A stretch of DNA of 64,000 nt from Burkholderia sp. WP9 (GTDB lineage: Bacteria; Pseudomonadota; Gammaproteobacteria; Burkholderiales; Burkholderiaceae): assembly GCF_900104795.1 (NCBI RefSeq), contig NZ_FNTG01000002.1, forward strand, positions 1,240,001 to 1,304,000. The letters run 5' to 3'. Position numbers and translations under genes: made by a program. Below the pieces are notes generated by a model. It was not told the origin of the DNA, made no database searches, and was given only the letters and a program-made list of their open reading frames with translations. Within the stretch, counting starts at the first letter, position 1. Every line of letters starts with the position of its first letter. This document shows, one piece after another, positions 1 through 64,000 of this stretch.

Positions 1-492
1 GCGCCGTTGCCGGGCGCCGGTATCGTGGTGTACTGCGTGGTTTCTATCCAGCGGCGCGTGGGCTGCGCCGCCGATTCGCGACGACCCGGCGGGCCATCGC
101 TCGAGAGAGAGAATAGGAAGGCAAAATCCGCGGTTCTGTCTTCTGACGGAACAAGAAGTTGGCTGGGGCGGGCTTCCGCGCCTGGCGTCACGCGCCAGCA
201 ACATAACGGATGCGATTCGCCGTCATTTGCTGCCGATGTAAAGCCGGCGCATAAGCGGGTCAGCCCCGTACACAGCAGGTTTCGCCGCCCACGTCACGAT
301 CTGCGGCCGATCACGCGCGCGGATCCGTCCCAGCACAGTTTCCGATCCGCGCGGACAAAGCACCGCGCTTTTTCTCTTCTTACCCTGTTCGTCAGGACGT
401 GACCGGAAATGCCGGCGTCTTCGCCCGGACACGGCGGCGGCATCGACGCCGCGACGGTCAGTTATCCCCTATCCATCACAAGGAGTCCCACC
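1..492. other. Leader region upstream of nitrile hydratase; no gene recognised
   Basis: I see no convincing gene here. Open frames exist on both strands, but their residue composition is Arg/Pro/Ser-rich, as expected from non-coding high-GC DNA. The far left could hold the tail of an upstream gene, but none is identifiable. The last 15 bases carry the ribosome binding site AAGGAG for the alpha subunit. An amidase, often next to nitrile hydratase, is not visible here. Confidence 0.5.
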
Positions 493-1092
493 ATGAGCGC
501 GAACCCATTCGCGGAAACAACCTCGACGCCCGGCGAACGTGCCCGGGCACTATTCCGGGTCATGAAGGAAAAGAACCTGATCCCGGACGGCTATATCGAG
601 GGCCTGACGGAACTGATGTCGACGACCTGGGATCCGGCCAACGGCGCGCGCATCGTCGCGCGTGCATGGGTTGATCCGACGTTTCGCGAATTACTGCTGA
701 AGGACGGCACGGCCGCGTGCGCGCAGTTCGGCTACACGGGCCCGCAGGGCGAATACATCGTCGCGCTCGAAGATACGCCGACGCTGAAGAACGTGATCGT
801 CTGCAGTCTGTGCTCATGCACGAACTGGCCGGTCCTGGGTCTGCCGCCCGAGTGGTACAAGGGCTTCGAATACCGCGCCCGGCTCGTTCGCGAAGGGCGC
901 ACCGTGCTGCACGAACTCGGCACCGATCTACCGGGCGACGTCGTGGTCAAGGTCTGGGACACCACGGCCGAAAGCCGCTATCTGGTGCTGCCGGTGCGCC
1001 CGCAAGGCAGCGAGCACATGAGCGAGGCCGAGTTGCAGACGCTTGTCACCAAGGACGTGCTGATCGGCATCGCACTGCCGCGCGTGAGCTGA
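493..1092 (+). CDS. nthA: Nitrile hydratase subunit alpha (Fe-type motif)
   Basis: Cytoplasmic enzyme subunit that hydrates nitriles to amides together with the beta subunit. The 199-residue product carries the metal-binding claw C-S-L-C-S-C-T at residues 104-110; Ser and Thr at the second and last positions are typical of non-haem iron nitrile hydratases, while cobalt enzymes usually have C-T-L-C-S-C-Y. The N-terminal helices and the NWPVLGLPP segment after the claw also fit the family, and the length is normal. The ATG at 493 is chosen over an in-frame ATG at 409 because AAGGAG lies 7-8 nt upstream and homologues start here. First gene of an alpha-beta-activator operon. The two outer claw cysteines would need oxidation for activity. 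Confidence 0.95.
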   Translation: MSANPFAETTSTPGERARALFRVMKEKNLIPDGYIEGLTELMSTTWDPANGARIVARAWVDPTFRELLLKDGTAACAQFGYTGPQGEYIVALEDTPTLKNVIVCSLCSCTNWPVLGLPPEWYKGFEYRARLVREGRTVLHELGTDLPGDVVVKVWDTTAESRYLVLPVRPQGSEHMSEAELQTLVTKDVLIGIALPRVS

Positions 1093-1136
1093 TTCGCGCC
1101 GGGCTCTCCCATCGACATTCATTTCGGAGTAAACAC

Positions 1137-1831
1137 ATGGACGGCTTTCACGACCTCGGCGGCTTTCAGGGCTTCGGCCGGGTTCCGCATTCGATCAACA
1201 GCCTCAGCTACAAGCCGGTTTTCAAGGAAGACTGGGAACATCTCGCGTACAGCCTGATGTTCGTCGGTGTCGATCAGCTGAAAAAATTCAGCGTCGACGA
1301 AGTGCGGCACGCGGTCGAGCGGATCGATGTGCGCCAGCACGTCGGCACGCGCTACTACGAGCGCTACGTGATCGCGACGGCGACGCTGCTCGTCGAAACC
1401 GGCGTGCTGACGCAAGACGAACTTGACCGCGCGCTCGGCTCGCGGTTCAGACTCGCGAATCCACCGCATTCGCCGGGGCGCGCCGCCCGCGCCGGCTCGA
1501 CACAGTTTGAAGTCGGCGACCACGTGATCGTCCGCGACGAATACGTGAGCGGACACGTCCGCGCGCCGGGCTACGTGCGCGGAAAAGAAGGTGTCGTGCT
1601 GCACCGGACAAGCGAATCGTGGCCGTTCCCGGACACGATCGGCCATGGCGATACTCAAGCCGTGCACCAGCCAACCTATCACGTCGAGTTTCGCGTGAAG
1701 GATCTGTGGGGCGATGCGGCGGACGACGGCTACGTGGTTGTCGATCTGTTCGAAGGTTATCTGGAGCGCGCGCCGGCACGCGCCGAGGCCGCCGTCGTGC
1801 GGGGCGGGAAACATGCCGATGGTGTGCCCGC

Positions 1832-1835
<4 letters not shown>
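1137..1835 (+). CDS. nthB: Nitrile hydratase subunit beta
   Basis: Partner of the alpha subunit; the alpha-beta interface forms the active site. The 232-residue protein begins MDGFHDLGGFQGFGRV, close to the usual MDGIHD(T/L)GG start of this family, and the C-terminal half (from about residue 120, QFEVGDHVIVRDEY onward) is the SH3-like barrel with the VKDLWG and DLFEGYLE segments typical of beta subunits. It starts 44 nt after alpha with GGAGT upstream, and its TGA overlaps the ATG of the activator gene (ATGA), indicating translational coupling. Order alpha-beta-activator is the one usual for Fe-type enzymes. Confidence 0.95.
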
Positions 1836-3079
<1,244 letters not shown>

Positions 3080-3205
3080 CGTTTGGCAACACCGGCCCTT
3101 CACGCGGCGCCGCCCTTTCGCGATCCGTACCGATACGAGGACATGTTTCGCACAGTACTTGAACACGCCGAGAAGCAAAAGCGGCTGCGGGCAAAGGGAA
3201 GCTGA
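3080..3205 (+). other. In-frame open extension after the activator stop codon
   Basis: The frame of the activator continues past its TGA for 41 sense codons to a TGA at 3203-3205. The hypothetical extension contains a charged, helix-like segment (DPYRYEDMFR, then TVLEHAEKQKRLRAKG) that looks more protein-like than typical intergenic DNA. It could be a separate small ORF starting at TTG 3083 or ATG 3131, a C-terminus lost by a nonsense mutation, or chance. No SD is obvious. Confidence 0.3.
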
Positions 3206-3316
3206 GTGGGAAACTGAGTGAGCAGCGGACCTGGCGCGTCTTCACCGTAAATTGGCGACAGTCACGCTAAAAAGCGACATGCCAATCGCCAATCCGTTGC
3301 TATTCTCGGCCGGCGA

Positions 3317-4504
3317 TCACGCCAGCTCGACAGCCAGCGCGGTGGCCTCACCTCCGCCGATGCAGAGTGACGCGACGCCCCGCTTCGCGCCATGCTTTTT
3401 GAGCGCTGCGAGCAGCGTCACGATGATCCGTGCGCCCGATGCGCCAATCGGGTGACCTAAGGCACACGCGCCGCCATGAACATTGACCTTCTCGTGCGGC
3501 AAGCCGAGATCACGCATGGCGATCATCGTCACCACGGCGAATGCTTCGTTGATCTCCCACAGGTCGACCTGATCCGGCCTCCAGTCAAGCTTTTCCAGCA
3601 ATCCCTTGATTGCTCCAACCGGCGCGGTGGTAAAGAGAGACGGCAGCTGAGCAAAGGTGTTATGCGCCCGAATCGTGGCGATGGGACTCAAGCCGCGTTT
3701 CTCGGCTTCCGAGCGACGCATCATCACCAACGCAGCGGCGCCGTCCGATATCGAAGACGAATTGGCCGCCGTCACCGTACCGCCGTCCCGGAAGGCCGGC
3801 TTCAAGTTCGGTATCTTGTCCGGCTGGGCCTTGCCGGGTTGTTCGTCGACGGCAACCACGGTATCGCCCTTGCGCCCTTTCAGCACGACAGGTGCGATCT
3901 CATGGACGAAGCTGCCGTCGGTACTGGCCTTCAATGCCCGCGCCAGCGAGGTCGTGGCAAACGCGTCTTGCTCCTCACGGGTGAACTGATAGGTCTGCGC
4001 GCTATCCTCGGCAAATGTACCCATCAGACGGCCCCGATCATAGGCATCCTCCAATCCGTCCAGGAACATATGATCGATGAGCTTGCCATGACCCATGCGA
4101 TATCCGCTACGCGCTTTGTCCAACAAGTACGGGGCATTGGACATGCTTTCCATGCCGCCCGCCACCATCACACGGTTAGTCCCGGCCAGCAGCAGATCGT
4201 GTGCGAACATCGCCGCCTTCATGCCCGAGCCGCACATCTTGTTGACAGTTGTGCATCCCGCCGAATCGGGAATGCCAGCGCCGCGCGAAGCCTGGCGCGC
4301 CGGCGCCTGGCCGAGGCCGGCCGGCAGCACGCAACCCATAATCACTTCCTCGACCTGATCAGCCGCGAGGCCGGCACGCTCGATTGCGGCGCGAATGGCG
4401 ACAGCGCCGAGTTCCGGCGAACTGAGCGATGCGAAATCTCCTTGCAGCGCGGCCATCGGCGTGCGCGCAGCTCCAACTATCACGACAGGATCTTGTGTAG
4501 ACAT
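3317..4504 (-). CDS. Acetyl-CoA acetyltransferase (thiolase)
   Basis: Cytoplasmic thiolase of 395 residues: cleaves 3-ketoacyl-CoA (most likely acetoacetyl-CoA or a 2-methyl derivative) with CoA, or condenses acyl-CoAs. Acyl-accepting Cys91 sits in NKMCGSGMKA, His351 in GGACALGHPIGASG, and the second catalytic Cys381 in SLCIGGGEA; all three are intact and the length is that of biosynthetic/degradative type II thiolases. Last gene of a minus-strand operon (ligase, dehydrogenase, thiolase) and 45 nt downstream of the dehydrogenase. The context favours a degradative role. It faces the nitrile hydratase operon convergently, and I see no strong hairpin between them. Confidence 0.92.
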   Translation of the reverse strand: MSTQDPVVIVGAARTPMAALQGDFASLSSPELGAVAIRAAIERAGLAADQVEEVIMGCVLPAGLGQAPARQASRGAGIPDSAGCTTVNKMCGSGMKAAMFAHDLLLAGTNRVMVAGGMESMSNAPYLLDKARSGYRMGHGKLIDHMFLDGLEDAYDRGRLMGTFAEDSAQTYQFTREEQDAFATTSLARALKASTDGSFVHEIAPVVLKGRKGDTVVAVDEQPGKAQPDKIPNLKPAFRDGGTVTAANSSSISDGAAALVMMRRSEAEKRGLSPIATIRAHNTFAQLPSLFTTAPVGAIKGLLEKLDWRPDQVDLWEINEAFAVVTMIAMRDLGLPHEKVNVHGGACALGHPIGASGARIIVTLLAALKKHGAKRGVASLCIGGGEATALAVELA

Positions 4505-4549
4505 TGCTTCTCCGTAAGTGCTCGAGTTCGAGTGCCGGTAGCAACTTCA

Positions 4550-5317
4550 TCAACGCGGCGCCAGCCGCAGAGCGCCGTCCAGACGGATGACTTCGCCGTT
4601 CAGCATGGTGTTTTCGCAAATGTGCATGACGAGCGCGGCGTACTCGGATGGGCGGCCCAGCCGCGCAGGGAACGGCACGCTTTGCCCGAGGGAATCCTGA
4701 ACCGCTTGCGGCATGGCCGTCAGCATGGGCGTCTCGAAGATACCCGGCGCGACGGTGACGACCCGCACCCCGTGCCTGGCGAGTTCGCGCGCAACCGGCA
4801 AGGTCAGGCCAACCACGCCGGCTTTGGAGGCGGCGTAGGCTGCCTGGCCGATCTGTCCGTCGAATGCAGCGATAGAAGCCGTATTGACGAGGACGCCCCG
4901 TTCGCCGTCGGGCCCAGGCGCTTCTTTCACGATGGCCGCGGCGGCGAGGCGGATCATATTGAAGGTCCCAACCAGGTTGATTCCAATCGCCTTGACGAAG
5001 CTGTCGAGGCGGTGCGGTCCCTCCCTGCCAAGCACTTTTTCGCCGGGTGCCACGCCCGCGCAATTGATCAAGCCGTGAAGATGTCCGAAACTTTCAAGCG
5101 CTGCGTCGACTGCGGCCTGGCCGTCGGCCTCGCTGGTGACATCGGTGGTGATGAAGCGAGCCTGGGCGCCCAATTCCGACGCGACGCGCTCTCCGGCCGC
5201 CTTGTTGATATCCGCGCAGACAACATAAGCGCCGCTGGTCACGAGCTGGCAAGCCACGGCAGCGCCCAGACCGGACCCTGCGCCAGTCACCAGAAAAACA
5301 TGGTCCTTAACCTGCAT
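4550..5317 (-). CDS. SDR-family 3-hydroxyacyl-CoA dehydrogenase (HSD10-like)
   Basis: Predicted NAD-dependent oxidation of a 3-hydroxyacyl-CoA (possibly 3-hydroxy-2-methylbutyryl-CoA or 3-hydroxybutyryl-CoA). The 255-residue protein has the nucleotide motif TGAGSGLG at 11-18, the NxAG segment ([14 protein letters not shown]), catalytic Ser148 and the Y161-x3-K165 pair. The pattern with [13 protein letters not shown] and [12 protein letters not shown] is characteristic of type II 3-hydroxyacyl-CoA dehydrogenases. ATG at 5317 begins at the glycine motif as usual; longer in-frame extensions run into the upstream gene. It lies 52 nt after the ligase and 45 nt before the thiolase, so the three are probably co-transcribed. 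Confidence 0.9.
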
Positions 5318-5369
5318 ATTCCACTTCCGTATTCTCAAAGCATTGATCGAACCCGCACGGCGTAACAAC

Positions 5370-7058
5370 TCACTCCGCGGTCTTTCCGGCGGCTTGAGCC
5401 CTTTCGTTATTGCGGAGAATGAAGCGCTGGATCTTGCCGCTGGGTGTCTTGGGCAATTGCTCCACAAACGAAATCTCACGCGGATAAGCATGCGCCGACA
5501 GCCGTCGTTTGACGTGCTGGCACAATTCGTCCGCGAGGGAGTCGGACGGCTCGATGTCGGCTCTCAGCACCACGAAGGCCTTGACGATCTCCGTGCGTTC
5601 CGGGTCCGGCTTGCCGATCACCGCTGTCTCCACCACCGCCGGGTGCTCTATCAACGCGCTCTCGACATCGAACGGACCGATTCGGTAGCCAGACGACGTG
5701 ATGACGTCGTCATTGCGTCCAACGAAGCTGATATGTCCATCAGCTTCCAGTTCGACTGTATCGCCCGTCCGGTAGTACCCGCCTTCAATCGCGGGGGTCG
5801 GCTGATTCAGGTAGCCGGTAAACCACATAAGCGGCGAGCGCGCGATATCCAACGCAAGAGTGCCCGGCACGTTGGGCGGAAGCTCGCGGCCTTCGTCGTC
5901 GAGCACCACAACGTGATGACCGAGCAACGGCAAGCCGGTCGACCCCGGATGGACGGTATGGTGCAGACCGTGATGGTTGCTCACCACTATGCCCAGTTCA
6001 GTCTGGCCGTAATGATCGTATATCGGCGCTGCGAGATGTTCGTCGAACCAGCGGATCACTTCCGGGTTCAGCGGCTCACCCGCGCTGCTCACTGCGCGCA
6101 GGGTTCCTTTCACGGCGGCTGCGGCCGCCTCGCCTGCCGCGATGAGCAGACGGTAGGCAGTGGGTGCGCCGGCAAGATTCGTTATTTCGTGATTCTTGAT
6201 GATCCGATAGGTGCTTTCAGCGGAAAAAGGACCGTCGTAAAGCGTGGTGGCATGCCCCAACAGCAATGGTCCGGTCACCGCGTAGTAAAGGCCGTAGGCC
6301 CAACCCGGATCGGCAATATTCCAGAATTTGTCGCCCGGCCGCAGGTCGACTGCATCGCGCATGTAGACATAGAACGCGAGCAACGCCCGCAGTGGCACCG
6401 GCACGCACTTGGGCAAGCCGGTGGTGCCCGAGGTCGACATCATCATGAACAGGTCCGTGCCGCGCCGCATGACCGGTTCGAAATCTTTGCACTGGCGCGC
6501 CAGTTCCGCATGGAAATCGGCGTCGCCCGGCCGCACAGTCTCGTTGCCGTCCAGACGAGTCACGACGGCGGCCGCAGGCGCGTCGGCGACTTCATCCAGT
6601 TTTAGCCGGTTGTGTGGATCGGTAACGACCAGCCTGGCCCCACTCATCCGCAATCGATGTTCAATGGCCTTGGGCCCGAATGCGGTGAAGAGCGGTTGAT
6701 AGACAGCACCGGCCCGCCACGTTCCCAGGATCGTGATCACCAACGCAGGGGTGCGAGGCAGCAACCCCGCGACCACGTCACCGGCGCCTATGCCGCGAGA
6801 GGTCAGGAAGCCGGCGAACCGGGCTGAGTGTTCCCGCAGTTGCTCAAACGTATAGGTCGCACGGCGGCCATCTTCGCTTTCCCATTCCAACGCTATGCGC
6901 CCAGGCGCGACGTGCCGGTCGCAGCATTCAATGCAGGCGTTGATTCCGTCCTCCAGACTCCCTTCCAGTGCAGCCGCCATGTCTTCGACCCGAAAGCCTT
7001 CTCGTGCGTCAGCGTATGCGGTCAGGCTTTCGCTCCATCCGTCTTTGCAATCACTCAT
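5370..7058 (-). CDS. AMP-forming acyl-CoA synthetase
   Basis: Activates a carboxylic acid to its CoA thioester via an acyl-adenylate. The 562-residue product has the P-loop TSGTTGLPK at 209-217, the YDHYGQTE core motif, the YRTGDTVE and [16 protein letters not shown] hinge region, and the C-terminal catalytic Lys near 542 in KTPSGKIQR. It resembles acetyl-/medium-chain acyl-CoA synthetases rather than long-chain ligases. ATG 7058 is preferred because GAAGGAG lies just upstream; a longer start at 7118 is possible. First gene of the ligase-dehydrogenase-thiolase operon. Absence of an acyl-CoA dehydrogenase and enoyl-CoA hydratase suggests the substrate is already 3-hydroxylated. Confidence 0.92.
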
Positions 7059-7210
7059 ACCGTCTCCTTCATACCCTCTTTCGAATTTTTGGGCGTCACG
7101 CCTAGCCTTCAAATCCACTATACAGCGGCAAGATATGGCAATCTATGACCAAAGAGGCCGAGTTTTTCGGCCGATATTGCCATGTGACCCAAACACGAAA
7201 TAAGGACGGC

Positions 7211-8206
7211 ATGAAACTGCGCACCATCTCAGCGTCGTTTGTCCACGAGGCACTGGAATGCGCACGTAGCTACGGGACGCCCACCGAACCGTTGCTAGCC
7301 GCGGCTGGCCTGCCACCTTCGGTGCAGGAGCCCGTGTCAGCCGAACACTACGGTGCCCTCTGGTTAGCCATTGCGCGGGCGATGGACGACGAGTTTTTCG
7401 GATTGGGCGAGCGCCCAATGCGGGTCGGCAGCTTCACGCTGCTGTGTCATTGCGTGCTGCACGCCGGCACGCTGCAGCAGGCGCTGCAGCGTGCGTTGCG
7501 CTTTCTTCGCGTGGTACTGGACGATCCGTTCGGCAAGCTGGTGACGGCAGATGGTCTTGCGCAAATTGTTCTGACCGATTGCGGTGCGGCACGTTCGGCT
7601 TTCGCCTATCGAACCTACTGGATCATTCTGCACGGCATAGCGTGTTGGCTGGTTGGGCGCCGGATCCCGTTACGTCTGGTCGATTTCCGTTGTGCCGAAC
7701 CGGGTCGTAGCGCTGACTATCGCGTATTTTTCGGCGCACCTGTCCGGTTCGATCAACCAGTGAGTCGCCTCACCTTCGACACGGCTTTTCTTAAACTGCC
7801 GACTATCCGGAACGAGCGCGCGTTGAAGCAGTTTCTGCGCGGTGCGCCGGCCAACATCCTCGTGCGGTATCGTTATGACGCGGGTCTTGTCGCCGACGTT
7901 CGCGGGCGTCTGCAGCAGCTATCGCCCGCCGCATGGCCAAACTTCGAGGAAATGGCGCGGCAAGTGCGCTTACCGGAATCCACGTTGCGTCACCGCTTGC
8001 AGCAGCAGGGGCAAACGTACACCTCGATCAAAGATGAGATCCGCCGGAGTCTCGCGATCGACTGGCTGGTGCATAGCACGCGAAGCGTCAGCGAAGTAGC
8101 CAGCGAACTCGGCTTTACCGAGCCAAGCGCGTTCCATCGCGCCTTTAAAAAATGGACGTCCAGAAGTCCGGGGGCGTACAGGCGTGATGCCGGTCGTGCG
8201 TCATGA
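7211..8206 (+). CDS. AraC-family transcriptional regulator
   Basis: The 331-residue product has an N-terminal arabinose-binding-type domain of the OruR/ArgR-like AraC subgroup (PTEPLLAAAGLPP and the FTLLCHCVLHAGTLQQALQRALRF region, residues 20-110) and a C-terminal pair of helix-turn-helices (about 235-330; SVSEVASELGFTEPSAFHRAFKKWTSRSPGAYRR). The start is ATG 7211 with AAGGA 5 nt upstream; an in-frame start at 7145 exists. It is transcribed divergently from the ligase-dehydrogenase-thiolase operon across 152 nt, so it is probably that operon's activator. Confidence 0.88.
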   Translation: MKLRTISASFVHEALECARSYGTPTEPLLAAAGLPPSVQEPVSAEHYGALWLAIARAMDDEFFGLGERPMRVGSFTLLCHCVLHAGTLQQALQRALRFLRVVLDDPFGKLVTADGLAQIVLTDCGAARSAFAYRTYWIILHGIACWLVGRRIPLRLVDFRCAEPGRSADYRVFFGAPVRFDQPVSRLTFDTAFLKLPTIRNERALKQFLRGAPANILVRYRYDAGLVADVRGRLQQLSPAAWPNFEEMARQVRLPESTLRHRLQQQGQTYTSIKDEIRRSLAIDWLVHSTRSVSEVASELGFTEPSAFHRAFKKWTSRSPGAYRRDAGRAS

Positions 8207-8240
8207 CCTCGACTGACAAGGGTCCGTAGGCGCTAGGCCG

Positions 8241-8339
8241 TCACAGCATCGGCTTGGCCGCGAGCGGGCCGATGTTGCCGAGGCTAAGCACGGCCGTGCC
8301 GTTCGTCACGACGCCTACGAGGTTGGCGCGCGAGGTGTA
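8241..8339 (-). pseudogene. Malic enzyme fragment (N-terminal catalytic segment relic)
   Basis: On the minus strand a 32-codon open stretch encodes a near-consensus malic enzyme segment: [11 protein letters not shown] followed by [19 protein letters not shown], then TGA. In intact malic enzymes the YTSRGN and NGTAVLGLGNIG blocks lie around residues 50-80 of about 760. No upstream or downstream malic enzyme sequence is recognisable on either side, so this is a small relic. It occupies the 309-base gap between the AraC gene and pobA; the rest of that gap shows no gene. Confidence 0.75.
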
Positions 8340-8515
8340 CTGCTACGCAAGATGTCCATCACGCAGGGCGTGGATGCCGGCGGCGAGAATCTAAACGTGC
8401 AGCAGAAATTCGTCTGCCGAAAAGACGGATGCGGGATCTCGGCATGCCATGCGCCGGACCCTGAGATACATCTTCACGGCCGGCGAGTGCGAATCAAGCG
8501 AACATCACTGCTGCT

Positions 8516-9880
<1,365 letters not shown>

Positions 9881-10753
9881 ATGAAGCATCCGGCGCAGCA
9901 CGACATCCCCGTCTTCAATTTATACGGCGAAGGGCCTGACTGGAGCACGCTCGATTTGCTGCACTGCGAGTCGATACCCGAGCGAAGCAGTTTGCACGAC
10001 TGGGAAATCCGGCAGCACCGGCACGCGGACCTCGCGCAAATCCTGTACGTTCAGAAAGGTGTGGCACAGCTCGACATTGAGGGCGAGAGGACAACGATAG
10101 ACACGCCATCGGTCCAGGTCGTCCCGCCGATGTGCGTGCATGGCTTCCATTTCTCTCCGGAAGTCGACGGATACGTGGTTACTATCGCCGCGCCGCTGAT
10201 GAACTGGCTTCAGCAGCAGATCGATGCGCCGCGCCGCGTGCTTGAGCGCCCCGGCTGTTATTCGGTCGGCAACGACCTGCCTTACATGAACACGCTATGC
10301 GACCGGTTGAATCAGGAATACAGCCTTCCCGCGCCCTCAAGGGACCTGATGCTCCGGTCTCTCGTGAGCGCGCTCGTCGTATGGGTCAGTCGTCAGGATC
10401 AACAAGGCGAGGAAAGGGGCGAACCTCAGGATCGTGGCCAAGCCTATGTGAGGGCATTCTCCGCCCTGATCGAAAAACATTACCGCGAACATTTTCCAAT
10501 CAGCCGCTACGCCGAACGCCTGGGCGTGACGCCGGTGCATCTGAATATGGTATGTCAGCGAATAGCCGGCAAAAGCGCGCTCGCCCTCGTCCATCAGCGA
10601 TTGCTGCTAGAGGCCAAGCGCAGTCTCACCTACACCGCACTCAATATCAATCAGGTATCCGATTTTTTGGGCTTTACGGAGCCCGCGTATTTCACACGGT
10701 TCTTCAAGCGATTCACTGGCGTGACGCCAAACGCTTTTCGCAAGCGAAAATGA
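9881..10753 (+). CDS. pobR: PobR-type AraC-family activator of pobA
   Basis: Regulator of 290 residues with an N-terminal cupin-like effector domain (residues 15-110, including [18 protein letters not shown] and the [18 protein letters not shown] segment) and a C-terminal AraC DNA-binding domain (about 190-290; [26 protein letters not shown] then [23 protein letters not shown]). The effector is presumably 4-hydroxybenzoate, by position and by the PobR family. It is transcribed away from pobA, and the palindrome at 9831-9853 lies directly upstream, consistent with activation of pobA and autoregulation. Two helix-turn-helix motifs are intact. Confidence 0.9.
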
Positions 10754-10849
10754 TTTCACTGTTGCCAGCATCCGGCTGCTGCACGGCAGGAAATGAACCA
10801 ACGTCATCCAAGCGCCTCCGAAAGCGTCCTGACCCTTGTCTGCACCCGA

Positions 10850-11058
10850 CGTAATTTCTACGTTTGCCCCCTGTGGCATGATCCTCGGCCGTCCACCTTC
10901 TATTCCGCTTCGTACATCTGGTCGAACAGTCGATCCATCTTCGCGAGCGCTTCATTCGCCATCACGCGGATCGAACGTAGTGGATGCGACTTCGGGACGA
11001 AGTCGTCCAGCTTGCGCAGTAAAAACAGACTCTCGGTCAACGTATCGCCGCCGCGCAT
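10850..11058 (-). pseudogene. IS5/IS1182-like transposase N-terminal remnant
   Basis: The minus strand from ATG 11058 encodes the conserved start of this transposase group: MRGGDTLTESLFLLRKLDDF, then VPKSHPLRSIRVMANEALAKM and DRLFDQMYEAE. There the frame stops; restoring a single A would give EGGRPRIMP, matching the family's GGRPSI(A/P)PE block, after which similarity fades. The catalytic domain is missing. The remainder of the 700-base gap between pobR and the diguanylate cyclase holds only another possible relic at 11206-11409. Confidence 0.7.
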
Positions 11059-11205
11059 ATTCTCGATCGGGCAAGTGATAGGCCATCTACCAAGCCTCGA
11101 TAGCTCTGCGCGACGACGTGTTTCAGCGATACTTCAGCAACCTCCGGCAAGCAAAGACGCTGATGAAGCCGCACATCTTTATGGGGCCGCGCCAAAGCCG
11201 GGGCT

Positions 11206-11409
11206 CTATGCCGGGATATGGCACGCGTGATCGTTGACCGCGAGCGCCGGATAGCTGTCCCCGCCGTTGCGATAGCGCAGGTCCGACAGATCGAGCCGTC
11301 GCTGGTTCGCGAATGCATTGCGCTCTAGCGCTGCGATCTGCTGGTCGTACAGCAGGCAATCTGCGAGCAAGCCATGGGGAAGAATGAATAGAAATTCAGC
11401 GAATCTCAT
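11206..11409 (-). pseudogene. Possible RND outer-membrane-factor (NodT/OprM-type) C-terminal relic
   Basis: A short minus-strand frame encodes ERNAFANQRRLDLSDLRYRN and GGDSYPALAV. This resembles the C-terminal repeat of tripartite-efflux outer membrane factors, where R(L/Y)ELAxLRYxNGxxSYLxVL is typical. The following NDHACHIPA and stop do not fit, and nothing else of the gene is visible. The match is by eye over about 35 residues, so it is tentative. Confidence 0.35.
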
Positions 11410-11453
11410 GCAGGTCCGTCAGCTCGCTCATTCGCGCTCCCGCCTCGTGCATC

Positions 11454-12650
11454 TCAAGCGCGTTGACTGTCGGCCAATCGCGTACCGACAACGCAATTCC
11501 GGCCCATGGCTTTTGCGGCGTATAGCGCGGCATCCGCTTTTCCCAACATGTTCGCCAATGTGTCGCCTTCCTGGTACTCATCGACGCCGGCACTGAAGGT
11601 GTAGGTGACTTCGCCTGACGCAACAGCCAGACGTGATGCTGCGATACGGACGCGAAGCTGGTCCATCAGGCGAAAGGTGTCGACCTGCCCGGTGGACTGA
11701 GACAGGATTGCGAATTCCTCTCCGCCGAGGCGGCCGAAGACGTCCCCGCGGCGCAAGCCGCTTGATACGGTGGAAGCGAAATGCGCAAGTACCTGGTCGC
11801 CGCCGGCATGCCCGTGTTCGTCATTGATTGCCTTGAACTTGTCGAGGTCCAGAATTGCAATAGACAGCCGCAAGTTCGAGTTCCTGGCTTGAGCCAGCAA
11901 TGACTCCGCCCGGGCAAGGAAAGCACGGCGCACAAGCGCACCCGTGAGCCCGTCGACATTTGCCAGGCGTTCCATACCCTCAGCCATCCGGTCGTGAGCA
12001 AGCATGACCACGCCAATCGAAAGACACGGCAGCGCTAATATGGCAAGACCGATGAATGCAATGTTTATCGGCGTCGGCGCGAGAAAGGCGGTCTGATGCT
12101 CCCATCCCACTACACAGGCGATACTGCGTGATGCGTGGACAGCCGCGCCGAGGAATGCCGCACCCGCCAAAAACTGATAGCAATATTTCGGTCTGCCCGG
12201 CGGCCGCAACCTGAACACAATCCAGCCAATGGCGAGACGGGCATACGCAAGAAACGCCGATAGCAAAGCAATTCTGGCATTGACGTCTGGCGACAGGTAT
12301 CCCCAATAGATAATACCGAGCAGCACCACACCGTACGCGACGTACTCCAACGAGTGGGCAGGCCGAAGACCAAAGAACTGCCGACAGCCTTGCAACATCA
12401 AAAGCGCCGCGGCCCCGAGCAATGCACTTGCGACAACTATGGCCAGCTGTGCAGGCGCGGGTGCCTGCAGTGCGAGAAGGACGAGCGCTACGACTACGAC
12501 GGCGTTTGCGCCAATCCAGCGACGCAACCCTTGTATTCCCACGTGCAGCAGCGAACCAAACACCGCCATGCTCACCAAGCAGGACATGATTGCAACAACC
12601 AGGAGGCTGACGAGGCTGAACATACCTATTGGCGCGAAGTCGAAACTCAC
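11454..12650 (-). CDS. Membrane-bound diguanylate cyclase (GGDEF)
   Basis: Predicted inner-membrane enzyme making cyclic di-GMP. The 398-residue product has about six hydrophobic segments in residues 8-220 and a C-terminal GGDEF domain (about 228-385). The active-site loop is R-L-G-G-E-E-F with GGEEF at 309-313, and an inhibitory I-site RRGD lies at 300-303, exactly five residues before it. The domain's opening VDGLTGALVRRAF (N/D-x-LTG) and DLDKFKAIND-HGHAGGD blocks are intact. No extracellular ligand domain or EAL domain is present. The GTG at 12650 gives full length but lacks a clear SD; ATG 12623 is an alternative. Flanked by relics and stand-alone. Confidence 0.9.
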   Translation of the reverse strand: MSFDFAPIGMFSLVSLLVVAIMSCLVSMAVFGSLLHVGIQGLRRWIGANAVVVVALVLLALQAPAPAQLAIVVASALLGAAALLMLQGCRQFFGLRPAHSLEYVAYGVVLLGIIYWGYLSPDVNARIALLSAFLAYARLAIGWIVFRLRPPGRPKYCYQFLAGAAFLGAAVHASRSIACVVGWEHQTAFLAPTPINIAFIGLAILALPCLSIGVVMLAHDRMAEGMERLANVDGLTGALVRRAFLARAESLLAQARNSNLRLSIAILDLDKFKAINDEHGHAGGDQVLAHFASTVSSGLRRGDVFGRLGGEEFAILSQSTGQVDTFRLMDQLRVRIAASRLAVASGEVTYTFSAGVDEYQEGDTLANMLGKADAALYAAKAMGRNCVVGTRLADSQRA

Positions 12651-13202
12651 AGCGATATGGATTAGAGGGCATCAGAGCGCGCGGCCATGTAAAAGCGCTC
12701 CACGGGGCTTTTCGCCTTGAGTCGCAGAGCAAGGGCCCCCTCATGCGTTTACGGCAGGCGGCTGGCGTTCTTGAATCCTCCGCGGATTTCCATATCGGCG
12801 AACAGACTTCCCACGGGGTGAAACTTCATGGATACGGGCATCTTCCGCAGCACACTAGCCGTCAACGCTCTTTAGCGTATCGCCGCTTCAAAATCGACGA
12901 AATGTCACATGGGAAAGAGCGGCGCAGTTGCCGTCACAAAGCTCGGAACGACGTATGTCGCAGCGATAGTATCGAATGCCGCTCAACGTCGGGAAAGTTT
13001 TCCTGAGGCACCGGCGAAGCAGCGACGACATCCGAAAAATCACCGCCAGCGGTCAGCCATGCCGGCCGGGCGGGCACAAGTGCAGCTATGCATTGCGTGT
13101 CGGGCGGCCGCGTATCGGCTCTCCCTCGGGGATAACGGCTCGCGAAATTCGCCATGACCCTCGGTTCGCAATTCGCACGGGGTTAGAACCACCCCAAGCT
13201 TG
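12651..13202. other. Intergenic region without a recognised gene
   Basis: Several short frames overlap here (for example 12909-13157 on the plus strand), but none has a recognisable family, consistent codon use or a good ribosome binding site. I see no tRNA-like cloverleaf, repeat array or strong terminator. Confidence 0.4.
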
Positions 13203-13856
13203 TCAGGACGGTGCCTCGTGGCGGTTTCGCCGGTAGCGTTCAATCGTCTCCAACAGAGTTTCGAATAGCATCGCATCGGAGTTGGAAATCGAACCCGTGC
13301 GCGTGTGCAGCACCAGACCGGAGCGCTCTACCTCCGCGAGTACGAGGAGTATGAACGGCATGTCACTCATAGCCAGGTCGCTGTAGGACCAAAGATTCAG
13401 CGCGTCGGCAATTGATACGAGGTTGACGAAGCGCTCGACGGAAAGCGTCTTGACCTGGTCAGCCATGACGGCGAAGTAAGTCCGCCAGTTCGCAATGAAA
13501 GTATCGCGATTCCTGCCCTCAACTTCGATATTCCGTATCCCTCGTGCGAAGAGTACAGGGGGCTGAATATTGCTCGTCGTGAGTGGGCACGGTGATAACG
13601 AGAAATGCTGTCGATGGAGAAACTGAAGTCCCTGCTCCCTCACATCTTCCACAATCATCATCTCGCGACGACAGAATGGGCATCGCGCCATTTGCCCGTC
13701 AGCATCATGTAATTTGAGTTCGTCCAGGTACGGGGCAGCATCAACATATCGTTCCTCCTGATGATGCACTGCAAGTGACAAGTGAATCTTTGGAATTTTC
13801 AAAGCTGGGGGCTGCGGCAGCATCGACGCAGCCCTTATGTTCCACAGCGTTGTCAT
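13203..13856 (-). CDS. Hypothetical protein with Cys/His cluster
   Basis: I do not recognise this 217-residue protein. Residues 59-90 hold C-P-F-C, then His81, His84 and Cys90, which could form a zinc site or a small redox centre. No signal peptide or membrane segment is evident, so it is probably cytoplasmic. It begins 5 nt after the stop of the di-haem peroxidase gene with AGGTG upstream of the ATG, so it is the third gene of a phosphatase-peroxidase operon. The C-terminal part (about 105-210) looks globular and helical. Function unknown; the tight coupling suggests a role linked to the peroxidase. Confidence 0.65.
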   Translation of the reverse strand: MTTLWNIRAASMLPQPPALKIPKIHLSLAVHHQEERYVDAAPYLDELKLHDADGQMARCPFCRREMMIVEDVREQGLQFLHRQHFSLSPCPLTTSNIQPPVLFARGIRNIEVEGRNRDTFIANWRTYFAVMADQVKTLSVERFVNLVSIADALNLWSYSDLAMSDMPFILLVLAEVERSGLVLHTRTGSISNSDAMLFETLLETIERYRRNRHEAPS

Positions 13857-13861
13857 GTCAC

Positions 13862-15295
13862 CTACTGCGCACCGACCCGGTATCCGTCGTTCAGCGTCTT
13901 CAGAAAAGCGATGATGTCGTGAATATCGGTGTCAGTCATCGCCGGCTTGTCGCCAGGTTTCCGGTCGAAGGGGGCGTCCTTATCGTCGATGTTCGCATGA
14001 AACCGCATCGGCAAGTCATCGTACTGACGAGTCTTCCCATCCGCGCCGCGCGGATAAAACTTCTGCGGAGCGGTATTGCGTTCGTTGTAGAACGCCATGA
14101 CGTCCTCAAGCGAGGTATACACACCATTGTGGAAAAATACCTTGCGCGTCGACACGTTCCGTAGCGTCGGCGTGAGGAACATCCCGCAATATTGCGTCTG
14201 GTCTTTCAGGTCCGTTCGGAAAGGACCGCAGATGCCCATGTCGAAGAAACTCTGGTCTTTGTTGGCCGCAAGATGGACGTTGCGGGGCACACCGAGCGCT
14301 TCATACTGGTAGTCGGTAAACATTGGCGGCAGGCCGTCAGCGCCCGGTTTCGAGAGGTGGCAACCCGCACAGTTCGCCTTGTCCGGGTCGTTGAACAGAC
14401 GCAGTCCATGCAGTTCCGCCTGACTCAGCCGAGCCTTCCCTTCCAGCCAATAGTCGTACTTGCTGGTGTACGGATGAAACGACTGCTCTTCAACCTGATA
14501 ACGCGCTACTGCAAACATCGCCTCGGACATCGCAAGCGTCGTGTTCTCAAACACATGCGCGCCGAAAAGCTGGGTGAAGTCGTCCTTGTACGGCGTCCGC
14601 TCGAGCTTCGCCATGACATCGGCGATGTTCGCGTTCGCCATCTCGACCGGATTAAGCAGTGGGCCTGATGCCTGCGCCTGGAGCGTATCCGCGCGGCCGT
14701 CCCAGAACATCCCGCCCTGCGGAACCATCGCTGGCGCCGCCGGAGCAACACCCGCGTTCTTTTGCGCCCGCGCGACGCCTGCAGCCTGACTCGCAATCTT
14801 CGCCAGGTCGGGAGCGTTGTCCGCGTCTCCGGCGTCGGGGCCGATGCTGAAATTCGGCTGCCGGTAGAGGTACATGAGCGACTGTGGCGGCCGGTAGCCT
14901 TCCTGCGACAATGAGGCACCACCTAACTGGACAGCCAGGTTATTGGCGGGCCCGTATGCATGCTCCGGGCTATGGCAGGAGGCGCATGACTGGCGGCCCG
15001 ACGCGGAAAGTGTCGGGTCGAAGAATATCTTCTTCCCAAGTTGCGCCGCTGCACTCAATTGAGGTGGCGCAACAGGACGCTGAAGCTCGATGGGATTCGG
15101 GTTCGCGCCAGTGAGGTTTTCCACAACCAAGCCGACTGCTGCAGGCACGCGTGACGGATACAGCAGCGCCCAGCCGCAAAAACCGACTGCGGCGACAGCC
15201 GCCGCTGCGACAACCCGTTTAAGCGTGCGTCGAATGCGGAACTGCGGCTGTCTCTGAGGACTTGTTTCCGTAGAAGGAGCTGAGGAGGCGGGCAT
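13862..15295 (-). CDS. Di-haem cytochrome c peroxidase / MauG-family protein
   Basis: Predicted periplasmic, membrane-anchored di-haem protein of 477 residues. After a basic N-terminus there is one hydrophobic segment (about 28-46), then two haem c attachment motifs, CASCH at 104-108 and CAGCH at 309-313. Family landmarks include FFDPTLSASG before the first haem, GGMFWDGRADTL, and LFNDPDKANCAGCH before the second. Members reduce peroxide or oxidise protein or small-molecule partners. ATG 15295 is preferred; an upstream TTG at 15343 lies inside a hairpin. It follows the phosphatase-like gene by 116 nt and is followed within 5 nt by a Cys/His protein. Substrate unknown. Confidence 0.9.
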   Translation of the reverse strand: MPASSAPSTETSPQRQPQFRIRRTLKRVVAAAAVAAVGFCGWALLYPSRVPAAVGLVVENLTGANPNPIELQRPVAPPQLSAAAQLGKKIFFDPTLSASGRQSCASCHSPEHAYGPANNLAVQLGGASLSQEGYRPPQSLMYLYRQPNFSIGPDAGDADNAPDLAKIASQAAGVARAQKNAGVAPAAPAMVPQGGMFWDGRADTLQAQASGPLLNPVEMANANIADVMAKLERTPYKDDFTQLFGAHVFENTTLAMSEAMFAVARYQVEEQSFHPYTSKYDYWLEGKARLSQAELHGLRLFNDPDKANCAGCHLSKPGADGLPPMFTDYQYEALGVPRNVHLAANKDQSFFDMGICGPFRTDLKDQTQYCGMFLTPTLRNVSTRKVFFHNGVYTSLEDVMAFYNERNTAPQKFYPRGADGKTRQYDDLPMRFHANIDDKDAPFDRKPGDKPAMTDTDIHDIIAFLKTLNDGYRVGAQ

Positions 15296-15330
15296 ATGAG
15301 CAACGACGAGGAAATCTGAAAATGAAAAAT

Positions 15331-15400
15331 GTTGCCAACCCAAAGGGCTGGCAACACCAAAGTACTCTTCCGTTTCGCATCGGTGCCAGGCACCGATGCG
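15331..15400. terminator. Two tandem hairpins between the phosphatase-like and peroxidase genes
   Basis: Hairpin one at 15376-15400 has a perfect 11-bp stem (arm CGCATCGGTGC, loop of 3) and starts 12 nt after the phosphatase stop. Hairpin two at 15331-15355 has an 11-bp stem with one mismatch (arm GTTGCCAACCC, loop AAA). Neither is followed by a clear T-tract on the minus strand. They may attenuate transcription or stabilise the upstream mRNA, giving different expression of the two genes. Confidence 0.5.
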
Positions 15401-15411
15401 AAGGGCGGAGT

Positions 15412-17097
15412 TCAGATGGCAGGTACGGAGGAGACGACCGAGCCCAGGTTCGGGTCGACGAACACCGTCGGGTTGTTACCCGCGCCGCTGAAGTTGAACA
15501 GACCCATGATGCTGCCGGCCGTCGCATCGAACGAACCGCCGCCGATGCGTTGGCTGCCCAGCCAGTTGTCTTCGATGAAGCGAACCACGGATGCCTGGCT
15601 AATCGGCGTGTGGTCAACGTAGTTCACCTTTGCCCACGGCGAAATCACGAGGAACGGAATACGCGTGCCCGGGCCGCAGCGTCCATTGACCGCCGCACCA
15701 TTCACGCCGTTCGGAGCCGTTCCCGTACCGCACTTGCCGGCGCCGTTCAACTGGTCCGCCTGAGCGTCGAACGACGGGCTCGTGGGATTCGCATAGGCAT
15801 GGTCGTACCAGCCATCCGAATCGTCCCACGCTACGATAACCGCCGTGCTCTTCCAGTCAGGCTGCTGCTGCAGGAAGTTGACTACCTTTGCCGTGAAGGC
15901 CTGTTCGTCGAGCGGGTCCGAGTAGCCAGCATGGCCATCCTGGAATGCCGGGGCCTTGATGAAGCTGACAGACGGATAGTTCCCGGCCTTCACCGCGGCG
16001 AAGAAATCGTCAGAGTCGTACTGGTGGTTTGCCGGGTCAACTGTCTTGCCGTCGGACTGGAGCGTATAGCCGATGGCTGCTGTCGCGCTAGGACGCAAAT
16101 GCTGCGGGTTTGACGTCGACGCGTAGTACTGGAACCAGTTGTGGTGCGGGATGTAATCGGCAGTCGCCTGACCGACCGCCGGGGTCACCGTACTGCGTTT
16201 GCAGCCGGTCGTACCGTTGCTGTTGGTCGTCGACAGGTTGAAGCCGCCCATGAAGCCGCCCCACGTGATGCTCCTGGCGTTAAGCAGGTCGCCGATGTTC
16301 TTGCCAGACATCAGAATCTGGTCGGTCGTGCTGGAGCACAGGTCGTTTGCCGGGTCGACGTCATTGATGAGGGTAATGCCCCCTTGACCGTCGTTGACGT
16401 AGTAAGAATGCGAAGCCGTCGTGAGATTGAATGGCTGCTGGCTTGTCTTGACCAGTTGCACGCCGTTGGTCTGGCCGGCGATAACTTCCAGTGCACCCGG
16501 CGTCGACGGTCCGAACGTATCCGTGTAAGCGTTGTCGCTCATCGCAAAGTGCTGAGCATAGTTCCACATGGCAGTAACGGTGTTGCCATCGTAGTAACCC
16601 ATTACCTGTCCAGTTGTACCGAAGGCGCCTGCGCCACCGCTCGAACCCTTACCCGTGAACTTCGGGAACAGGTCCGCGGCGCCATTGTTATACGCTTGCT
16701 GTTCCGCCGTATAAGCGTGGTTCTGGTCGGCCGTTGCCGCCTGCGTCCGGTCCAGCCGGAACGGATTCGCAGCGCCCGTGCCGTTCAGTGTATTGATGAA
16801 GTTGGGGTTATTGGTCAGCAGTGTGCCGCTCAGACCATTCACCGACGGCGTGCCTGCGGCAGCCGTGAACGCGGGTTCACCCGACGGGTTAGTCGCATTC
16901 GGGTATGTTGCGAAGTAGTGGTCGAAAGAGACGTTTTCGTTGTAAATCACAACGACGTGCTTGATGGGTGTTGCCGTCGTCAACTGATTTTGTGCGCTCA
17001 CGGGCGTCAGCCCATTCGAGCCGCTGCCACCGCATGCGTACAGTGAGACCGCCATTGCGATGCCTGATACACCAAACAGGAAAGCTCGGGTAAACAT
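15412..17097 (-). CDS. Secreted acid phosphatase / phosphoesterase-family lipoprotein (AcpA-like)
   Basis: Exported protein of 561 residues in the phospholipase C/acid phosphatase superfamily. The N-terminus has a signal with a lipobox-like L-Y-A-C ending at Cys22, followed by a Gly/Ser linker, so it may be a lipoprotein. The family signature HVVVIYNENVSFDHYFATYP (about 47-66) is present, with later AMSDNAYTDTFGPSTPG and an Asp-rich VAWDDSDGWYDHAY metal site near 410-425. This matches AcpA-type acid phosphatases more than haemolytic phospholipase C. It heads the operon with the di-haem peroxidase. The exact substrate cannot be told from sequence. Confidence 0.88.
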   Translation of the reverse strand: MFTRAFLFGVSGIAMAVSLYACGGSGSNGLTPVSAQNQLTTATPIKHVVVIYNENVSFDHYFATYPNATNPSGEPAFTAAAGTPSVNGLSGTLLTNNPNFINTLNGTGAANPFRLDRTQAATADQNHAYTAEQQAYNNGAADLFPKFTGKGSSGGAGAFGTTGQVMGYYDGNTVTAMWNYAQHFAMSDNAYTDTFGPSTPGALEVIAGQTNGVQLVKTSQQPFNLTTASHSYYVNDGQGGITLINDVDPANDLCSSTTDQILMSGKNIGDLLNARSITWGGFMGGFNLSTTNSNGTTGCKRSTVTPAVGQATADYIPHHNWFQYYASTSNPQHLRPSATAAIGYTLQSDGKTVDPANHQYDSDDFFAAVKAGNYPSVSFIKAPAFQDGHAGYSDPLDEQAFTAKVVNFLQQQPDWKSTAVIVAWDDSDGWYDHAYANPTSPSFDAQADQLNGAGKCGTGTAPNGVNGAAVNGRCGPGTRIPFLVISPWAKVNYVDHTPISQASVVRFIEDNWLGSQRIGGGSFDATAGSIMGLFNFSGAGNNPTVFVDPNLGSVVSSVPAI

Positions 17098-18065
17098 TCG
17101 AGTTAACTCCGGATATCGTTTTGCTATTTATTTTTCGTCCGCTGTTTCATCGCGAAATAAGCGGGCGCGCGGGGAACGTCAAAAACCACGCTTATTGAAA
17201 CATCCAGTCGTTACCGGGAAATGGCGTTTTATTTACCCAACCCTTACGCCTTGGCAGCAGCGAAAGAGTATTGAATGGTTCCTTGCGCACGGCGGAGAAC
17301 GACGCTCGGGTGGTCAGGTTCATCGCGGAATTGCGCTCAGCTTTCGCAGACAAGACCGTTGACGACGAAGCAGGCGCAGTAAAGCTGGCAACCCGGGTTT
17401 TATGCCAAAGAAAACGGCCGCGCTGTTGGCGCGGCAAGCCCAGTGACCGAAAATGCCTGGCGCGTCACCGATGACATACCGGACAGGCGATATTGCGGCG
17501 GCTGCGATGGTGGATGCGTCGGACAGGGTGTTGGTTGCAAAGAGTGGCTGCAACGAAAGGCATCAGGGAGAACTTGTGAAGAGAATTGGATTGGCAGTTA
17601 ACGATGATGCTCGCGCCGCCGCGTTTGCGGCCGGAGTCTATACCGAGGTTTGGAATCCGCCAGAGGCACGTGCGACAGCCCCACACAGGGTCAGTGCTGC
17701 ACACAAGGTCGCAGTTCATCGTCATGCCGTTTCCCGTGCAGTGAAAGTGCACATGCGGCGGATGCCTACATCTGCACCTGGGCTCGTGGCGAAGCAAAAC
17801 AATATGCAAAAGACTGTGCGAGCAGACGAACCAGACATTGCGGAGATTCCGCGGCAAATAACGCCAGAGGGCAATGTGCTTCGCATTGATTCCCGCGGCA
17901 TTTCCGCCGAGGTAACACGCTAATCGAGTCGGCGAGCCATAGCTGTTAAACGGAGTGGCGGCACGCAATCCTTCCACAGGAAGACATTTGGGCGCCGGAA
18001 CGTCATGCGACAAGCGGCGAAGGTCGCGGGGTAAGTCCGCTCTTCGCAATTTTTTGCGGTGCCAA
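17098..18065. other. Intergenic region (about 1 kb) without a convincing gene
   Basis: Long frames exist on both strands (17453-17923 plus; 17465-18154 minus) but they overlap each other and neither has a recognised domain, good start or typical composition. A short GC hairpin (arm GCCGCGC) lies near 17420. The left part should contain the promoter for the phosphatase-peroxidase operon. Confidence 0.4.
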
Positions 18066-18302
18066 CTAGTCGTCGGGACCAAGGATGACGTCGATTGACG
18101 CCTGACCAGCGATCTCCGCGACGAAGTAAGCCCAACGGCGCGAAAACGGTCCACCGCGAACCTTGATACGCACGCCTAGCGCCGCTACTCCGCGGGCGGG
18201 CGTCGGTCCCTGTATGCGAAACCACGCGTCAAACATATCTTCGGAAGTCGGCACCAGGTCAACGTCGATCTCAAACCCGCGATAGTTCACCGTTCTCTGC
18301 AT
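18066..18302 (-). CDS. Small hypothetical protein
   Basis: A 78-residue acidic protein with an alternating beta-rich pattern (VNYRGFEIDVDLVPTSEDMF, then IRVKxRGGPF). No family is recognised, and no signal peptide or membrane segment is seen. GAAGGA lies 6-7 nt before the ATG, which supports translation. It follows another hypothetical gene by 41 nt on the same strand, so both are probably one transcript. Small proteins of this kind are common next to stress genes in Burkholderia relatives, but no function can be assigned. Confidence 0.6.
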   Translation of the reverse strand: MQRTVNYRGFEIDVDLVPTSEDMFDAWFRIQGPTPARGVAALGVRIKVRGGPFSRRWAYFVAEIAGQASIDVILGPDD

Positions 18303-18343
18303 ACTGATCCTTCACATTCCACAATACGGCTCAGTCTGCTGCT

Positions 18344-18919
18344 TCACAGGCTCTGCACCGCACCCACGTAGCTCTTCGTCGCGTCTTTCAGTTGCTGTGC
18401 CGCGGCCTGCACAGGCGTTGGCAACTCGCTCAGCGCAAGTTGGGTGACAACACCATCCAGCCTCCTGCGAAGCTCTATCACGAGATCCATGACACTGGCG
18501 TCGCCGACACGGCGACGATTGCTCTGCCGGGAACCTACCAGCGAGCAATCGACAAGACGGTCAACCTTGCGAAAGTAGGCTTGGGCTGCCAGACGGTGCC
18601 TTGCATGGAGCGATGCGATGTTCGACTTTGAAAGGCAATCTCTCACGACATCGACATGCATGCCGAAATGAATCTGCAAAGCGTCCGAGGCATCCGCCCG
18701 GTGAAAACATGCCACCTGGTCGAACAGCGTTTCGCCATCTCCGTCGATCAGATCAATCCAGACCTCACCGTCTTCGAGTGCCTGTCCCGAGGGATGAATC
18801 ACCCGTTCGTCCTCATTGGCGGCGGCGAGCATCCGGTGGCCGTCGACATCATCAACCGTCATTTCGAAAACTTCGACCAGCTCCCCGCTTACCGCGACCT
18901 GCATGACCAATAACGCCAT
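18344..18919 (-). CDS. Hypothetical protein
   Basis: A 191-residue product of unknown function. The N-terminal half is acidic and beta-rich (residues 1-75), the C-terminal part is helical (about 95-190), with no signal peptide, no membrane segment and few cysteines. AAGGAG stands 5 nt before the ATG at 18919. First gene of a probable two-gene unit with the small protein at 18066-18302. The opposite strand also contains open frames, but they lack a good ribosome binding site. No domain is recognised. Confidence 0.55.
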   Translation of the reverse strand: MALLVMQVAVSGELVEVFEMTVDDVDGHRMLAAANEDERVIHPSGQALEDGEVWIDLIDGDGETLFDQVACFHRADASDALQIHFGMHVDVVRDCLSKSNIASLHARHRLAAQAYFRKVDRLVDCSLVGSRQSNRRRVGDASVMDLVIELRRRLDGVVTQLALSELPTPVQAAAQQLKDATKSYVGAVQSL

Positions 18920-19296
18920 CTCTGCTCCTTGTGTTGCGATTGACGGGAATAGCGTTGTGTCGATCAGGCGACCGAATCCCGTGATTCGGTCGAGTGGCGC
19001 CCTGACGGGCGCGAGCTTGAGCAGCCTTGAGGCGCTTCATTGCGACGTTGTGTGATGAGTATGATTTGCGCAGATGCGACAGGCATGGCGTGCTTTCACG
19101 CATCATGCGGTGGGCATCCGTACGACATCTATATCGTACAAGCGAAATAAACTGAAAATGAAGCGAGACGGATCGTGTCGAAAAGACAAATGACGCGCAC
19201 GTTGAAACGCGGCGATCAGATCGGGAGCGCATGGCTCCGCGAGGATACTAGTCAGGCAGACATGCAAAGGGCCGGTAGACCGGCCCTTGAAATACG
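18920..19296. other. Gap between the hypothetical pair and the cold-shock gene
   Basis: No gene is seen. The right end holds the cold-shock gene's terminator (19267-19288). The left end should hold the promoter of the hypothetical pair. Confidence 0.4.
19267..19288 (-). terminator. Rho-independent-type terminator of the cold-shock gene
   Basis: A perfect inverted repeat with 10-bp arms AAGGGCCGGT and a 2-nt loop begins 8 nt after the cold-shock stop codon. On the minus strand the 3' arm ends in CCCTTT. The T-tract is short but position and stem strength fit a terminator. Confidence 0.7.
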
Positions 19297-19500
19297 TTAC
19301 TGCGGCGAGATATTTGCGGCCTGCATACCCTTCGGGCCGCGCTTTGTCTCGTAGCTCACCTTCTGATTTTCCGCGAGCGTCTTGAAACCGTCGCCGCGAA
19401 CTTCCGAGAAGTGAGCGAAGAGATCGTCGCCGCCAGCGTCAGGAGTAATGAAGCCAAAGCCTTTGCTATCGTTGAACCACTTAACAGTACCGGTATCCAT
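19297..19500 (-). CDS. Cold-shock-domain protein (CspA family)
   Basis: RNA/ssDNA-binding chaperone of 67 residues, the standard length. The single OB-fold has RNP1 KGFGFI (residues 13-18) and RNP2-like LFAHFSEV (about 28-35). The start at 19500 ([10 protein letters not shown]) matches the family; a longer frame upstream would be untranslated leader. A hairpin terminator follows the stop. The 100-200 nt upstream may form the long 5' leader typical of cold-shock mRNAs, but no specific element could be identified. Confidence 0.95.
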
Positions 19501-20335
19501 GAGAATTCCCTGAGATAAAAACAACAGCTCCATTGCGGAGCGACATAAACTTCAAGGAAGAAGAGAGGATAGCGAGTACCGCGCAGAAGAGGCGGAAAAT
19601 GATGATCAGCAATCGAGCTTCTTGAATATTTCGAGGCCCACGATACCTCGGCAAGCCGGTACTGTCAACGCATATCGTGAAGCGCGCTCGCTATCGAGCG
19701 ACGCGTCCACTTGTCGCGAGGTCCGTTCGGTAAGGTTGTGATCAAGATTACTAACGTGTAAGTGCTGCGTCCGTCCGTTGGCCCAAGCCCATCGGCGGGA
19801 CCTTACCACTTAGCGGCCATCCAAAGTGAAATGCAATGAATGACCGTAACGGGTCGAGGTCGTGTGAAAACGTATCGCTGGCACGACTGCCCAGACAGGG
19901 TGCGGAAAGGAACGTGGCGGGGAGGCCACGCTTCATCCAGCTGCATTGATAACACCTGAACATCAATGCTTCAAGAAAATGCACTTATCGCGTAGTTCCT
20001 TTTGCGTGAGTATCTGTATTCAAGATTCCAGCGACATTGGAACGAAAGTAAAACGCATTGGAGACACGACTATGCACAACGCACGGCGCAACTTGCGCGG
20101 CTAACGCGCTGCAAGACATTCCTGCGACCCGCCTTGTTAGGCCGTGCAGTTCCGCGGTCCAGTCGGTTCAGGCATCCGACAAAAAAACACGCCATAGCCC
20201 GGCCAAGCCGAACTCCAACGGCGTTACGGCAGCGTTTCACACCTATCGCTTACGACTGAAGCGCGTCAGCGTTGAGTCGACAGCGCCGATCGGCCTGTTT
20301 GTTTTCTATCGCAATGACCTTCAGGAGCCATTTCC
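19501..20335. promoter_or_regulatory. Long intergenic region with shared upstream element of the citrate-lyase-like genes
   Basis: No gene is recognised in this 835-bp gap. At 19980-20013 lies TGCACTTATCG, 17 nt, then GAGTAT; the same arrangement recurs at 24391-24424 before the transporter gene. The element is about 320 nt before the first lyase-like gene. The left part should include the cold-shock promoter and leader. I see no tRNA or strong terminator. Confidence 0.5.
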
Positions 20336-21634
20336 ATGCAAATCACCGGTATGTTGTACGGCGCACGCCTGTTGCAATTCGTCGGATTCCCAGCGAGTGA
20401 GATCCTCGGCCCGAGCGCCAGCGAGGACGAAATCAAGACGATGATTGATCGTCATCGTCAGGTTTTCATCAAGCCCGTCTTCAAGGGTGGAGTCGGAAAG
20501 AAGGGGAAGGCGGGCTTGCTCGGCCGCGCGGCCGATCTCAAGACAGCGTTGGCCGAAAAAGAGCGGTTGTACTTTGCCGAGCATACCGTCGGCCACCTGA
20601 AGGCCAAGGCAAATGGCGTGACGTTTGAAGCCGGCGTTCCGGCCCAGCATGAGGTGTACTTTTCGATCACCGATTCCACCCGCTTTCGTGCGCCCATGAT
20701 GACGCTCTCGCACAAGGGCGGCATCGATATCGAAGAGGTCGACCCGAAGCATGTGGCGATGGTGCCCTTCGACGCGTTGACGGGGCTCAAGGCGTTCGTC
20801 GTGGCGAACGCGCTGAGCGAAATCGGTGCGCCGAAGGAGATCATCTCGCCGCTCGTGCAGCAGTTGCCGAAACTCTGGGAGCTCTTTCACGATTTCGGCA
20901 TGACGACACTGGAGTTGAATCCGATCCGCATGCGCGAGGACAGGAACGGACGACTCACGCCGGTTGCCTGCGACTTCAAGTGCGGCTTCGATCGCGATGA
21001 TCCGCGATGGACGCGCCTCGGACTGCCGCCACACCTGTTCGCGGCGGATTACTCCGATTTCGAGCAGGAGATCAATCAGTTGCGCACGCACCAGGGCCAG
21101 AGCGACGTGTATGTGATCAACGAGAAAGGCACGATTCTCGCGCCCACGTTCGGCGGCGGCGCCAACTCGCTCGTCACCGAAATGCTGGGGGACGCCGCGA
21201 TCATCTCGTCGGATTTCGGCGGCAATCCGCCTTACGCGAAGATGAAAGAAGTGGCCCGCATCTGCTTCAGGCACTGGCTCAAGCAGTCGAATGTGCTTTT
21301 CATCATCGGCGGCAAGTCGAATAACACCGACATCTTCGAGACGCTGCGCGCGATGGCCGATGCTCTTCGCGAACACTTCAGCGAGCATGGGCCGACGCCC
21401 CTTTACGTGGTGCTCGGCCGCGGAGGGCCGAACCTCGTGCGAGGGATGGCCGCGCTGAGAGATACATGCGATTCGCTCGGCCTGCCCTACCGGCTGTTCG
21501 GATTCGATTCCGACATCAGTGAGGTCATCCAGTACGCACGGCAGGCGGATGCGTGGATGCGCGCCGGTGGCCGAGCCGAGGTCGCAGCACGAATCGGTGC
21601 ACCCGCGACCGAAACCGAAACGGCTCAAGCCTGA
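20336..21634 (+). CDS. ATP-citrate-lyase-like ATP-grasp subunit (AclB-like)
   Basis: This 432-residue protein resembles the small (ATP-grasp, succinyl-CoA-synthetase-beta-like) subunit of two-subunit ATP-citrate lyases and the N-terminal part of the animal enzyme. Landmarks: VFIKPVFKGGVGKKGKAGL (nucleotide loop), LSHKGGIDIEEVD, MTTLELNPIRM with the metal-binding ELNP, and the citrate-domain-like TFGGGANSLVTEML and RGGPN segments. It would use ATP to phosphorylate the partner's histidine and activate a carboxylate. CAGGAG precedes the ATG. Ten nt separate it from the AclA-like gene, in the same order (aclB-aclA) as in reverse-TCA bacteria. Substrate uncertain, since a Burkholderiaceae host is not expected to run that cycle. 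Confidence 0.8.
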   Translation: MQITGMLYGARLLQFVGFPASEILGPSASEDEIKTMIDRHRQVFIKPVFKGGVGKKGKAGLLGRAADLKTALAEKERLYFAEHTVGHLKAKANGVTFEAGVPAQHEVYFSITDSTRFRAPMMTLSHKGGIDIEEVDPKHVAMVPFDALTGLKAFVVANALSEIGAPKEIISPLVQQLPKLWELFHDFGMTTLELNPIRMREDRNGRLTPVACDFKCGFDRDDPRWTRLGLPPHLFAADYSDFEQEINQLRTHQGQSDVYVINEKGTILAPTFGGGANSLVTEMLGDAAIISSDFGGNPPYAKMKEVARICFRHWLKQSNVLFIIGGKSNNTDIFETLRAMADALREHFSEHGPTPLYVVLGRGGPNLVRGMAALRDTCDSLGLPYRLFGFDSDISEVIQYARQADAWMRAGGRAEVAARIGAPATETETAQA

Positions 21635-21644
21635 GGAGAGCGAC

Positions 21645-24344
21645 ATGTACAAGCAAACCAGCAACCCGTTCAAGTATTTCGTTGGCGTCAACTCGCTCGC
21701 GCAGATAGCCACGCGCGACGATCGAGTGTGCGTACTTAACATCCTGGGCGGTGAGTCCTCAGACGTGACGCCCGTCAGTCACGCGTTCTCGGGCGGCAAT
21801 ATTGTCTTCGGCACGGCGCCGGGCAAGGGCGGCCAGGTGCTCGCCACATCTATCGGCGATATTGCGGTGTACAACAACGTCCGCGAGGGGCTGGAAGCGG
21901 GACACCGCTTCAACTGCGGCGTAGTTTATCTACCGCCATCGGCGGCTCGCGACGGCGTCGCCGAACTGATCCGCGTCAATCCCGATCTGACGAAGATATT
22001 CATCATCACCGAGAAGATCGCCGTGCACGACGCTCGCGAAATTCGCGCGATGGGGCAGCAAGCGGGCATCGACATCTTCGGTGCGAACGGGCTCGGCGTC
22101 GCCGACTCGTGGAATCGCGTGAGAATCGGCGGAGCACTCGGCGGTGATAGTCCAGACGATTCATTGCGCAAGGGATCGATCGCCATCTTCTCGAACTCCG
22201 GCGGCTTCAGCACGACAATCGCGCAGTACCTGCGCATGAGCGGCTGGGGCACGTCGACGGTCATCTCAAGCGGCAAGGACGTGTACATCCACTACGCCGC
22301 ACCGGAATTTGCGTTTGCGCTCGCCAATGATGCGCGCAGCAAGGCTGCTGTGCTCTATTGCGAACCTGGTGGCTACTACGAAGCCGATGCGGCCTTCACG
22401 AAGCCCGTGGTCGCCTGCGTGGTGGGCCGATGGAAGAGCCGCCTGACGCGAGCGGTCGGCCATGCGGGCGCGATGGCCGGCGGCTCCGACGACGCGCAAG
22501 CCAAGGAACGCTGGTTCATGGACCAGTTCGGCGTGGACCGGCTCTTCACACCCGAGGATCCATGCTGCTCGGCCAAAGGCGCGGTCGTCACGAACATCGC
22601 GCATATCCCGGCGGCGCTGACCGCCGTGATGCGCGCCAACGCGACGATGCCCGACTTCGCGCCCGAAGGCAGTCTCGCGCTCAAGCCGTGGTTCGGCTCC
22701 GACCAAGGTATCCGGCTTCCGTCCGGCCTGGCGATTCCTGTGGTCGGTGCGGTCGCCCCCTATGACGAGCAGGTCTTGCAGGTCAATCGGCAAGTCGGGT
22801 CGATTGCGCCGCGTCAGGCGCTCAAGGACGCATCGGGCGCTTCGCAGATGGATGCGAAAACGCAAGTCAGCAGCCTGCATGGCGCCTCGATGCTCGACGC
22901 AGCGACGCGTTCGCTCGAAGCGAACGTCAGCCTTGCTCTGCTTCACGAGTTCGGCGGCGAGAACGACGAGAAGCTCATTGATGTCGCGATCGCCGCGTTC
23001 GTCAATCTGCACGGAACGCCGGAACTCGCGGCGGCGCACGCCGCTCGCGAGGCCGGAAACGCGCCCAACGCGATCCTGGCCGCCGCGGCGTCGATCATCG
23101 GCCCGAATCGCCAGCGAGCGGCTCGGGATGCCGTGAAATGGATGATCGATCGCTTCTCGGCAGCCGGCCTGACGAGCGCGCTCGATGAGAACTTCGACAT
23201 CGCCAGGATCGACGCGGGCGGCAGCGAGCCGTTTTTCGCAGACTCAAGCGATCCGCGCGCCGAGGCGATGCTCGCGGGACTCGCCAAGCGTGGGGCCCAG
23301 TCGGTCCTCGTCCGCTGGCTCGCGTCTCAGCCTGATCACCCGACGGCCGACGCGGTGCTGGCCGCGATCACCACGACGCTCGCGTGGGGACCCCTGATGC
23401 GCAAGCGCATCTCGCGCGTTACGGCCGAGAGCCTGCCCTGGTGGACCATGCTGTTCGGCACACTGATCGGCGCATCGGCGGACGCCTCGCGGCACCGTCC
23501 AGACGGCTTCTGCGGCTTTACCACGCAAGCTTTGCTGAACGAACTCAGCCTCACCGAAATCTGCTTTGCCGCGCTGCTCAACCTCGAGCCCGGGCCCGAC
23601 GATCTGTTCGCCTTCAAGACGCTGGTCGGTCTGCTGCTCACCAACGGTCCAGGAGCCATCTCGGCGCAGGGTGCGAAAGGCGCGGTATCGGCCGACGGTC
23701 CGGAAAGTCCAGAGCGCGTGCAACTCAACAAGGCGCTGGTCGGCTTTCTCACGCATACCGGCTATACGCATGGCGGCAACGGCTATGAGGGCATCGCGTT
23801 CCTGATCGAAGCGTTCCGGGACAGCGGCCTCGCCGATCCGTCCGACCCTGTACATGGCGTTGACCTGCGCTCGCTGGCCGAGCGCTCGGTCGAGCGGTAT
23901 GCGCAATACAAGGCCCGGCAGAAGCATGCCGGCAGCCTCGACATCGCGAAGCTGCCGGGCGTGAACCACCCGGTCTTCAAGGACAGGCCGGTCAACCACG
24001 ATCCGCGCGAAGTGTTCATCGCGGACCTGTGCGAGAAGCGCGGCGAATACAACGTGTTCCATACGTTCTATCGCGAACTTGTGCAGGCGTTGTTCGATGC
24101 CGGCGTGTCCCGCAACGTATATTGCGTCAACGTCGATGCGGTGATTGCAGCGCTGCTGCTGAAGATGCTGTGGCAGCCGCTGCGACGTGGTGAATTGACC
24201 GAGACCGATCTGGAAACCGCCGCGTTCACGATCTTCCTCTATCCCCGCATGCTCGGATGCGCGGCGGAAATCGACGATCACCTGAACCGGGGACGCAACA
24301 TGGATACCCGCACGCCCGCCTCCCAGTGCCGGTTTGTGGCCTGA
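21645..24344 (+). CDS. ATP-citrate-lyase-like large subunit with tandem citrate-synthase-like segments
   Basis: An 899-residue protein, far longer than the roughly 600 residues usual for AclA. Residues 1-330 are a succinyl-CoA-synthetase-alpha-like CoA-binding region with NSGGFSTTIAQYL and the phospho-histidine motif GHAGA (His273). Two citrate-synthase-like segments follow. The first (about 415-560) aligns with the large-domain helices and has LHGTPELAAAH (His456). The second (about 595-899) is complete, but the usual A-D-H-G-P reads T-N-G-P (Asn667), while H775 (GVNHPVF), D831 (NVDAV) and R868 are kept. GAGGAG precedes the ATG. Probably forms citryl-CoA-type intermediates and cleaves them; altered residues suggest another substrate or use of the first segment. 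Confidence 0.78.
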   Translation: MYKQTSNPFKYFVGVNSLAQIATRDDRVCVLNILGGESSDVTPVSHAFSGGNIVFGTAPGKGGQVLATSIGDIAVYNNVREGLEAGHRFNCGVVYLPPSAARDGVAELIRVNPDLTKIFIITEKIAVHDAREIRAMGQQAGIDIFGANGLGVADSWNRVRIGGALGGDSPDDSLRKGSIAIFSNSGGFSTTIAQYLRMSGWGTSTVISSGKDVYIHYAAPEFAFALANDARSKAAVLYCEPGGYYEADAAFTKPVVACVVGRWKSRLTRAVGHAGAMAGGSDDAQAKERWFMDQFGVDRLFTPEDPCCSAKGAVVTNIAHIPAALTAVMRANATMPDFAPEGSLALKPWFGSDQGIRLPSGLAIPVVGAVAPYDEQVLQVNRQVGSIAPRQALKDASGASQMDAKTQVSSLHGASMLDAATRSLEANVSLALLHEFGGENDEKLIDVAIAAFVNLHGTPELAAAHAAREAGNAPNAILAAAASIIGPNRQRAARDAVKWMIDRFSAAGLTSALDENFDIARIDAGGSEPFFADSSDPRAEAMLAGLAKRGAQSVLVRWLASQPDHPTADAVLAAITTTLAWGPLMRKRISRVTAESLPWWTMLFGTLIGASADASRHRPDGFCGFTTQALLNELSLTEICFAALLNLEPGPDDLFAFKTLVGLLLTNGPGAISAQGAKGAVSADGPESPERVQLNKALVGFLTHTGYTHGGNGYEGIAFLIEAFRDSGLADPSDPVHGVDLRSLAERSVERYAQYKARQKHAGSLDIAKLPGVNHPVFKDRPVNHDPREVFIADLCEKRGEYNVFHTFYRELVQALFDAGVSRNVYCVNVDAVIAALLLKMLWQPLRRGELTETDLETAAFTIFLYPRMLGCAAEIDDHLNRGRNMDTRTPASQCRFVA

Positions 24345-24390
24345 GCGATTCGCCGACCGATAACCAGAGGACATCAATCGTTCCGAAAAT

Positions 24391-24424
24391 TGCACTTATC
24401 GTTTCGTGCCGTTCGGGCGAGTAT
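24391..24424 (+). promoter_or_regulatory. Second copy of the TGCACTTATCG-N17-GAGTAT element
   Basis: The 11-mer TGCACTTATCG at 24391-24401 is followed after exactly 17 nt by GAGTAT (24419-24424), as at 19980-20013. It sits 60 nt before the transporter start, in the gap after the AclA-like gene. It may be a regulator site, perhaps of the nearby LysR protein, or a promoter; neither fits a standard sigma-70 spacing. Confidence 0.5.
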
Positions 24425-24483
24425 TCGACAAACAATGATCCGCCCGAACATCACAAAGTTCAAAATTGTCAGGAGACACCTCG

Positions 24484-25782
24484 ATGCATCCCTCCTCAAG
24501 CACCCTGCCCCCTGGGCAGTCCAAGACAACCGCCGTATTACGCGTAACGGCAGGCAACTTCCTGGAGCAGTTCGACTTCTTCCTGTTTGGCTTCTATGCA
24601 ACGCAGATCGCCGCTGTTTTTTTCCCGGCAGCGAGCGAGTTCGCATCGCTGATGATGACCTTCGCCGTCTTCGGCGCAGGTTTCCTGATGCGGCCGCTCG
24701 GTGCGATCATCCTCGGCGCGTACATCGACGATGCCGGCCGCCGCAAGGGCCTGATCGTCACGCTGTCGATCATGGCGAGTGGCACCATCCTGATCGCGTT
24801 CGTGCCCGGCTATGCGACGATCGGACTCTTCGCCCCGGCGCTGGTTCTCATCGGTCGTCTGCTGCAGGGCTTCTCGGCGGGAGCTGAACTCGGCGGGGTT
24901 TCGGTGTATCTGGCCGAAATGGCGACGCCGGGCCGCAAGGGCTTCTTCACGAGTTGGCAGTCGGCGAGCCAGCAAGTGGCTATCGTCATCGCCGCCGCGC
25001 TCGGCTTCGCGCTCAATCAGTGGCTCGACACGGCGGCGATCGCCGCGTGGGGATGGCGCGTGCCGTTCTTCGTAGGTTGCATGATCGTGCCTTTCATCTT
25101 CATCCTGCGGCGCAATCTCGAGGAAACAGAGGAGTTCAAGCAGCGCCAGCATCGCCCGAGCATGAAAGAGGTCTTTGCTACGCTCGTGCAGAACTGGAGT
25201 GTCGTGATCGCCGGCGTGCTGCTGGTGGCGATGACCACCACGACTTTTTATCTGATCACGGTATATGCGCCGACCTTCGGCAAGACGGTCCTGCATCTGA
25301 GCACTGCCGACAGCCTGCTCGTCACGCTGTGCGTGGGTGTCTCCAATTTCATCTGGCTGCCGATTGGTGGTGCGCTGTCGGACAGGATCGGACGCCGTCC
25401 GCTCCTTCTCGCGATGACGATCCTGGCAATTGCGACCGCCTACCCGGCGCTGTCGCTGCTGGCCCACGCACCGAGCTTCGTCAACATGCTGCTTGTGCTG
25501 CTCTGGCTCTCGTTCATGTACGGCATGTACAACGGCGCGATGGTCGTCGCGCTCACGGAGGTGATGCCAGTGGAGGTACGCGTCGCCGGATTCTCACTCG
25601 CCTACAGCCTCGCGACAGCGGTCTTCGGAGGTTTTACGCCCGTCATCTCGACCGCGCTCATTCATATGACGGGTGATAAAGCCGCGCCAGGCTACTGGAT
25701 GAGCTTCGCCGCGGTGTGCGGACTCGGTGCAACACTCGCACTGTACCGGCGCCGTCGCGTTCCGCTGCACGCGGCTCCCTGA
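24484..25782 (+). CDS. MFS transporter, metabolite:H+ symporter family (citrate/tricarballylate-type)
   Basis: Inner-membrane proton symporter of 432 residues with twelve predicted helices. It belongs to the MHS group of citrate (CitA) and tricarballylate (TcuC) transporters: [19 protein letters not shown] at the start of helix 1, [20 protein letters not shown] in loop 2-3, [23 protein letters not shown] in helix 4, and [12 protein letters not shown] in loop 8-9. ATG 24484 follows CAGGAG. It lies 139 nt after the AclA-like gene and 46 nt before an aconitate-isomerase-like gene. Together with its neighbours this supports uptake of a tricarboxylate such as trans-aconitate, citrate or tricarballylate. 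Confidence 0.87.
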
Positions 25783-25828
25783 AGCATCGCACGCTTCCTC
25801 GAACATTAGACTGACATTCTATCGCCCC

Positions 25829-26611
25829 ATGAAATCCTTTCTTCTGAAACTCTGCACCGCGGCGCTGCTCGGCACCTGCGCCGCTGCGGCGAATGTGCAG
25901 GCCGCAGATCTGCATGTGATGAGTTCGGGCGGCTTTACCGCCGCCTACAAGCTGCTCGGCCCGAAGTTCGCGGCGTCCACCGGCAATACGCTCGATACCG
26001 CGCTCGGCCCGTCGATGGGCAAGTCGCCGGAGGCCATTCCGAACCGGCTTCAGCGCGGCGAACCTGCCGACGTGGTGATCATGGTCGGCTATGCACTCGA
26101 TGATCTGATCAAGCAGGGCAAGGTGATCCCCGGTTCGCGCGTCGAGCTTGCGGATTCGCGGATCGGCATGGTGGTGCGCGACGGCGCGCCGAAGCCCGAC
26201 ATCGGGTCCGAGGCGGCGCTCAAGGCAACCTTGCTGCATGCCCGGTCGATCGCTTACTCGGATAGCGCGAGCGGCGTCTATATCGAGCGCGAGTTGTTCA
26301 AGCGGCTCGGCATCGAGGAGCAGGTCAAGACCAAGGCGAAGATGATCCCCAAAATTCCGGTGGCGTCCGTTGTTGCGACGGGCGACTACGAAGTGGGATT
26401 TCAGCAGGTGAGTGAGCTGCTTCCAGTGAAGGGCGCGGCGTATGTCGGCAAGATTCCGGAGTCGATGCAGTCCGTCACGCGCTTTGCGGCCGGCATTCCC
26501 GTCGGCGCACAACACCCCAAGGAAGCCAAAGCGCTGCTCGACTATCTCGCGTCACCCGCCGTGCAGCCGGAGGTGACATCGACCGGGCTCGATTCCGTCG
26601 CCACGCATTGA
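25829..26611 (+). CDS. Periplasmic ModA-like protein, probable aconitate isomerase
   Basis: A 260-residue exported protein with a Sec signal peptide cleaved around A25 (VQA|ADL). The mature part has the type II substrate-binding fold of molybdate-binding ModA proteins (HVMSSGGFTAAYKLLGPKF, LQRGEPADVVIMVG, YSDSASGVYIERELFKRLG), but no ABC permease or ATPase gene is nearby. Aconitate isomerase of Pseudomonas (trans-aconitate to cis-aconitate) is a periplasmic member of this fold and of similar length. With a tricarboxylate transporter 46 nt upstream, isomerase is the best guess; an orphan binding protein is the alternative. It converges on dctA with only 15 nt between stops. Confidence 0.7.
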   Translation: MKSFLLKLCTAALLGTCAAAANVQAADLHVMSSGGFTAAYKLLGPKFAASTGNTLDTALGPSMGKSPEAIPNRLQRGEPADVVIMVGYALDDLIKQGKVIPGSRVELADSRIGMVVRDGAPKPDIGSEAALKATLLHARSIAYSDSASGVYIERELFKRLGIEEQVKTKAKMIPKIPVASVVATGDYEVGFQQVSELLPVKGAAYVGKIPESMQSVTRFAAGIPVGAQHPKEAKALLDYLASPAVQPEVTSTGLDSVATH

Positions 26612-26626
26612 GACGAAGGCTACGAT

Positions 26627-27928
26627 TCAGCCCGTCAGGTCGGCGGGCTGATCGAATGCATCCTCACGCTCATGCGCGAGGCTCAATGCGTTCTTCAGGC
26701 GCACCCGGTCGCAGGAACGCTCCCACATCGATACGAAGATCACCGCGCAGGCATTGCTGATCACACTCGTCAGGGCGCGCGCTTCGGACATGAAGCGATC
26801 GATGCCGACCAGCAGCGCGACACCTGCAGGCGGCAAGTCGGGAATGACGGCCAGCGTCGCGACGAGCGCAACCAGTCCGCTGCCCGTTACGCCCGCCGCG
26901 CCCTTCGACGTGAGCAGCATGACCGCGAGCATGGTCGCGATCTGGCCGCCCGAAAGGTGAACATCGCACGCTTGAGCGATGAACATGGAGGCGAGCGTCA
27001 GGTAGATCGCCGTGCCGTCGAGGTTGAACGAATAGCCGGCAGGCAGCACGAGTCCCACGATGCCCTTGTCGCAGCCAAGCGCTTCGAGCTTGATGATGAG
27101 GCGCGGCAGCACCGGTTCGGTCGACGACGTCGCGAGTACGATGACGAGTTCTTCGCGAATGTAGCGCAGCAGTCGCCAGAGCGAGAAGCCATGCAGCCGT
27201 GCGAGTGGACCGAGCACGCAAACGATGAACAGCAGGCACGCCGCGTAGAACGCCACCATCAGCATGCCGAGCGAGCCAATCGAACGAATGCCGAAGCGGC
27301 CCACCGTGAATGCCATCGCGCCGAATGCGCCGACGGGCGCAAGACGCATGATCATCGCAAGGATGCGAAACAGCACGTGAGCGATGCCGTCGATGAATTC
27401 CTGTACCCGCCGCCCGGCGCTTTGGTTGGCATTCAATGCGAAGCCGAACAGAAGGGCAAGCAGCAGCACCGGCAGCACCTCGCCTTTCTCGAAAGCGCCG
27501 ACGAGCGTCTCAGGGATCACATGCAGCGCGAATTCGACGAATCCGTGCGACTGCGAGCGCGTCGAATACTGCGCGAGGACCGCCGCATCCAGATGATGCG
27601 CGTCGATGTGCAGGCCCGCGCCCGGGTGCAGCGCAAACGCGGTCGCCAGCCCCAGAACGAGCGCAACAATGGTGAGAAAGTAGAACAACGCCAGCGCCTT
27701 CAGAATCGTCCGCCCGATCTTCGAGCCGCTCGCAAGCGACGTGATGCCGGTGACGATCGTGCAAAAGACGATCGGGGCGATCATCATGCGCACGAGGGCG
27801 ACGAAAGCATCGCTGAGTGGTTTGAGCGACGCGCTGGCCTGCGGCCACAAGTAGCCAACGGTCATGCCGAGCCCCATTCCAAGCAGGACCTGAACGTAGA
27901 GCAGCCTGAACGGCCTCGCCAACGTCAT
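26627..27928 (-). CDS. Dicarboxylate/amino-acid:cation symporter (DctA/GltP family)
   Basis: Inner-membrane secondary transporter of 433 residues with the elevator fold of the DAACS family. Seen are the N-terminal helix pair LYVQVLLGMGLGMTVGYLWP, the hairpin with a serine-rich stretch (LATSSTEPVLPRL), the NMDGT-like motif S-F-N-L-D-G-T-A-I-Y, and the second hairpin TSKGAAGVTGSGLVAL. The ligand-binding Asp/Arg region near DRFMSEARALTSVISNACA fits C4-dicarboxylate transporters. It probably imports succinate, fumarate or malate, or related acids. Its start overlaps the LysR gene's stop by 4 nt (ATGA), so regulator and transporter are one operon, facing the isomerase-like gene. Confidence 0.9.
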   Translation of the reverse strand: MTLARPFRLLYVQVLLGMGLGMTVGYLWPQASASLKPLSDAFVALVRMMIAPIVFCTIVTGITSLASGSKIGRTILKALALFYFLTIVALVLGLATAFALHPGAGLHIDAHHLDAAVLAQYSTRSQSHGFVEFALHVIPETLVGAFEKGEVLPVLLLALLFGFALNANQSAGRRVQEFIDGIAHVLFRILAMIMRLAPVGAFGAMAFTVGRFGIRSIGSLGMLMVAFYAACLLFIVCVLGPLARLHGFSLWRLLRYIREELVIVLATSSTEPVLPRLIIKLEALGCDKGIVGLVLPAGYSFNLDGTAIYLTLASMFIAQACDVHLSGGQIATMLAVMLLTSKGAAGVTGSGLVALVATLAVIPDLPPAGVALLVGIDRFMSEARALTSVISNACAVIFVSMWERSCDRVRLKNALSLAHEREDAFDQPADLTG

Positions 27929-28857
27929 TTCGGCGCCTTCTTTCCCGCGGCGCCGACCGTGCCGCTGCGCTTCGTGTCGAGGATCGTCTGATAAAACTGT
28001 TGTGCGGCCGGCGCGAGCGGACGTCCGCGGCGCCTGACTATGCCGACGCGTCTCGTCACGACCGGATCGACGAGCGGCACGCTTGTCAGAATCGGATGGT
28101 CGCGCATGGGCATGGCCATTGAAGGCACGGCGGCCACACCGAGTCCTGCTTCGATCAGGCCAAGCATGGTGGTGACATGACGGGTCTCGCAGACACTAGG
28201 CATTCTCGGCGCCACGGCGGTCAGCGCCTGATCGAGCAGCAGGCGGTTGCCAGAAGTCTTGTCGACGGAAACGTATTCGTGTTCATAAAGCTCGCTCCAG
28301 GTCACCTGCTTTTTTCGAGCAAGGGGATGATCGCGGCGGCACGCGGCGACGAACCGTTCCTGCAGCAAGATCTTGAACTCGACCTCGGTCTCCTGGCTGC
28401 CCATGAAGCTGACGCCGAAATCGGCTTCGCCGCTGATCACCGCGCCGAGCACTTCGTTGGCGCTCGAGTCGAGGAGCTTGACCCGGATTCGCGGATAGCG
28501 GCTGTGAAAGGCGGCAATGACGCTCGGCAGGAAATAATAGGCAACGGACGGCACACATGCGATGGTCACATGACCCAGGCGGCTCGTGGAGACGTCGCGG
28601 ATACCGAGCAAGGCGACATCGAGATCGTCGAGCAGTTGTTCCGCGCTCGGGGCGAAAACGCGCCCTACGGTTGTGAGCGTAACGCTTCGGGTTGTTCGCT
28701 CGAACAGGCGCACGCCGAGCGCCGCCTCGAGCTTCTCGATGCGGCGACTCAATGCCGGCTGCGAAATGTTGACCGCCTCCGCGGCTTTGCGGAAGCTACC
28801 CAACTCCACGACAGCTCGAAACGCCTGCAAATCGTTCAGGTCGAAGTTAACGCCCAC
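27925..28857 (-). CDS. LysR-family transcriptional regulator
   Basis: A 310-residue LysR protein with the winged helix at residues 1-65 (FDLNDLQAFRAVVELGSFRKAAEAVNIS then QPALSRRIEKLEAALGVRLFERTTR) and a periplasmic-binding-like effector domain after residue 90. GTG 28857 is chosen because GGAGG lies 7 nt upstream and the HTH begins at the usual distance; an upstream ATG frame to 28992 adds residues unlike the family. Co-transcribed with dctA through a 4-bp overlap. It is a candidate regulator for dctA and for the tricarboxylate genes opposite. Confidence 0.88.
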   Translation of the reverse strand: MGVNFDLNDLQAFRAVVELGSFRKAAEAVNISQPALSRRIEKLEAALGVRLFERTTRSVTLTTVGRVFAPSAEQLLDDLDVALLGIRDVSTSRLGHVTIACVPSVAYYFLPSVIAAFHSRYPRIRVKLLDSSANEVLGAVISGEADFGVSFMGSQETEVEFKILLQERFVAACRRDHPLARKKQVTWSELYEHEYVSVDKTSGNRLLLDQALTAVAPRMPSVCETRHVTTMLGLIEAGLGVAAVPSMAMPMRDHPILTSVPLVDPVVTRRVGIVRRRGRPLAPAAQQFYQTILDTKRSGTVGAAGKKAPK

Positions 28858-30048
28858 GAACCATCCTCCGAATTTAAGTGCGGCTATTTTGCATGATGCG
28901 GGCGAAAGCGCCCATCGAGAGCAACACTCGGTACATTCAGCCCAAGGGATCGCACCGAAGTCGGGGGGCGGTTCCGTGGCGTCAGCGGTCATTCATGGCC
29001 GAGAGGTGGGTGTCGCTTTATGGCCGACGACCAGTCGCACACAACAAGAGAGCTCATTCGCCTTAGCCCAAAAGTTCGACGATCATCACATCCGTGTCGT
29101 CATGCGCTATCAAATCCAGCTTCGCCTCATCCCGGACGGCTGCACTGTCGCGCGGAACGAGCTGGATAGATCCCACATCGAGCCGCCCGTGATCCGCAAC
29201 AAGATACGCCGAGCCGGGCATCGGCAACTCGTGCTTTATTGTGATGCCTTCGCGCAGCGTCGCGATACGCACGCGTGCGTCGGCATTGATGGGCAGCGCG
29301 CGCGGACGTCAGCCGTGCATCCGTGCATATACGCCGGCTTGTAAGCCGCTCGCAATTTGCTGAGGAACACGGTAAAGCATTGGTGCACCGACTGTTCCGG
29401 GCAACCCTGGCGATGGCGATACTGCGGGATAGCGTGAACTCAGCACGTTTTCCGCAGCGCAGTTTTTCCAAAACCACAAGATCGCAGGCCGGCGAAAAGT
29501 ACGCTCAACCGCGGCCATCACTCCAGGCCGAAACGATGGGTCGACAGTCCGATGCGGCCGCGCATTTCCCGCCGAAAGAGCACAACGGACCAAGGGTGCA
29601 CTATGGCCTCAGTCTGTTAATCAGGTCGATCGGTCCATTCGTGCCTGATTTCTTGCGCAACTATCCGTGCACCGGCAGGTTGCGCAGCACATGAACGACG
29701 GAAAGAAATCACGGGAACGTGGGCTAGCCATGGTGCTGCGCAAAGGGCGCTCGAAAGCCACATGCGGTCGATGGGGGCATCACAACATCGACCACGGCAA
29801 TGTCCGTGTAGAGGAACTCGATTAACTGCCGGAAAATCAACCAAACAATTTCCGGCGGGGCCGATTTAAGCGGTCAAACGAGCCGCTTCCCCGTCTCCTG
29901 TTACTCAAGTAACTTCCGGGATCGGCCACTTTGAAACCATAAAACTTCCGCCGTGCCGGAGAACGCCCGACCTGGCGATCAGCCTTATCGCCGTCGCCAT
30001 GCATCAGCGCATCCGAGCGCGCAGCGTCACTGCGCGCTTCGCCACGAA
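28858..30048. other. Gene-poor gap with one relic
   Basis: About 1.2 kb between the LysR gene and the aldehyde dehydrogenase. It contains a pirin-family fragment at 29063-29305 (minus). The rest shows only short frames with no recognised family, and is probably decayed coding DNA. The promoter of the LysR-dctA operon should be near 28860-28950. Confidence 0.4.
29063..29305 (-). pseudogene. Pirin-like (YhaK-type bicupin) C-terminal fragment
   Basis: The minus strand encodes LPINADARVRIATLREGITI, then AYLVADHGRLDVGSIQLVPR, DSAAVRDEAKL and ahead to IVELLG and stop. This pattern (INADARxxxxxLxxG, then AxLxVxxGxxxxxxxxLxxGDxAxxxDE, ending in LL-D/E-L) is the C-terminal cupin of YhaK-type pirins. 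The N-terminal, metal-bearing cupin is missing upstream, so it is a relic. Confidence 0.6.
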
Positions 30049-31506
30049 TCATGCGTAGTACCCAAGGATCGACTTTACCTCCATGTACTCTTCCATGCCT
30101 TCGATCCCGTACTCGCGTCCATTCCCAGACTGCTTGTACCCGCCGAACGGCGCCTGCGGATCCCATGCCGGGTAGTTCAGATGCACCTGGCCTGACTGGA
30201 TGCGAGCGGCGACCGCGTGCATGCGTTCCCTGTCCTTGCCCTGGATATGCGCGCCGAGGCCATACACCGTGTCGTTCGCGATGGCGATCGCTTCTTCGAC
30301 CGTATCGTAAGGAAGAATCGCGAGAACCGGCCCGAAGATCTCCTCCTGTGCAATGGTCATATCGGTGCGGACATCCGAGAAGATTGTCGGGCGCGCGTAA
30401 AAGCCTTTGCTGAATCCGACCGGTCGTCCGGTGCCGCCCACAATCAGCTTTGTTCCTTCGTCGATACCTGCCTCGATCATCCGCTGCACCCTGCCGAACT
30501 GCGCGCGATTGGCGAGCGGGCCGTGGGTCGTCGCTTCGGCGAACGGATTACCGACGATCATCTGTTCCGTCGCCGCGACCGCCAGCGTTTCGACCTCGGC
30601 CGCGATGCTGCGCGGCACGATCATGCGGGTCGGCGCGCTGCACGATTGCCCCATATTGCGGAATGCCGCTGCGACGCCAAGCGACACGGCACGCGGCAGA
30701 TCGGCATCCGGCAATACGATGTTGGGGGATTTGCCGCCAAGCTCCTGGGCCACGCGCTTGACAGTGGGCGCGGCTGCCTGGGCGACCAGCACACCCGCCC
30801 GCGTCGAACCTGTGATCGACACCATATCGACTTGCGGATGGGACGCGAGCGCCGCACCCACTTCAGGGCCCGTGCCGCTCACGAGGTTGAATACGCCAGC
30901 GGGAATGCCCGCGTCGGCGATGACCTCCGCAAACAGCAAGGCGCTCAGCGCAGACAACTCGCTGGGCTTCAGCACCACGGTACAGCCGGCTGCAAGCGCC
31001 GGTCCCACCTTGGCCGTGATCTGATAAATCGGCCAGTTCCACGGCGTGATGAGCGCGCACACGCCGATCGGCTCGCGCACGACCGCAGTCGTTCCCCGCT
31101 GGACGCGGAAAGGGTAACTTGCCAGATTATCCCGCGCGACACGGATATGTTCGGCCGCGAGCGGCACATGCGCGCCACGCGCGTAGTTGATCGGCGCGCC
31201 CATTTCCATCGTCAGCGCCTGGGCGAACAGTTCGGCACGCTCGATGATCAACGCATGAACGCGGTCCAGCAGCGCAGCGCGCTCCTTCGGTGACGTCACG
31301 GACCATCGCACGAACGCTTTGCGCGCGGCTTGCACGGCGCGGTCGACGTCACGTGCGTCGCCAAGTGGAATCTCGCAGAGCGTGTCTTCGGTAGACGGGC
31401 ACACGACCGCCGCATGCGCAACACCTGCGGGGGCAGTCCATTCGCCGTCGATAAAGAGCCGGTCCAGCCGGCCCGCTTGCTTCAGGTGAAGAACAGGTGA
31501 ATTCAT
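30049..31506 (-). CDS. NAD(P)-dependent aldehyde dehydrogenase
   Basis: Oxidises an aldehyde to the acid in the cytoplasm. The 485-residue length is standard. Motifs: ITPWNWPIYQITAKVGPALAAG (Asn near 170 for oxyanion), the general-base Glu in AQELGGKSPNIV, nucleophile Cys in RNMGQSCSAPTRM, and the EEIFGPVLAI and PFGGYKQSGNGRE blocks. The substrate is not clear; the closest pattern is the broad betaine/gamma-aminobutyraldehyde-type group. Next on the same strand upstream is a DadA-type amine oxidase (145 nt apart), whose aldehyde product it could oxidise. Confidence 0.92.
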   Translation of the reverse strand: MNSPVLHLKQAGRLDRLFIDGEWTAPAGVAHAAVVCPSTEDTLCEIPLGDARDVDRAVQAARKAFVRWSVTSPKERAALLDRVHALIIERAELFAQALTMEMGAPINYARGAHVPLAAEHIRVARDNLASYPFRVQRGTTAVVREPIGVCALITPWNWPIYQITAKVGPALAAGCTVVLKPSELSALSALLFAEVIADAGIPAGVFNLVSGTGPEVGAALASHPQVDMVSITGSTRAGVLVAQAAAPTVKRVAQELGGKSPNIVLPDADLPRAVSLGVAAAFRNMGQSCSAPTRMIVPRSIAAEVETLAVAATEQMIVGNPFAEATTHGPLANRAQFGRVQRMIEAGIDEGTKLIVGGTGRPVGFSKGFYARPTIFSDVRTDMTIAQEEIFGPVLAILPYDTVEEAIAIANDTVYGLGAHIQGKDRERMHAVAARIQSGQVHLNYPAWDPQAPFGGYKQSGNGREYGIEGMEEYMEVKSILGYYA

Positions 31507-31651
31507 TGCAACGTGTCCTTGAGTAGTACCGTGCGCTCACAAAAAGGCTAAAACCGCGGCTTAACGAGTTGGCAAGGGATGGCAGCCTGATTAACGTTCG
31601 TGGCTGCTGTCCGAGCCGGTTTACTCCGTCGGGCAGGTGATAAATCCGTTC

Positions 31652-32977
31652 TTAAAAGTCGGCGACCTCTCCCCACACCGACTCTTCGAATCGCCCCGGA
31701 CGATAGGGTTCGGGATCAACGATCGGCGGCGCGCCTGTGACCATATCCGCGACGAGATGACCGCACCCGGGCCCAATGCCGAAACCGTGGCCGCTCAGGC
31801 CAGCGGCCAGCACGAACCCCGGCAGTTCCTTCGCTTCGCCGATAGCGGGAACGCCGTCCGGTGTCATGTCAATGTAGCCTGCCCAGGATGCGGTGACCCG
31901 GCTCTCTCGGATCACCGGACACAGATCGATTGCCCGCTTGCGAATCTCCTTGAGCGTGGCTTCATCGACGCAGGGGTCCAGCACCCGCATCTTTTCCATG
32001 GGGCTCGGGCAGTCGAGTCGCCAGCGCCCGGCTCCTTCATGACCGGAGCGCACGCCTTCCAGATTACCCGGACTGAGGCTGCGCCAGCGGCGTCCGAACA
32101 TCGGCATGAAGTCCTTTGCGTAGCGGATCTTCTGCAGCGTGGGATCGAGCTTTGCCAATCCACTGATTGCGAGCGAATATTCTTCGTCACCGCGTCGCGT
32201 GACGGTAATGCCCGATGTGTGCAGCGCATCCGGCAACGTGCCCCGGCGCAGCGAAACCGACATGACAGAAGATCGAATGGTCGCCTGCGGCAGACGGATG
32301 CCCAGTTGCCGGCAAAACGTGGAAGCCCATGCGCCGCCGGACAGCACCGCGATCTTCGTGCGGATCGTGCCATGCTCAGTCACCACACCGCTGACCCGGC
32401 CGCCTTCGGTTTCGATCCCCCGCGCGGCGCAGTTCTGATGAACCGTTCCGCCCAGCCTCATGATGCTGCGAGCCACCGCCGGCGCAGCGTTGGCCGGATC
32501 GGCGGTGCCGTCGGTCGGCGCGAACACGCCGCCTTTCCAGTTGCGTCCGGTCGCAGCAGCCCGTTCGGTTGCCAGTTTACTGCCGAGCACCTCCGTCCTG
32601 ACACCCGCCGTGCGTGCGAATTCGCACCAGCGCGTCCAGGTGGCGAGTTCGCTGTCATCGTTGCTCAGATACAGCAGGCCGCTGCGGCGAAAACCGGTGG
32701 TCTCACCAGACTCGGCTTCAAACTGCTCCCATAGCCGCAGGCTTTCGGTCGCAATCGGCAATTCGCGCGCATCGCGGTTTTGTTGACGGCACCAGCCCCA
32801 GTTCCGGCTGGACTGCTCGCCCCCGACTATGCCTTTTTCGATGAGCGAAACCTTCACGCCCCGCTTCGCCAGAAACCATGCTGTGAATACACCGACGATG
32901 CCCGCACCGATCACGACAACATCAGCGCTGTCGGGCAAGCTCGGGGTGGTATCGACGCGGGTCAACGGTACGCGCAT
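31652..32977 (-). CDS. DadA-type FAD-dependent amine/amino-acid oxidoreductase, copy 1
   Basis: A 441-residue flavoprotein of the D-amino-acid-oxidase (DAO) superfamily. The FAD-binding motif GAGIVG is at 24-29 and the SSRNWGWCRQQNRDARELP segment follows the ADP site; the C-terminal FAD contact is in LAAGLSGHGFGIGPGCGHLVADM. It likely oxidises an amine or N-substituted amino acid to an imine. AGGAAGGAG precedes the ATG. A paralogue of identical length is at 36102-37427. Nearby RidA, which hydrolyses reactive imines, and an aldehyde dehydrogenase fit an amine-degradation pathway. A short direct repeat lies just upstream. Confidence 0.88.
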   Translation of the reverse strand: MRVPLTRVDTTPSLPDSADVVVIGAGIVGVFTAWFLAKRGVKVSLIEKGIVGGEQSSRNWGWCRQQNRDARELPIATESLRLWEQFEAESGETTGFRRSGLLYLSNDDSELATWTRWCEFARTAGVRTEVLGSKLATERAAATGRNWKGGVFAPTDGTADPANAAPAVARSIMRLGGTVHQNCAARGIETEGGRVSGVVTEHGTIRTKIAVLSGGAWASTFCRQLGIRLPQATIRSSVMSVSLRRGTLPDALHTSGITVTRRGDEEYSLAISGLAKLDPTLQKIRYAKDFMPMFGRRWRSLSPGNLEGVRSGHEGAGRWRLDCPSPMEKMRVLDPCVDEATLKEIRKRAIDLCPVIRESRVTASWAGYIDMTPDGVPAIGEAKELPGFVLAAGLSGHGFGIGPGCGHLVADMVTGAPPIVDPEPYRPGRFEESVWGEVADF

Positions 32978-32998
32978 CTGCTAGAGCTCCTTCCTGAG

Positions 32999-33023
32999 TC
33001 GTATATTCGGTGAATCGTATATT
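32999..33023 (-). promoter_or_regulatory. Direct repeat upstream of DAO copy 1
   Basis: TCGTATATT occurs at 32999-33007 and again at 33015-33023 in the same orientation, a 16-bp period, 22 bp before the oxidase start on the minus strand. Spacing of about one and a half helical turns and AT-rich content suggest an operator or promoter element. The cognate regulator is unknown. Confidence 0.45.
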
Positions 33024-33244
33024 GGCGAGTGTCGAACACCACAAAGCTCAGGTTGTCGAATGTTGAATTGCTGGTCGCTAAAGCAGACTTAACGGTCAGC
33101 GGCGCGAGGCGGCAAGCGGGCTCATCTGCCAAGCATGTGCGTTCGCAATCGAGCCGCTTATCGAGCCAGCCAGGTGGCTGCATGCCGGGGTTGCTATCCA
33201 TTCCCAGCGCAGGCTCGTGCTACGCCAAGCTGTTGCGGCGAGGC

Positions 33245-34147
33245 CTAGAACATCGCCTGACTAATGAGGCCATACAGTCGCCATACCGGATCGGGCTCAC
33301 CTGTATGCATGTCAGCAGGCGCATTGCGGACCATCTTCACGACGGTATCCACCCGCTTCAATCCCTGTCCGATCAGCCAGTCGGGCAGACTCGTTCCCGA
33401 GGGGACATCGACACGAACGAACTCGCCTGCGCGACCCGCCAGCCAGTAGCCGATCAGCGCTTTCGCCCGAAGGTCGTCGTGAGAACGGAGTGCGAGCACA
33501 GGACCAATCACGTAGCCCCGGCCAAAACGACGGAGCACCGAGAATCCGGTAATTTCGCCGTCGCATTCGAGCACCACGCTTTCCCCGAGCTTCAGCAATG
33601 CGGACATCATCGCGTCGCGCTGCAGCCCGCAAGCACGCGAACACAGTTCAATGAGAGCGGGGTAGTCGGCAGGAGTCGCCGCCCGCAATCTTTCGCCGTC
33701 GGGCAACGCAAGCGGCGAAGTCTCGCCGACGTACGCTTGAAACTGGTCCAGCGACCCACACACGTCAAACCCCAGCTTTTCGTAGAGCGGCTGACCGGCT
33801 GGCGTCGCATGCAGGAAAGTGATGCGTGGCCCGAGTTCTTCGAGCAGCATTTCCATCAGCCTGCGGCCAATGCCACGCCCCTGATGCTCGGAAGACACAA
33901 TCACGAGACCAAGAGACGCGCGGTCGATTCCGAATTTCCAGCACAGCGCAGTGCCAATCACGGCACCGTTTTCTTCCGCGACGAAGCCCGTACCCTCGTC
34001 AGCGGCAAATTGCCAGTCCTCCGGCCGATGCGGCCAACTGACTGCCATAGACAGGCCATGAGCCGCCGGTATATCAGTCGAAGTAAATCTCCGATAGCGA
34101 AGATTTGTCGTTGGCGATGAAGCGCTCATAAGAGAATCCAGTTTCAT
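33245..34147 (-). CDS. GNAT-family N-acetyltransferase with C-terminal extension
   Basis: A 300-residue protein. Residues about 15-140 form a GNAT acetyl-CoA-binding domain (LGLVIVSSEHQGRGIGRRLMEMLLEELG, with the Q-x-x-G-x-G pyrophosphate loop, and PLYEKLGF). The remaining 150 residues resemble the second acetyltransferase-like domain found in two-domain GNAT proteins (Acetyltransf_18 type). Substrate unknown; the neighbours suggest an amine or amino acid. It is followed upstream on the same strand by RidA (53 nt apart). An in-frame ATG at residue 7 is an alternative start. Confidence 0.82.
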   Translation of the reverse strand: MKLDSLMSASSPTTNLRYRRFTSTDIPAAHGLSMAVSWPHRPEDWQFAADEGTGFVAEENGAVIGTALCWKFGIDRASLGLVIVSSEHQGRGIGRRLMEMLLEELGPRITFLHATPAGQPLYEKLGFDVCGSLDQFQAYVGETSPLALPDGERLRAATPADYPALIELCSRACGLQRDAMMSALLKLGESVVLECDGEITGFSVLRRFGRGYVIGPVLALRSHDDLRAKALIGYWLAGRAGEFVRVDVPSGTSLPDWLIGQGLKRVDTVVKMVRNAPADMHTGEPDPVWRLYGLISQAMF

Positions 34148-34200
34148 TAGGTTGCCTTAAGACATGCCCTGACCCACTACCGTGCCGATCCGAATCCACG

Positions 34201-34614
34201 CTATATCAATGCGACCGCTTCGATCTCGATCTTCAGATCGAAGTGAAGCGCCGGAACCGGTACGACGGCGCGAGCGGGTTTCGCGTCGCCGGCCCAGCGC
34301 GCATAGATGGCGTTAAAGCTCGGCCAATGCTCGACATCGACGATATAAACACGGACCTGAGCTAGTTTCGACACGTCGCTGCCCGCACCGACAAGCGCCG
34401 CCTCAAGATTTGCCAATGCCTGCTCTGCCTGGTCTTCGAAAGGACGATCCGCGAGCTTTCTGCCGTTCAGATCGATCGGTAGTTGACCCGACACGAAAAT
34501 CAGGCCATTTGCGATCGCAACGTGACTGTAATGCCCGCCCGGCATCGCCAGTCCGGCGGGATTCATCGTCTGGGGGAAGTGGGCACCGTGTTCCTGTTGA
34601 TCCATGAAGGCCAC
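34201..34614 (-). CDS. RidA/YjgF-family imine deaminase
   Basis: A 137-residue protein of the RidA family, which hydrolyses reactive enamines and imines made by PLP or flavin enzymes. Core features: FVSGQLPIDLNGR, EQALANLEAALVGAGSD, the catalytic Arg region VRVYIVDVEHWPSFNAIY, PARAVVPVPAL, and the closing EIEAVALI. The N-terminus (about 12 residues) is slightly longer than usual. It is first in a minus-strand run with GNAT and lies near the DAO oxidases, whose imine products it could process. Divergent from the LysR gene at 34807. Confidence 0.92.
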   Translation of the reverse strand: MAFMDQQEHGAHFPQTMNPAGLAMPGGHYSHVAIANGLIFVSGQLPIDLNGRKLADRPFEDQAEQALANLEAALVGAGSDVSKLAQVRVYIVDVEHWPSFNAIYARWAGDAKPARAVVPVPALHFDLKIEIEAVALI

Positions 34615-34778
34615 TCAAGTTTGAAAAGGCTCGCCCCTCACACCTCAGTGAAGTAGACGCGCGAGCCGGGTCACGTTTGCCCGACGGGCGACGCCGCCGG
34701 CATGTTCGCGAGTTCATCGCTAAACCCAAGTCCATACGCAGCACTATAGAAAGAAAACTTTTTGTCGTGTTTAATATC

Positions 34779-34792
34779 CGATGAACTCATCG
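34779..34792. promoter_or_regulatory. Short palindrome in RidA-LysR divergent promoter
   Basis: CGATGA, a 2-nt centre and its exact complement TCATCG lie 14 nt before the LysR start, in the AT-rich part of the 192-bp divergent gap. Position suits autoregulation by the LysR protein, but the repeat is short and lacks a full T-N11-A box. Confidence 0.35.
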
Positions 34793-34806
34793 TTAAAGGC
34801 TGTTTA

Positions 34807-35727
34807 ATGATCGAACTGGAAGACATGCGCCTGTTCCGCGCGCTCGGCGTGGCACACTCGCTTGCTGCAGCCGCCAGGCTACTGGATCTCACGCCTCCCG
34901 CTGTCACGGTGCGTCTTCAGCGCATCGAAGAGCGTATGGGAGTTCGTCTGGCCACACGCGCCGCCAGAGGCATTTCGCTGACGAACGAAGGCCAGCGGCT
35001 CGTCCAGGAAGCGATAGAAATCCTGGAGCGGATCGAGTCCATTCCTTCGCGCGTCTCCAGTGAGTCGGCTGGTGTAAGCGGTCATTTGCGCGTAGTCGCG
35101 CCGTTTGGTTTTGGCCGCGCGCACGTGGCGCCGCTGGTTCGCGATCTGCATCGCGCACACCCGAATCTCGCTATTTCGCTCATCCTGTCCGATAGCCCCC
35201 TCACGGCAGCGGCTGGTGCCGACGCGGTCGTGTCCATCGGCAACATTAAGGGATCGTCCTGGATAGGACACTATCTCGCCCCAAACGACCGCTTCCTGTG
35301 CGCGAGCCCGGCCCTTGCGCGTCGCCTGTCGAAACTGGAGCATCCATCCGAACTCACGCAATACGAATTCCTGACGTTGCGCGAAAACGATGAAGACGTT
35401 ACGCGCCTGCGTTTCACCCGGCCGAATGGCACGGGCAAACGCGGAGACCAGGCCGTCACGATTCGGCTAGCCGGCGCTTTGTCGTCGAATGACGGTACGG
35501 TCGTTAGCGACTGGGCGGTCGACGGCCTCGGCATTGTCGAACGATCCGAATGGGACGCCGCGCGGCTGATCGCAGCGGGAAAGCTGAAGCGCGTACTACC
35601 GGCATGGCGCCTCGAACCGGCGCCGGTGATGGCCCTGGTGCCCACGCGTCATGGCCTGACGATCCGCCAGCGTGCGTTTCTCGAGGCCGCGAAGCGAGCC
35701 TTCGACCCAGTACCCTGGCGTGCCTGA
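34807..35727 (+). CDS. LysR-family transcriptional regulator
   Basis: A 306-residue LysR protein with the N-terminal winged helix (MRLFRALGVAHSLAAAARLL, then DLTPPAVTVRLQRIEERMGV) and an effector domain beginning near residue 90 (GHLRVVAPFGFGRAHVAPLV). It resembles the DmlR/GcvA-like branch. ATG 34807 has AAAGG 8 nt upstream. Transcribed divergently from RidA-GNAT, so it probably controls that operon and perhaps the DAO and aldehyde dehydrogenase genes. Confidence 0.88.
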   Translation: MIELEDMRLFRALGVAHSLAAAARLLDLTPPAVTVRLQRIEERMGVRLATRAARGISLTNEGQRLVQEAIEILERIESIPSRVSSESAGVSGHLRVVAPFGFGRAHVAPLVRDLHRAHPNLAISLILSDSPLTAAAGADAVVSIGNIKGSSWIGHYLAPNDRFLCASPALARRLSKLEHPSELTQYEFLTLRENDEDVTRLRFTRPNGTGKRGDQAVTIRLAGALSSNDGTVVSDWAVDGLGIVERSEWDAARLIAAGKLKRVLPAWRLEPAPVMALVPTRHGLTIRQRAFLEAAKRAFDPVPWRA

Positions 35728-35871
35728 CGTGATATTCATTGGGGCTTAACGGTCGGTTTATCCTTCGTTAAACACAAGGGAGCACGAAACTCCTACCGTG
35801 GCGGCACTTTCCTCACGGCGCCATGCTGATGCCGGGGGACCACTTGCGCAAACAATCGCAAGGAGTCGCAG

Positions 35872-36105
35872 ATGGAATTGCAGTCGCTGAACACACCCGC
35901 AGCATTGATCGATGTAGAGCGGTCACAGCGGCGTGACGCTGGCCGACGCGCACGCGACGCGCATCGCGCCGTTGATCGTCGGCGCACCAATACCGCACGA
36001 ACTGCCTGCATTTTCCGGCGACGTGGTCGTCTCCTCGGCAGGGCTTGCCGGGTTGATTTGCTGAGCTGGAGTTCGACTCTCCAACGCAGTCGGGTTGCGA
36101 CCTAG
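35872..36105 (+). pseudogene. Possible D-threonine-aldolase-like (alanine-racemase fold) N-terminal relic
   Basis: AAGGAG precedes an ATG whose product begins MELQSLNTPAALIDVERSQR, the typical start of D-threonine aldolase/D-serine dehydratase-type PLP enzymes (LxTPxLLxDxxRxxxN). After about 20 residues the sequence becomes Arg-rich. In another frame a 43-codon stretch beginning SGVTLADAHATRIAPLIV runs to a stop at 36063, suggesting fused or frame-broken remains. The PLP lysine (HVKTHK) is not found. Confidence 0.35.
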
Positions 36106-37427
36106 AAATCAGCAACCTTGCCCCATGCGGAGTCGCTGAATCGGCTGGGCCGATACGGTGTGGGATCCACGATAGGTTCGGCCCCGGTGGCGAGGTCCGC
36201 GATCAGGTGGCCTGCGCCGGGGCCGATGCCGAAACCGTGTCCGGAAAAGCCTGCTGCCAGAATCAATCCCGGCATACCAGGCATTTCGCCAACACCGGGA
36301 ACACCATCCGGCGTGCTGTCGACGAAGCCGGCCCACGCGTGGGTGATCTCTGCCTGGCCGAGTTCGGGCAGTAGTTCGACGGCGCGGCGGTGGGTCTCCT
36401 CAATGGTCGGCAGATCCGGCTTCGGATCGAGAATGCGCACCCGCTCCATAGGTGTCGGCGCGTCGAGCCGCCAACGCTTCAGCGTTTCGTGCCCACCGCG
36501 AATGCCCTCCAGACCACCGGGAAGAAGGCTGCGCCAGCGCCTGGCGAACATCGGTACGAATTGTGGGGCGAATCGTATGAACTGCGGCGTGACGTCTACG
36601 CGTGCGCGGCCGCTGATGGCCAGCGCATAGCGTCCATCGTTGCGGCGTGTGATGGACACGCCCGAGGTGAACAAGGCATCGGGCAACCGATGTCCTACAG
36701 GAGACACGCTAAGGATGGATTGGCGGATCGAGGCTTGGGGAAAACGGATACCAAGCTGGCGGCAGAACGAAGATGCCCAGGCGCCACCCGCCAGGATCGC
36801 CGTTCTGGTCTTGATGACCCCCGCTTCCGTGACGACGCCGCTGACCCGCCCGCCTTCCAATTCAACGCCGCGGGCCGCGCAGTGCTGGTGGACGCTGCCA
36901 CCGAGCTTCATGAGCGCAGTGGCCACTGCCGGTGCGGCCTTGGCAGGATCAGCGGTGCCATCGCTGGGCGAGAAGACGCCGCCTTTCCAGGCGCGGCCGG
37001 TCGCCTGCCCCCGCTGGCCGGCTTGCCGACTATCGAGCATGTAGGTTGTCACCCCGGCGGTCTTCGCAAAGTCGCCCCAACTGGACCAGCGAGACAGCTC
37101 GGCCTCGTCGTTACTGAGATACAACAGCCCGCAGCGATGAAAGCCGGTGTCTTCACCGGTTTCAGCGGCAAATCGTTCCCACAGATCAAGGCTTTTGCTC
37201 GCCATCGGCAATTCGCGAGCGTCGCGGTTCTGCTGCCGGCACCAGCCCCAATTGCGGCTCGACTGTTCGGCGCCGATCCGTCCCTTCTCGACGAGCGCGA
37301 CTGAAAACCCGCGCCGGGCCAAGTAGTAGGCGGCAAAGACGCCGATGATGCCACCGCCGATCACGACCACGTCGGCCGCGGCCGGCAACGTGGGCGAAGT
37401 CTGGATGTGGTTCAGCGGAGGAGACAT
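36102..37427 (-). CDS. DadA-type FAD-dependent amine/amino-acid oxidoreductase, copy 2
   Basis: A 441-residue paralogue of the gene at 31652-32977, same length and co-linear throughout. FAD motif GGGIIG is at 24-29, the shared SSRNWGWCRQQNRDARELP follows, and the C-terminus has FSGHGFGIGPGAGHLIADL. Family chemistry is oxidation of an amine or amino acid to an imine. The start is ATG 37427, 2 nt after the stop of the bicupin gene, which makes the two co-translated; the SD is weak, consistent with coupling. Differences between the copies lie mainly in the substrate-side region, so they may have different substrates. Confidence 0.88.
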   Translation of the reverse strand: MSPPLNHIQTSPTLPAAADVVVIGGGIIGVFAAYYLARRGFSVALVEKGRIGAEQSSRNWGWCRQQNRDARELPMASKSLDLWERFAAETGEDTGFHRCGLLYLSNDEAELSRWSSWGDFAKTAGVTTYMLDSRQAGQRGQATGRAWKGGVFSPSDGTADPAKAAPAVATALMKLGGSVHQHCAARGVELEGGRVSGVVTEAGVIKTRTAILAGGAWASSFCRQLGIRFPQASIRQSILSVSPVGHRLPDALFTSGVSITRRNDGRYALAISGRARVDVTPQFIRFAPQFVPMFARRWRSLLPGGLEGIRGGHETLKRWRLDAPTPMERVRILDPKPDLPTIEETHRRAVELLPELGQAEITHAWAGFVDSTPDGVPGVGEMPGMPGLILAAGFSGHGFGIGPGAGHLIADLATGAEPIVDPTPYRPSRFSDSAWGKVADF

Positions 37428-37429
37428 GA

Positions 37430-38164
37430 TCAATCTCGCTCGATTGAAGTCTGGACGCTTTGAACAACGTAAAACTTCGCCACCCGTTCACTGCTTTCCC
37501 ACCCGATCGGTGCGCCCCGGGGCACGAAAAGCGCGTCGCCGGCGCCTAGCGACAGCACGCTGCCATCAGCCGCCGCGAACCGCACGCTGCCGGCCAGCAG
37601 TTGCATGAACTCGTTCACGCGATGCGGGCGAACAACCCGGTGATAAGGCGTCGAATCCCACGTGCCCGCGAGGTACTCCGCGCCGTCGTCGGTAAAGACG
37701 TTGTCGCTTCGGCATTGCGGCGCCGGGCCCAGCAGCACCTCCGCCGGTAGCGAAGCGGACGGTCTGAAGTTGGCGTCGGCACGCAGGGGGATAAGTCCGC
37801 GCTTTGTCGGTTTCTCGCAGGCAGCCGCACAGAACACGAACCGCACGCGGGATTCGGCGAGGACGCGAAGCGCCGTACCGGCCCCGATGACAGCACCCGC
37901 TTGCGGACCGAGCATTAACGGCGCCTCACCGGCCGCTTGCAGAGTGAGCTGTCCTTCCACCACGACGATGGTTTCAATGTGGGGAAAGCTCGCGACGTTG
38001 AGCTCACCAATAAAGCTGGCCCGACCCGCGACCATCGAGTCCGGTCCTTCCCACGCGATTTCGCGATGTCGTGCAAAGGGGTCGTCCTTGCCGAACGCCG
38101 CCCTGCGGAACGAGGTTGACAGAGGTGCGCCGTCGGCGCGATGCAGCACGAGGGCCACGGTCAT
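37430..38164 (-). CDS. Bicupin protein (DUF861-type), copy 1
   Basis: A 244-residue protein with two cupin folds. The N-terminal half has FPHIETIVVVEGQLTLQAAG; the C-terminal half has RPHRVNEFMQLLAGSVRFAA and GAGDALFVPRGAPIGWESSERVAKFYVV, the DUF861 pattern shared with ureidoglycine aminohydrolase-type cupins. CAGGAG lies before ATG 38164. It is 2 nt upstream of DAO copy 2. A paralogue is at 51907-52659. Enzymatic role unknown; it might handle an unstable product of the oxidase or act as a sensor. Metal ligands (His in RPHR, Glu in NEF) appear to be present. Confidence 0.8.
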   Translation of the reverse strand: MTVALVLHRADGAPLSTSFRRAAFGKDDPFARHREIAWEGPDSMVAGRASFIGELNVASFPHIETIVVVEGQLTLQAAGEAPLMLGPQAGAVIGAGTALRVLAESRVRFVFCAAACEKPTKRGLIPLRADANFRPSASLPAEVLLGPAPQCRSDNVFTDDGAEYLAGTWDSTPYHRVVRPHRVNEFMQLLAGSVRFAAADGSVLSLGAGDALFVPRGAPIGWESSERVAKFYVVQSVQTSIERD

Positions 38165-38193
38165 TTTTTGCTCCTGCGCATAGCGCGATGATT

Positions 38194-38437
38194 TCACTGA
38201 AAAACCCGGAAGGCAGTGCACGCGCGGCGCACCGAAGTCACGACCACGTCGCGATACGGCTTCCGTACACCGAGCACGTGATCAGGCCGATAGCCGGAGA
38301 AGAACGCGACGAACCTTCCCAGTTCCACGCCGTGCAAACCGAAGCCGTAAATTTCGCGAGCCATCTCGGCCATGCGGAACTTCGTGGGCGTGCCATGGCA
38401 GTACAAAAGCGATGTACGTTGGCTCGAAAGCGACCAT
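38194..38437 (-). pseudogene. Broken haloacid-dehalogenase-like gene (truncated, frameshifted)
   Basis: The start MVAFEPTYIAF and, after one frame change, YCHGTPTKFRMAEMAREIYG through KPYRDVVVTSVRRAC match the first 70 residues of the intact HAD gene at 48333-49001. A single T inserted in the GAC codon of the catalytic F-D-C-x-G-T motif causes the frameshift. The last two thirds of the gene are gone, and a stop lies 29 nt before the bicupin start. GAGGAG still precedes the ATG. Confidence 0.8.
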
Positions 38438-38881
38438 GGTAATAGTCTCCTCGTAACGGTGAACCCTTAAGTTCCGTAGGGAGAAAAGCAAACTTCTTGT
38501 CGAGTATTTAACCAGCGCAAAAAGTCAGGATGTCGTTGATTTGAGCGGGTAAAAAGCGCAACCCACCCATTATTAGCAACGCTAACGGCATGATCTGCGG
38601 TGAATGGCCCAAGACGATTGCCAGATCAATGAGAACTCGAGAACTGTATTCGCGGCTGCCGAAACAGCTAGCCGTCTGCAGCGGAGTTGAAAGACTGAAC
38701 GCGCGCAGTTTCAGCCGGTCCGCGATGACGTCGCGCTCGGGGGACTGCTTACAAAGAACAGCGCGCGTTAGAGGCGCCGCAGGAGCCGGCGAGTGTCAGC
38801 AATTGCAATCACCCTTGCCGTCCCAGGATTTTGCGTGAAGAAATTATCCGGACGCATGTGTGCAAATACGCTCACAGGGCA
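38438..38881. other. Intergenic region without a recognised gene
   Basis: About 440 bp between the HAD relic and the GntR regulator. An 82-codon plus-strand frame (38590-38838) has no recognised family. The part near 38440-38520 is AT-rich and was presumably the promoter of the HAD-bicupin-DAO operon. Confidence 0.4.
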
Positions 38882-39580
38882 TCATCCCGTCTCAGTCCAC
38901 CGTATCTCAGATGCCTTCAGATGGCTGCGCATCGCAGATTGAGCAGCGAGCGGGTCGCGCTCCTCGAGCGCGCGATAAATCGTCTCATGTTCCGCGAGTG
39001 CCGCTGCCCAGGTTTGCCCCGTCTCCGCGTGACCGCTAAGGCGCGCTGAAATCGGACTGTGACGCTCGTCGAACAATTCGGTCACCATCCGGACCAGCAC
39101 GAGATTGCCGGTCATCTCTGCGATACCCACGTGGAACGCGCGATCATGGTCGAGCGGAGAGCGCCCTGCCTTGATCTGCGAGCGCATCCCATCGAGCGTC
39201 TCGCGCAGGCGGGTCAACCGCTCCGGCGTAATCAGCGCGGCAGCCAGCACGATCAGCGAGCCTTCCAATACCGCGCGTGCCTGCATCAACTCGGACGGAC
39301 TTTCGCCCAAGGCGACGGTTGCATTCGGCGAACGCTCGGGCGTCCGGCACACGTAGACACCGGAGCCCTGGCGAATCTCAACGGAGCCCGCAATCTCCAG
39401 TGCGATCAGCGCTTCTCGCAGTGAGGGCCGCGAAACGCCCAGTTGCTGGGCGAGATCACGCTCGGGAGGCAAACGTGCGCCCTGGGCGAAGCCACCCGAC
39501 TGGATAAGCGCCCGTATCTGGTCGGCGATGTGCTGATAGAGACGTTTCGTCTCGACCTGTTTGAGTTGGGTGCCTGTCAA
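38882..39580 (-). CDS. GntR-family (FadR subfamily, FCD domain) regulator
   Basis: A 232-residue repressor-type protein. The winged helix is at 10-75 (LYQHIADQIRALIQSGGFAQ, LPPERDLAQQLGVSRPSLREALIALE) and an all-helical FCD effector domain at about 95-220, with the metal-binding Asp/His pattern (LDHDRAFHVGIAEMTGN, SGHAETGQTWAAALAEHETIY). The start is TTG 39580, supported by GGGAGG 4 nt upstream. It is divergent from the sugar-type ABC transporter and dehydrogenase operon. FadR-like half-site repeats at 39636-39648 and 39801-39813 are probable operators. Effector likely a sugar acid. Confidence 0.88.
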   Translation of the reverse strand: MTGTQLKQVETKRLYQHIADQIRALIQSGGFAQGARLPPERDLAQQLGVSRPSLREALIALEIAGSVEIRQGSGVYVCRTPERSPNATVALGESPSELMQARAVLEGSLIVLAAALITPERLTRLRETLDGMRSQIKAGRSPLDHDRAFHVGIAEMTGNLVLVRMVTELFDERHSPISARLSGHAETGQTWAAALAEHETIYRALEERDPLAAQSAMRSHLKASEIRWTETG

Positions 39581-39635
39581 ATGTCCTCCCTAGAAACCGT
39601 GTGTCGCCCACCGTGCGATTGGCCGCGCCGCCTTT

Positions 39636-39813
39636 TTGGTCAGGCCAATTAGCCTAGATTTGACTTGATAGAGATTATAGGCCACCCGTCTGCTTGACCG
39701 TCAACTAGCCACCAGCGCTGGCTTCTGACGTGGGAGCCATGGGCCTATCGCGGCCAGCACCAGCCGCGAATACAGCTTAGTCTATCCATCCAAATCAAAA
39801 GTGGCTTGACCAA
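39636..39813. promoter_or_regulatory. Two FadR-like operator sites between GntR and the ABC operon
   Basis: TTGGTCAGGCCAA at 39636-39648 and, on the opposite strand, TTGGTCAAGCCAC at 39801-39813 both approach the TGGTCNGACCA pattern bound by FadR-type GntR proteins. They are 165 bp apart (start to start), one near the repressor gene and one near the transporter gene, which suits DNA looping and control of both promoters. Confidence 0.6.
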
Positions 39814-39937
39814 TTCTCGCTGCGTACCTATGATTAATTTGCCCCCGCCGTTCGCTGCCGCACCGGTTAAGGGTTCGTTTCGCGAAGAACAAAACCACGT
39901 ACCCGCCCACCGGCGGCGTCACGAATTGGAGACAGCC

Positions 39938-41647
39938 TTGCTGGAATTCTCGACACGGCCCGCGCCGCGCCGCGCTCTATTGGCGCGCCCGCATTCTGGT
40001 CATGCCCGCCTCGCAGTTGCTCCGGGCGAACATCGTACGTCTACCCCGTCCGCCCCTGTTTCGGCGTCCGAACCGGCAAACGCGCCGCCTGCCGATGCGC
40101 CCGCTCGCGCCTCACGGCCCGACGAGAACGGCGAGTTGTTGCGGCTCACGGGCGTGACCAAGCGCTTCCCGGGCGTCGTCGCACTGGACAGCGTCAGTTT
40201 CGACTTGCGGCGTGGTGAGGTTCATGCGGTATGCGGAGAAAACGGCGCGGGCAAATCCACGCTGATGAAAATCATCAGCGGCCAGTACCCGCCCGACGAT
40301 GGCTCCATCATCTACAAGGGCAGCGAATGCCACTTCGCTTCGTCGCTCGACGCTCAAGCCGCAGGCATCGCCATCATTCACCAGGAGCTGAACCTGGTGC
40401 CGCACCTGTCGGTGGCTGAGAACATTTTTCTCGCCCGTGAACCGCGCCGTGGGGTATTCGTCGACCGGGCGCGTCTGCGCGCCGATGCGCAGCGCTGCCT
40501 CGACCGGCTCGGGGTCGACATCGCACCGGGAACACTCGTGCGCACGCTCCCGGTCGCGCAACGGCAAATGGTGGAAATCGCCAAGGCGCTCTCGCTGGAC
40601 GCCGAAGTGCTGATCATGGACGAGCCCACGTCGTCCCTCACGGAGACGGAAACCCGCCAGCTCTTCAGGATCATTCACGAGCTGAAGCGCGCCGGCGTCG
40701 GAATCATTTATATCTCGCACCGGCTCGATGAAATGACCGAGATCGTCGACCGCGTCACCGTCATGCGCGACGGACGTTATGTGTCGACAGACGTGTTTCG
40801 CGAAACCACCATCGATAAGGTCGTCGCACGCATGGTCGGCCGTTCGCTCGAAGATAAGTTTCCGCCGCGCACGTCCGTTCCGACCGGGGAGGTCTTGCTG
40901 TCGGTCGATCAATTGACGCGCGCGAATGTCTTCGGACCCGTCAGCTTCGAATTGCGGCGCGGCGAGATCCTGGGTTTCGCCGGCTTGATGGGTGCGGGCC
41001 GAACGGAAGTGGCACGCGCGATCTTTGGCGCCGATCTGCCCGACAGCGGCACGATCAGGCTAGGTCACGAGACCCTTGCGATCCGCTCGCCGATCGACGC
41101 TATCCGGCACGGCATTGCGTACCTGTCCGAAGACCGCAAGGCCAACGGCCTGTCGCTCAACATGCCCGTCGCCAGCAATATCACGCTGGCCAACATGGAT
41201 GCGGTCTCGAACCGCCTGGGATTTATACGCTTCGCAACCGAGGCCGCTGTTGCGAAACGCTACGTGGACGCACTGGGCATACGCACGCCAAGCGTCAGGC
41301 AGATCGCACGCAACCTGTCAGGCGGCAATCAGCAGAAGGTTGTCATCAGCAAGTGGCTGTTCCGCGATTCACGCGTGCTGTTCTTCGACGAGCCCACCCG
41401 CGGCATCGACGTCGGCGCCAAATTCGCGATCTACGAACTGCTCGACAAGCTGGCGGCGCAAGGCATCGGCGTGGTCATGATCAGCTCCGAACTGCCCGAG
41501 ATTCTCGGCATGACGGATCGCGTGGCTGTTTTTCATGAAGGCGACCTCGTAACGATCCTCGAGACCCGTCAAACGAGTCAGGAAGAAATCATGCATTACG
41601 CCTCGGGACGCCAAGGCGCTTCGGACACCTCGGGAGCTTCGCAATGA
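39938..41647 (+). CDS. Sugar ABC transporter ATP-binding protein (RbsA/XylG-type, double NBD)
   Basis: Cytoplasmic ATPase of a carbohydrate-uptake-2 (CUT2) importer with two nucleotide-binding domains. First domain: Walker A GENGAGKST (residues 100-108), a degenerate signature (LPVAQRQMVEIAKAL) and Walker B VLIMDEPTSSL. Second: GLMGAGRTEVARAIFG instead of a canonical Walker A, signature LSGGNQQKVVISKWL and VLFFDEPTRGIDVG, the asymmetry usual in this family. The start is uncertain: TTG 39938 has GGAG 6 nt upstream, giving 569 residues with a 66-residue Pro/Ala-rich N-terminus; ATG 39830 or TTG 39806 would be longer. Stop overlaps the permease start (ATGA). Confidence 0.87.
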   Translation: MLEFSTRPAPRRALLARPHSGHARLAVAPGEHRTSTPSAPVSASEPANAPPADAPARASRPDENGELLRLTGVTKRFPGVVALDSVSFDLRRGEVHAVCGENGAGKSTLMKIISGQYPPDDGSIIYKGSECHFASSLDAQAAGIAIIHQELNLVPHLSVAENIFLAREPRRGVFVDRARLRADAQRCLDRLGVDIAPGTLVRTLPVAQRQMVEIAKALSLDAEVLIMDEPTSSLTETETRQLFRIIHELKRAGVGIIYISHRLDEMTEIVDRVTVMRDGRYVSTDVFRETTIDKVVARMVGRSLEDKFPPRTSVPTGEVLLSVDQLTRANVFGPVSFELRRGEILGFAGLMGAGRTEVARAIFGADLPDSGTIRLGHETLAIRSPIDAIRHGIAYLSEDRKANGLSLNMPVASNITLANMDAVSNRLGFIRFATEAAVAKRYVDALGIRTPSVRQIARNLSGGNQQKVVISKWLFRDSRVLFFDEPTRGIDVGAKFAIYELLDKLAAQGIGVVMISSELPEILGMTDRVAVFHEGDLVTILETRQTSQEEIMHYASGRQGASDTSGASQ

Positions 41648-42660
41648 GCACGCTTACACGTCCCAGCCCCTCGCTTGCCAGCGAACGGCGCAAGGATCTG
41701 ATCCAGAAGTTTGCCGCCTTCGCCAGCCTGATTGTGATGATCCTGGTGTTCTCGTCCACGAGCGAGGCCTTCCATACCGTAGACAACGCGATGACCGTCG
41801 CGCTGCAGGTGACCTCGATTGCCTACCTTGGCGTCGCCGCGACCTGCGTCATCATCACGGGCGGCATCGACCTGTCGGTCGGCTCGGTGCTCGCGCTGTC
41901 CGGTGTCGTGGCGGCCCTCGCCGTGAAGGCCGGCATGCCGGTCACCGTCGGCATGCTGCTCGGCATCGTGATCGGCGCGTTGTGCGGCGCAGTGAACGGT
42001 CTGTGCGTCACGCGCATGCGCCTGCCGCCGTTTATCGCCACGCTCGGCATGATGCTAGTGGCCCGTGGCCTGGCACTGCAAATCACCGGCGCGCGCCCCG
42101 TGTCGGGGCTGGGTGAAGCCTTCGGCGTGCTCGGCAACGGCGCGTTGTTCAGGATCGAGACGATCGGGGCGGACGGCTTTCCGGACGTGAAGTTTCCAGG
42201 CATCCCCTACCCCGTGCTGCTGATGATCGTCATCGCCGTCGCCGTGTCGATCATGCTAAGCCGAACCACGCTCGGCCGGCATATTTACGCGGTCGGCTCC
42301 AACGCCGAAGCGGCCCGGCTGTCCGGCGTCAATGTCGCGCGCGTGACGATGTTCACGTATGTGCTCTCCGGTGCGCTTGCAGGCGTGACCGGCTGCGTGT
42401 TGATGTCGCGACTGCTCACCGCGCAGCCGAATGAAGGCGTGATGTACGAACTCGACGCGATTGCCAGTGCGGTGATCGGCGGCACCTCGCTGATGGGCGG
42501 CGTCGGCACGATTTCCGGCACGGCGATCGGTGCATTCGTGATCGGCATTCTGCGTAATGGGTTGAACATGAATGGAGTGTCGAGCTTCATTCAGCAAATC
42601 ATCATCGGCCTGGTGATTCTGGGCACTGTCTGGATCGACCAGCTCCGCAATCGCCGGTGA
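41644..42660 (+). CDS. Sugar ABC transporter permease (RbsC-type)
   Basis: Inner-membrane permease of 338 residues with eight to ten hydrophobic helices. Typical CUT2 features: ITGGIDLSVGSVLALSGVVAAL in the second helix region, RMRLPPFIATLGMMLVARGLAL, and GRHIYAVGSNAEAARLSGVNVARV, the loop that contacts the ATPase. The C-terminal GTSLMGGVGTISGTAIGAFVIG is also conserved. It overlaps the ATPase gene by 4 nt and precedes the binding protein by 81 nt. Substrate is not readable from the permease; the adjacent dehydrogenases suggest a sugar acid or polyol. Confidence 0.93.
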   Translation: MSTLTRPSPSLASERRKDLIQKFAAFASLIVMILVFSSTSEAFHTVDNAMTVALQVTSIAYLGVAATCVIITGGIDLSVGSVLALSGVVAALAVKAGMPVTVGMLLGIVIGALCGAVNGLCVTRMRLPPFIATLGMMLVARGLALQITGARPVSGLGEAFGVLGNGALFRIETIGADGFPDVKFPGIPYPVLLMIVIAVAVSIMLSRTTLGRHIYAVGSNAEAARLSGVNVARVTMFTYVLSGALAGVTGCVLMSRLLTAQPNEGVMYELDAIASAVIGGTSLMGGVGTISGTAIGAFVIGILRNGLNMNGVSSFIQQIIIGLVILGTVWIDQLRNRR

Positions 42661-42741
42661 CATCCATCGGCGCTTCGGACCGGCTGGTCTGCAGCGCCGA
42701 GAAGTCCATGTACGACAACAAATCCTCACAGGAGTAGAGAC

Positions 42742-43686
42742 ATGCGCACATTCCAACTGAGCCTGCTGGCCGCCACCCTGATGCTGGCCACCGGACTTGC
42801 TCGCGCCGCCGGCGGCGAGATCGCGGTAATCGTAAAGACATCGAGTTCCAACTACTGGCAGAACGTCCAGAAGGGCGCGAATGCGGCAATGGGTCAACTC
42901 AAGGGCTACACGATGACTTTCCAGGGTCCGGCGGCGGAAACCGCCATTGCCGACGAGGTCAACATGGTCGAGAACGCGGTGAATCGCAAGGTGGCCGGTA
43001 TCGTGCTCGCCCCGTCCGATCCGGACGCGCTCGTGCCCGCCGTCAAGAAGGCGTGGGAAGCCCATATCCCGGTCGTCATCATCGATTCCGCGCTCTCCGA
43101 TTCCGGCAAGCAGTACTACCAGTCATTCCTCTCGACCGACAACAAGAAGGCGGGCGAACTGTGCGCCAAAGCGCTGATCGACCGCGTGGGCCAAAGCGGC
43201 AAGATCGCGATCATGTCCTATGTCGCCGGCGCGGGCTCGGAAATCGGCCGGGTGGGCGGATTCCGCGACTATCTGAAGGCACATTCGCAATTGCAGGTGG
43301 TGGGACCTTTCTATTCGAACTCGCAGATGGCGACGGCGCTCAACCAGACCACCGACACGTTGACCGCCAATCCCGACCTCAAAGGCATTTTCGGCGCGAA
43401 TGAGCCAACCGCGGTCGGCATGGGTCGTGCGCTCGAACAGTCCGGCAAAGCCGGCAAAGTGGTGGCGATCGGCTTCGACGGCAATCAGGATCTGCAGGGT
43501 TTCATCAAGGACGGCACGCTTGCCGCCACCGCCGTGCAGGGCTCGTACCAGATGGGCGAGCTAGGCGTGAAGACGGTGGTCAATCTGATCGAGAAAAAGC
43601 CGGTGTCGAAGAACCTCGATACCGGTGTGGTGATGGTGACCAAAGGCAACATCGACAAACCTGAAGCGAAGAACGTGCTGTATTGA
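42742..43686 (+). CDS. Periplasmic sugar-binding protein (RbsB-type)
   Basis: Exported binding protein of 314 residues, with a signal peptide of about 22 residues (cleavage near ARA|AGG) and the type I periplasmic-binding fold. Ribose/xylose-type blocks are visible: EIAVIVKTSSSNYWQNVQKGA at the start of the mature chain, GIVLAPSDPDALVPAVKKAWEAHIPVVIIDS, and IGFDGNQDLQGFIKDGTLAATAVQ near the C-terminus. CAGGAG precedes the ATG. A GC-rich inverted repeat downstream may stabilise or terminate the transcript ahead of the dehydrogenase genes. It sets the specificity of the importer; ligand not determinable here. Confidence 0.93.
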   Translation: MRTFQLSLLAATLMLATGLARAAGGEIAVIVKTSSSNYWQNVQKGANAAMGQLKGYTMTFQGPAAETAIADEVNMVENAVNRKVAGIVLAPSDPDALVPAVKKAWEAHIPVVIIDSALSDSGKQYYQSFLSTDNKKAGELCAKALIDRVGQSGKIAIMSYVAGAGSEIGRVGGFRDYLKAHSQLQVVGPFYSNSQMATALNQTTDTLTANPDLKGIFGANEPTAVGMGRALEQSGKAGKVVAIGFDGNQDLQGFIKDGTLAATAVQGSYQMGELGVKTVVNLIEKKPVSKNLDTGVVMVTKGNIDKPEAKNVLY

Positions 43687-43699
43687 TCATCCTGGCCGA

Positions 43700-43728
43700 C
43701 CGGGCGGCTCGATATAAATCTCGCCCGG
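43700..43728 (+). terminator. Stem-loop after the sugar-binding protein gene
   Basis: Arms CCGGGCG (43700-43706) and CGCCCGG (43722-43728) flank a 15-nt AT-rich loop, 14 nt after the binding-protein stop. No T-tract follows. Stem-loops at this place often protect the abundant binding-protein mRNA or partly terminate transcription before downstream genes. Confidence 0.45.
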
Positions 43729-43795
43729 CCGCCGCTGCAAGACGTACTCGAACTAACGCTGCGCCGCTCGAAACGGCGACGAAATAAGGATTGCT

Positions 43796-44806
43796 ATGCT
43801 TACGGTAATATGCGAGACGCCAGGAAAGCTGAGCGCACAGGAAAGGCCTAAACCCGAAACGGGAAAAAACGACGTGCTCTTACGCGTCAAGCGTGTTGGC
43901 GTATGCGGTACGGACTTGCATATTTTCACGGGAAATCAGCCTTATCTGGCCTATCCGCGCGTGATGGGCCATGAGTTGTCCGGCATCGTCGAACAGGCGC
44001 CGCCCCACAGCGGACTCGTTGCTGGCGATCAGGTCTTCGTGATGCCGTATCTGTCGTGCGGCCAATGCATTGCGTGCCGCCGCGGCAAGACCAATTGCTG
44101 CGTGAATATCCAGGTGTTGGGCGTGCATCGAGACGGTGCGTTCACCGAGTACCTGAGCGTTCCCGCGCAGTTCGTTCACAAGGCCGAAGGCATCACGCTC
44201 GATCAGGCGGCCATGGTCGAATTCCTTGCGATCGGCGCGCATGCGGTCAGGCGTGGCGACGTGAAGCAGGGTGAACGCGTGCTCGTAGTCGGCGCGGGGC
44301 CGATCGGCATGGCGGTTCTTACCTTCTGCAAACTGCGCGGTGCGACGGTGACCGTCCTCGATACGCGTGCGGACCGGCTAGATTTCTGCGTCAAACATCT
44401 AGGCGCCGCCGCAGCCGTGCAGATTGGCGACGGCGATCACGCGCAATTGTCGGAACAGACAGACGGCGACTTCTTTGATGTGGTGTTCGACGCAACCGGA
44501 AACCCCAAAGCAATGGAACGCGGCTTCCAGTTCATCGCCCATGGCGGCCGGTACGTTCTGGTTTCCATCGTGGCTGACACGATCACTTTTTCGGACCCGG
44601 AATTCCACAAGCGCGAAACCACCCTACTCGGCAGCCGTAACGCTACACTCGAGGACTTCGAAACCGTCATCAAGGCCATGCGGGCAGGCCATATCCCGGA
44701 CCGCGCACTGAATACGCATCGACTTGCGTTAGCCGATGTCCCCGCTCAATTTGCGACACTGCTCGATCCTGCCGGCGGTGTCGTCAAAGCTATTGTGGAA
44801 TGTTAG
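43796..44806 (+). CDS. Zinc-dependent polyol/aldonate dehydrogenase (MDR family)
   Basis: A 336-residue medium-chain dehydrogenase. Catalytic zinc ligands Cys37 (GVCGTD), His59-Glu60 (MGHE); structural zinc cysteines 88, 91, 94 and 102; Rossmann motif GAGPIG near 167. It resembles the L-galactonate/L-gulonate 5-dehydrogenase and sorbitol dehydrogenase branch (LgoD/RspB-like), which oxidises a secondary alcohol to a keto-acid or ketose. AAGGA precedes the ATG. It is followed, with about 3 nt, by a mannitol-dehydrogenase-family gene; such pairs convert an aldonate via a keto-intermediate to its epimer. Substrate is an inference from context. Confidence 0.85.
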   Translation: MLTVICETPGKLSAQERPKPETGKNDVLLRVKRVGVCGTDLHIFTGNQPYLAYPRVMGHELSGIVEQAPPHSGLVAGDQVFVMPYLSCGQCIACRRGKTNCCVNIQVLGVHRDGAFTEYLSVPAQFVHKAEGITLDQAAMVEFLAIGAHAVRRGDVKQGERVLVVGAGPIGMAVLTFCKLRGATVTVLDTRADRLDFCVKHLGAAAAVQIGDGDHAQLSEQTDGDFFDVVFDATGNPKAMERGFQFIAHGGRYVLVSIVADTITFSDPEFHKRETTLLGSRNATLEDFETVIKAMRAGHIPDRALNTHRLALADVPAQFATLLDPAGGVVKAIVEC

Positions 44807-44808
44807 CG

Positions 44809-45999
44809 ATGCGCCCTTCGCATGAGGAAGCACCAACCCTTGCCGCACCGCTCACGCAACCCATTCTGCAATTTGGCACAAGTCGTTTCCTTCAGGCACA
44901 TGTCGATTTATTCGTCTCAGAGGCGCTCGAGTCGGGCCAACCAGGTGCGGCGCCAGGCGGCATTGCCGTAGTTCAGACCACAGAGAGCGCCGACAGCGCC
45001 GCGCGCGTCGCCGCGCTCGCGAACGGTCGCGGCTATCCGGTTCATATACGTGGACTGCATTCGGGCCGATTGATTGACGTAACACTCACAGGACGGGCGA
45101 TTCGCCAGGCGGTACATGTGCGCAGGGATTGGGCGCGGATCCGCCAGACGATCTGCGGTCCGGTGCAGATCGTTGTCTCGAACACTGGGGACCAAGGCTA
45201 TCAACTCGATGAACGCGATAACGCCAGCGATTTCGCGGACCCGAGCCGCGTACCACACAGTTTTCCTGCCAGACTGCTGTCCTTGTTGCACACTCGGTGG
45301 CAAAACCACCCCGAGGCGCCGCTATCACTCTTTCCCTGCGAGCTGATCGAAAAAAACGGCGAAGTGTTAAGAGGCATCGCCGTGGAATTGGCGTTGCGGT
45401 GGCAGATGCCCGAAGAATTCATCCGCTATCTGATTGACCATTGCGTATGGGCCAATTCGCTGGTCGACAGGATCGTGTCAGAGCCGATCCGGCCTGTGGG
45501 CGCGATCGCGGAACCGTATGCACTGTGGGCGATAGAACAGCAGCCACGGCTGCAGATACCGTGCGTACACCCTTCGATCGTGCTCACTCAGAATCTCCAG
45601 CATTTCGAGCGGCGCAAGCTGTTCCTGCTGAATCTCGGGCATACCTTTCTTGCCGAGCGCTGGTTACGCGAAGCTCGCGCAACTGACGAGACAGTCTGCG
45701 CTGCGATGAACGACCCTGTCCTACGCGCGGAACTCGAGACGGTCTGGCAACAGGAGGTCTTGCCGGTATTCGATCTCCTCGGTGAAGGAGATGATGCGTT
45801 GGCCTACGTCGCGCAGGTCCGCGAACGCTTGCTGAATCCTTTTCTCGCGCACCGCCTCGCCGATATTGCACAGAATCACGCGCAGAAGAAGCAGCGTCGG
45901 ATTGCCCCATTGTTGGCGTTGGCGGCCTCCCTGATGCGAGCTACAGGCACGATAGTCGATCAACCACTTCTTACAGAAATGATGGCTGGCGACATCTGA
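44809..45999 (+). CDS. Mannitol dehydrogenase-family oxidoreductase (tagaturonate/fructuronate reductase-like)
   Basis: A 396-residue member of the polyol-specific long-chain dehydrogenase family. The N-terminus has QFGTSRFLQAHVDLFVSEAL, corresponding to the family's FGxGxFxRAHQ cofactor segment. The catalytic region includes FPCELIEKNGEVLRG and later FVEPxxxWVIE-like EPYALWAIEQQPRL. It is shorter than mannitol 2-dehydrogenase and closer to UxaB. It would reduce a keto-uronate such as tagaturonate or fructuronate to an aldonate. ATG 44809 has GGAA upstream; ATG 44800, overlapping the previous stop, is possible. Last gene of the transport-dehydrogenase operon. Confidence 0.8.
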   Translation: MRPSHEEAPTLAAPLTQPILQFGTSRFLQAHVDLFVSEALESGQPGAAPGGIAVVQTTESADSAARVAALANGRGYPVHIRGLHSGRLIDVTLTGRAIRQAVHVRRDWARIRQTICGPVQIVVSNTGDQGYQLDERDNASDFADPSRVPHSFPARLLSLLHTRWQNHPEAPLSLFPCELIEKNGEVLRGIAVELALRWQMPEEFIRYLIDHCVWANSLVDRIVSEPIRPVGAIAEPYALWAIEQQPRLQIPCVHPSIVLTQNLQHFERRKLFLLNLGHTFLAERWLREARATDETVCAAMNDPVLRAELETVWQQEVLPVFDLLGEGDDALAYVAQVRERLLNPFLAHRLADIAQNHAQKKQRRIAPLLALAASLMRATGTIVDQPLLTEMMAGDI

Positions 46000-46011
46000 C
46001 GTTATCGGTAT

Positions 46012-46464
46012 TGGCTGTTCGTGTTCCAGATCTCGCTTCAACGCATCTTCTCCGAGGCCCGATCGGTGACGATCTTGCGCGGCATCGAACTCGAGCGCGG
46101 CATATGCTTGAAAAACCGTTTGGCGGCGGCCTTGTCGTGTCGCTTTGTAGCAGGAGGTTGAGTTCGGCGCCCCGCTCGTCGACCACGCGGCACAGCAGGC
46201 ACGGTTCACCACGCAGCGTAACGGACATCTCGTCCAGGTGCCACGTACCGCGCGACTTGCAGCGGGCTGCGTTCACCCTATCGGCAAAGCGTGCGCCGAA
46301 CTTCTCGTACCAGCGGTGAATTGTTTCGTAGCTGACCGCCACGCCGCGCCCGAATAGCAACGCTTCAATGTCGCGCAGGCTGGACCGGTACCGGAAATAC
46401 CACCGCACTGCATGGCTGACAATCGACGCCGGGAACCGGTGGCCGCATAGAGCGATTTCGTCAT
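46012..46464 (-). pseudogene. IS6-family transposase remnant, frameshifted
   Basis: From ATG 46464 the minus strand reads MTKSLYG, shifts frame by one base, then HRFPASIVSHAVRWYFRYR, SLRDIEALLFGRGVAVSYETI and WHLDEMSVTLRGEP (first catalytic Asp). A second frameshift follows before RHDKAAAKRFFKHMP and KIVTDRASEKMR-stop. The C-terminal third with the last acidic residue is lost. This is a dead IS6-type element directly after the sugar-acid operon. Confidence 0.8.
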
Positions 46465-46825
46465 CGCATCATGTTACGTGAACGCCCCGCCAACGTGCCA
46501 GTACCGAGCGCCCCCTCAGTGCGAAGAATCAAAATGTGTGACCATCGGCATTTCCGTATTCGATGCCATCGTCCGCCTACAATCTGATGATGAGCCTCTT
46601 GCGTAACCATACTGGTGTGCCAGATTGATTTGCTCACGAGCCGTTTGTCTTGATGGTTGCCCCGGATTAAGACATTGCCGCTTCGCCTGGTCGCCGCGAT
46701 CAATTCGCGTATGTGTCTCGACGCGCCAACTGCGCACCTGACTTGGCAGGGCCGCGTTGCAAATGGATCGAATGACCTGAACGCCGACCTATATCCGTCG
46801 CTTCAGCCACGCGTCCCCACTTCAT
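46465..46825. other. Gap without a recognised gene
   Basis: About 360 bp between the IS6 remnant and a broken barrel gene. I see no terminal inverted repeat that could be assigned to the remnant and no convincing ORF. Confidence 0.35.
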
Positions 46826-47485
46826 TCTGACGTGACCGAGAACGACGCGACCGTCGCCGACATGCTAGCCACCTACGACAGTCTGCGCGACAGCCCGTTC
46901 GCTACGTCTGCTTCAAGGACATTGGCCTGCCGATCGCGGCGCTGAAGCAGCTTGCTCAGCGCATTCGCGCCGACGGCCGCAAGGTCATGCTCCAAGTCGT
47001 GGCGACGAGCCGCGAGGCCGAACTGGAATCGATCCGGGCCGCGCTCAAGATCGGCGTCGACTATCTGCTCGGAGGCCGTCACGTCGAAGACGCGCTGTTG
47101 CTTCTGCGCGGCTCGCAGTTGCGGTATTTCCCGTTCGCGGGTCGCACTGTCGCGCATCCGACCGTGCTTCAAGGAAAGATGGACGAAATCGTCGAGGACG
47201 CGCGCCGCATCGCATCGATTTCCGGTGTGCACGGGCTGGACCTGCTTGTGTATCGCTTCGCAGGCGAGGGCGATCCGGCCGAACTGACGAGGCACGTCGT
47301 CGAGGCCGTCGACGTGCCTGTCATTGCCGCAGGCAGCATCGACAGCGAAACGCGCGTGAAGGCGATGATTCATGCAGACACTTGGGGCTTCACCGTCGGC
47401 AGCGCGCTGTTACGCAAGCCTTCGTCGATCGCCGCCTGTCCGCCCAGATCGATACGATCTTCAAAAAATCGAGGGCGCGACCTGA
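46826..47485 (+). pseudogene. Broken TIM-barrel protein gene (multiple frameshifts)
   Basis: The longest intact part reads YVCFKDIGLPIAALKQLAQR, then KVMLQVVATSREAEL, GVDYLLGGRHVEDAL and VPVIAAGSIDSETRVKAM; the GSI and GSAL loops resemble the phosphate-binding end of ribulose-phosphate-binding-type barrels. Upstream, NDATVADMLATYDSLRDSPF lies in another frame and joins if one C is restored at about 46897. Two further indels near the 3' end restore SAQIDTIFKKIEGAT and a TGA at 47483. I cannot name the exact family. Confidence 0.6.
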
Positions 47486-47503
47486 TGACGGGCGACCACA
47501 GCC

Positions 47504-47995
47504 TCACTTCGCGGTAAAGAGCGCCTCGAGACGATAGCGCCGCTTGACGATGGGCGATTCGACGATCACGTAGCTGAAGTACGTCTGGATGCCGACGTCG
47601 CGCTCGAGCAGCGCCTCGATCACGCTGTGGTAGTGCGCGATGTCGCGTGTCACGAACTTGATCAGATAGTCGTAGCCGCCCGTCGCGTGATGGCACTCCA
47701 TGATCTCGTCGATGTCGCGAATGGCGTCGATAAAACGCACGAAGTCTTCGCGGCGGTGGTCCGCGAGCGTGATCTTGGCGAACACGATCTGGATGTCGCC
47801 GAGCTTCTCGATCTTCAACACCGCCCCGTAACCCACGATGAACCCGGCCGTCTCGAGCCGCCTGACGCGCGTGAGGCACGGGCTGGGCGACAGTCCAACG
47901 GCGTCGGACAGTTCCACGTTGGTCATGCGGCCACGCATTTGCAGCTCGGCGAGAATGCGCAAGTCCAGCCGGTCGAGTGTGCAATCCGTTTTCAT
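47504..47995 (-). CDS. Lrp/AsnC-family transcriptional regulator
   Basis: A 163-residue regulator with the N-terminal helix-turn-helix (residues 8-60: LDRLDLRILAELQMRGRMTN, ELSDAVGLSPSPCLTRVRRLE) and the C-terminal RAM effector domain (about 75-150: HRREDFVRFIDAIRDIDEIMECHHATGGYDYLIKF). Such proteins form octamers and respond to amino acids. ATG 47995 is preferred to a TTG at 48016. It is divergent from the HAD hydrolase gene across 337 bp and probably controls the following amino-acid-related genes. The convergent neighbour is a pseudogene. Confidence 0.9.
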   Translation of the reverse strand: MKTDCTLDRLDLRILAELQMRGRMTNVELSDAVGLSPSPCLTRVRRLETAGFIVGYGAVLKIEKLGDIQIVFAKITLADHRREDFVRFIDAIRDIDEIMECHHATGGYDYLIKFVTRDIAHYHSVIEALLERDVGIQTYFSYVIVESPIVKRRYRLEALFTAK

Positions 47996-48332
47996 CCCCG
48001 CCTTGCCTCCTTGCAATCAGGCGCCTCCATACGGGCGCCTCGGAGTGGTTCACGAGCTCAATAGTAGCCCGACACGCACGCCCGACGATAAGACGATCCT
48101 GCTATTTTCCCCGATTTTGCATCGCGTCACTCTCGCCGCAGGAACTGCCGTGAATCCCCTCGACAACGAGTAAAAACCTGTCTTTTCCCGTCATCAATTC
48201 GGTGTAACAGCGAAGTCGTTCCCGTTTAAATTTCATCTACTGACATTTCCATCGGTGCTTGCCCGAACTGGTGTGCGGCAAGCCCTTCATTCAAGAGTCC
48301 CTTGGGATTCGTTACGCATCGAGACTGAAGAC

Positions 48333-49001
48333 ATGATCGACTTCGAGCCAAAATTTATCACGTTCGACTGCTACGGCACCCTTGTCAACTTTCGCATGGC
48401 CGAAATGGCGCGCGAAATCTACGGGAACCGCCTTCACGGGGACGCGCTGGAGAACTTCGTCAAGCTGTTCGCCGCCTATCGCCGCGACGAAGTGCTCGGC
48501 GCCTGGAAACCCTACCGCCAGGTCGTCCTGAACGCCGTGCGCCGCACCTGCGAACGAACTGGCGTAACGTTCGCCGAAAGCGAGGCCGAAAAATTCTACC
48601 TGGCAGTGCCGACGTGGGGACCGCATCCGGACGTCCCCGAAGGTCTCTCGCGCCTCGCGAAGAAATACAAGCTGGTGGGCCTCACCAACGCGGACAACTC
48701 GCAGATCGCGAGCAACATCGAAAAGCTCGGGGCTCCGTTTCACGCCGTCATCACGGCCGAAGATGCCCAGGCCTACAAGCCGCGTATGCAAGGCTTCGAA
48801 TACATGTTCAAGAAGCTTGACGTGCAGCCTCACGAAATCCTGCACGTCTCGTCGAGCCCGCGCTACGACCTGATGACAGCGCACGATCTCGGCATCGTGC
48901 ACAAGGCGCACGTGCTGCGCGGCCACGAACCCGAAGCGCCGGAATACGGTTATACGGCCGTCAAGAGTATCGTCGAATTGGCCGAGCAGCTTGGCCTGTA
49001 A
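48333..49001 (+). CDS. Haloacid dehalogenase type II-like hydrolase
   Basis: A 222-residue HAD-superfamily hydrolase. Nucleophile Asp12 is in ITFDCYGTLVNF; motif II Thr/Ser is in LVGLTNADNSQIASN, motif III Lys in DAQAYKPRMQGFEY and motif IV in HVSSSPRYDLMTAHDLGI. The arrangement is that of (S)-2-haloacid dehalogenases, but many relatives are phosphatases, so activity is open. A decayed, truncated copy is at 38194-38437 next to a bicupin and a DAO oxidase, which suggests this gene works with the bicupin and oxidase families. A GC hairpin lies 20 nt after the stop (49021-49039). Confidence 0.85.
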   Translation: MIDFEPKFITFDCYGTLVNFRMAEMAREIYGNRLHGDALENFVKLFAAYRRDEVLGAWKPYRQVVLNAVRRTCERTGVTFAESEAEKFYLAVPTWGPHPDVPEGLSRLAKKYKLVGLTNADNSQIASNIEKLGAPFHAVITAEDAQAYKPRMQGFEYMFKKLDVQPHEILHVSSSPRYDLMTAHDLGIVHKAHVLRGHEPEAPEYGYTAVKSIVELAEQLGL

Positions 49002-49020
49002 GCGACCTGCGTCTCCTTGA

Positions 49021-49039
49021 CCGCCGTGTTCGACGGCGG
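49021..49039. terminator. Hairpin after the HAD gene
   Basis: Perfect 7-bp inverted repeat (arm CCGCCGT, loop of 5) located 20 nt after the HAD stop and about 105 nt before the kinase start. It lacks a T-tract, so termination would be partial or factor-dependent. Confidence 0.4.
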
Positions 49040-49145
49040 CCAGGGATTCGCATCGCGCGACCGATGTGACGTCTGTCCGCAGGTCGACAGCGCGTCGGAA
49101 ACGTCCAGCTCTACTGCAGTCCACCCTTCTCGCGTCGCATTGCCC

Positions 49146-50240
49146 ATGTTCACGCCCAGCACTTCCGCAAGCTTATGCACAACGTCCTCCGTTGCGCTGG
49201 ATACCCTGTTGGCGAGCGGCCTGTCGGTTAGCTTCCCACGCTTGAATGCATTCGACGCGCTCGCGATCATGCGCCGTGTCTATGGCATCGATGGCGCGGC
49301 GACACGATTTGCCACCGAGAAGGACGACACATTCCGCATCGACGCAAGCGACGGCGCGCGGTACGTACTGAAAGTCTCGAATCCCGGCGAGACGGCCGAA
49401 GAGCTCGATTTGCAGGTCGCTGCGATGCGCCACGTTGCCGCCGTCGCGCCCGACTTGCCGGTGCCACGCGTGCTGCCGGGTATCGGCGGACGATTCGTCG
49501 TACCCGTGGGGTCACCCCCGCAGCCGCCTCGTACGGCGAGGCTCTATAGCTATCTCGAAGGTCTGCCGCTGGACGCACTGCACGGCATCGCGGTCGATCA
49601 TTGCGAGATCGGTACGGTGCTGGCGCGGCTGCAACGGGCCATGGCCAGTTTTCGCCATCCGCACCAGCACCGCGTGCTCGCCTGGGACGTGAAGCATCTG
49701 GCAAGTCTCGCGGGCTTGCAGACCCATATCGCCGATCCCTCGCATCGTTCCCTCATCGGGGAGGCGTTCGCGCGCTTCGCCGAGATCGAGCCGACACTGC
49801 GCCACTGTCCCGCGCAAGTCGTACACAACGACTTCAACCGCTCGAACATCGTCGCGACCCCGGGCGGCCGGAGCTTCGTCAGCGGAATCATCGACTTCGG
49901 CGACACTGTGCATACCGCGGTAGCGATCGACGTGGCCACGGCGGTCATGAACCAGTTCCCGATGGACTTCGATGCCGACGGCCCGCACGACCTCTTCGAT
50001 CAGGCCCGCGAACTCCTGCGCGGCTATCTCGTCCATGCGCAACTGAGCGCCGACGAATTGCGCCTGATTCCGCACCTCGCCATGGCGCGCGTCGCGGCGC
50101 GGGCCTTACTCACGTCATGGCGAGCGATGCTGTTTCCGGAGAACGAAGCGTACATCCTGCGTTTCACCCGGCCCGGATGGGAGCATCTGCGCTGGTTAGC
50201 GCAGCGCGACCCCGAGACGGTTTCCAACGCCTTGCTCTAG
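49146..50240 (+). CDS. APH-family kinase, hydroxylysine-kinase-like
   Basis: A 364-residue aminoglycoside-phosphotransferase-fold kinase. Nucleotide-lysine region: DGARYVLKVSNPGE; catalytic loop V-H-N-D-F-N-R-S-N; metal site GIIDFGD. The FATEKDDTFRI and KVSNPGE segments and the length resemble animal hydroxylysine kinase (HYKK/AGPHD1) and its bacterial relatives rather than antibiotic-resistance enzymes. It would phosphorylate a hydroxyl of an amino alcohol or hydroxy-amino acid. It lies 42 nt before a class III PLP enzyme of the phospho-lyase type, the known partner in hydroxylysine breakdown. No clear SD is seen before ATG 49146, and the start could lie further upstream in frame. Confidence 0.82.
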   Translation: MFTPSTSASLCTTSSVALDTLLASGLSVSFPRLNAFDALAIMRRVYGIDGAATRFATEKDDTFRIDASDGARYVLKVSNPGETAEELDLQVAAMRHVAAVAPDLPVPRVLPGIGGRFVVPVGSPPQPPRTARLYSYLEGLPLDALHGIAVDHCEIGTVLARLQRAMASFRHPHQHRVLAWDVKHLASLAGLQTHIADPSHRSLIGEAFARFAEIEPTLRHCPAQVVHNDFNRSNIVATPGGRSFVSGIIDFGDTVHTAVAIDVATAVMNQFPMDFDADGPHDLFDQARELLRGYLVHAQLSADELRLIPHLAMARVAARALLTSWRAMLFPENEAYILRFTRPGWEHLRWLAQRDPETVSNALL

Positions 50241-50282
50241 TTCTTCCATCGCCCCGCTCACCTCACCGATCCTGACCGCCCT

Positions 50283-51683
50283 ATGAATACCACCTCCACG
50301 TCGCAGCCGGCCGCTCATACCGAGGCCCTCGGTACCAGCAAAACCCACGACGCACTGCGCGGCGACATGCCGAACGGCTTCGATCCGGCGTCGCTCGACC
50401 ACCTCGACGCCGCCGCGCAACGGCACATCGCGCGTCGCTTAAGGCTGCTCAGTCCGTCGTATCGATTGTTCTACGCCGAGCCCGTCAAAATCGTGCGCGG
50501 CGAGAAGGTCTATCTGTACGACGACCAGGGCAACGACTATCTCGATGCCTACAACAACGTTGTCTGCGTCGGGCATGCCAATCCGCGCATCGTCGATGCC
50601 GTCACCCGCCAGCTCTCGACGCTCTGCACGCATACCCGCTATATGCAGGAGCCGATCCTCGACTACGCCGAGGACCTGCTCTCGACGTTCAACACGTCGA
50701 TCCGCGCAGGCCAGATGATGTTCACCTGCACCGGCTCCGAGGCCAACGACCTGGCCACGCGCATCGCGATGCAGTACACCGGCAAGACCGGCGTGATCGT
50801 GACCAGCGAGGCCTATCACGGCAACTCACACCTGACCTCGAGCTTTTCACCGTCGCTGGGTCGGAGGGCCTTGCTGGGTCCCTACGTGCGCACGGTGCCG
50901 GCTCCCGACTCGTACAGGATGACGCCTTCGGAGATCGGCCAGCGCATGGCCGGACAGGTTGAGATGCAGATTGAGGACATCCGACGTCACGGCGGCGGTC
51001 TGGCTGCGTTCATCGCCGATTCGTTCTTCTCGTCGGATGGCGTGTTCGCCCACCCGACCGATGTACTCGCACCGGTAGCCGAGGTGGTGCGCCGCGCCGG
51101 CGGGCTGTTCATCGCGGACGAGGTGCAGTCCGGCTTCGGGCGCAGCGGTACGCATATGTGGGGGCATGAGCGCCATGGAGTCGTGCCCGACATTGTCACG
51201 CTCGGCAAACCGATGGGCAACGGCTATCCGGTTGCGGGCCTGGTCGTGCGCCCCGAAGTCGTCGCAGGCTTCGGGCAGGACATGCGCTACTTCAACACCT
51301 TCGGCGGCAATTCGGTCGCGATCGCGGCCGCGCAGGCCACGCTCGACGTGCTGCGCGACGAGCACGTGCTCGACAACGCGCAGCGGGTCGGCGCGATCCT
51401 GCTCGAGGGCTTGAACACACTGGCAAGGAAATACGAATGCATCGGCGACGTGCGCGGCACGGGCCTGTATTTCGGCGTCGAGATCGTGCACGATCGCGCG
51501 AAGAAGGACACCGACATCGCGACGGCGCTCAAGATCGTCAACGGCTTGCGCCAGCGGCGCGTGCTGATTTCCGCGACCGGGCCGGACGCGAGTGTGCTGA
51601 AGATCCGCCCGCCGCTGGTCTTTGGCGCTAACGATGCCGACCGCCTGTTGACGGAGTTGGACACGGTGCTTGCCGCACTGTGA
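50283..51683 (+). CDS. Class III PLP enzyme, probable amino-alcohol phosphate phospho-lyase
   Basis: A 466-residue fold-type I class III aminotransferase homologue. PLP-binding Lys309 is in VTLGKPMGNGYP, Asp279 in LFIADEVQSGFGRSG, and the phosphate cup includes CTGSEAND (150-156). The segments RLFYAEPVKIVRGEKVYLYD and LDAYNNVVCVGHANP are characteristic of the AGXT2L-type branch, which removes phosphate and ammonia from phosphoethanolamine or 5-phosphohydroxylysine to leave an aldehyde. Following the HYKK-like kinase by 42 nt, this supports the phospho-lyase role over simple transamination. The aldehyde product could feed the aldehyde dehydrogenase at 30-31.5 kb. Confidence 0.85.
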   Translation: MNTTSTSQPAAHTEALGTSKTHDALRGDMPNGFDPASLDHLDAAAQRHIARRLRLLSPSYRLFYAEPVKIVRGEKVYLYDDQGNDYLDAYNNVVCVGHANPRIVDAVTRQLSTLCTHTRYMQEPILDYAEDLLSTFNTSIRAGQMMFTCTGSEANDLATRIAMQYTGKTGVIVTSEAYHGNSHLTSSFSPSLGRRALLGPYVRTVPAPDSYRMTPSEIGQRMAGQVEMQIEDIRRHGGGLAAFIADSFFSSDGVFAHPTDVLAPVAEVVRRAGGLFIADEVQSGFGRSGTHMWGHERHGVVPDIVTLGKPMGNGYPVAGLVVRPEVVAGFGQDMRYFNTFGGNSVAIAAAQATLDVLRDEHVLDNAQRVGAILLEGLNTLARKYECIGDVRGTGLYFGVEIVHDRAKKDTDIATALKIVNGLRQRRVLISATGPDASVLKIRPPLVFGANDADRLLTELDTVLAAL

Positions 51684-51747
51684 TCGTCGCTGACTGGCCG
51701 TGTGAACGTGTCCGATCGTCGGCAAGCGGCCCGACGAGCGCAATTAG

Positions 51748-51779
51748 GCCCACGCGGAAGTCTCCGCGGTCGGGTGGGC
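51748..51779 (+). terminator. Hairpin downstream of the class III PLP gene
   Basis: GCCCAC at 51748 pairs with GTGGGC at 51774-51779, and the inner GCGGA pairs with TCCGC, with a bulge on the 3' side. It is 65 nt after the stop and no T-tract follows. It may be a terminator or processing site before the bicupin gene. Confidence 0.35.
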
Positions 51780-51906
51780 TCCGACAGGCTTTCGGCCAGT
51801 AAGCGGAATTTAACGCCCACGTGTTGGACGTTTAACCATCTGGAGACGGTTCGCGCCGCATAATTAGCTAGGCGAATCATCATCCAAGCCATTCATGGGA
51901 GCAAAA

Positions 51907-52659
51907 GTGACCGCAGTATTCGTATTGCACCGCGCCGACGGTGCGCCTGCTTCGACCGCCTTCCGCAGGGGAGCTTTCGGCCAGAACGATCCGTTCGCAC
52001 GTAATCGCGAGATCGCGTGGGAAGGACCGGACGCGATGGCCACCGGCCGCGTCAGCTTCATCGGCGAGCTCGACGTGGCGAGTTTTCCCCACATCGAAAC
52101 GATCGTCGTCATGGAAGGCTCGCTCACACTGGAAGCGGCCGGCATGGCGCCGCTGGTGCTGGGCCCGCAAGAGGGTGCGGTGATCGGCAAGGGTACTGCG
52201 CTTCGCTTCAGGGCGCGAGCGCGCTCGCTTTTCGTGTTCTGCGCCGCGGCTTGCAGGAGGCCGACAAAGACAGGCCTCGTCCCGTTGCGCGCGCAAGCCG
52301 ACTTCAAGCCATCTGCAACGCTTCCTGCAGAGGTACTACTGGGCCCGGCTCCCGAATGCCGTAGCGACAACGTGTTCACCGACGACGACGCGCAATACAA
52401 AGCGGGTACATGGGATTCGACGCCTTACCATCGGATCGTCCGCCCGCATCGCGTCAACGAGTTCATGCATCTCCTCGCCGGCGGCGTGCGATTCGCCGCG
52501 CCTGACGGCAGCGTGCTGTCGCTCGGCGCCGGCGACGCGCTCTTCGTGCCGCAGGGTGCGTCGGTCGGATGGGAAAGCAGCGAACGCGTGGCGAAGTTCT
52601 ACGTTACGCAAACCGTCGAGGCCGTTATTTCCTCGACATTTCGCAAGCTCAACGAGTAG
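51907..52659 (+). CDS. Bicupin protein (DUF861-type), copy 2
   Basis: A 250-residue paralogue of the bicupin at 37430-38164; the two share VLHRADGAP at the start, EIAWEGPD, FPHIETIVV, LLGPAP-CRSDNVFTDD, TWDSTPYHR and the closing GWESSERVAKFYV. The start is GTG 51907: the leader GGGAGCAAAA-GTG aligns base for base with CAGGAGCAAAA-A-ATG of copy 1, so the ATG at 51895 is part of the ribosome binding site rather than the start. It follows the phospho-lyase-like gene by 223 nt. Function unknown; association with amino-compound catabolism is suggested by both contexts. Confidence 0.8.
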   Translation: MTAVFVLHRADGAPASTAFRRGAFGQNDPFARNREIAWEGPDAMATGRVSFIGELDVASFPHIETIVVMEGSLTLEAAGMAPLVLGPQEGAVIGKGTALRFRARARSLFVFCAAACRRPTKTGLVPLRAQADFKPSATLPAEVLLGPAPECRSDNVFTDDDAQYKAGTWDSTPYHRIVRPHRVNEFMHLLAGGVRFAAPDGSVLSLGAGDALFVPQGASVGWESSERVAKFYVTQTVEAVISSTFRKLNE

Positions 52660-52695
52660 GCCACATACCACCGCACGCACAGAAGTATCACGTCC

Positions 52696-52902
52696 AGAGG
52701 ATAGTGCAGGCTTCCTGTTGCGGGCGCATCGCGACAAGGCGGCAGCACGCCGTTACTTCGAGAAAGCCATCGATGAGAACGGGACTCCCGAGACCGTAAC
52801 CATCGATAAGAGCGGGGCGAATCTGGCCGCCCTCCAGTCCATCGACGCCGAGCGGGAAACGCCCATCAAGGTCCGGCAGGTCAAGTATCCGAACAACGTA
52901 CG
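52696..52902 (+). pseudogene. Second IS6-type transposase fragment
   Basis: The plus strand encodes AGFLLRAHRDKAAARRYFEK, AIDENGTPETVTIDKSGANL and ETPIKVRQVKYPNNV. This is the central-to-late part of IS6/IS26-type transposases (FxLxxxRDxxAAKRFxxKA, then TIDxSxxNxxAI and IQIRQxKYLNN). Both ends are missing, and the right end abuts an integrase fragment on the other strand. It belongs to a different IS6 subgroup from the remnant at 46.0-46.5 kb. Confidence 0.75.
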
Positions 52903-52910
52903 CGGCGCGC

Positions 52911-53369
52911 GGTCTCCGCCTTTTTCGTCCAGATCGGCTGGAGAATCCGCACGATCATCGCGGTATCGATGTCACGCACCCGGACTTCGCCAGTCACAGG
53001 ATACGCGTATGTGCTGAGTGTGTTGCGCCACTGCTGGACATGCTCGCGATTGCGCCACTGAGCTTCCTGTACACGGATAAACGCTTCGGCTGCCTCACGG
53101 AACGTCACGTTGGCATCCGATTAGATATCGAGCAACTGTCTACGCTGCTGCCCTCGCCGCGCAAGGATGGGATCAATCAGGTCTCTGACCATGTCACGGT
53201 ATCCGGCGGCCAGTTTCCGCGCCTCGCCAAGCGAGACGCGCGAACGCGGTCCGAGGCCCATCTCCCGCACGCGCCCGCTAAGCTTGAACCGAAACACCCA
53301 TGAACGCGCACCGCTGTCAGCGATCTGCATATAGAGACCTCCGCCGTCCGCATAATGGCCCAGGGCCAC
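52911..53369 (-). pseudogene. P4-type tyrosine integrase, N-terminal remnant
   Basis: From GTG 53369 the minus strand encodes HYADGGGLYMQIADSGARSW, VFRFKLSGRVREMGLGP and SLGEARKLAAGYRDMVRDL, the arm-binding domain of P4-like integrases. A frame break near 53110-53120 leads into TFREAAEAFIRVQEAQWRN, then TYAYPVTGEVRVRDIDTAMI and IWTKKAETARRVR, the core-binding domain. The catalytic domain is missing where the IS6 fragment begins. It marks a former genomic island insertion. Confidence 0.85.
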
Positions 53370-53390
53370 CTCCTTTGCGACCTCTATTCC

Positions 53391-53641
53391 TACCCACGAA
53401 ACCCATCCCGCTACCCATACTTCGTGAGGAAATTGTGCGGGACGTTACCGGTAGCCGCAAGCGTACCGTTACCCATAAACGGCTTTAAAATCAGCAACCT
53501 GGAGGATGTCTGCGGAAGATATTGGATTGCCCGGGAAACCTTGCCGGGCGGAAGGCAGCCGATTCCAACAGTTGTGCGGAAAGCCCCGCCAGGTTTGACT
53601 CCCGCTCTGGCTTACAACAGCCTACCCATCATCCTACCCAT
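53391..53641 (+). repeat. Array of TACCCA(T/C) repeats upstream of the integrase relic
   Basis: Five same-orientation copies, core CTACCCAT: 53391 (TACCCAC), 53412, 53470, 53623 and 53635. Three read CTACCCATAC or CTACCCATCA. The array starts 22 bp from the integrase start. Clustered short direct repeats beside an integrase gene are what arm-type integrase binding sites look like. No gene is recognised in 53370-53750. Confidence 0.5.
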
Positions 53642-53756
53642 ACTGCAAATAAATGGCGCCAGACACCGCAAACTGGCGCGCATGTCGCTTTCATCCCAGT
53701 CCTTCTGGCGCAATCTTGAATCCCCACTCGATTGGGAATCGAAGCGTGGACCCTAG

Positions 53757-54966
53757 GGAAACGCTGATTGATCAGGCTCGGCGGTCATCGATGAGATAGC
53801 CGAGGACGTTGTAGAAAGGAGTTCACGGATCGGACCCACGACGATGCAGTGGCAGATCGGTTTTGCAGAAGCGGAAAGTGCGGGCAAGAAGCGGGTGACC
53901 AGGCGTCAACGCTTTCTCGCCGAGATGGAGAAGGTCGACCCTTGGTCGCGACTGCTGTGGGTCATCGAGCCGTATTACCCGAAGGGCGAACGAGGCCGGC
54001 CGCCGATTGGCCTGGAACGGATGCTGCGGATCTACTTCCTGCAACAGTGGTACGGGTTGTCGGACGAAGCGCTGGAGGACGCGCTGTACGACAGCATTGC
54101 GATGCGCGCCTTCGCCGGCATCGACCTGGCCGTCGGGAACGCGACGGATGCAACGACGCTGTTGAAGTTCCGTCGTCTGCTGGTCGAGCATGACCTGACG
54201 CGAAAGTTGTTCGACGAGATCGGCATCTCGCTGTGTGAGCGCGGACTGATGATGAAGGAAGGCACGCTGGTCGACGCGACGATCATCGAAGCGCCGCCGT
54301 CGACCAAAACCGCTGAGAAGAGCCGGGATCGGGAGATGCATCAGACGAAGAAGGGCAACGAGTGGCACTTCGGGATGAAGGCCCACATCGGAGTGGATGC
54401 CGATTCGGGCCGGGTGCATAGCTTGGTGGGCACAGCGGCCAACGTGTCGGATGTGTCGCAGGCCCACGTCCTGCTTCACGGGCATGAAGAGGAAGCTATT
54501 GGCGACGCGGGCTACCTTGGCGTGGACAATCGCGACGAGGTGAAAGGCAAGCCGGTGAAGTGGCGTGTAGCGGCTAAGCGCGGAAAGATCAAGGCGATCC
54601 AGGAAGGTCCCCTGAAGAACCTCGTGATCGAGGTCGAGCGCACCAAGGCGCAGATCCGCGTACGGGTCGAGCATCCCCTTCATGTCGTGAAGAACCTGTT
54701 TCGTCATCAGCAGGTCCGCTACAAGGGTCTAGCGAAGAACTCCGCGTAGCTGTTCAGTCTGTTCGCGCTGGCGAACCTGGTGATCGCGAAAAATCAGCTG
54801 CTGTCGACTCATGGGAGCAATCCGTCATGTGTGTGAAAAACGTGGATAGTGAGGCCCGAATACGAGCGAAACTTAGCTCGCGTGTCGTCAAATTCCTTCG
54901 TCAATCTGAAAATTCCAACCCGCCCCTTCCGTTATACGGACGACGGGCTCATTGATCAGCGTTTCC
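53757..54966 (+). mobile_element. Complete IS5-family insertion sequence (1210 bp)
   Basis: The left end GGAAACGCTGAT (from 53757) is matched by the inverted complement at the right end (ATCAGCGTTTCC, to 54966). Both ends are flanked by CTAG (53753-53756 and 54967-54970), the 4-bp YTAR-type target duplication of the IS5 group. One transposase gene fills the interior. The duplication means a direct, fairly recent insertion; it landed in DNA of no recognised function beyond the integrase relic. Confidence 0.9.
53844..54836 (+). pseudogene. IS5-family transposase with internal amber codon
   Basis: The product of 301 codons before the stop has the IS5 DDE features: MQWQIGFAEAE, KVDPWSRLLWVIEPYYPK, ERMLRIYFLQQWYGLSDEAL, the first Asp in VDATIIEAPPS, the second in GVDADSGRVHSLVGTAANVSD, and GDAGYLG. 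A TAG at 54747-54749 replaces the Gln codon expected in the family's NTAQLYSLFALANL; the frame then continues LFSLFALANLVIAK to a stop at 54836. The C-terminal Glu motif region is before the stop, so truncated protein may keep some activity, but the gene is formally interrupted. Confidence 0.85.
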
Positions 54967-55052
54967 CTAGCAGTTGCACTCATCAACGCTGTGCGCCGCA
55001 CGCTAACAGGCGCTGCCAAGTCGCAAAAACTCATGTTCCGCTCAAGTACCCG

Positions 55053-55898
55053 TCATGCCCTGAGCGTGTGGGGCGCAGGCAGACCAAACTTGTTGAATAA
55101 TCTCGCCAGATAGGACGGCGATTCGATTCCGACGCTCATGGCCGCCGATAGCACCGTCGTGCCCGGTACATTCAGGAGCACCGCGGCCCTCGCCACGCGT
55201 TGACGCATCTGATATTCGGTAATGCTTTGGCCCGCTTCCTCCCGAAAGAGTCGCGTCAGATGACGCCGCGACAACCCGAACTCGAACGCGACCGTGTCGA
55301 TGTCGACGCGCTCCGCAAGCATCGCGTCGAGATAGCCCTTGATCTGGCCGACCAGTTCCTCGCGCGACGGCTCAGCATCGGCACTGCTTTTCGCACCGCT
55401 CAACGCCGCATCTACACACGCCGACGCGATAAGCCGGTCGATCAGGTCGAGTCGATAACGGGGCAGTTCACCACTCGGCTCCGTCGCCGCTTTCGCGTCC
55501 GATCGGGCTAACTGGTTTTGCAATTGCAGCGCGCCCAACAGCGCGGACGATGGCGCGCAATATCGCGGCGCTTCGCCGCTCGCCATCGCGCCATTTGCCT
55601 TGCGCGCGCAAAACGACACGAAATCCCGCTGCACGTAGACCGCTGTATGGCAATGCTCGCCGCGATTGCTCGCGGTTTCGTGGAAACGCCGCGCCGGCAC
55701 TACTGCGAGCACACTGGCGCTGATACGTTGCGCGTGTTTCGAATGCTCCGAATTCAGCGTCAACGCGCCGCGCTGCGGAAGCAGAAACATGAACTCTTCA
55801 TGCTCATGCCACGACGTTGCGTAGCCCGCCATCGTAATACGGCAGGTCGCCGACACGCGATCGGCGGGAATGTGCGAACTAGCGGTTTGATAAAACAT
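55053..55898 (-). CDS. AraC-family regulator with N-terminal cupin
   Basis: A 281-residue regulator. The N-terminal 100 residues form a cupin-like sensor (TSWHEHEEFMFLLPQRGALTL, SVLAVVPARRFHET). The C-terminal 100 residues hold two helix-turn-helices (VDIDTVAFEFGLSRRHLTRLFREEAG, then TVLSAAMSVGIESPSYLARLFNKFG). ATG 55898 gives the usual length; longer frames run through the opposite-strand gene. It is divergent from the PhzF gene across 213 bp and probably activates the PhzF-cyclodeaminase-transport genes. Confidence 0.85.
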   Translation of the reverse strand: MFYQTASSHIPADRVSATCRITMAGYATSWHEHEEFMFLLPQRGALTLNSEHSKHAQRISASVLAVVPARRFHETASNRGEHCHTAVYVQRDFVSFCARKANGAMASGEAPRYCAPSSALLGALQLQNQLARSDAKAATEPSGELPRYRLDLIDRLIASACVDAALSGAKSSADAEPSREELVGQIKGYLDAMLAERVDIDTVAFEFGLSRRHLTRLFREEAGQSITEYQMRQRVARAAVLLNVPGTTVLSAAMSVGIESPSYLARLFNKFGLPAPHTLRA

Positions 55899-56111
55899 AG
55901 CGGGTCCTACAGGTCGGTTCGAGGCGGGTGGCGGGGAATCGCGCGCGCTGCCCGCAAGTAGCCATGGCCCAATAGTGCGAGTGTTTCGGCCCAAATGGAA
56001 GCGAAGAAAAAAAACCGATGGCGCATGCTGCGAAGCATGAGAGACCGGGCTTCGGTCCGGCTTGACGAAACGCGACGCACCGCCGGTGCGGCAGAACAAG
56101 GAAACGCTCGC

Positions 56112-56984
56112 ATGCACAACGTACAACCAGTACACCTTGTACGGGTATTTTCTTCCACCGACGACGGCGGCAATCCGGCCCCCGTTGCACTCGACGCAAA
56201 CGGCTGGTCCGATACGCAGATGAAAGGTGTGGCCCGCGCCTACGGTCACGAAAGCGCCTTCGTGATGCGCGCTGCCGATCCGCGTCACGACTTCCGTTTC
56301 CGCTTCTTCGTGCCCAATCACGAGATGGAGATGTGCGGACACGCGACGCTGGGCGCATTATGGCTGCTGCGTCGCACTGGTGCGTGGCGCACGGACGCAG
56401 CGCGGATCGAGACCCTGAGCGGCACTGTCGAAGCGCGTTACGCCGCGTCCGACGCGCGTATCGAAGTCAGCCAGCCTGCGGGACGCGTCGAGCCGGTAAA
56501 TGATGCCGCGCTGATTGCTCAAACGCTCTATGCATTAAACCTGAAGCCGGACGATCTGTTGCCGCTCGCCATCGTCAACGCCACGACAAGCCGCACTAAA
56601 ACGCTGGTGCCGATCCGCACGACGACGCGGCTGAACGCAATCGCCCCGAATCTGGACTATATCGAATCCGTATGCGACGCATTGTCGTCGACTGGCCTAT
56701 ATCCATTTTCGTTCGACGCCGATGCGGCGCACGTATTCGAAGCACGGCAGTTTCCCCGGGCATCCGGCTATCCGGAAGACGCGGCGACCGGCATCGCGGC
56801 CGCCGCGCTGCTGTTCGGCGCGCATCGCTATGGACTCGTCGCGGCGGCCGATCGCGGGATCGTCGTGCATCAAGGCGTTGCGATGGGACGGCCATCCGCG
56901 ATCGCCGTGAACTTCCGCGATCCGGCCGACGCGAGCCTGGGTTGCTGGCTAAGCGGCTCGGTTAGCCTGATCGAGGAGGCATGA
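56112..56984 (+). CDS. PhzF-family epimerase/isomerase
   Basis: A 290-residue member of the PhzF/diaminopimelate-epimerase-fold family. Present are the N-terminal VFSSTDDGGNPAPVAL, the conserved acid Glu47 in AYGHESAFVM, EMEMCGHATLGALWLL with a Cys-Gly-His, and the C-terminal GYPEDAATGIAAAALLF and RPSAIAV. Cofactor-free isomerisation or epimerisation of a small acid is the family theme, but the substrate is unknown. It precedes the ornithine-cyclodeaminase-like gene by 4 nt and heads a run of genes for uptake and breakdown of an amino acid. ATG 56112 chosen from homologous start; the frame is open further upstream. Confidence 0.87.
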   Translation: MHNVQPVHLVRVFSSTDDGGNPAPVALDANGWSDTQMKGVARAYGHESAFVMRAADPRHDFRFRFFVPNHEMEMCGHATLGALWLLRRTGAWRTDAARIETLSGTVEARYAASDARIEVSQPAGRVEPVNDAALIAQTLYALNLKPDDLLPLAIVNATTSRTKTLVPIRTTTRLNAIAPNLDYIESVCDALSSTGLYPFSFDADAAHVFEARQFPRASGYPEDAATGIAAAALLFGAHRYGLVAAADRGIVVHQGVAMGRPSAIAVNFRDPADASLGCWLSGSVSLIEEA

Positions 56985-56988
56985 GTCC

Positions 56989-57918
56989 ATGCTCCATTCC
57001 ACAAAGCTTTACAGCAATACGCAGATTGCAGCCGTTCTGAGCGGCAGCGACGCCCTCACCGCGATGCGCGCCGCGCACGAAGCAATCTATCGCGGCAACG
57101 CCGCGGTGCAAGCGCGCAGCCGCATCGCGCTGACCGACGCCAAGTTCAGCACGATGTCCGCGATCCTCGCCACCGAACGCGTCGCGGCGGTGAAACTGTA
57201 CACGACACTCGCCGGCCAGTTCCGCTTTTACATCGCGCTGATGTCGCTCGACGACGGCCGCATGCTCGCGTTGATGGAAGGTGACGAACTCACGCGCCTG
57301 CGGACCGCCGCGACAACCGTGCTGGCCGCCACCCATCTTGCTCGCGCAAACAGCCGCTGGTTGGGCGTAGCCGGTTGCGGCGTGCAGGCACGCGCACATG
57401 TGGAGTTGTTCATCGAGTCGTTCGGACTCGAACAAGTGTCGGTGTTTGCGCCGGATACGGACGAAGCAACCGCTTACGCGCAATCGCTGCGTGAGCGCTT
57501 CGGCATCAATGCGCATGCAGCTAGCGCCGAACACGCAGCCAGCGCCGACATCGTCGTGCTCGCGACGCGCGCATCGACACCCGTAATTCACGGCGTATCG
57601 CTGCAGCCGGGCTCGTTCGTCGCGAGCATCGGCGCGACCCGCCCAGATCAGCGCGAAATGGACGACGCATGCATCGAGCGGGCGACTGAAGTCGTGGTCG
57701 ACTGGACCGGGCAAGCGCTGGCCGAATCGGGAGACTTCTTGTTGCTCCATCCCGCGGTGCTCGCCAGTAAAAAGGTTGCCGATCTCGCCGACGTGGTCGG
57801 TAGCGGTCGCCGACGCGCGCTCGATTGCTTGGGCGTCGTTGTCTACAAGGCGGTCGGCAACGCGCTGCAGGACGCGGCGATCGCAGCGCTGGCCTATGCC
57901 CGCTTAAATTCCAACTAA
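56989..57918 (+). CDS. Ornithine cyclodeaminase/mu-crystallin-family protein
   Basis: A 309-residue NAD(P)-dependent protein. N-terminal substrate lobe: SRIALTDAKFSTMSAILATERVAAVKLYT with the family's K-x(1-3) region; Rossmann part: WLGVAGCGVQARAHVELF (G-x-G-x-Q-A), ADIVVLATRASTPVIHG and PGSFVASIGATRPDQREMD. Members cyclise or deaminate ornithine, reduce cyclic imino acids (pyrroline-2-carboxylate) or dehydrogenate alanine. The PhzF partner and the polar amino-acid importer suggest catabolism of an unusual amino acid; the precise reaction is open. Followed by 167 bp before the binding-protein gene. Confidence 0.88.
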   Translation: MLHSTKLYSNTQIAAVLSGSDALTAMRAAHEAIYRGNAAVQARSRIALTDAKFSTMSAILATERVAAVKLYTTLAGQFRFYIALMSLDDGRMLALMEGDELTRLRTAATTVLAATHLARANSRWLGVAGCGVQARAHVELFIESFGLEQVSVFAPDTDEATAYAQSLRERFGINAHAASAEHAASADIVVLATRASTPVIHGVSLQPGSFVASIGATRPDQREMDDACIERATEVVVDWTGQALAESGDFLLLHPAVLASKKVADLADVVGSGRRRALDCLGVVVYKAVGNALQDAAIAALAYARLNSN

Positions 57919-58085
57919 CTATTCCATTTCCGCAATGCAGCTTGCGCGATCAGCATCGTGCGCCATTTTTGCCGTCGCTATATTGCGCTCACTGCCGTAG
58001 GAGCGGTTTGCAGCGTCGCATGAAATGCAAATCGTCCCGATGAAATCCACTCTCTCTTTGACCCATGTGCTGAGGTAAGCAAAGC

Positions 58086-58991
58086 ATGAAAACGATCAGA
58101 AGCATCATTGGTGCAGTCGTTGCCGGAACCGCCATCGTTGTGTGTCAACTGGCTGCCGCGCAGGACCTCGGTCCGACGCTCGACAAGATCAACTCGGCGG
58201 GTGTCATCGTCATCGGCCATCGCGAAGCGTCGATTCCATTCTCGTACTACGACGGCAATCAGAACGTGGTGGGATTTTCGCAAGATCTGTGTCAGAAAGT
58301 CATCGACGCCGTCAAGACGAAACTCGGCAAGCCGAGTCTTACAGTGCGCCTCGTGCCGGTCAACTCGCAGAACCGCATTCCGCTGCTGCAGAACGGCACG
58401 ATCGATATCGAGTGCGGCGTGACGACAAACACCAATGCGCGTCATGCGCAGGTCGCTTTCTCCGACACGATCTTTCTCGCATTGACACGCCTGCTGGTGA
58501 ACAAGAATTCGGGCATCGCGGACTTCGGCGACCTGGCGAACAAGACCGTCGTCACCAATGCCGGTACAACCGCGGAATCAATCATCCGCCGGATGAACGT
58601 CGACAAGAAACTGAACATGAACATCATCTCGACGAAGGACTACGGCGAGTCGTTCCTGACACTCGAAACGGGGCGCGCTAAAGCGTCCATGCTCGACGAT
58701 GTCCTGCTGTCCGGCGCACGCACCACCTCCCGCAAACCGGACGACTGGATCGTGACCGGCACGCCGCAATCGAAAGAACCGTACGCCTTCATGATGCGCA
58801 AAGACGATCCTGCGTTCAAGGCGCTGGTGGACGGCACGCTGTCGAAGGTCATGACCTCTGGCGAGATCAACACGATCTATGCGAAGTGGTTCCAGAAGCC
58901 GGTGCCGCCGAAGGGGATCAACTTCAACTTTGCGATGACGCAGCAGTTGCGCGGGCTGTACGCGCATCCCGACGACCAGGCCGCATATTGA
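58086..58991 (+). CDS. Polar amino-acid ABC transporter substrate-binding protein (GltI-like)
   Basis: Exported binding protein of 301 residues, signal peptide about 25 residues (AAA|QDL). The mature chain is of the GltI glutamate/aspartate type: INSAGVIVIGHREASIPFSYYDGNQ, VGFSQDLCQKVIDAVKTKLG, RIPLLQNGTIDIECGVTTN (the G-x-x-D-I-x-C-G ligand loop) and SEINTIYAKWF-like GEINTIYAKWFQKP. Acidic amino-acid or derivative specificity is suggested. GAGG lies upstream of the ATG. A class II aldolase gene separates it from the permease genes. Confidence 0.92.
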   Translation: MKTIRSIIGAVVAGTAIVVCQLAAAQDLGPTLDKINSAGVIVIGHREASIPFSYYDGNQNVVGFSQDLCQKVIDAVKTKLGKPSLTVRLVPVNSQNRIPLLQNGTIDIECGVTTNTNARHAQVAFSDTIFLALTRLLVNKNSGIADFGDLANKTVVTNAGTTAESIIRRMNVDKKLNMNIISTKDYGESFLTLETGRAKASMLDDVLLSGARTTSRKPDDWIVTGTPQSKEPYAFMMRKDDPAFKALVDGTLSKVMTSGEINTIYAKWFQKPVPPKGINFNFAMTQQLRGLYAHPDDQAAY

Positions 58992-59061
58992 TGTAAAGCG
59001 ATTCAACGCGCCGCGCAATCCATCCGCGCCGAACGCAATCCCATTTTCAAGGTTGAAAGCA

Positions 59062-59856
59062 ATGGCATACGGCTTCACTCCCACCCAGGCATCTGAACCT
59101 GTAAAAGTCGCGCCCGGCGAACTGGACACGTCGGCGATCCGCGAAGCACGCATCGAACTCGCCGCGTGTTTCCGGATGGCGGCCAAACTCGGCATGCATG
59201 AAGGCGTGTGCAATCACCTGTCGGCGGTATTGCCGGGCCGCGCCGACCTGTTCCTCGTCAATCCATATGGCTACGCGTTCGAGGAAATCACCGCGTCGAA
59301 GCTCCTCGTGTGCGACATGCACGGCAATGTCGTGCAGGGCGACGGCGTGCCGGAGATCACTGCGTTTTTCATTCATGCGCGTGTGCATCTGCGGCAGCCG
59401 CGCATCAAGGTCGCGTTCCATACGCACATGCCGAACGCGACCGCCCTGGCGATGCTCGACGGACCGCCGCTGCTGTGGGCAGGGCAAACCGCGTTGAAGT
59501 TCTACGGCCGCACAGCCGTCGACGACAACTTCAACGGTCTTGCGATGAACAGTTCCGAAGGCGACCGCATCGCCGCCGCGATCGGGGACGCGGACGTCGT
59601 GTTCCTGAAGAACCATGGCGTGATGGTCGTGGGCGCGACGATCGCCGACGCATGGGACGACCTCTACTACCTCGAACGCGCATGCGAAGTGCAGCGACTC
59701 ACACTGTCGACCGGCCGGCCGCTAAAAATCATCGACCCCGACATCGCCGCCAAGACCTACCGGCAGATGCGCGCTGGCGAGCGCGACAGCGCGCGCCAAC
59801 ATCTCGCGAGCATCCGCCGGCAGCTCGATCGTGACGAGCCCGACTATGCGCACTAA
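59062..59856 (+). CDS. Class II aldolase/adducin-family protein
   Basis: A 264-residue zinc-dependent aldolase or decarboxylase-type protein. The metal-binding histidines appear in HTHMPNATAL and in KNHGVMVVGATI; the anion-binding segment includes VCNHLSAVLPG near residue 55 and the FLVNPYGYAFEEITASKL block. It resembles the fuculose-1-phosphate aldolase/adducin head group without a clear phosphate-specific signature. ATG 59062 is chosen. Placed inside the amino-acid transporter operon, between the binding protein and first permease, so it probably cleaves a hydroxylated carbon chain derived from the imported compound. Confidence 0.87.
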   Translation: MAYGFTPTQASEPVKVAPGELDTSAIREARIELAACFRMAAKLGMHEGVCNHLSAVLPGRADLFLVNPYGYAFEEITASKLLVCDMHGNVVQGDGVPEITAFFIHARVHLRQPRIKVAFHTHMPNATALAMLDGPPLLWAGQTALKFYGRTAVDDNFNGLAMNSSEGDRIAAAIGDADVVFLKNHGVMVVGATIADAWDDLYYLERACEVQRLTLSTGRPLKIIDPDIAAKTYRQMRAGERDSARQHLASIRRQLDRDEPDYAH

Positions 59857-59935
59857 AAAACGCGATGCGCGCATTGACTCAACGCAACATCGGACGCGCG
59901 AGCACTGCGTTCTCTATTGAATTCTGGATCGGCAC

Positions 59936-60676
59936 ATGCAATACCACTGGAACTGGAGCATTCTGCTCAGCCCGGTCTCGACGGGCGAACCCACAACCTA
60001 TCTTGGCTGGCTGCTGTCCGGCCTTGCGGCCACGGTGACCGTATCCCTTGCCGCGTGGGTGATCGCACTCATCGTCGGCACGGCTTTCGGCGTGCTGCGC
60101 ACCACGGATGACAAACGACTCGCCGCGATCGGCACCGCCTACGTCGCGCTATTTCGCAACGTGCCACTGATCGCGCAATTCTTCATCTGGTATCTCGTGA
60201 TTCCCGAACTGTTGCCCATTTCAGCTGGCAACGTATTCAAGGCGTTGCCGCCTTCGGTGCAGTTCTTCTCGTCGTCGATCGTGTGTCTCGGTCTTTTCAC
60301 AGGCGCGCGGGTCTGCGAGCAGGTTCGTTCAGGCATCGCCGCGCTGCCGCGCGGTCAACGGGCGGCAGCCGTCGCGCTCGGTCTGACGCAACCGCAAACT
60401 TACCGGTACGTGCTGTTGCCGGTCGCATTTCGAACAATCCTGCCGCCATTGACCTCGGAATTCGTCAGCATATTCAAGAATTCCGCCGTCGCATCGACAA
60501 TCGGTCTGCTCGAACTATCTGCACAGGCACGGCAGTTGGTCGATTACACCGCACAAACCTATGAATCATTTATCGCGGTCACGGTCGCTTATTTCGCGAT
60601 CAATATGGTCGTGCTCCGGGCCATGCGGCGCATCGAAGCGCGTACGCGGCTCGTGGGTTTTATCGGAGGCAAATGA
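59936..60676 (+). CDS. Amino-acid ABC transporter permease (GltJ-like)
   Basis: Inner-membrane permease of 246 residues with about five helices. The first 30 residues ([21 protein letters not shown]) match GltJ. The EAA-type loop [23 protein letters not shown] contacts the ATPase. [22 protein letters not shown] is the polar-amino-acid permease signature. It overlaps the next permease by 4 nt (ATGA) and lies 79 nt after the aldolase gene. Works with the GltK- and GltL-like proteins. Confidence 0.93.
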
Positions 60677-61353
60677 TGCATCGTCTCGACTGGAGTGGCA
60701 TTCCCGCCGCGTTGCCCACGTTGTGGCTCGGTGCGCTGATCACGCTGAAGATCATGGCGGTGGCGCTTGTCGCCGGTATGGCATTGGGCACGGTGCTGGC
60801 ATTGCTGCGCCTCTCACCGCTGCCGCCCTTGCAGTGGTTCGCACGCGCTTACATCACCACGTTCCGCTCGATCCCGCTCGTGATGGTGTTGTTGTGGTTC
60901 TACCTGATCGTGCCGCAGATGCTGCAAACCGTGTTGGGTTTGTCCAGCGTATTCGATACGCGGCTGGCGTCCGCGCTGGTGGCGTTCTCACTATTCGAAG
61001 CGGCGTATTACGCGGAAATCATTCGCGCTGGAATTCAGGCGGTGCCGCGCGCGCAAGCCAATGCCGCGCTCGCGCTCGGTTTGCCGTACACGCAGACAAT
61101 GCGCTACGTGATCTTGCCGCAAGCATTTCGGGCGATGGTGCCGCTGCTAATGACTCAGGCGATCGTGCTGTTTCAGGACACGTCGCTCGTCTACGTGATT
61201 AGCCTTGCGGATTTTTTCCGCACAGCGACGAATGTCGGCGATCGCGACGGCACCAGCATCGAGATGACACTGTTTGCGGGTGCAACGTATTTTGTGATCT
61301 GTGCGTTGGCGTCCGCATCGGTCAGATATTTTCAACGACGAGTGACAATATGA
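60673..61353 (+). CDS. Amino-acid ABC transporter permease (GltK-like)
   Basis: Second permease, 226 residues, four to five helices. GltK-like features: [41 protein letters not shown] and the ATPase-contact loop [27 protein letters not shown]. Overlaps both neighbours by 4 nt, so translation of the two permeases and the ATPase is coupled. Forms a heterodimeric channel with the GltJ-like protein. Confidence 0.93.
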
Positions 61354-62075
61354 TTTCCATTAACAACATCTCGAAGTGGTACGGTCAGTTTCAGGTTTTG
61401 AGCGACTGCACGACCTCAATTCAAAAGGGCGAAGTCGTCGTGGTTTGCGGACCGTCGGGCTCGGGCAAGTCTACACTGATCAAAACCGTGAATGGCCTCG
61501 AGCCGTTTCAGAAGGGCGATATCGTCATCGACGGGCAGTCGCTTGGCGACAAAAAAACGAATCTGTCGAAGCTGCGGTCGAAAGTCGGGATGGTATTCCA
61601 GCACTTCGAGCTGTTCCCGCATCTGTCCATTGCACAAAACCTCTCACTTGCGCAGACCAAGGTGCTCGGTCGTTCGAAAGACGAAGCCACTGTCAAAGGG
61701 TTGAAACTGCTCGATCGCGTCGGCCTGCGCGCGCACGCGGACAAGTTTCCGGGGCACCTGTCCGGCGGTCAGCAGCAGCGTGTAGCGATTGCGCGCGCAT
61801 TGTCGATGGACCCGATCGCGATGCTATTCGACGAACCCACGTCGGCGCTCGATCCTGAAATGATCAATGAAGTGCTGGACGTGATGGTTGAACTCGCGCA
61901 GGAAGGCATGACGATGATGTGCGTGACGCACGAAATGGGCTTTGCGAAGAAGGTTGCACATCGCGTCATTTTCATGGACAAGGGTGTGATAATAGAAGAC
62001 GATCGCAAGGAGGAGTTCTTTGCGCATCCCAAGTCGGATCGAGCTCGCGACTTTCTCGCGAAGATTCTGCACTGA
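61350..62075 (+). CDS. Amino-acid ABC transporter ATP-binding protein (GltL/GlnQ-like)
   Basis: ATPase of 241 residues. Walker [10 protein letters not shown] at 34-42, Q-loop [13 protein letters not shown], signature [15 protein letters not shown], Walker [15 protein letters not shown], and switch His in [15 protein letters not shown]. The length and motifs are standard for polar amino-acid importers. The start overlaps the GltK-like stop. Last gene of the operon; a LysR gene follows 45 nt later in the same direction. Confidence 0.95.
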
Positions 62076-62120
62076 CACGGCCCACGCGCGGCCAAATAAC
62101 TACTGGCGAGGGGGGAGCGA

Positions 62121-63014
62121 ATGGAAGTCAAGTGGATCGAAGACTTCGTCGCGTTGGCGCGCCACCACACCTTCTCGCGTGCGGCCGACGTTCGCAACAT
62201 TACACAATCGGGCCTTAGCCGGCGTATCAAATCGCTCGAACAATGGGTCGGCGCCGAACTGGTCGACCGGAGCACCTATCCCCCCACCCTAACGTCTGCG
62301 GGCCGCCTGTTTCTCGAGGCGGCCGACGAGGTGCTGCTCAGGCTCTTCGACGTGCGCGCTATCATCCGCACCGAGCAGCGCATTCCCGGCGCGGGTTTGC
62401 AGATCGCAGCCGGGCATGCGATCTCGGTCGGCTTTTTGCCGGCGTGGATCAGAACGTTGCGCCAGCGTTTCCGTCAATTGCATCTGCGGATCGTGCCGAC
62501 GAACGTGCATGACTCGATCCTCATGCTGCTGAACGGCTCGTGCGAACTGATGCTGGCCTACGAGCATCCCGAGTTGCCTCTGCATCTCGACCCCGCCCGC
62601 TTCCCTTCGTTGAGGGTGGGCACGGACGTGTTGATACCCGTCTCGGCGCCGAAAGGACGCGGCGGTCCGCTGTACCGGCTGCCCGGCACATCCTCGCAGC
62701 CGGTGCCGTTGATCGCGTATAGCCCGGGTACGTACTTCGGCCGCTGCCTGACTCTGCTGTTGCGCGACGTCGATACGAAGGCCGCGCTCGGCACCTGCTT
62801 CGAATCGGATATGGCCGATGTGCTCAAGCAACTCGCGCTCAATGGAGAAGGGGTGGCGTGGTTGCCCCGTAGTCTGATCGAAAGCGAACTGGCATCGGGC
62901 GCGCTGGTTCCGGCGGGAGACGACCGCTGGAAGCTTGAACTGGAGCTGCGCCTGTATTGCGATGGCCAGAACACGGTAAGTCTGGTGCAGGAACTCTGGT
63001 CGGCGCTGACCTAA
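62121..63014 (+). CDS. LysR-family transcriptional regulator
   Basis: A 297-residue LysR protein. The winged helix is at 1-65 (WIEDFVALARHHTFSRAADV then TQSGLSRRIKSLEQWVGAEL; the usual QP before the recognition helix reads TQS-GL). The effector domain begins about residue 90 (GLQIAAGHAISVGFLPAWIR). GGGGGGAG lies before the ATG. Same strand as the amino-acid importer and 45 nt downstream, so it may be co-transcribed and autoregulated; it converges on the racemase-family gene. A second regulator for this locus is the AraC gene at 55.05 kb. Confidence 0.88.
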   Translation: MEVKWIEDFVALARHHTFSRAADVRNITQSGLSRRIKSLEQWVGAELVDRSTYPPTLTSAGRLFLEAADEVLLRLFDVRAIIRTEQRIPGAGLQIAAGHAISVGFLPAWIRTLRQRFRQLHLRIVPTNVHDSILMLLNGSCELMLAYEHPELPLHLDPARFPSLRVGTDVLIPVSAPKGRGGPLYRLPGTSSQPVPLIAYSPGTYFGRCLTLLLRDVDTKAALGTCFESDMADVLKQLALNGEGVAWLPRSLIESELASGALVPAGDDRWKLELELRLYCDGQNTVSLVQELWSALT

Positions 63015-63113
63015 GGGGGCAGCGCCGACCGCGAAACGCGGTGGCAACCACGTGCATAGCGCTCCGTTTCGGGGCGGTTGGCTCGATCGATGAACACGTC
63101 CGCCCCTCTCCAT

Positions 63114-64000
63114 TCAAGCCAGGACCCGCGGCGCAGCAGCCGACGCCAGCTCAACGCACCGTCTCGCCAGCACGTCAGAGGGGTCAACGATGGGTAATAC
63201 GCGGCCCTTTATCATGAAGTTCAGGTCTTGCGGAACGAGCAGCGGCAGTTCGGTGCAACCAAGAACCACCGCGTCAGCACCCAAATCGGCGAGATGCGCG
63301 ACGACGTCGACAATTGCCTCATGACTTGCGGCCGATACATGTCCTGCTTTCACGCCATCCGGCCCATAGATGGCCGCCATCACCTGCAACTGCATCATGC
63401 TCGAAGGTACAACGATCTCAAGCCCGGCCGCTTCCGCTTCAATGTGATAAACACGGCTTTGCAACGTGCCGTCGGTGGCAAGAAGACCAATCCTGCGTGC
63501 TTGCGGGCAACGCGACGTGATCAAGACAATCGTCTCCTTCAGCATATGGACGATAGGAATCGTCAGCTTCGGCTGGATCGTTGCGACAAACGCATGGGCC
63601 GTGTTGCAGGGAATCGCGATGGCATTCGCGTGTGCGAGTTCAAGGCGTCTGCAGGTTGCGTAAAGCGCGAGCGTTGGGTCTGGACCGCTATTGACGAGAT
63701 GATCCGTTCGGTCTGGGATCTGCGGATTCAGCTCCACCACAACTTTGAGATGCTCCTGATCGCGCGATGCTGGTGTTGCACGAACCAGCTTGTCGAGAAA
63801 GCTGACGGTCGCGGCCGGACCCACACCACCAAGCACCCCGAGCTTGAACTGCGAGGGCCGTGACGCACGCGTTTGCCGTAACGCATGGCTTGCATAGACC
63901 TCTCCAATATCGAGTACCGGGAAGGGCAGTGGCACGCCATCCGGTTGCGCCTGCTTGAGCCGTTTGCCAAGGCCATTCGTTGAAGGGAGAATCAGAGCGG
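63114..64000 (-). CDS. Aspartate/glutamate racemase-family protein, 5' end outside the window
   Basis: The C-terminal 295 residues are in the window; the frame stays open to the right edge (residues ILPSTNGLGKRLKQAQPDG before VPLPFPVLDIGE), so the start is beyond 64000. The visible domain is a complete Asp/Glu racemase fold: LGVLGGVGPAATVSFLDKLV at its start, first catalytic Cys in AIPCNTAHAF and second in VVLGCTELPLLV. Sequence before this domain ends like another racemase-type domain, so the whole protein may have two racemase-like domains in tandem. It converges on the LysR gene and may handle the D- or L-form of the imported amino acid. Confidence 0.85.
   Translation of the reverse strand, partial: ALILPSTNGLGKRLKQAQPDGVPLPFPVLDIGEVYASHALRQTRASRPSQFKLGVLGGVGPAATVSFLDKLVRATPASRDQEHLKVVVELNPQIPDRTDHLVNSGPDPTLALYATCRRLELAHANAIAIPCNTAHAFVATIQPKLTIPIVHMLKETIVLITSRCPQARRIGLLATDGTLQSRVYHIEAEAAGLEIVVPSSMMQLQVMAAIYGPDGVKAGHVSAASHEAIVDVVAHLADLGADAVVLGCTELPLLVPQDLNFMIKGRVLPIVDPSDVLARRCVELASAAAPRVLA

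Follow-up and report, generated by a model that had tools for sequence, protein, structure and literature searches.

An AclA-like open reading frame in the window, by which is meant the whole 64,000-nucleotide stretch of Burkholderia sp. WP9 DNA that was analysed, raises the question of what an ATP-citrate lyase (ACL) subunit of 899 residues would be and which acyl-CoA it would cleave. An earlier note had described it as an oversized AclA in which a CoA-ligase half with a phospho-His at residue 273 is followed by two citrate-synthase-like segments, a tandem duplication with split catalytic residues that was taken for a new architecture and for a hint of a different acyl-CoA cleavage. The long frame and its synthetase half were confirmed: the top PDB sequence match of AclA residues 26-291 was the small subunit of citryl-CoA synthetase (CCS; 6hxq, E 1.5e-34), and H273 lies in a GHAGA motif. 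Against the NCBIfam equivalog for succinate-CoA ligase alpha, the protein scored 110.9 bits, below the cut-off of 336. The preceding gene, separated from aclA by a 10-base gap, with an AGGAG upstream of the aclA ATG, matched Pfam ATP-grasp_2 (56.2 bits, cut-off 29.5) and Citrate_bind (55.9 bits, cut-off 26.8), and its top PDB match was the CCS large subunit (6hxq_B, E 7.1e-33). The positions of these and the other features are collected in the table.

Table. Features of the acl locus, in window coordinates; fractions out of 121 refer to the aligned AclA sequences and those out of 81 to the surveyed loci.
Feature	Position	Strand	Basis or remark
aclB-like beta subunit, 432 aa	20336..21634	+	ATP-grasp and ATP-citrate-lyase citrate-binding domain
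Type II aclA, alpha subunit, 899 aa	21645..24344	+	No internal stop
SCS/CCS-alpha acyl-CoA synthetase domain, AclA residues 18-330	21696..22634	+	
H273, predicted phospho-histidine	22461..22463	+	GHAGA, aligned with CCS/SCS; 121/121
Module 1, degenerate citryl-CoA-lyase (CCL)-like module, residues 385-612	22797..23480	+	hhalign against CCL profile
H456 in LHGTPE, module 1	23010..23012	+	On the DHG His site or one column beside it, two alignment cuts
Module 2, predicted active CCL module, residues 613-899	23481..24341	+	hhalign against CCL profile
N667 in TNGP, at His of (D/E)HG	23643..23645	+	Alignment with CCL-like proteins; Asn 121/121
H709 in THGGN, at HGG His of CCL and citrate synthase	23769..23771	+	121/121
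H775 in GVNHPVF, at G(F/Y)GH His	23967..23969	+	121/121
R788 of DPR motif	24006..24008	+	121/121
D831 of NVD motif	24135..24137	+	121/121
R868 near C terminus, at C-terminal Arg	24246..24248	+	121/121
TcuC-type tricarballylate/proton symporter, MHS family	24466..25782 (ATG probably 24484)	+	NCBIfam PRK15075 764 bits, cut-off 445
Solute-binding protein (SBP_bac_11)	25727..26611 (start probably near 25829)	+	Pfam 145.6 bits; cluster in 21/81
DctA-type C4-dicarboxylate transporter	26627..27928	-	NCBIfam PRK01663 544 bits, cut-off 513; cluster in 17/81
LysR-type regulator, longest ORF, start may be internal	27925..28992	-	Pfam; cluster in 19/81

The length of the protein did not prove to be a novelty. 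At about 57% identity, window AclA resembles the AclA that Magnetococcus and tubeworm symbionts carry as part of a postulated type II ATP citrate lyase, and it aligns over its full length with the 69 clade-2 rows of alignment A2 at 53-59% identity. Since it belongs with this family of about 900 residues, a size of 899 residues is normal. The available passages of PMC3522073 describe type II ACL in tubeworm symbionts and print two primers, which translate to VAKEEWF and NGFEAIA; the corresponding sites of window AclA read AKERWF at 286 and NGYEGI at 712. Passages of further papers name Mmc1_3638/3639 as the postulated type II ACL and report citrate cleavage in MC-1 cells (PMC6783814), locate type II aclAB inside reverse TCA (rTCA) clusters in tubeworm symbionts and in Chromatiaceae, with expression in one symbiont (PMC6315080), and place Planctomycetes sequences between CCS-CCL and type II (PMC5459899). 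Throughout these passages the enzyme is 'postulated' or 'putative', and they report neither an assay of the purified protein nor a structure. Judged by its sequence, the long AclA subunit is a member of this known family, and the enzyme name is not new. The annotation of clade-1 genes is mostly 'CoA-binding protein' or 'succinyl-CoA synthetase alpha subunit'.

A tree of the 121 rows separated clade 1 (n=52, including the window) from clade 2 (n=69; Magnetococcales, tubeworm symbionts and others) with an SH-aLRT of 100; since the two clades were drawn from separate searches, intermediates may be missing from it. Across the phylum, type II AclA was found among the matches listed in 39 of 398 genomes (the window's own included; four fragmentary or partial), and the remaining listed matches covered the synthetase domain. 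The ten genomes of the same genus or family that this search listed all lacked a type II AclA, so the distribution of the family is patchy.

The part of AclA that follows the synthetase domain was analysed by splitting the 121-sequence alignment A2 (hand-chosen rows) into residues 385-612 (module 1) and 613-899 (module 2) and comparing each by hhalign with a profile of 23 CCL-like proteins, taken from 23 of 30 loci, of which only L122 exceeds the curated CCL cut-off. On its contig in genome G001, L122 begins about 220 bases past a CCS-alpha-like match. Module 1 matched the CCL profile with a score of 54.0 (P 2.7e-7), its 191 aligned columns running co-linearly with CCL 9-219, and module 2 with a score of 84.7 (P 7e-12) over CCL 15-240. 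The modules also matched each other, with P 1.5e-8 for module 1 cut at 385-590 and 1.5e-5 for a shorter cut. In 60 module 1 profiles with shuffled columns the score never rose above 24.5, either against CCL (P 0.011) or against module 2; compared with the module 1 score of 54.0, the synthetase domain gave 18.8, reversed profiles at most 25.5 and 15 unrelated neighbour families at most 23.4. Because both modules match CCL with scores far beyond these controls, the tandem reading is right, and a tandem duplication of a citrate-synthase/CCL-like module in AclA, as suspected earlier, is supported at the level of sequence profiles. Both segments are CCL-like, including the stretch of residues 400-590 on whose citrate-synthase likeness the suspicion depended, although the bounds found here are wider than the 415-560 and 595-899 that had been read by eye.

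Other signs are weaker or count against the tandem reading. Pfam Citrate_synt matched AclA 705-876 only, touching module 2 alone, at 20 bits (cut-off 27), and module 2 matched the NCBIfam citryl-CoA lyase PRK06224.1-6 with E 1.7e-7, which is likewise below the cut-off. Searching the PDB with an ordinary HMM built from A2, which covers the whole family, brought up neither citrate synthase nor CCL at significance (8qwb came first, with E 2); the CCL link rests on the profile-profile comparison, joined for module 2 by its MAFFT alignment with CCL-like rows. An AlphaFold model of AclA, made with A2, had a mean pLDDT of 86.6 and a pTM of 0.66. In fold searches with this model the synthetase domain dominated the matches and the modules were not isolated. 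The model aligned with Chlorobium AclA over 19-617 and with human ACLY over 14-887 at an rmsd of 17-20 Å, so these alignments give no pointer as to whether module 1 or module 2 is the counterpart of the type I citrate-synthase-homology (CSH) module. The absence of citryl-CoA lyase 6hxp from the best 50 fold matches listed is not evidence against a CCL fold.

Module 2 residues were placed by MAFFT alignment with CCL-like proteins, and profile A3 (7 module 2 rows and 12 CCL-like rows; best PDB sequence match CCL) was compared with PDB citrate synthases and CCL. The His of LHGTPE, the TNGP at the ADHGP-type site, H775, D831 and R868 were all found as the earlier note had given them. H709, which it had not listed, is also conserved in module 2. 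The proposed His-to-Asn change is fixed, with N667 aligning with the (D/E)HG His and Asn occupying this position in every sequence. By motif, the column is presumably that of the ADHGP His of type I ACL (ACLY H900). As L122, the sole profile member over the curated CCL cut-off, has Ala at the same position, a His there is not indispensable even in CCL. H709, H775, R788, D831 and R868, which we take to be the citrate-synthase catalytic residues, are invariant. The residues of a CCL module (HGG His, GH His, DPR Arg, NVD Asp and C-terminal Arg) are all present in module 2 and are not retained in module 1, where the columns aligned to DHG, HGG, DPR and NVD vary among the 121 sequences and, in the module alignment, nothing stands opposite the GH site or the C-terminal Arg. 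Invariant residues number 100/313 in the synthetase domain, 16/228 in module 1 and 62/287 in module 2. Module 2 is argued to be the catalyst because it keeps every catalytic residue, none being conserved at the alignable sites of module 1; a dead copy is the best reading of module 1, and module 2 is predicted to be an active lyase.

A survey of gene neighbourhoods, as had been advised, was run within 10 kb of 81 loci, namely the window and the best 80 of 514 relatives, with neighbour ORFs grouped by BLAST similarity and a single representative giving each group its name. The loci are not independent, because 80 of them are nearest relatives. Simple ORF calling found the beta gene in 71/81 loci, some of the misses being contig ends or over-extended alpha ORFs. 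One of four unrelated citrate/tricarboxylate transporter families was present at 51/81 loci; of the 51 loci flanked on either side by 5 kb or more of sequence, 37 had one. These were TcuC-type MHS (32/81; representative 764 bits, cut-off 445), TctA of the tripartite tricarboxylate system (13/81; Pfam 526 bits), CitMHS (3/81; TIGR00784, over cut-off) and 2HCT (3/81; Pfam 490 bits, with citrate:cation symporter TIGR00783 at 470.7 bits, below its cut-off of 549). As the four counts sum to the union of 51, no locus has two of the families. The linkage spans Paraburkholderia, Caballeronia, Variovorax, Microvirga, Methylobacterium, Denitromonas and others; 30/81 loci had none of the four in the available sequence, several of them ending at contig edges, and L081, L093 and L097 had instead an MFS nearest to aromatic-acid transporters.

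Other neighbours recurred at lower frequency. The genes tcuA-tcuB-tcuC precede acl in 4/81 loci (L034, L039, L054 and L056), with TcuA and TcuB over cut-off in L054, and TctD-like regulators were found at 16/81 and histidine kinases at 15/81. Malic enzyme occurred at 10/81 loci (1149.6 bits, just under the cut-off of 1178) and PDH-complex genes at 5/81 (E1 and E2 named from matches, a third cluster by eye). The window comes from a soil bacterium, and its aclA adjoins a citrate-type transporter gene, although the family name of this symporter refers to tricarballylate and not to citrate. Two of the 50 MHS-family matches in the window genome pass the TcuC cut-off, one being the gene next to aclA, and TctA is absent from this genome. 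Relatives of the SBP_bac_11 protein, of 260 aa, begin at a position matching about 25829.

Taken together with the residue pattern, we consider it likely that the pair is a heterotroph-clade type II ATP-citrate lyase that cleaves imported citrate with ATP, with module 2 as the predicted lyase and module 1 as a predicted scaffold. ATP would phosphorylate H273, and citrate bound on the beta subunit would be converted to citryl phosphate and then to citryl-CoA, steps that follow ACL/CCS biochemistry. Module 2, on the basis of its residues, would cleave citryl-CoA to acetyl-CoA and oxaloacetate, with module 1 serving as a non-catalytic scaffold in place of a second lyase protomer. The neighbouring genes suggest that the substrate would be citrate from outside, or citrate made from tricarballylate via cis-aconitate, and that, in some of the genomes, malic enzyme and pyruvate dehydrogenase may provide the exit for oxaloacetate.

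Two other assignments of the modules were weighed against this one. If catalysis were split, module 1 would lend the missing His to the active site of module 2, and H456, on or next to the DHG His column and matched by His in 36/52 clade-1 sequences, would be the residue to do so. The first segment does keep this His in the window, as had been claimed, but the residue is not conserved: His is found in 45/121 sequences overall and in only 9/69 of clade 2, where 42 have Ser, and the adjacent column 455 has His in 6/121. With few invariant residues in module 1 compared with module 2, and with the five catalytic residues of module 2 present throughout, split catalysis is highly improbable. Alternatively, module 2 might itself be non-catalytic, with the synthetase domain cleaving citryl-CoA and a structural or allosteric part left to the CCL modules; this would agree with one model of human ACLY, whose CSH domain is argued in passages of PMC10115795 to be allosteric and not catalytic. 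Such a role sits poorly with a catalytic residue set that is invariant in module 2 while the matching columns of module 1 vary, and it is judged distinctly unlikely.

The substrate and the pathway were considered in the same way. A type II ACL-like lyase that, in this clade or certain paralogues, acts on a different hydroxy-acid (2-methylcitrate, homocitrate, citramalate or an aromatic-derived tricarboxylate) would be compatible with the universal replacement of the DHG His by Asn and with L081, L093 and L097, which adjoin a GntR-type regulator and an MFS transporter nearest to aromatic-acid transporters, with an amidohydrolase in L081 and L093, all of these names being below curated cut-offs. 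The same Asn, however, is fixed in the autotroph clade, whose postulated role is citrate cleavage, and the citrate/tricarboxylate-type transporters at 51/81 loci argue against the different acyl-CoA cleavage proposed in the earlier note; we regard this option as unlikely. A part in CO2 fixation by the rTCA cycle, the role suggested for clade 2, draws on membership of the same family and on PF01855 (2-oxoacid:ferredoxin oxidoreductase, POR/OGOR), which was strong in 12/12 clade-2 genomes tried, of 38, with best E <=7e-58, and also in 8/25 clade-1 genomes tried (of 80 loci). Six of those eight matches were partial (about positions 2-158 of 231), and those in G411 and G421 were full-length; among the other clade-1 genomes, two matched near 1e-14, 11 between 1e-7 and 1e-4 (six just over cut-off), and four had no match. 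The window genome (G000) itself gave no PF01855 match, although 10 of 14 control genomes did, and its aclA has citrate-uptake neighbours. The probability of an rTCA role is therefore close to negligible, and the type II ACL of the window host is not an rTCA enzyme.

For the preferred reading, a citrate-cleaving lyase with one live and one dead module, a literature search by title and start of abstract returned, for the terms searched, nothing that dealt with heterotrophs carrying type II ACL or with CCL modules in tandem. As far as the literature was searched, the tandem live/dead lyase anatomy and the citrate-catabolic setting outside autotrophs are new. The transporter linkage suggests that exogenous citrate is used by way of ATP-citrate lyase. 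Citrate is a root exudate. Type II ACL has been named since 2011 and is still 'postulated', its domain anatomy being absent from the available passages of the papers, and the live/dead pair would offer a direct test of the dispute over a catalytic or allosteric CSH (PMC10115795, in its available passages). More tentatively, and with the odds against it, the lyase core might be a pseudo-symmetric live/dead CCL pair in one chain, an alpha2beta2 enzyme replacing the alpha4beta4 tetrameric core of type I; it could then be a natural half-dead mutant able to decide whether CSH is catalytic or allosteric, and part of an unnoticed aerobic citrate-splitting catabolic route in many rhizosphere proteobacteria. 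The alpha2beta2 stoichiometry with a pseudo-tetrameric core is a guess.

Among known systems, window AclA is closest to the type II AclA of Magnetococcus and tubeworm symbionts, with which it shares a length of about 900 aa, full-length alignment, the invariant residues and the primer sites, and from which it differs in belonging to a separate, fully supported clade. Passages of PMC6315080 place type II acl in rTCA gene clusters, whereas the window clade has citrate/tricarboxylate-uptake neighbours. Type I ACL (AclAB/ACLY; Chlorobium 6hxj, human 6hxh) has in common with the pair a beta citrate-binding domain and an alpha phospho-His domain followed by a CS-like module, but it has one CSH module in an alpha chain of 617 aa (6hxj_B), compared with two CCL-like modules in 899 aa. 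The His that we take type I ACL to have in ADHGP is Asn in all 121 type II sequences. Citrate synthase lacks a synthetase domain, and its Pfam family stays below cut-off on window AclA. Hydrogenobacter CCS and CCL (6hxq, 6hxp) are the best PDB sequence matches, the CCS large subunit resembling beta, the CCS small subunit alpha 26-291 and CCL profile A3; there the enzymes are separate, whereas in window AclA they are fused in one alpha chain with the CCL module doubled.

Among the loci related to the window's acl pair, four (L034, L039, L054 and L056) carry tcuA, tcuB and tcuC, encoding a tricarballylate dehydrogenase, a 4Fe-4S protein and a symporter, respectively, 5' of aclB-aclA on the same strand. 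This gene order suggests a possible route from tricarballylate via cis-aconitate and citrate to acetyl-CoA. Two acl alpha copies each were found in four species among the best 80 of the 514 relatives: Caballeronia terrestris (L034/L093), Paraburkholderia kirstenboschensis (L039/L056), P. tuberum (L049/L082) and C. arationis (L058/L097). The acl alpha copies of L093, L097 and L081 (P. dilworthii) adjoin a GntR-type regulator and an MFS transporter closest to aromatic-acid transporters, with an additional amidohydrolase of weak likeness to 4-sulfomuconolactone hydrolase in L081 and L093; all of these names are matches below curated cut-offs. The acl copies of these three loci may perhaps act on a different substrate.

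In Variovorax, a class II aldolase-family gene was located 5' of the acl pair in L059, L060, L063, L064 and L065, that of L060 matching PRK07044 above the cut-off. All except L059 also encode a conserved protein of 391-439 aa, the L060 copy of which gave no NCBIfam match at E 1e-15. In the window, the roughly 3 kb immediately 5' of aclB hold only short ORFs.

Positions of features 5' of aclB and of two citrate-synthase-like proteins of the WP9 genome
Feature	Position	Strand	Remark
561-aa frame	15412-17097	-	borders the short-ORF stretch on the side away from the acl pair
Short-ORF stretch	17098-20335		longest ORF 229 aa
L117	C1:4527761		
L118	C1:1331558		

Nine PF00285 matches were obtained in the WP9 genome, some being fragments of a single gene. 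Judged by eye, L117 and L118 have an apparent N-terminal helix-turn-helix segment. L122, a citryl-CoA lyase above the curated cut-off with a citryl-CoA synthetase alpha-like match nearby in its genome (G001), carries Ala (DAGIAPPS) at the DHG/EHG His site, at which the other citryl-CoA-lyase-like proteins aligned with it keep His.
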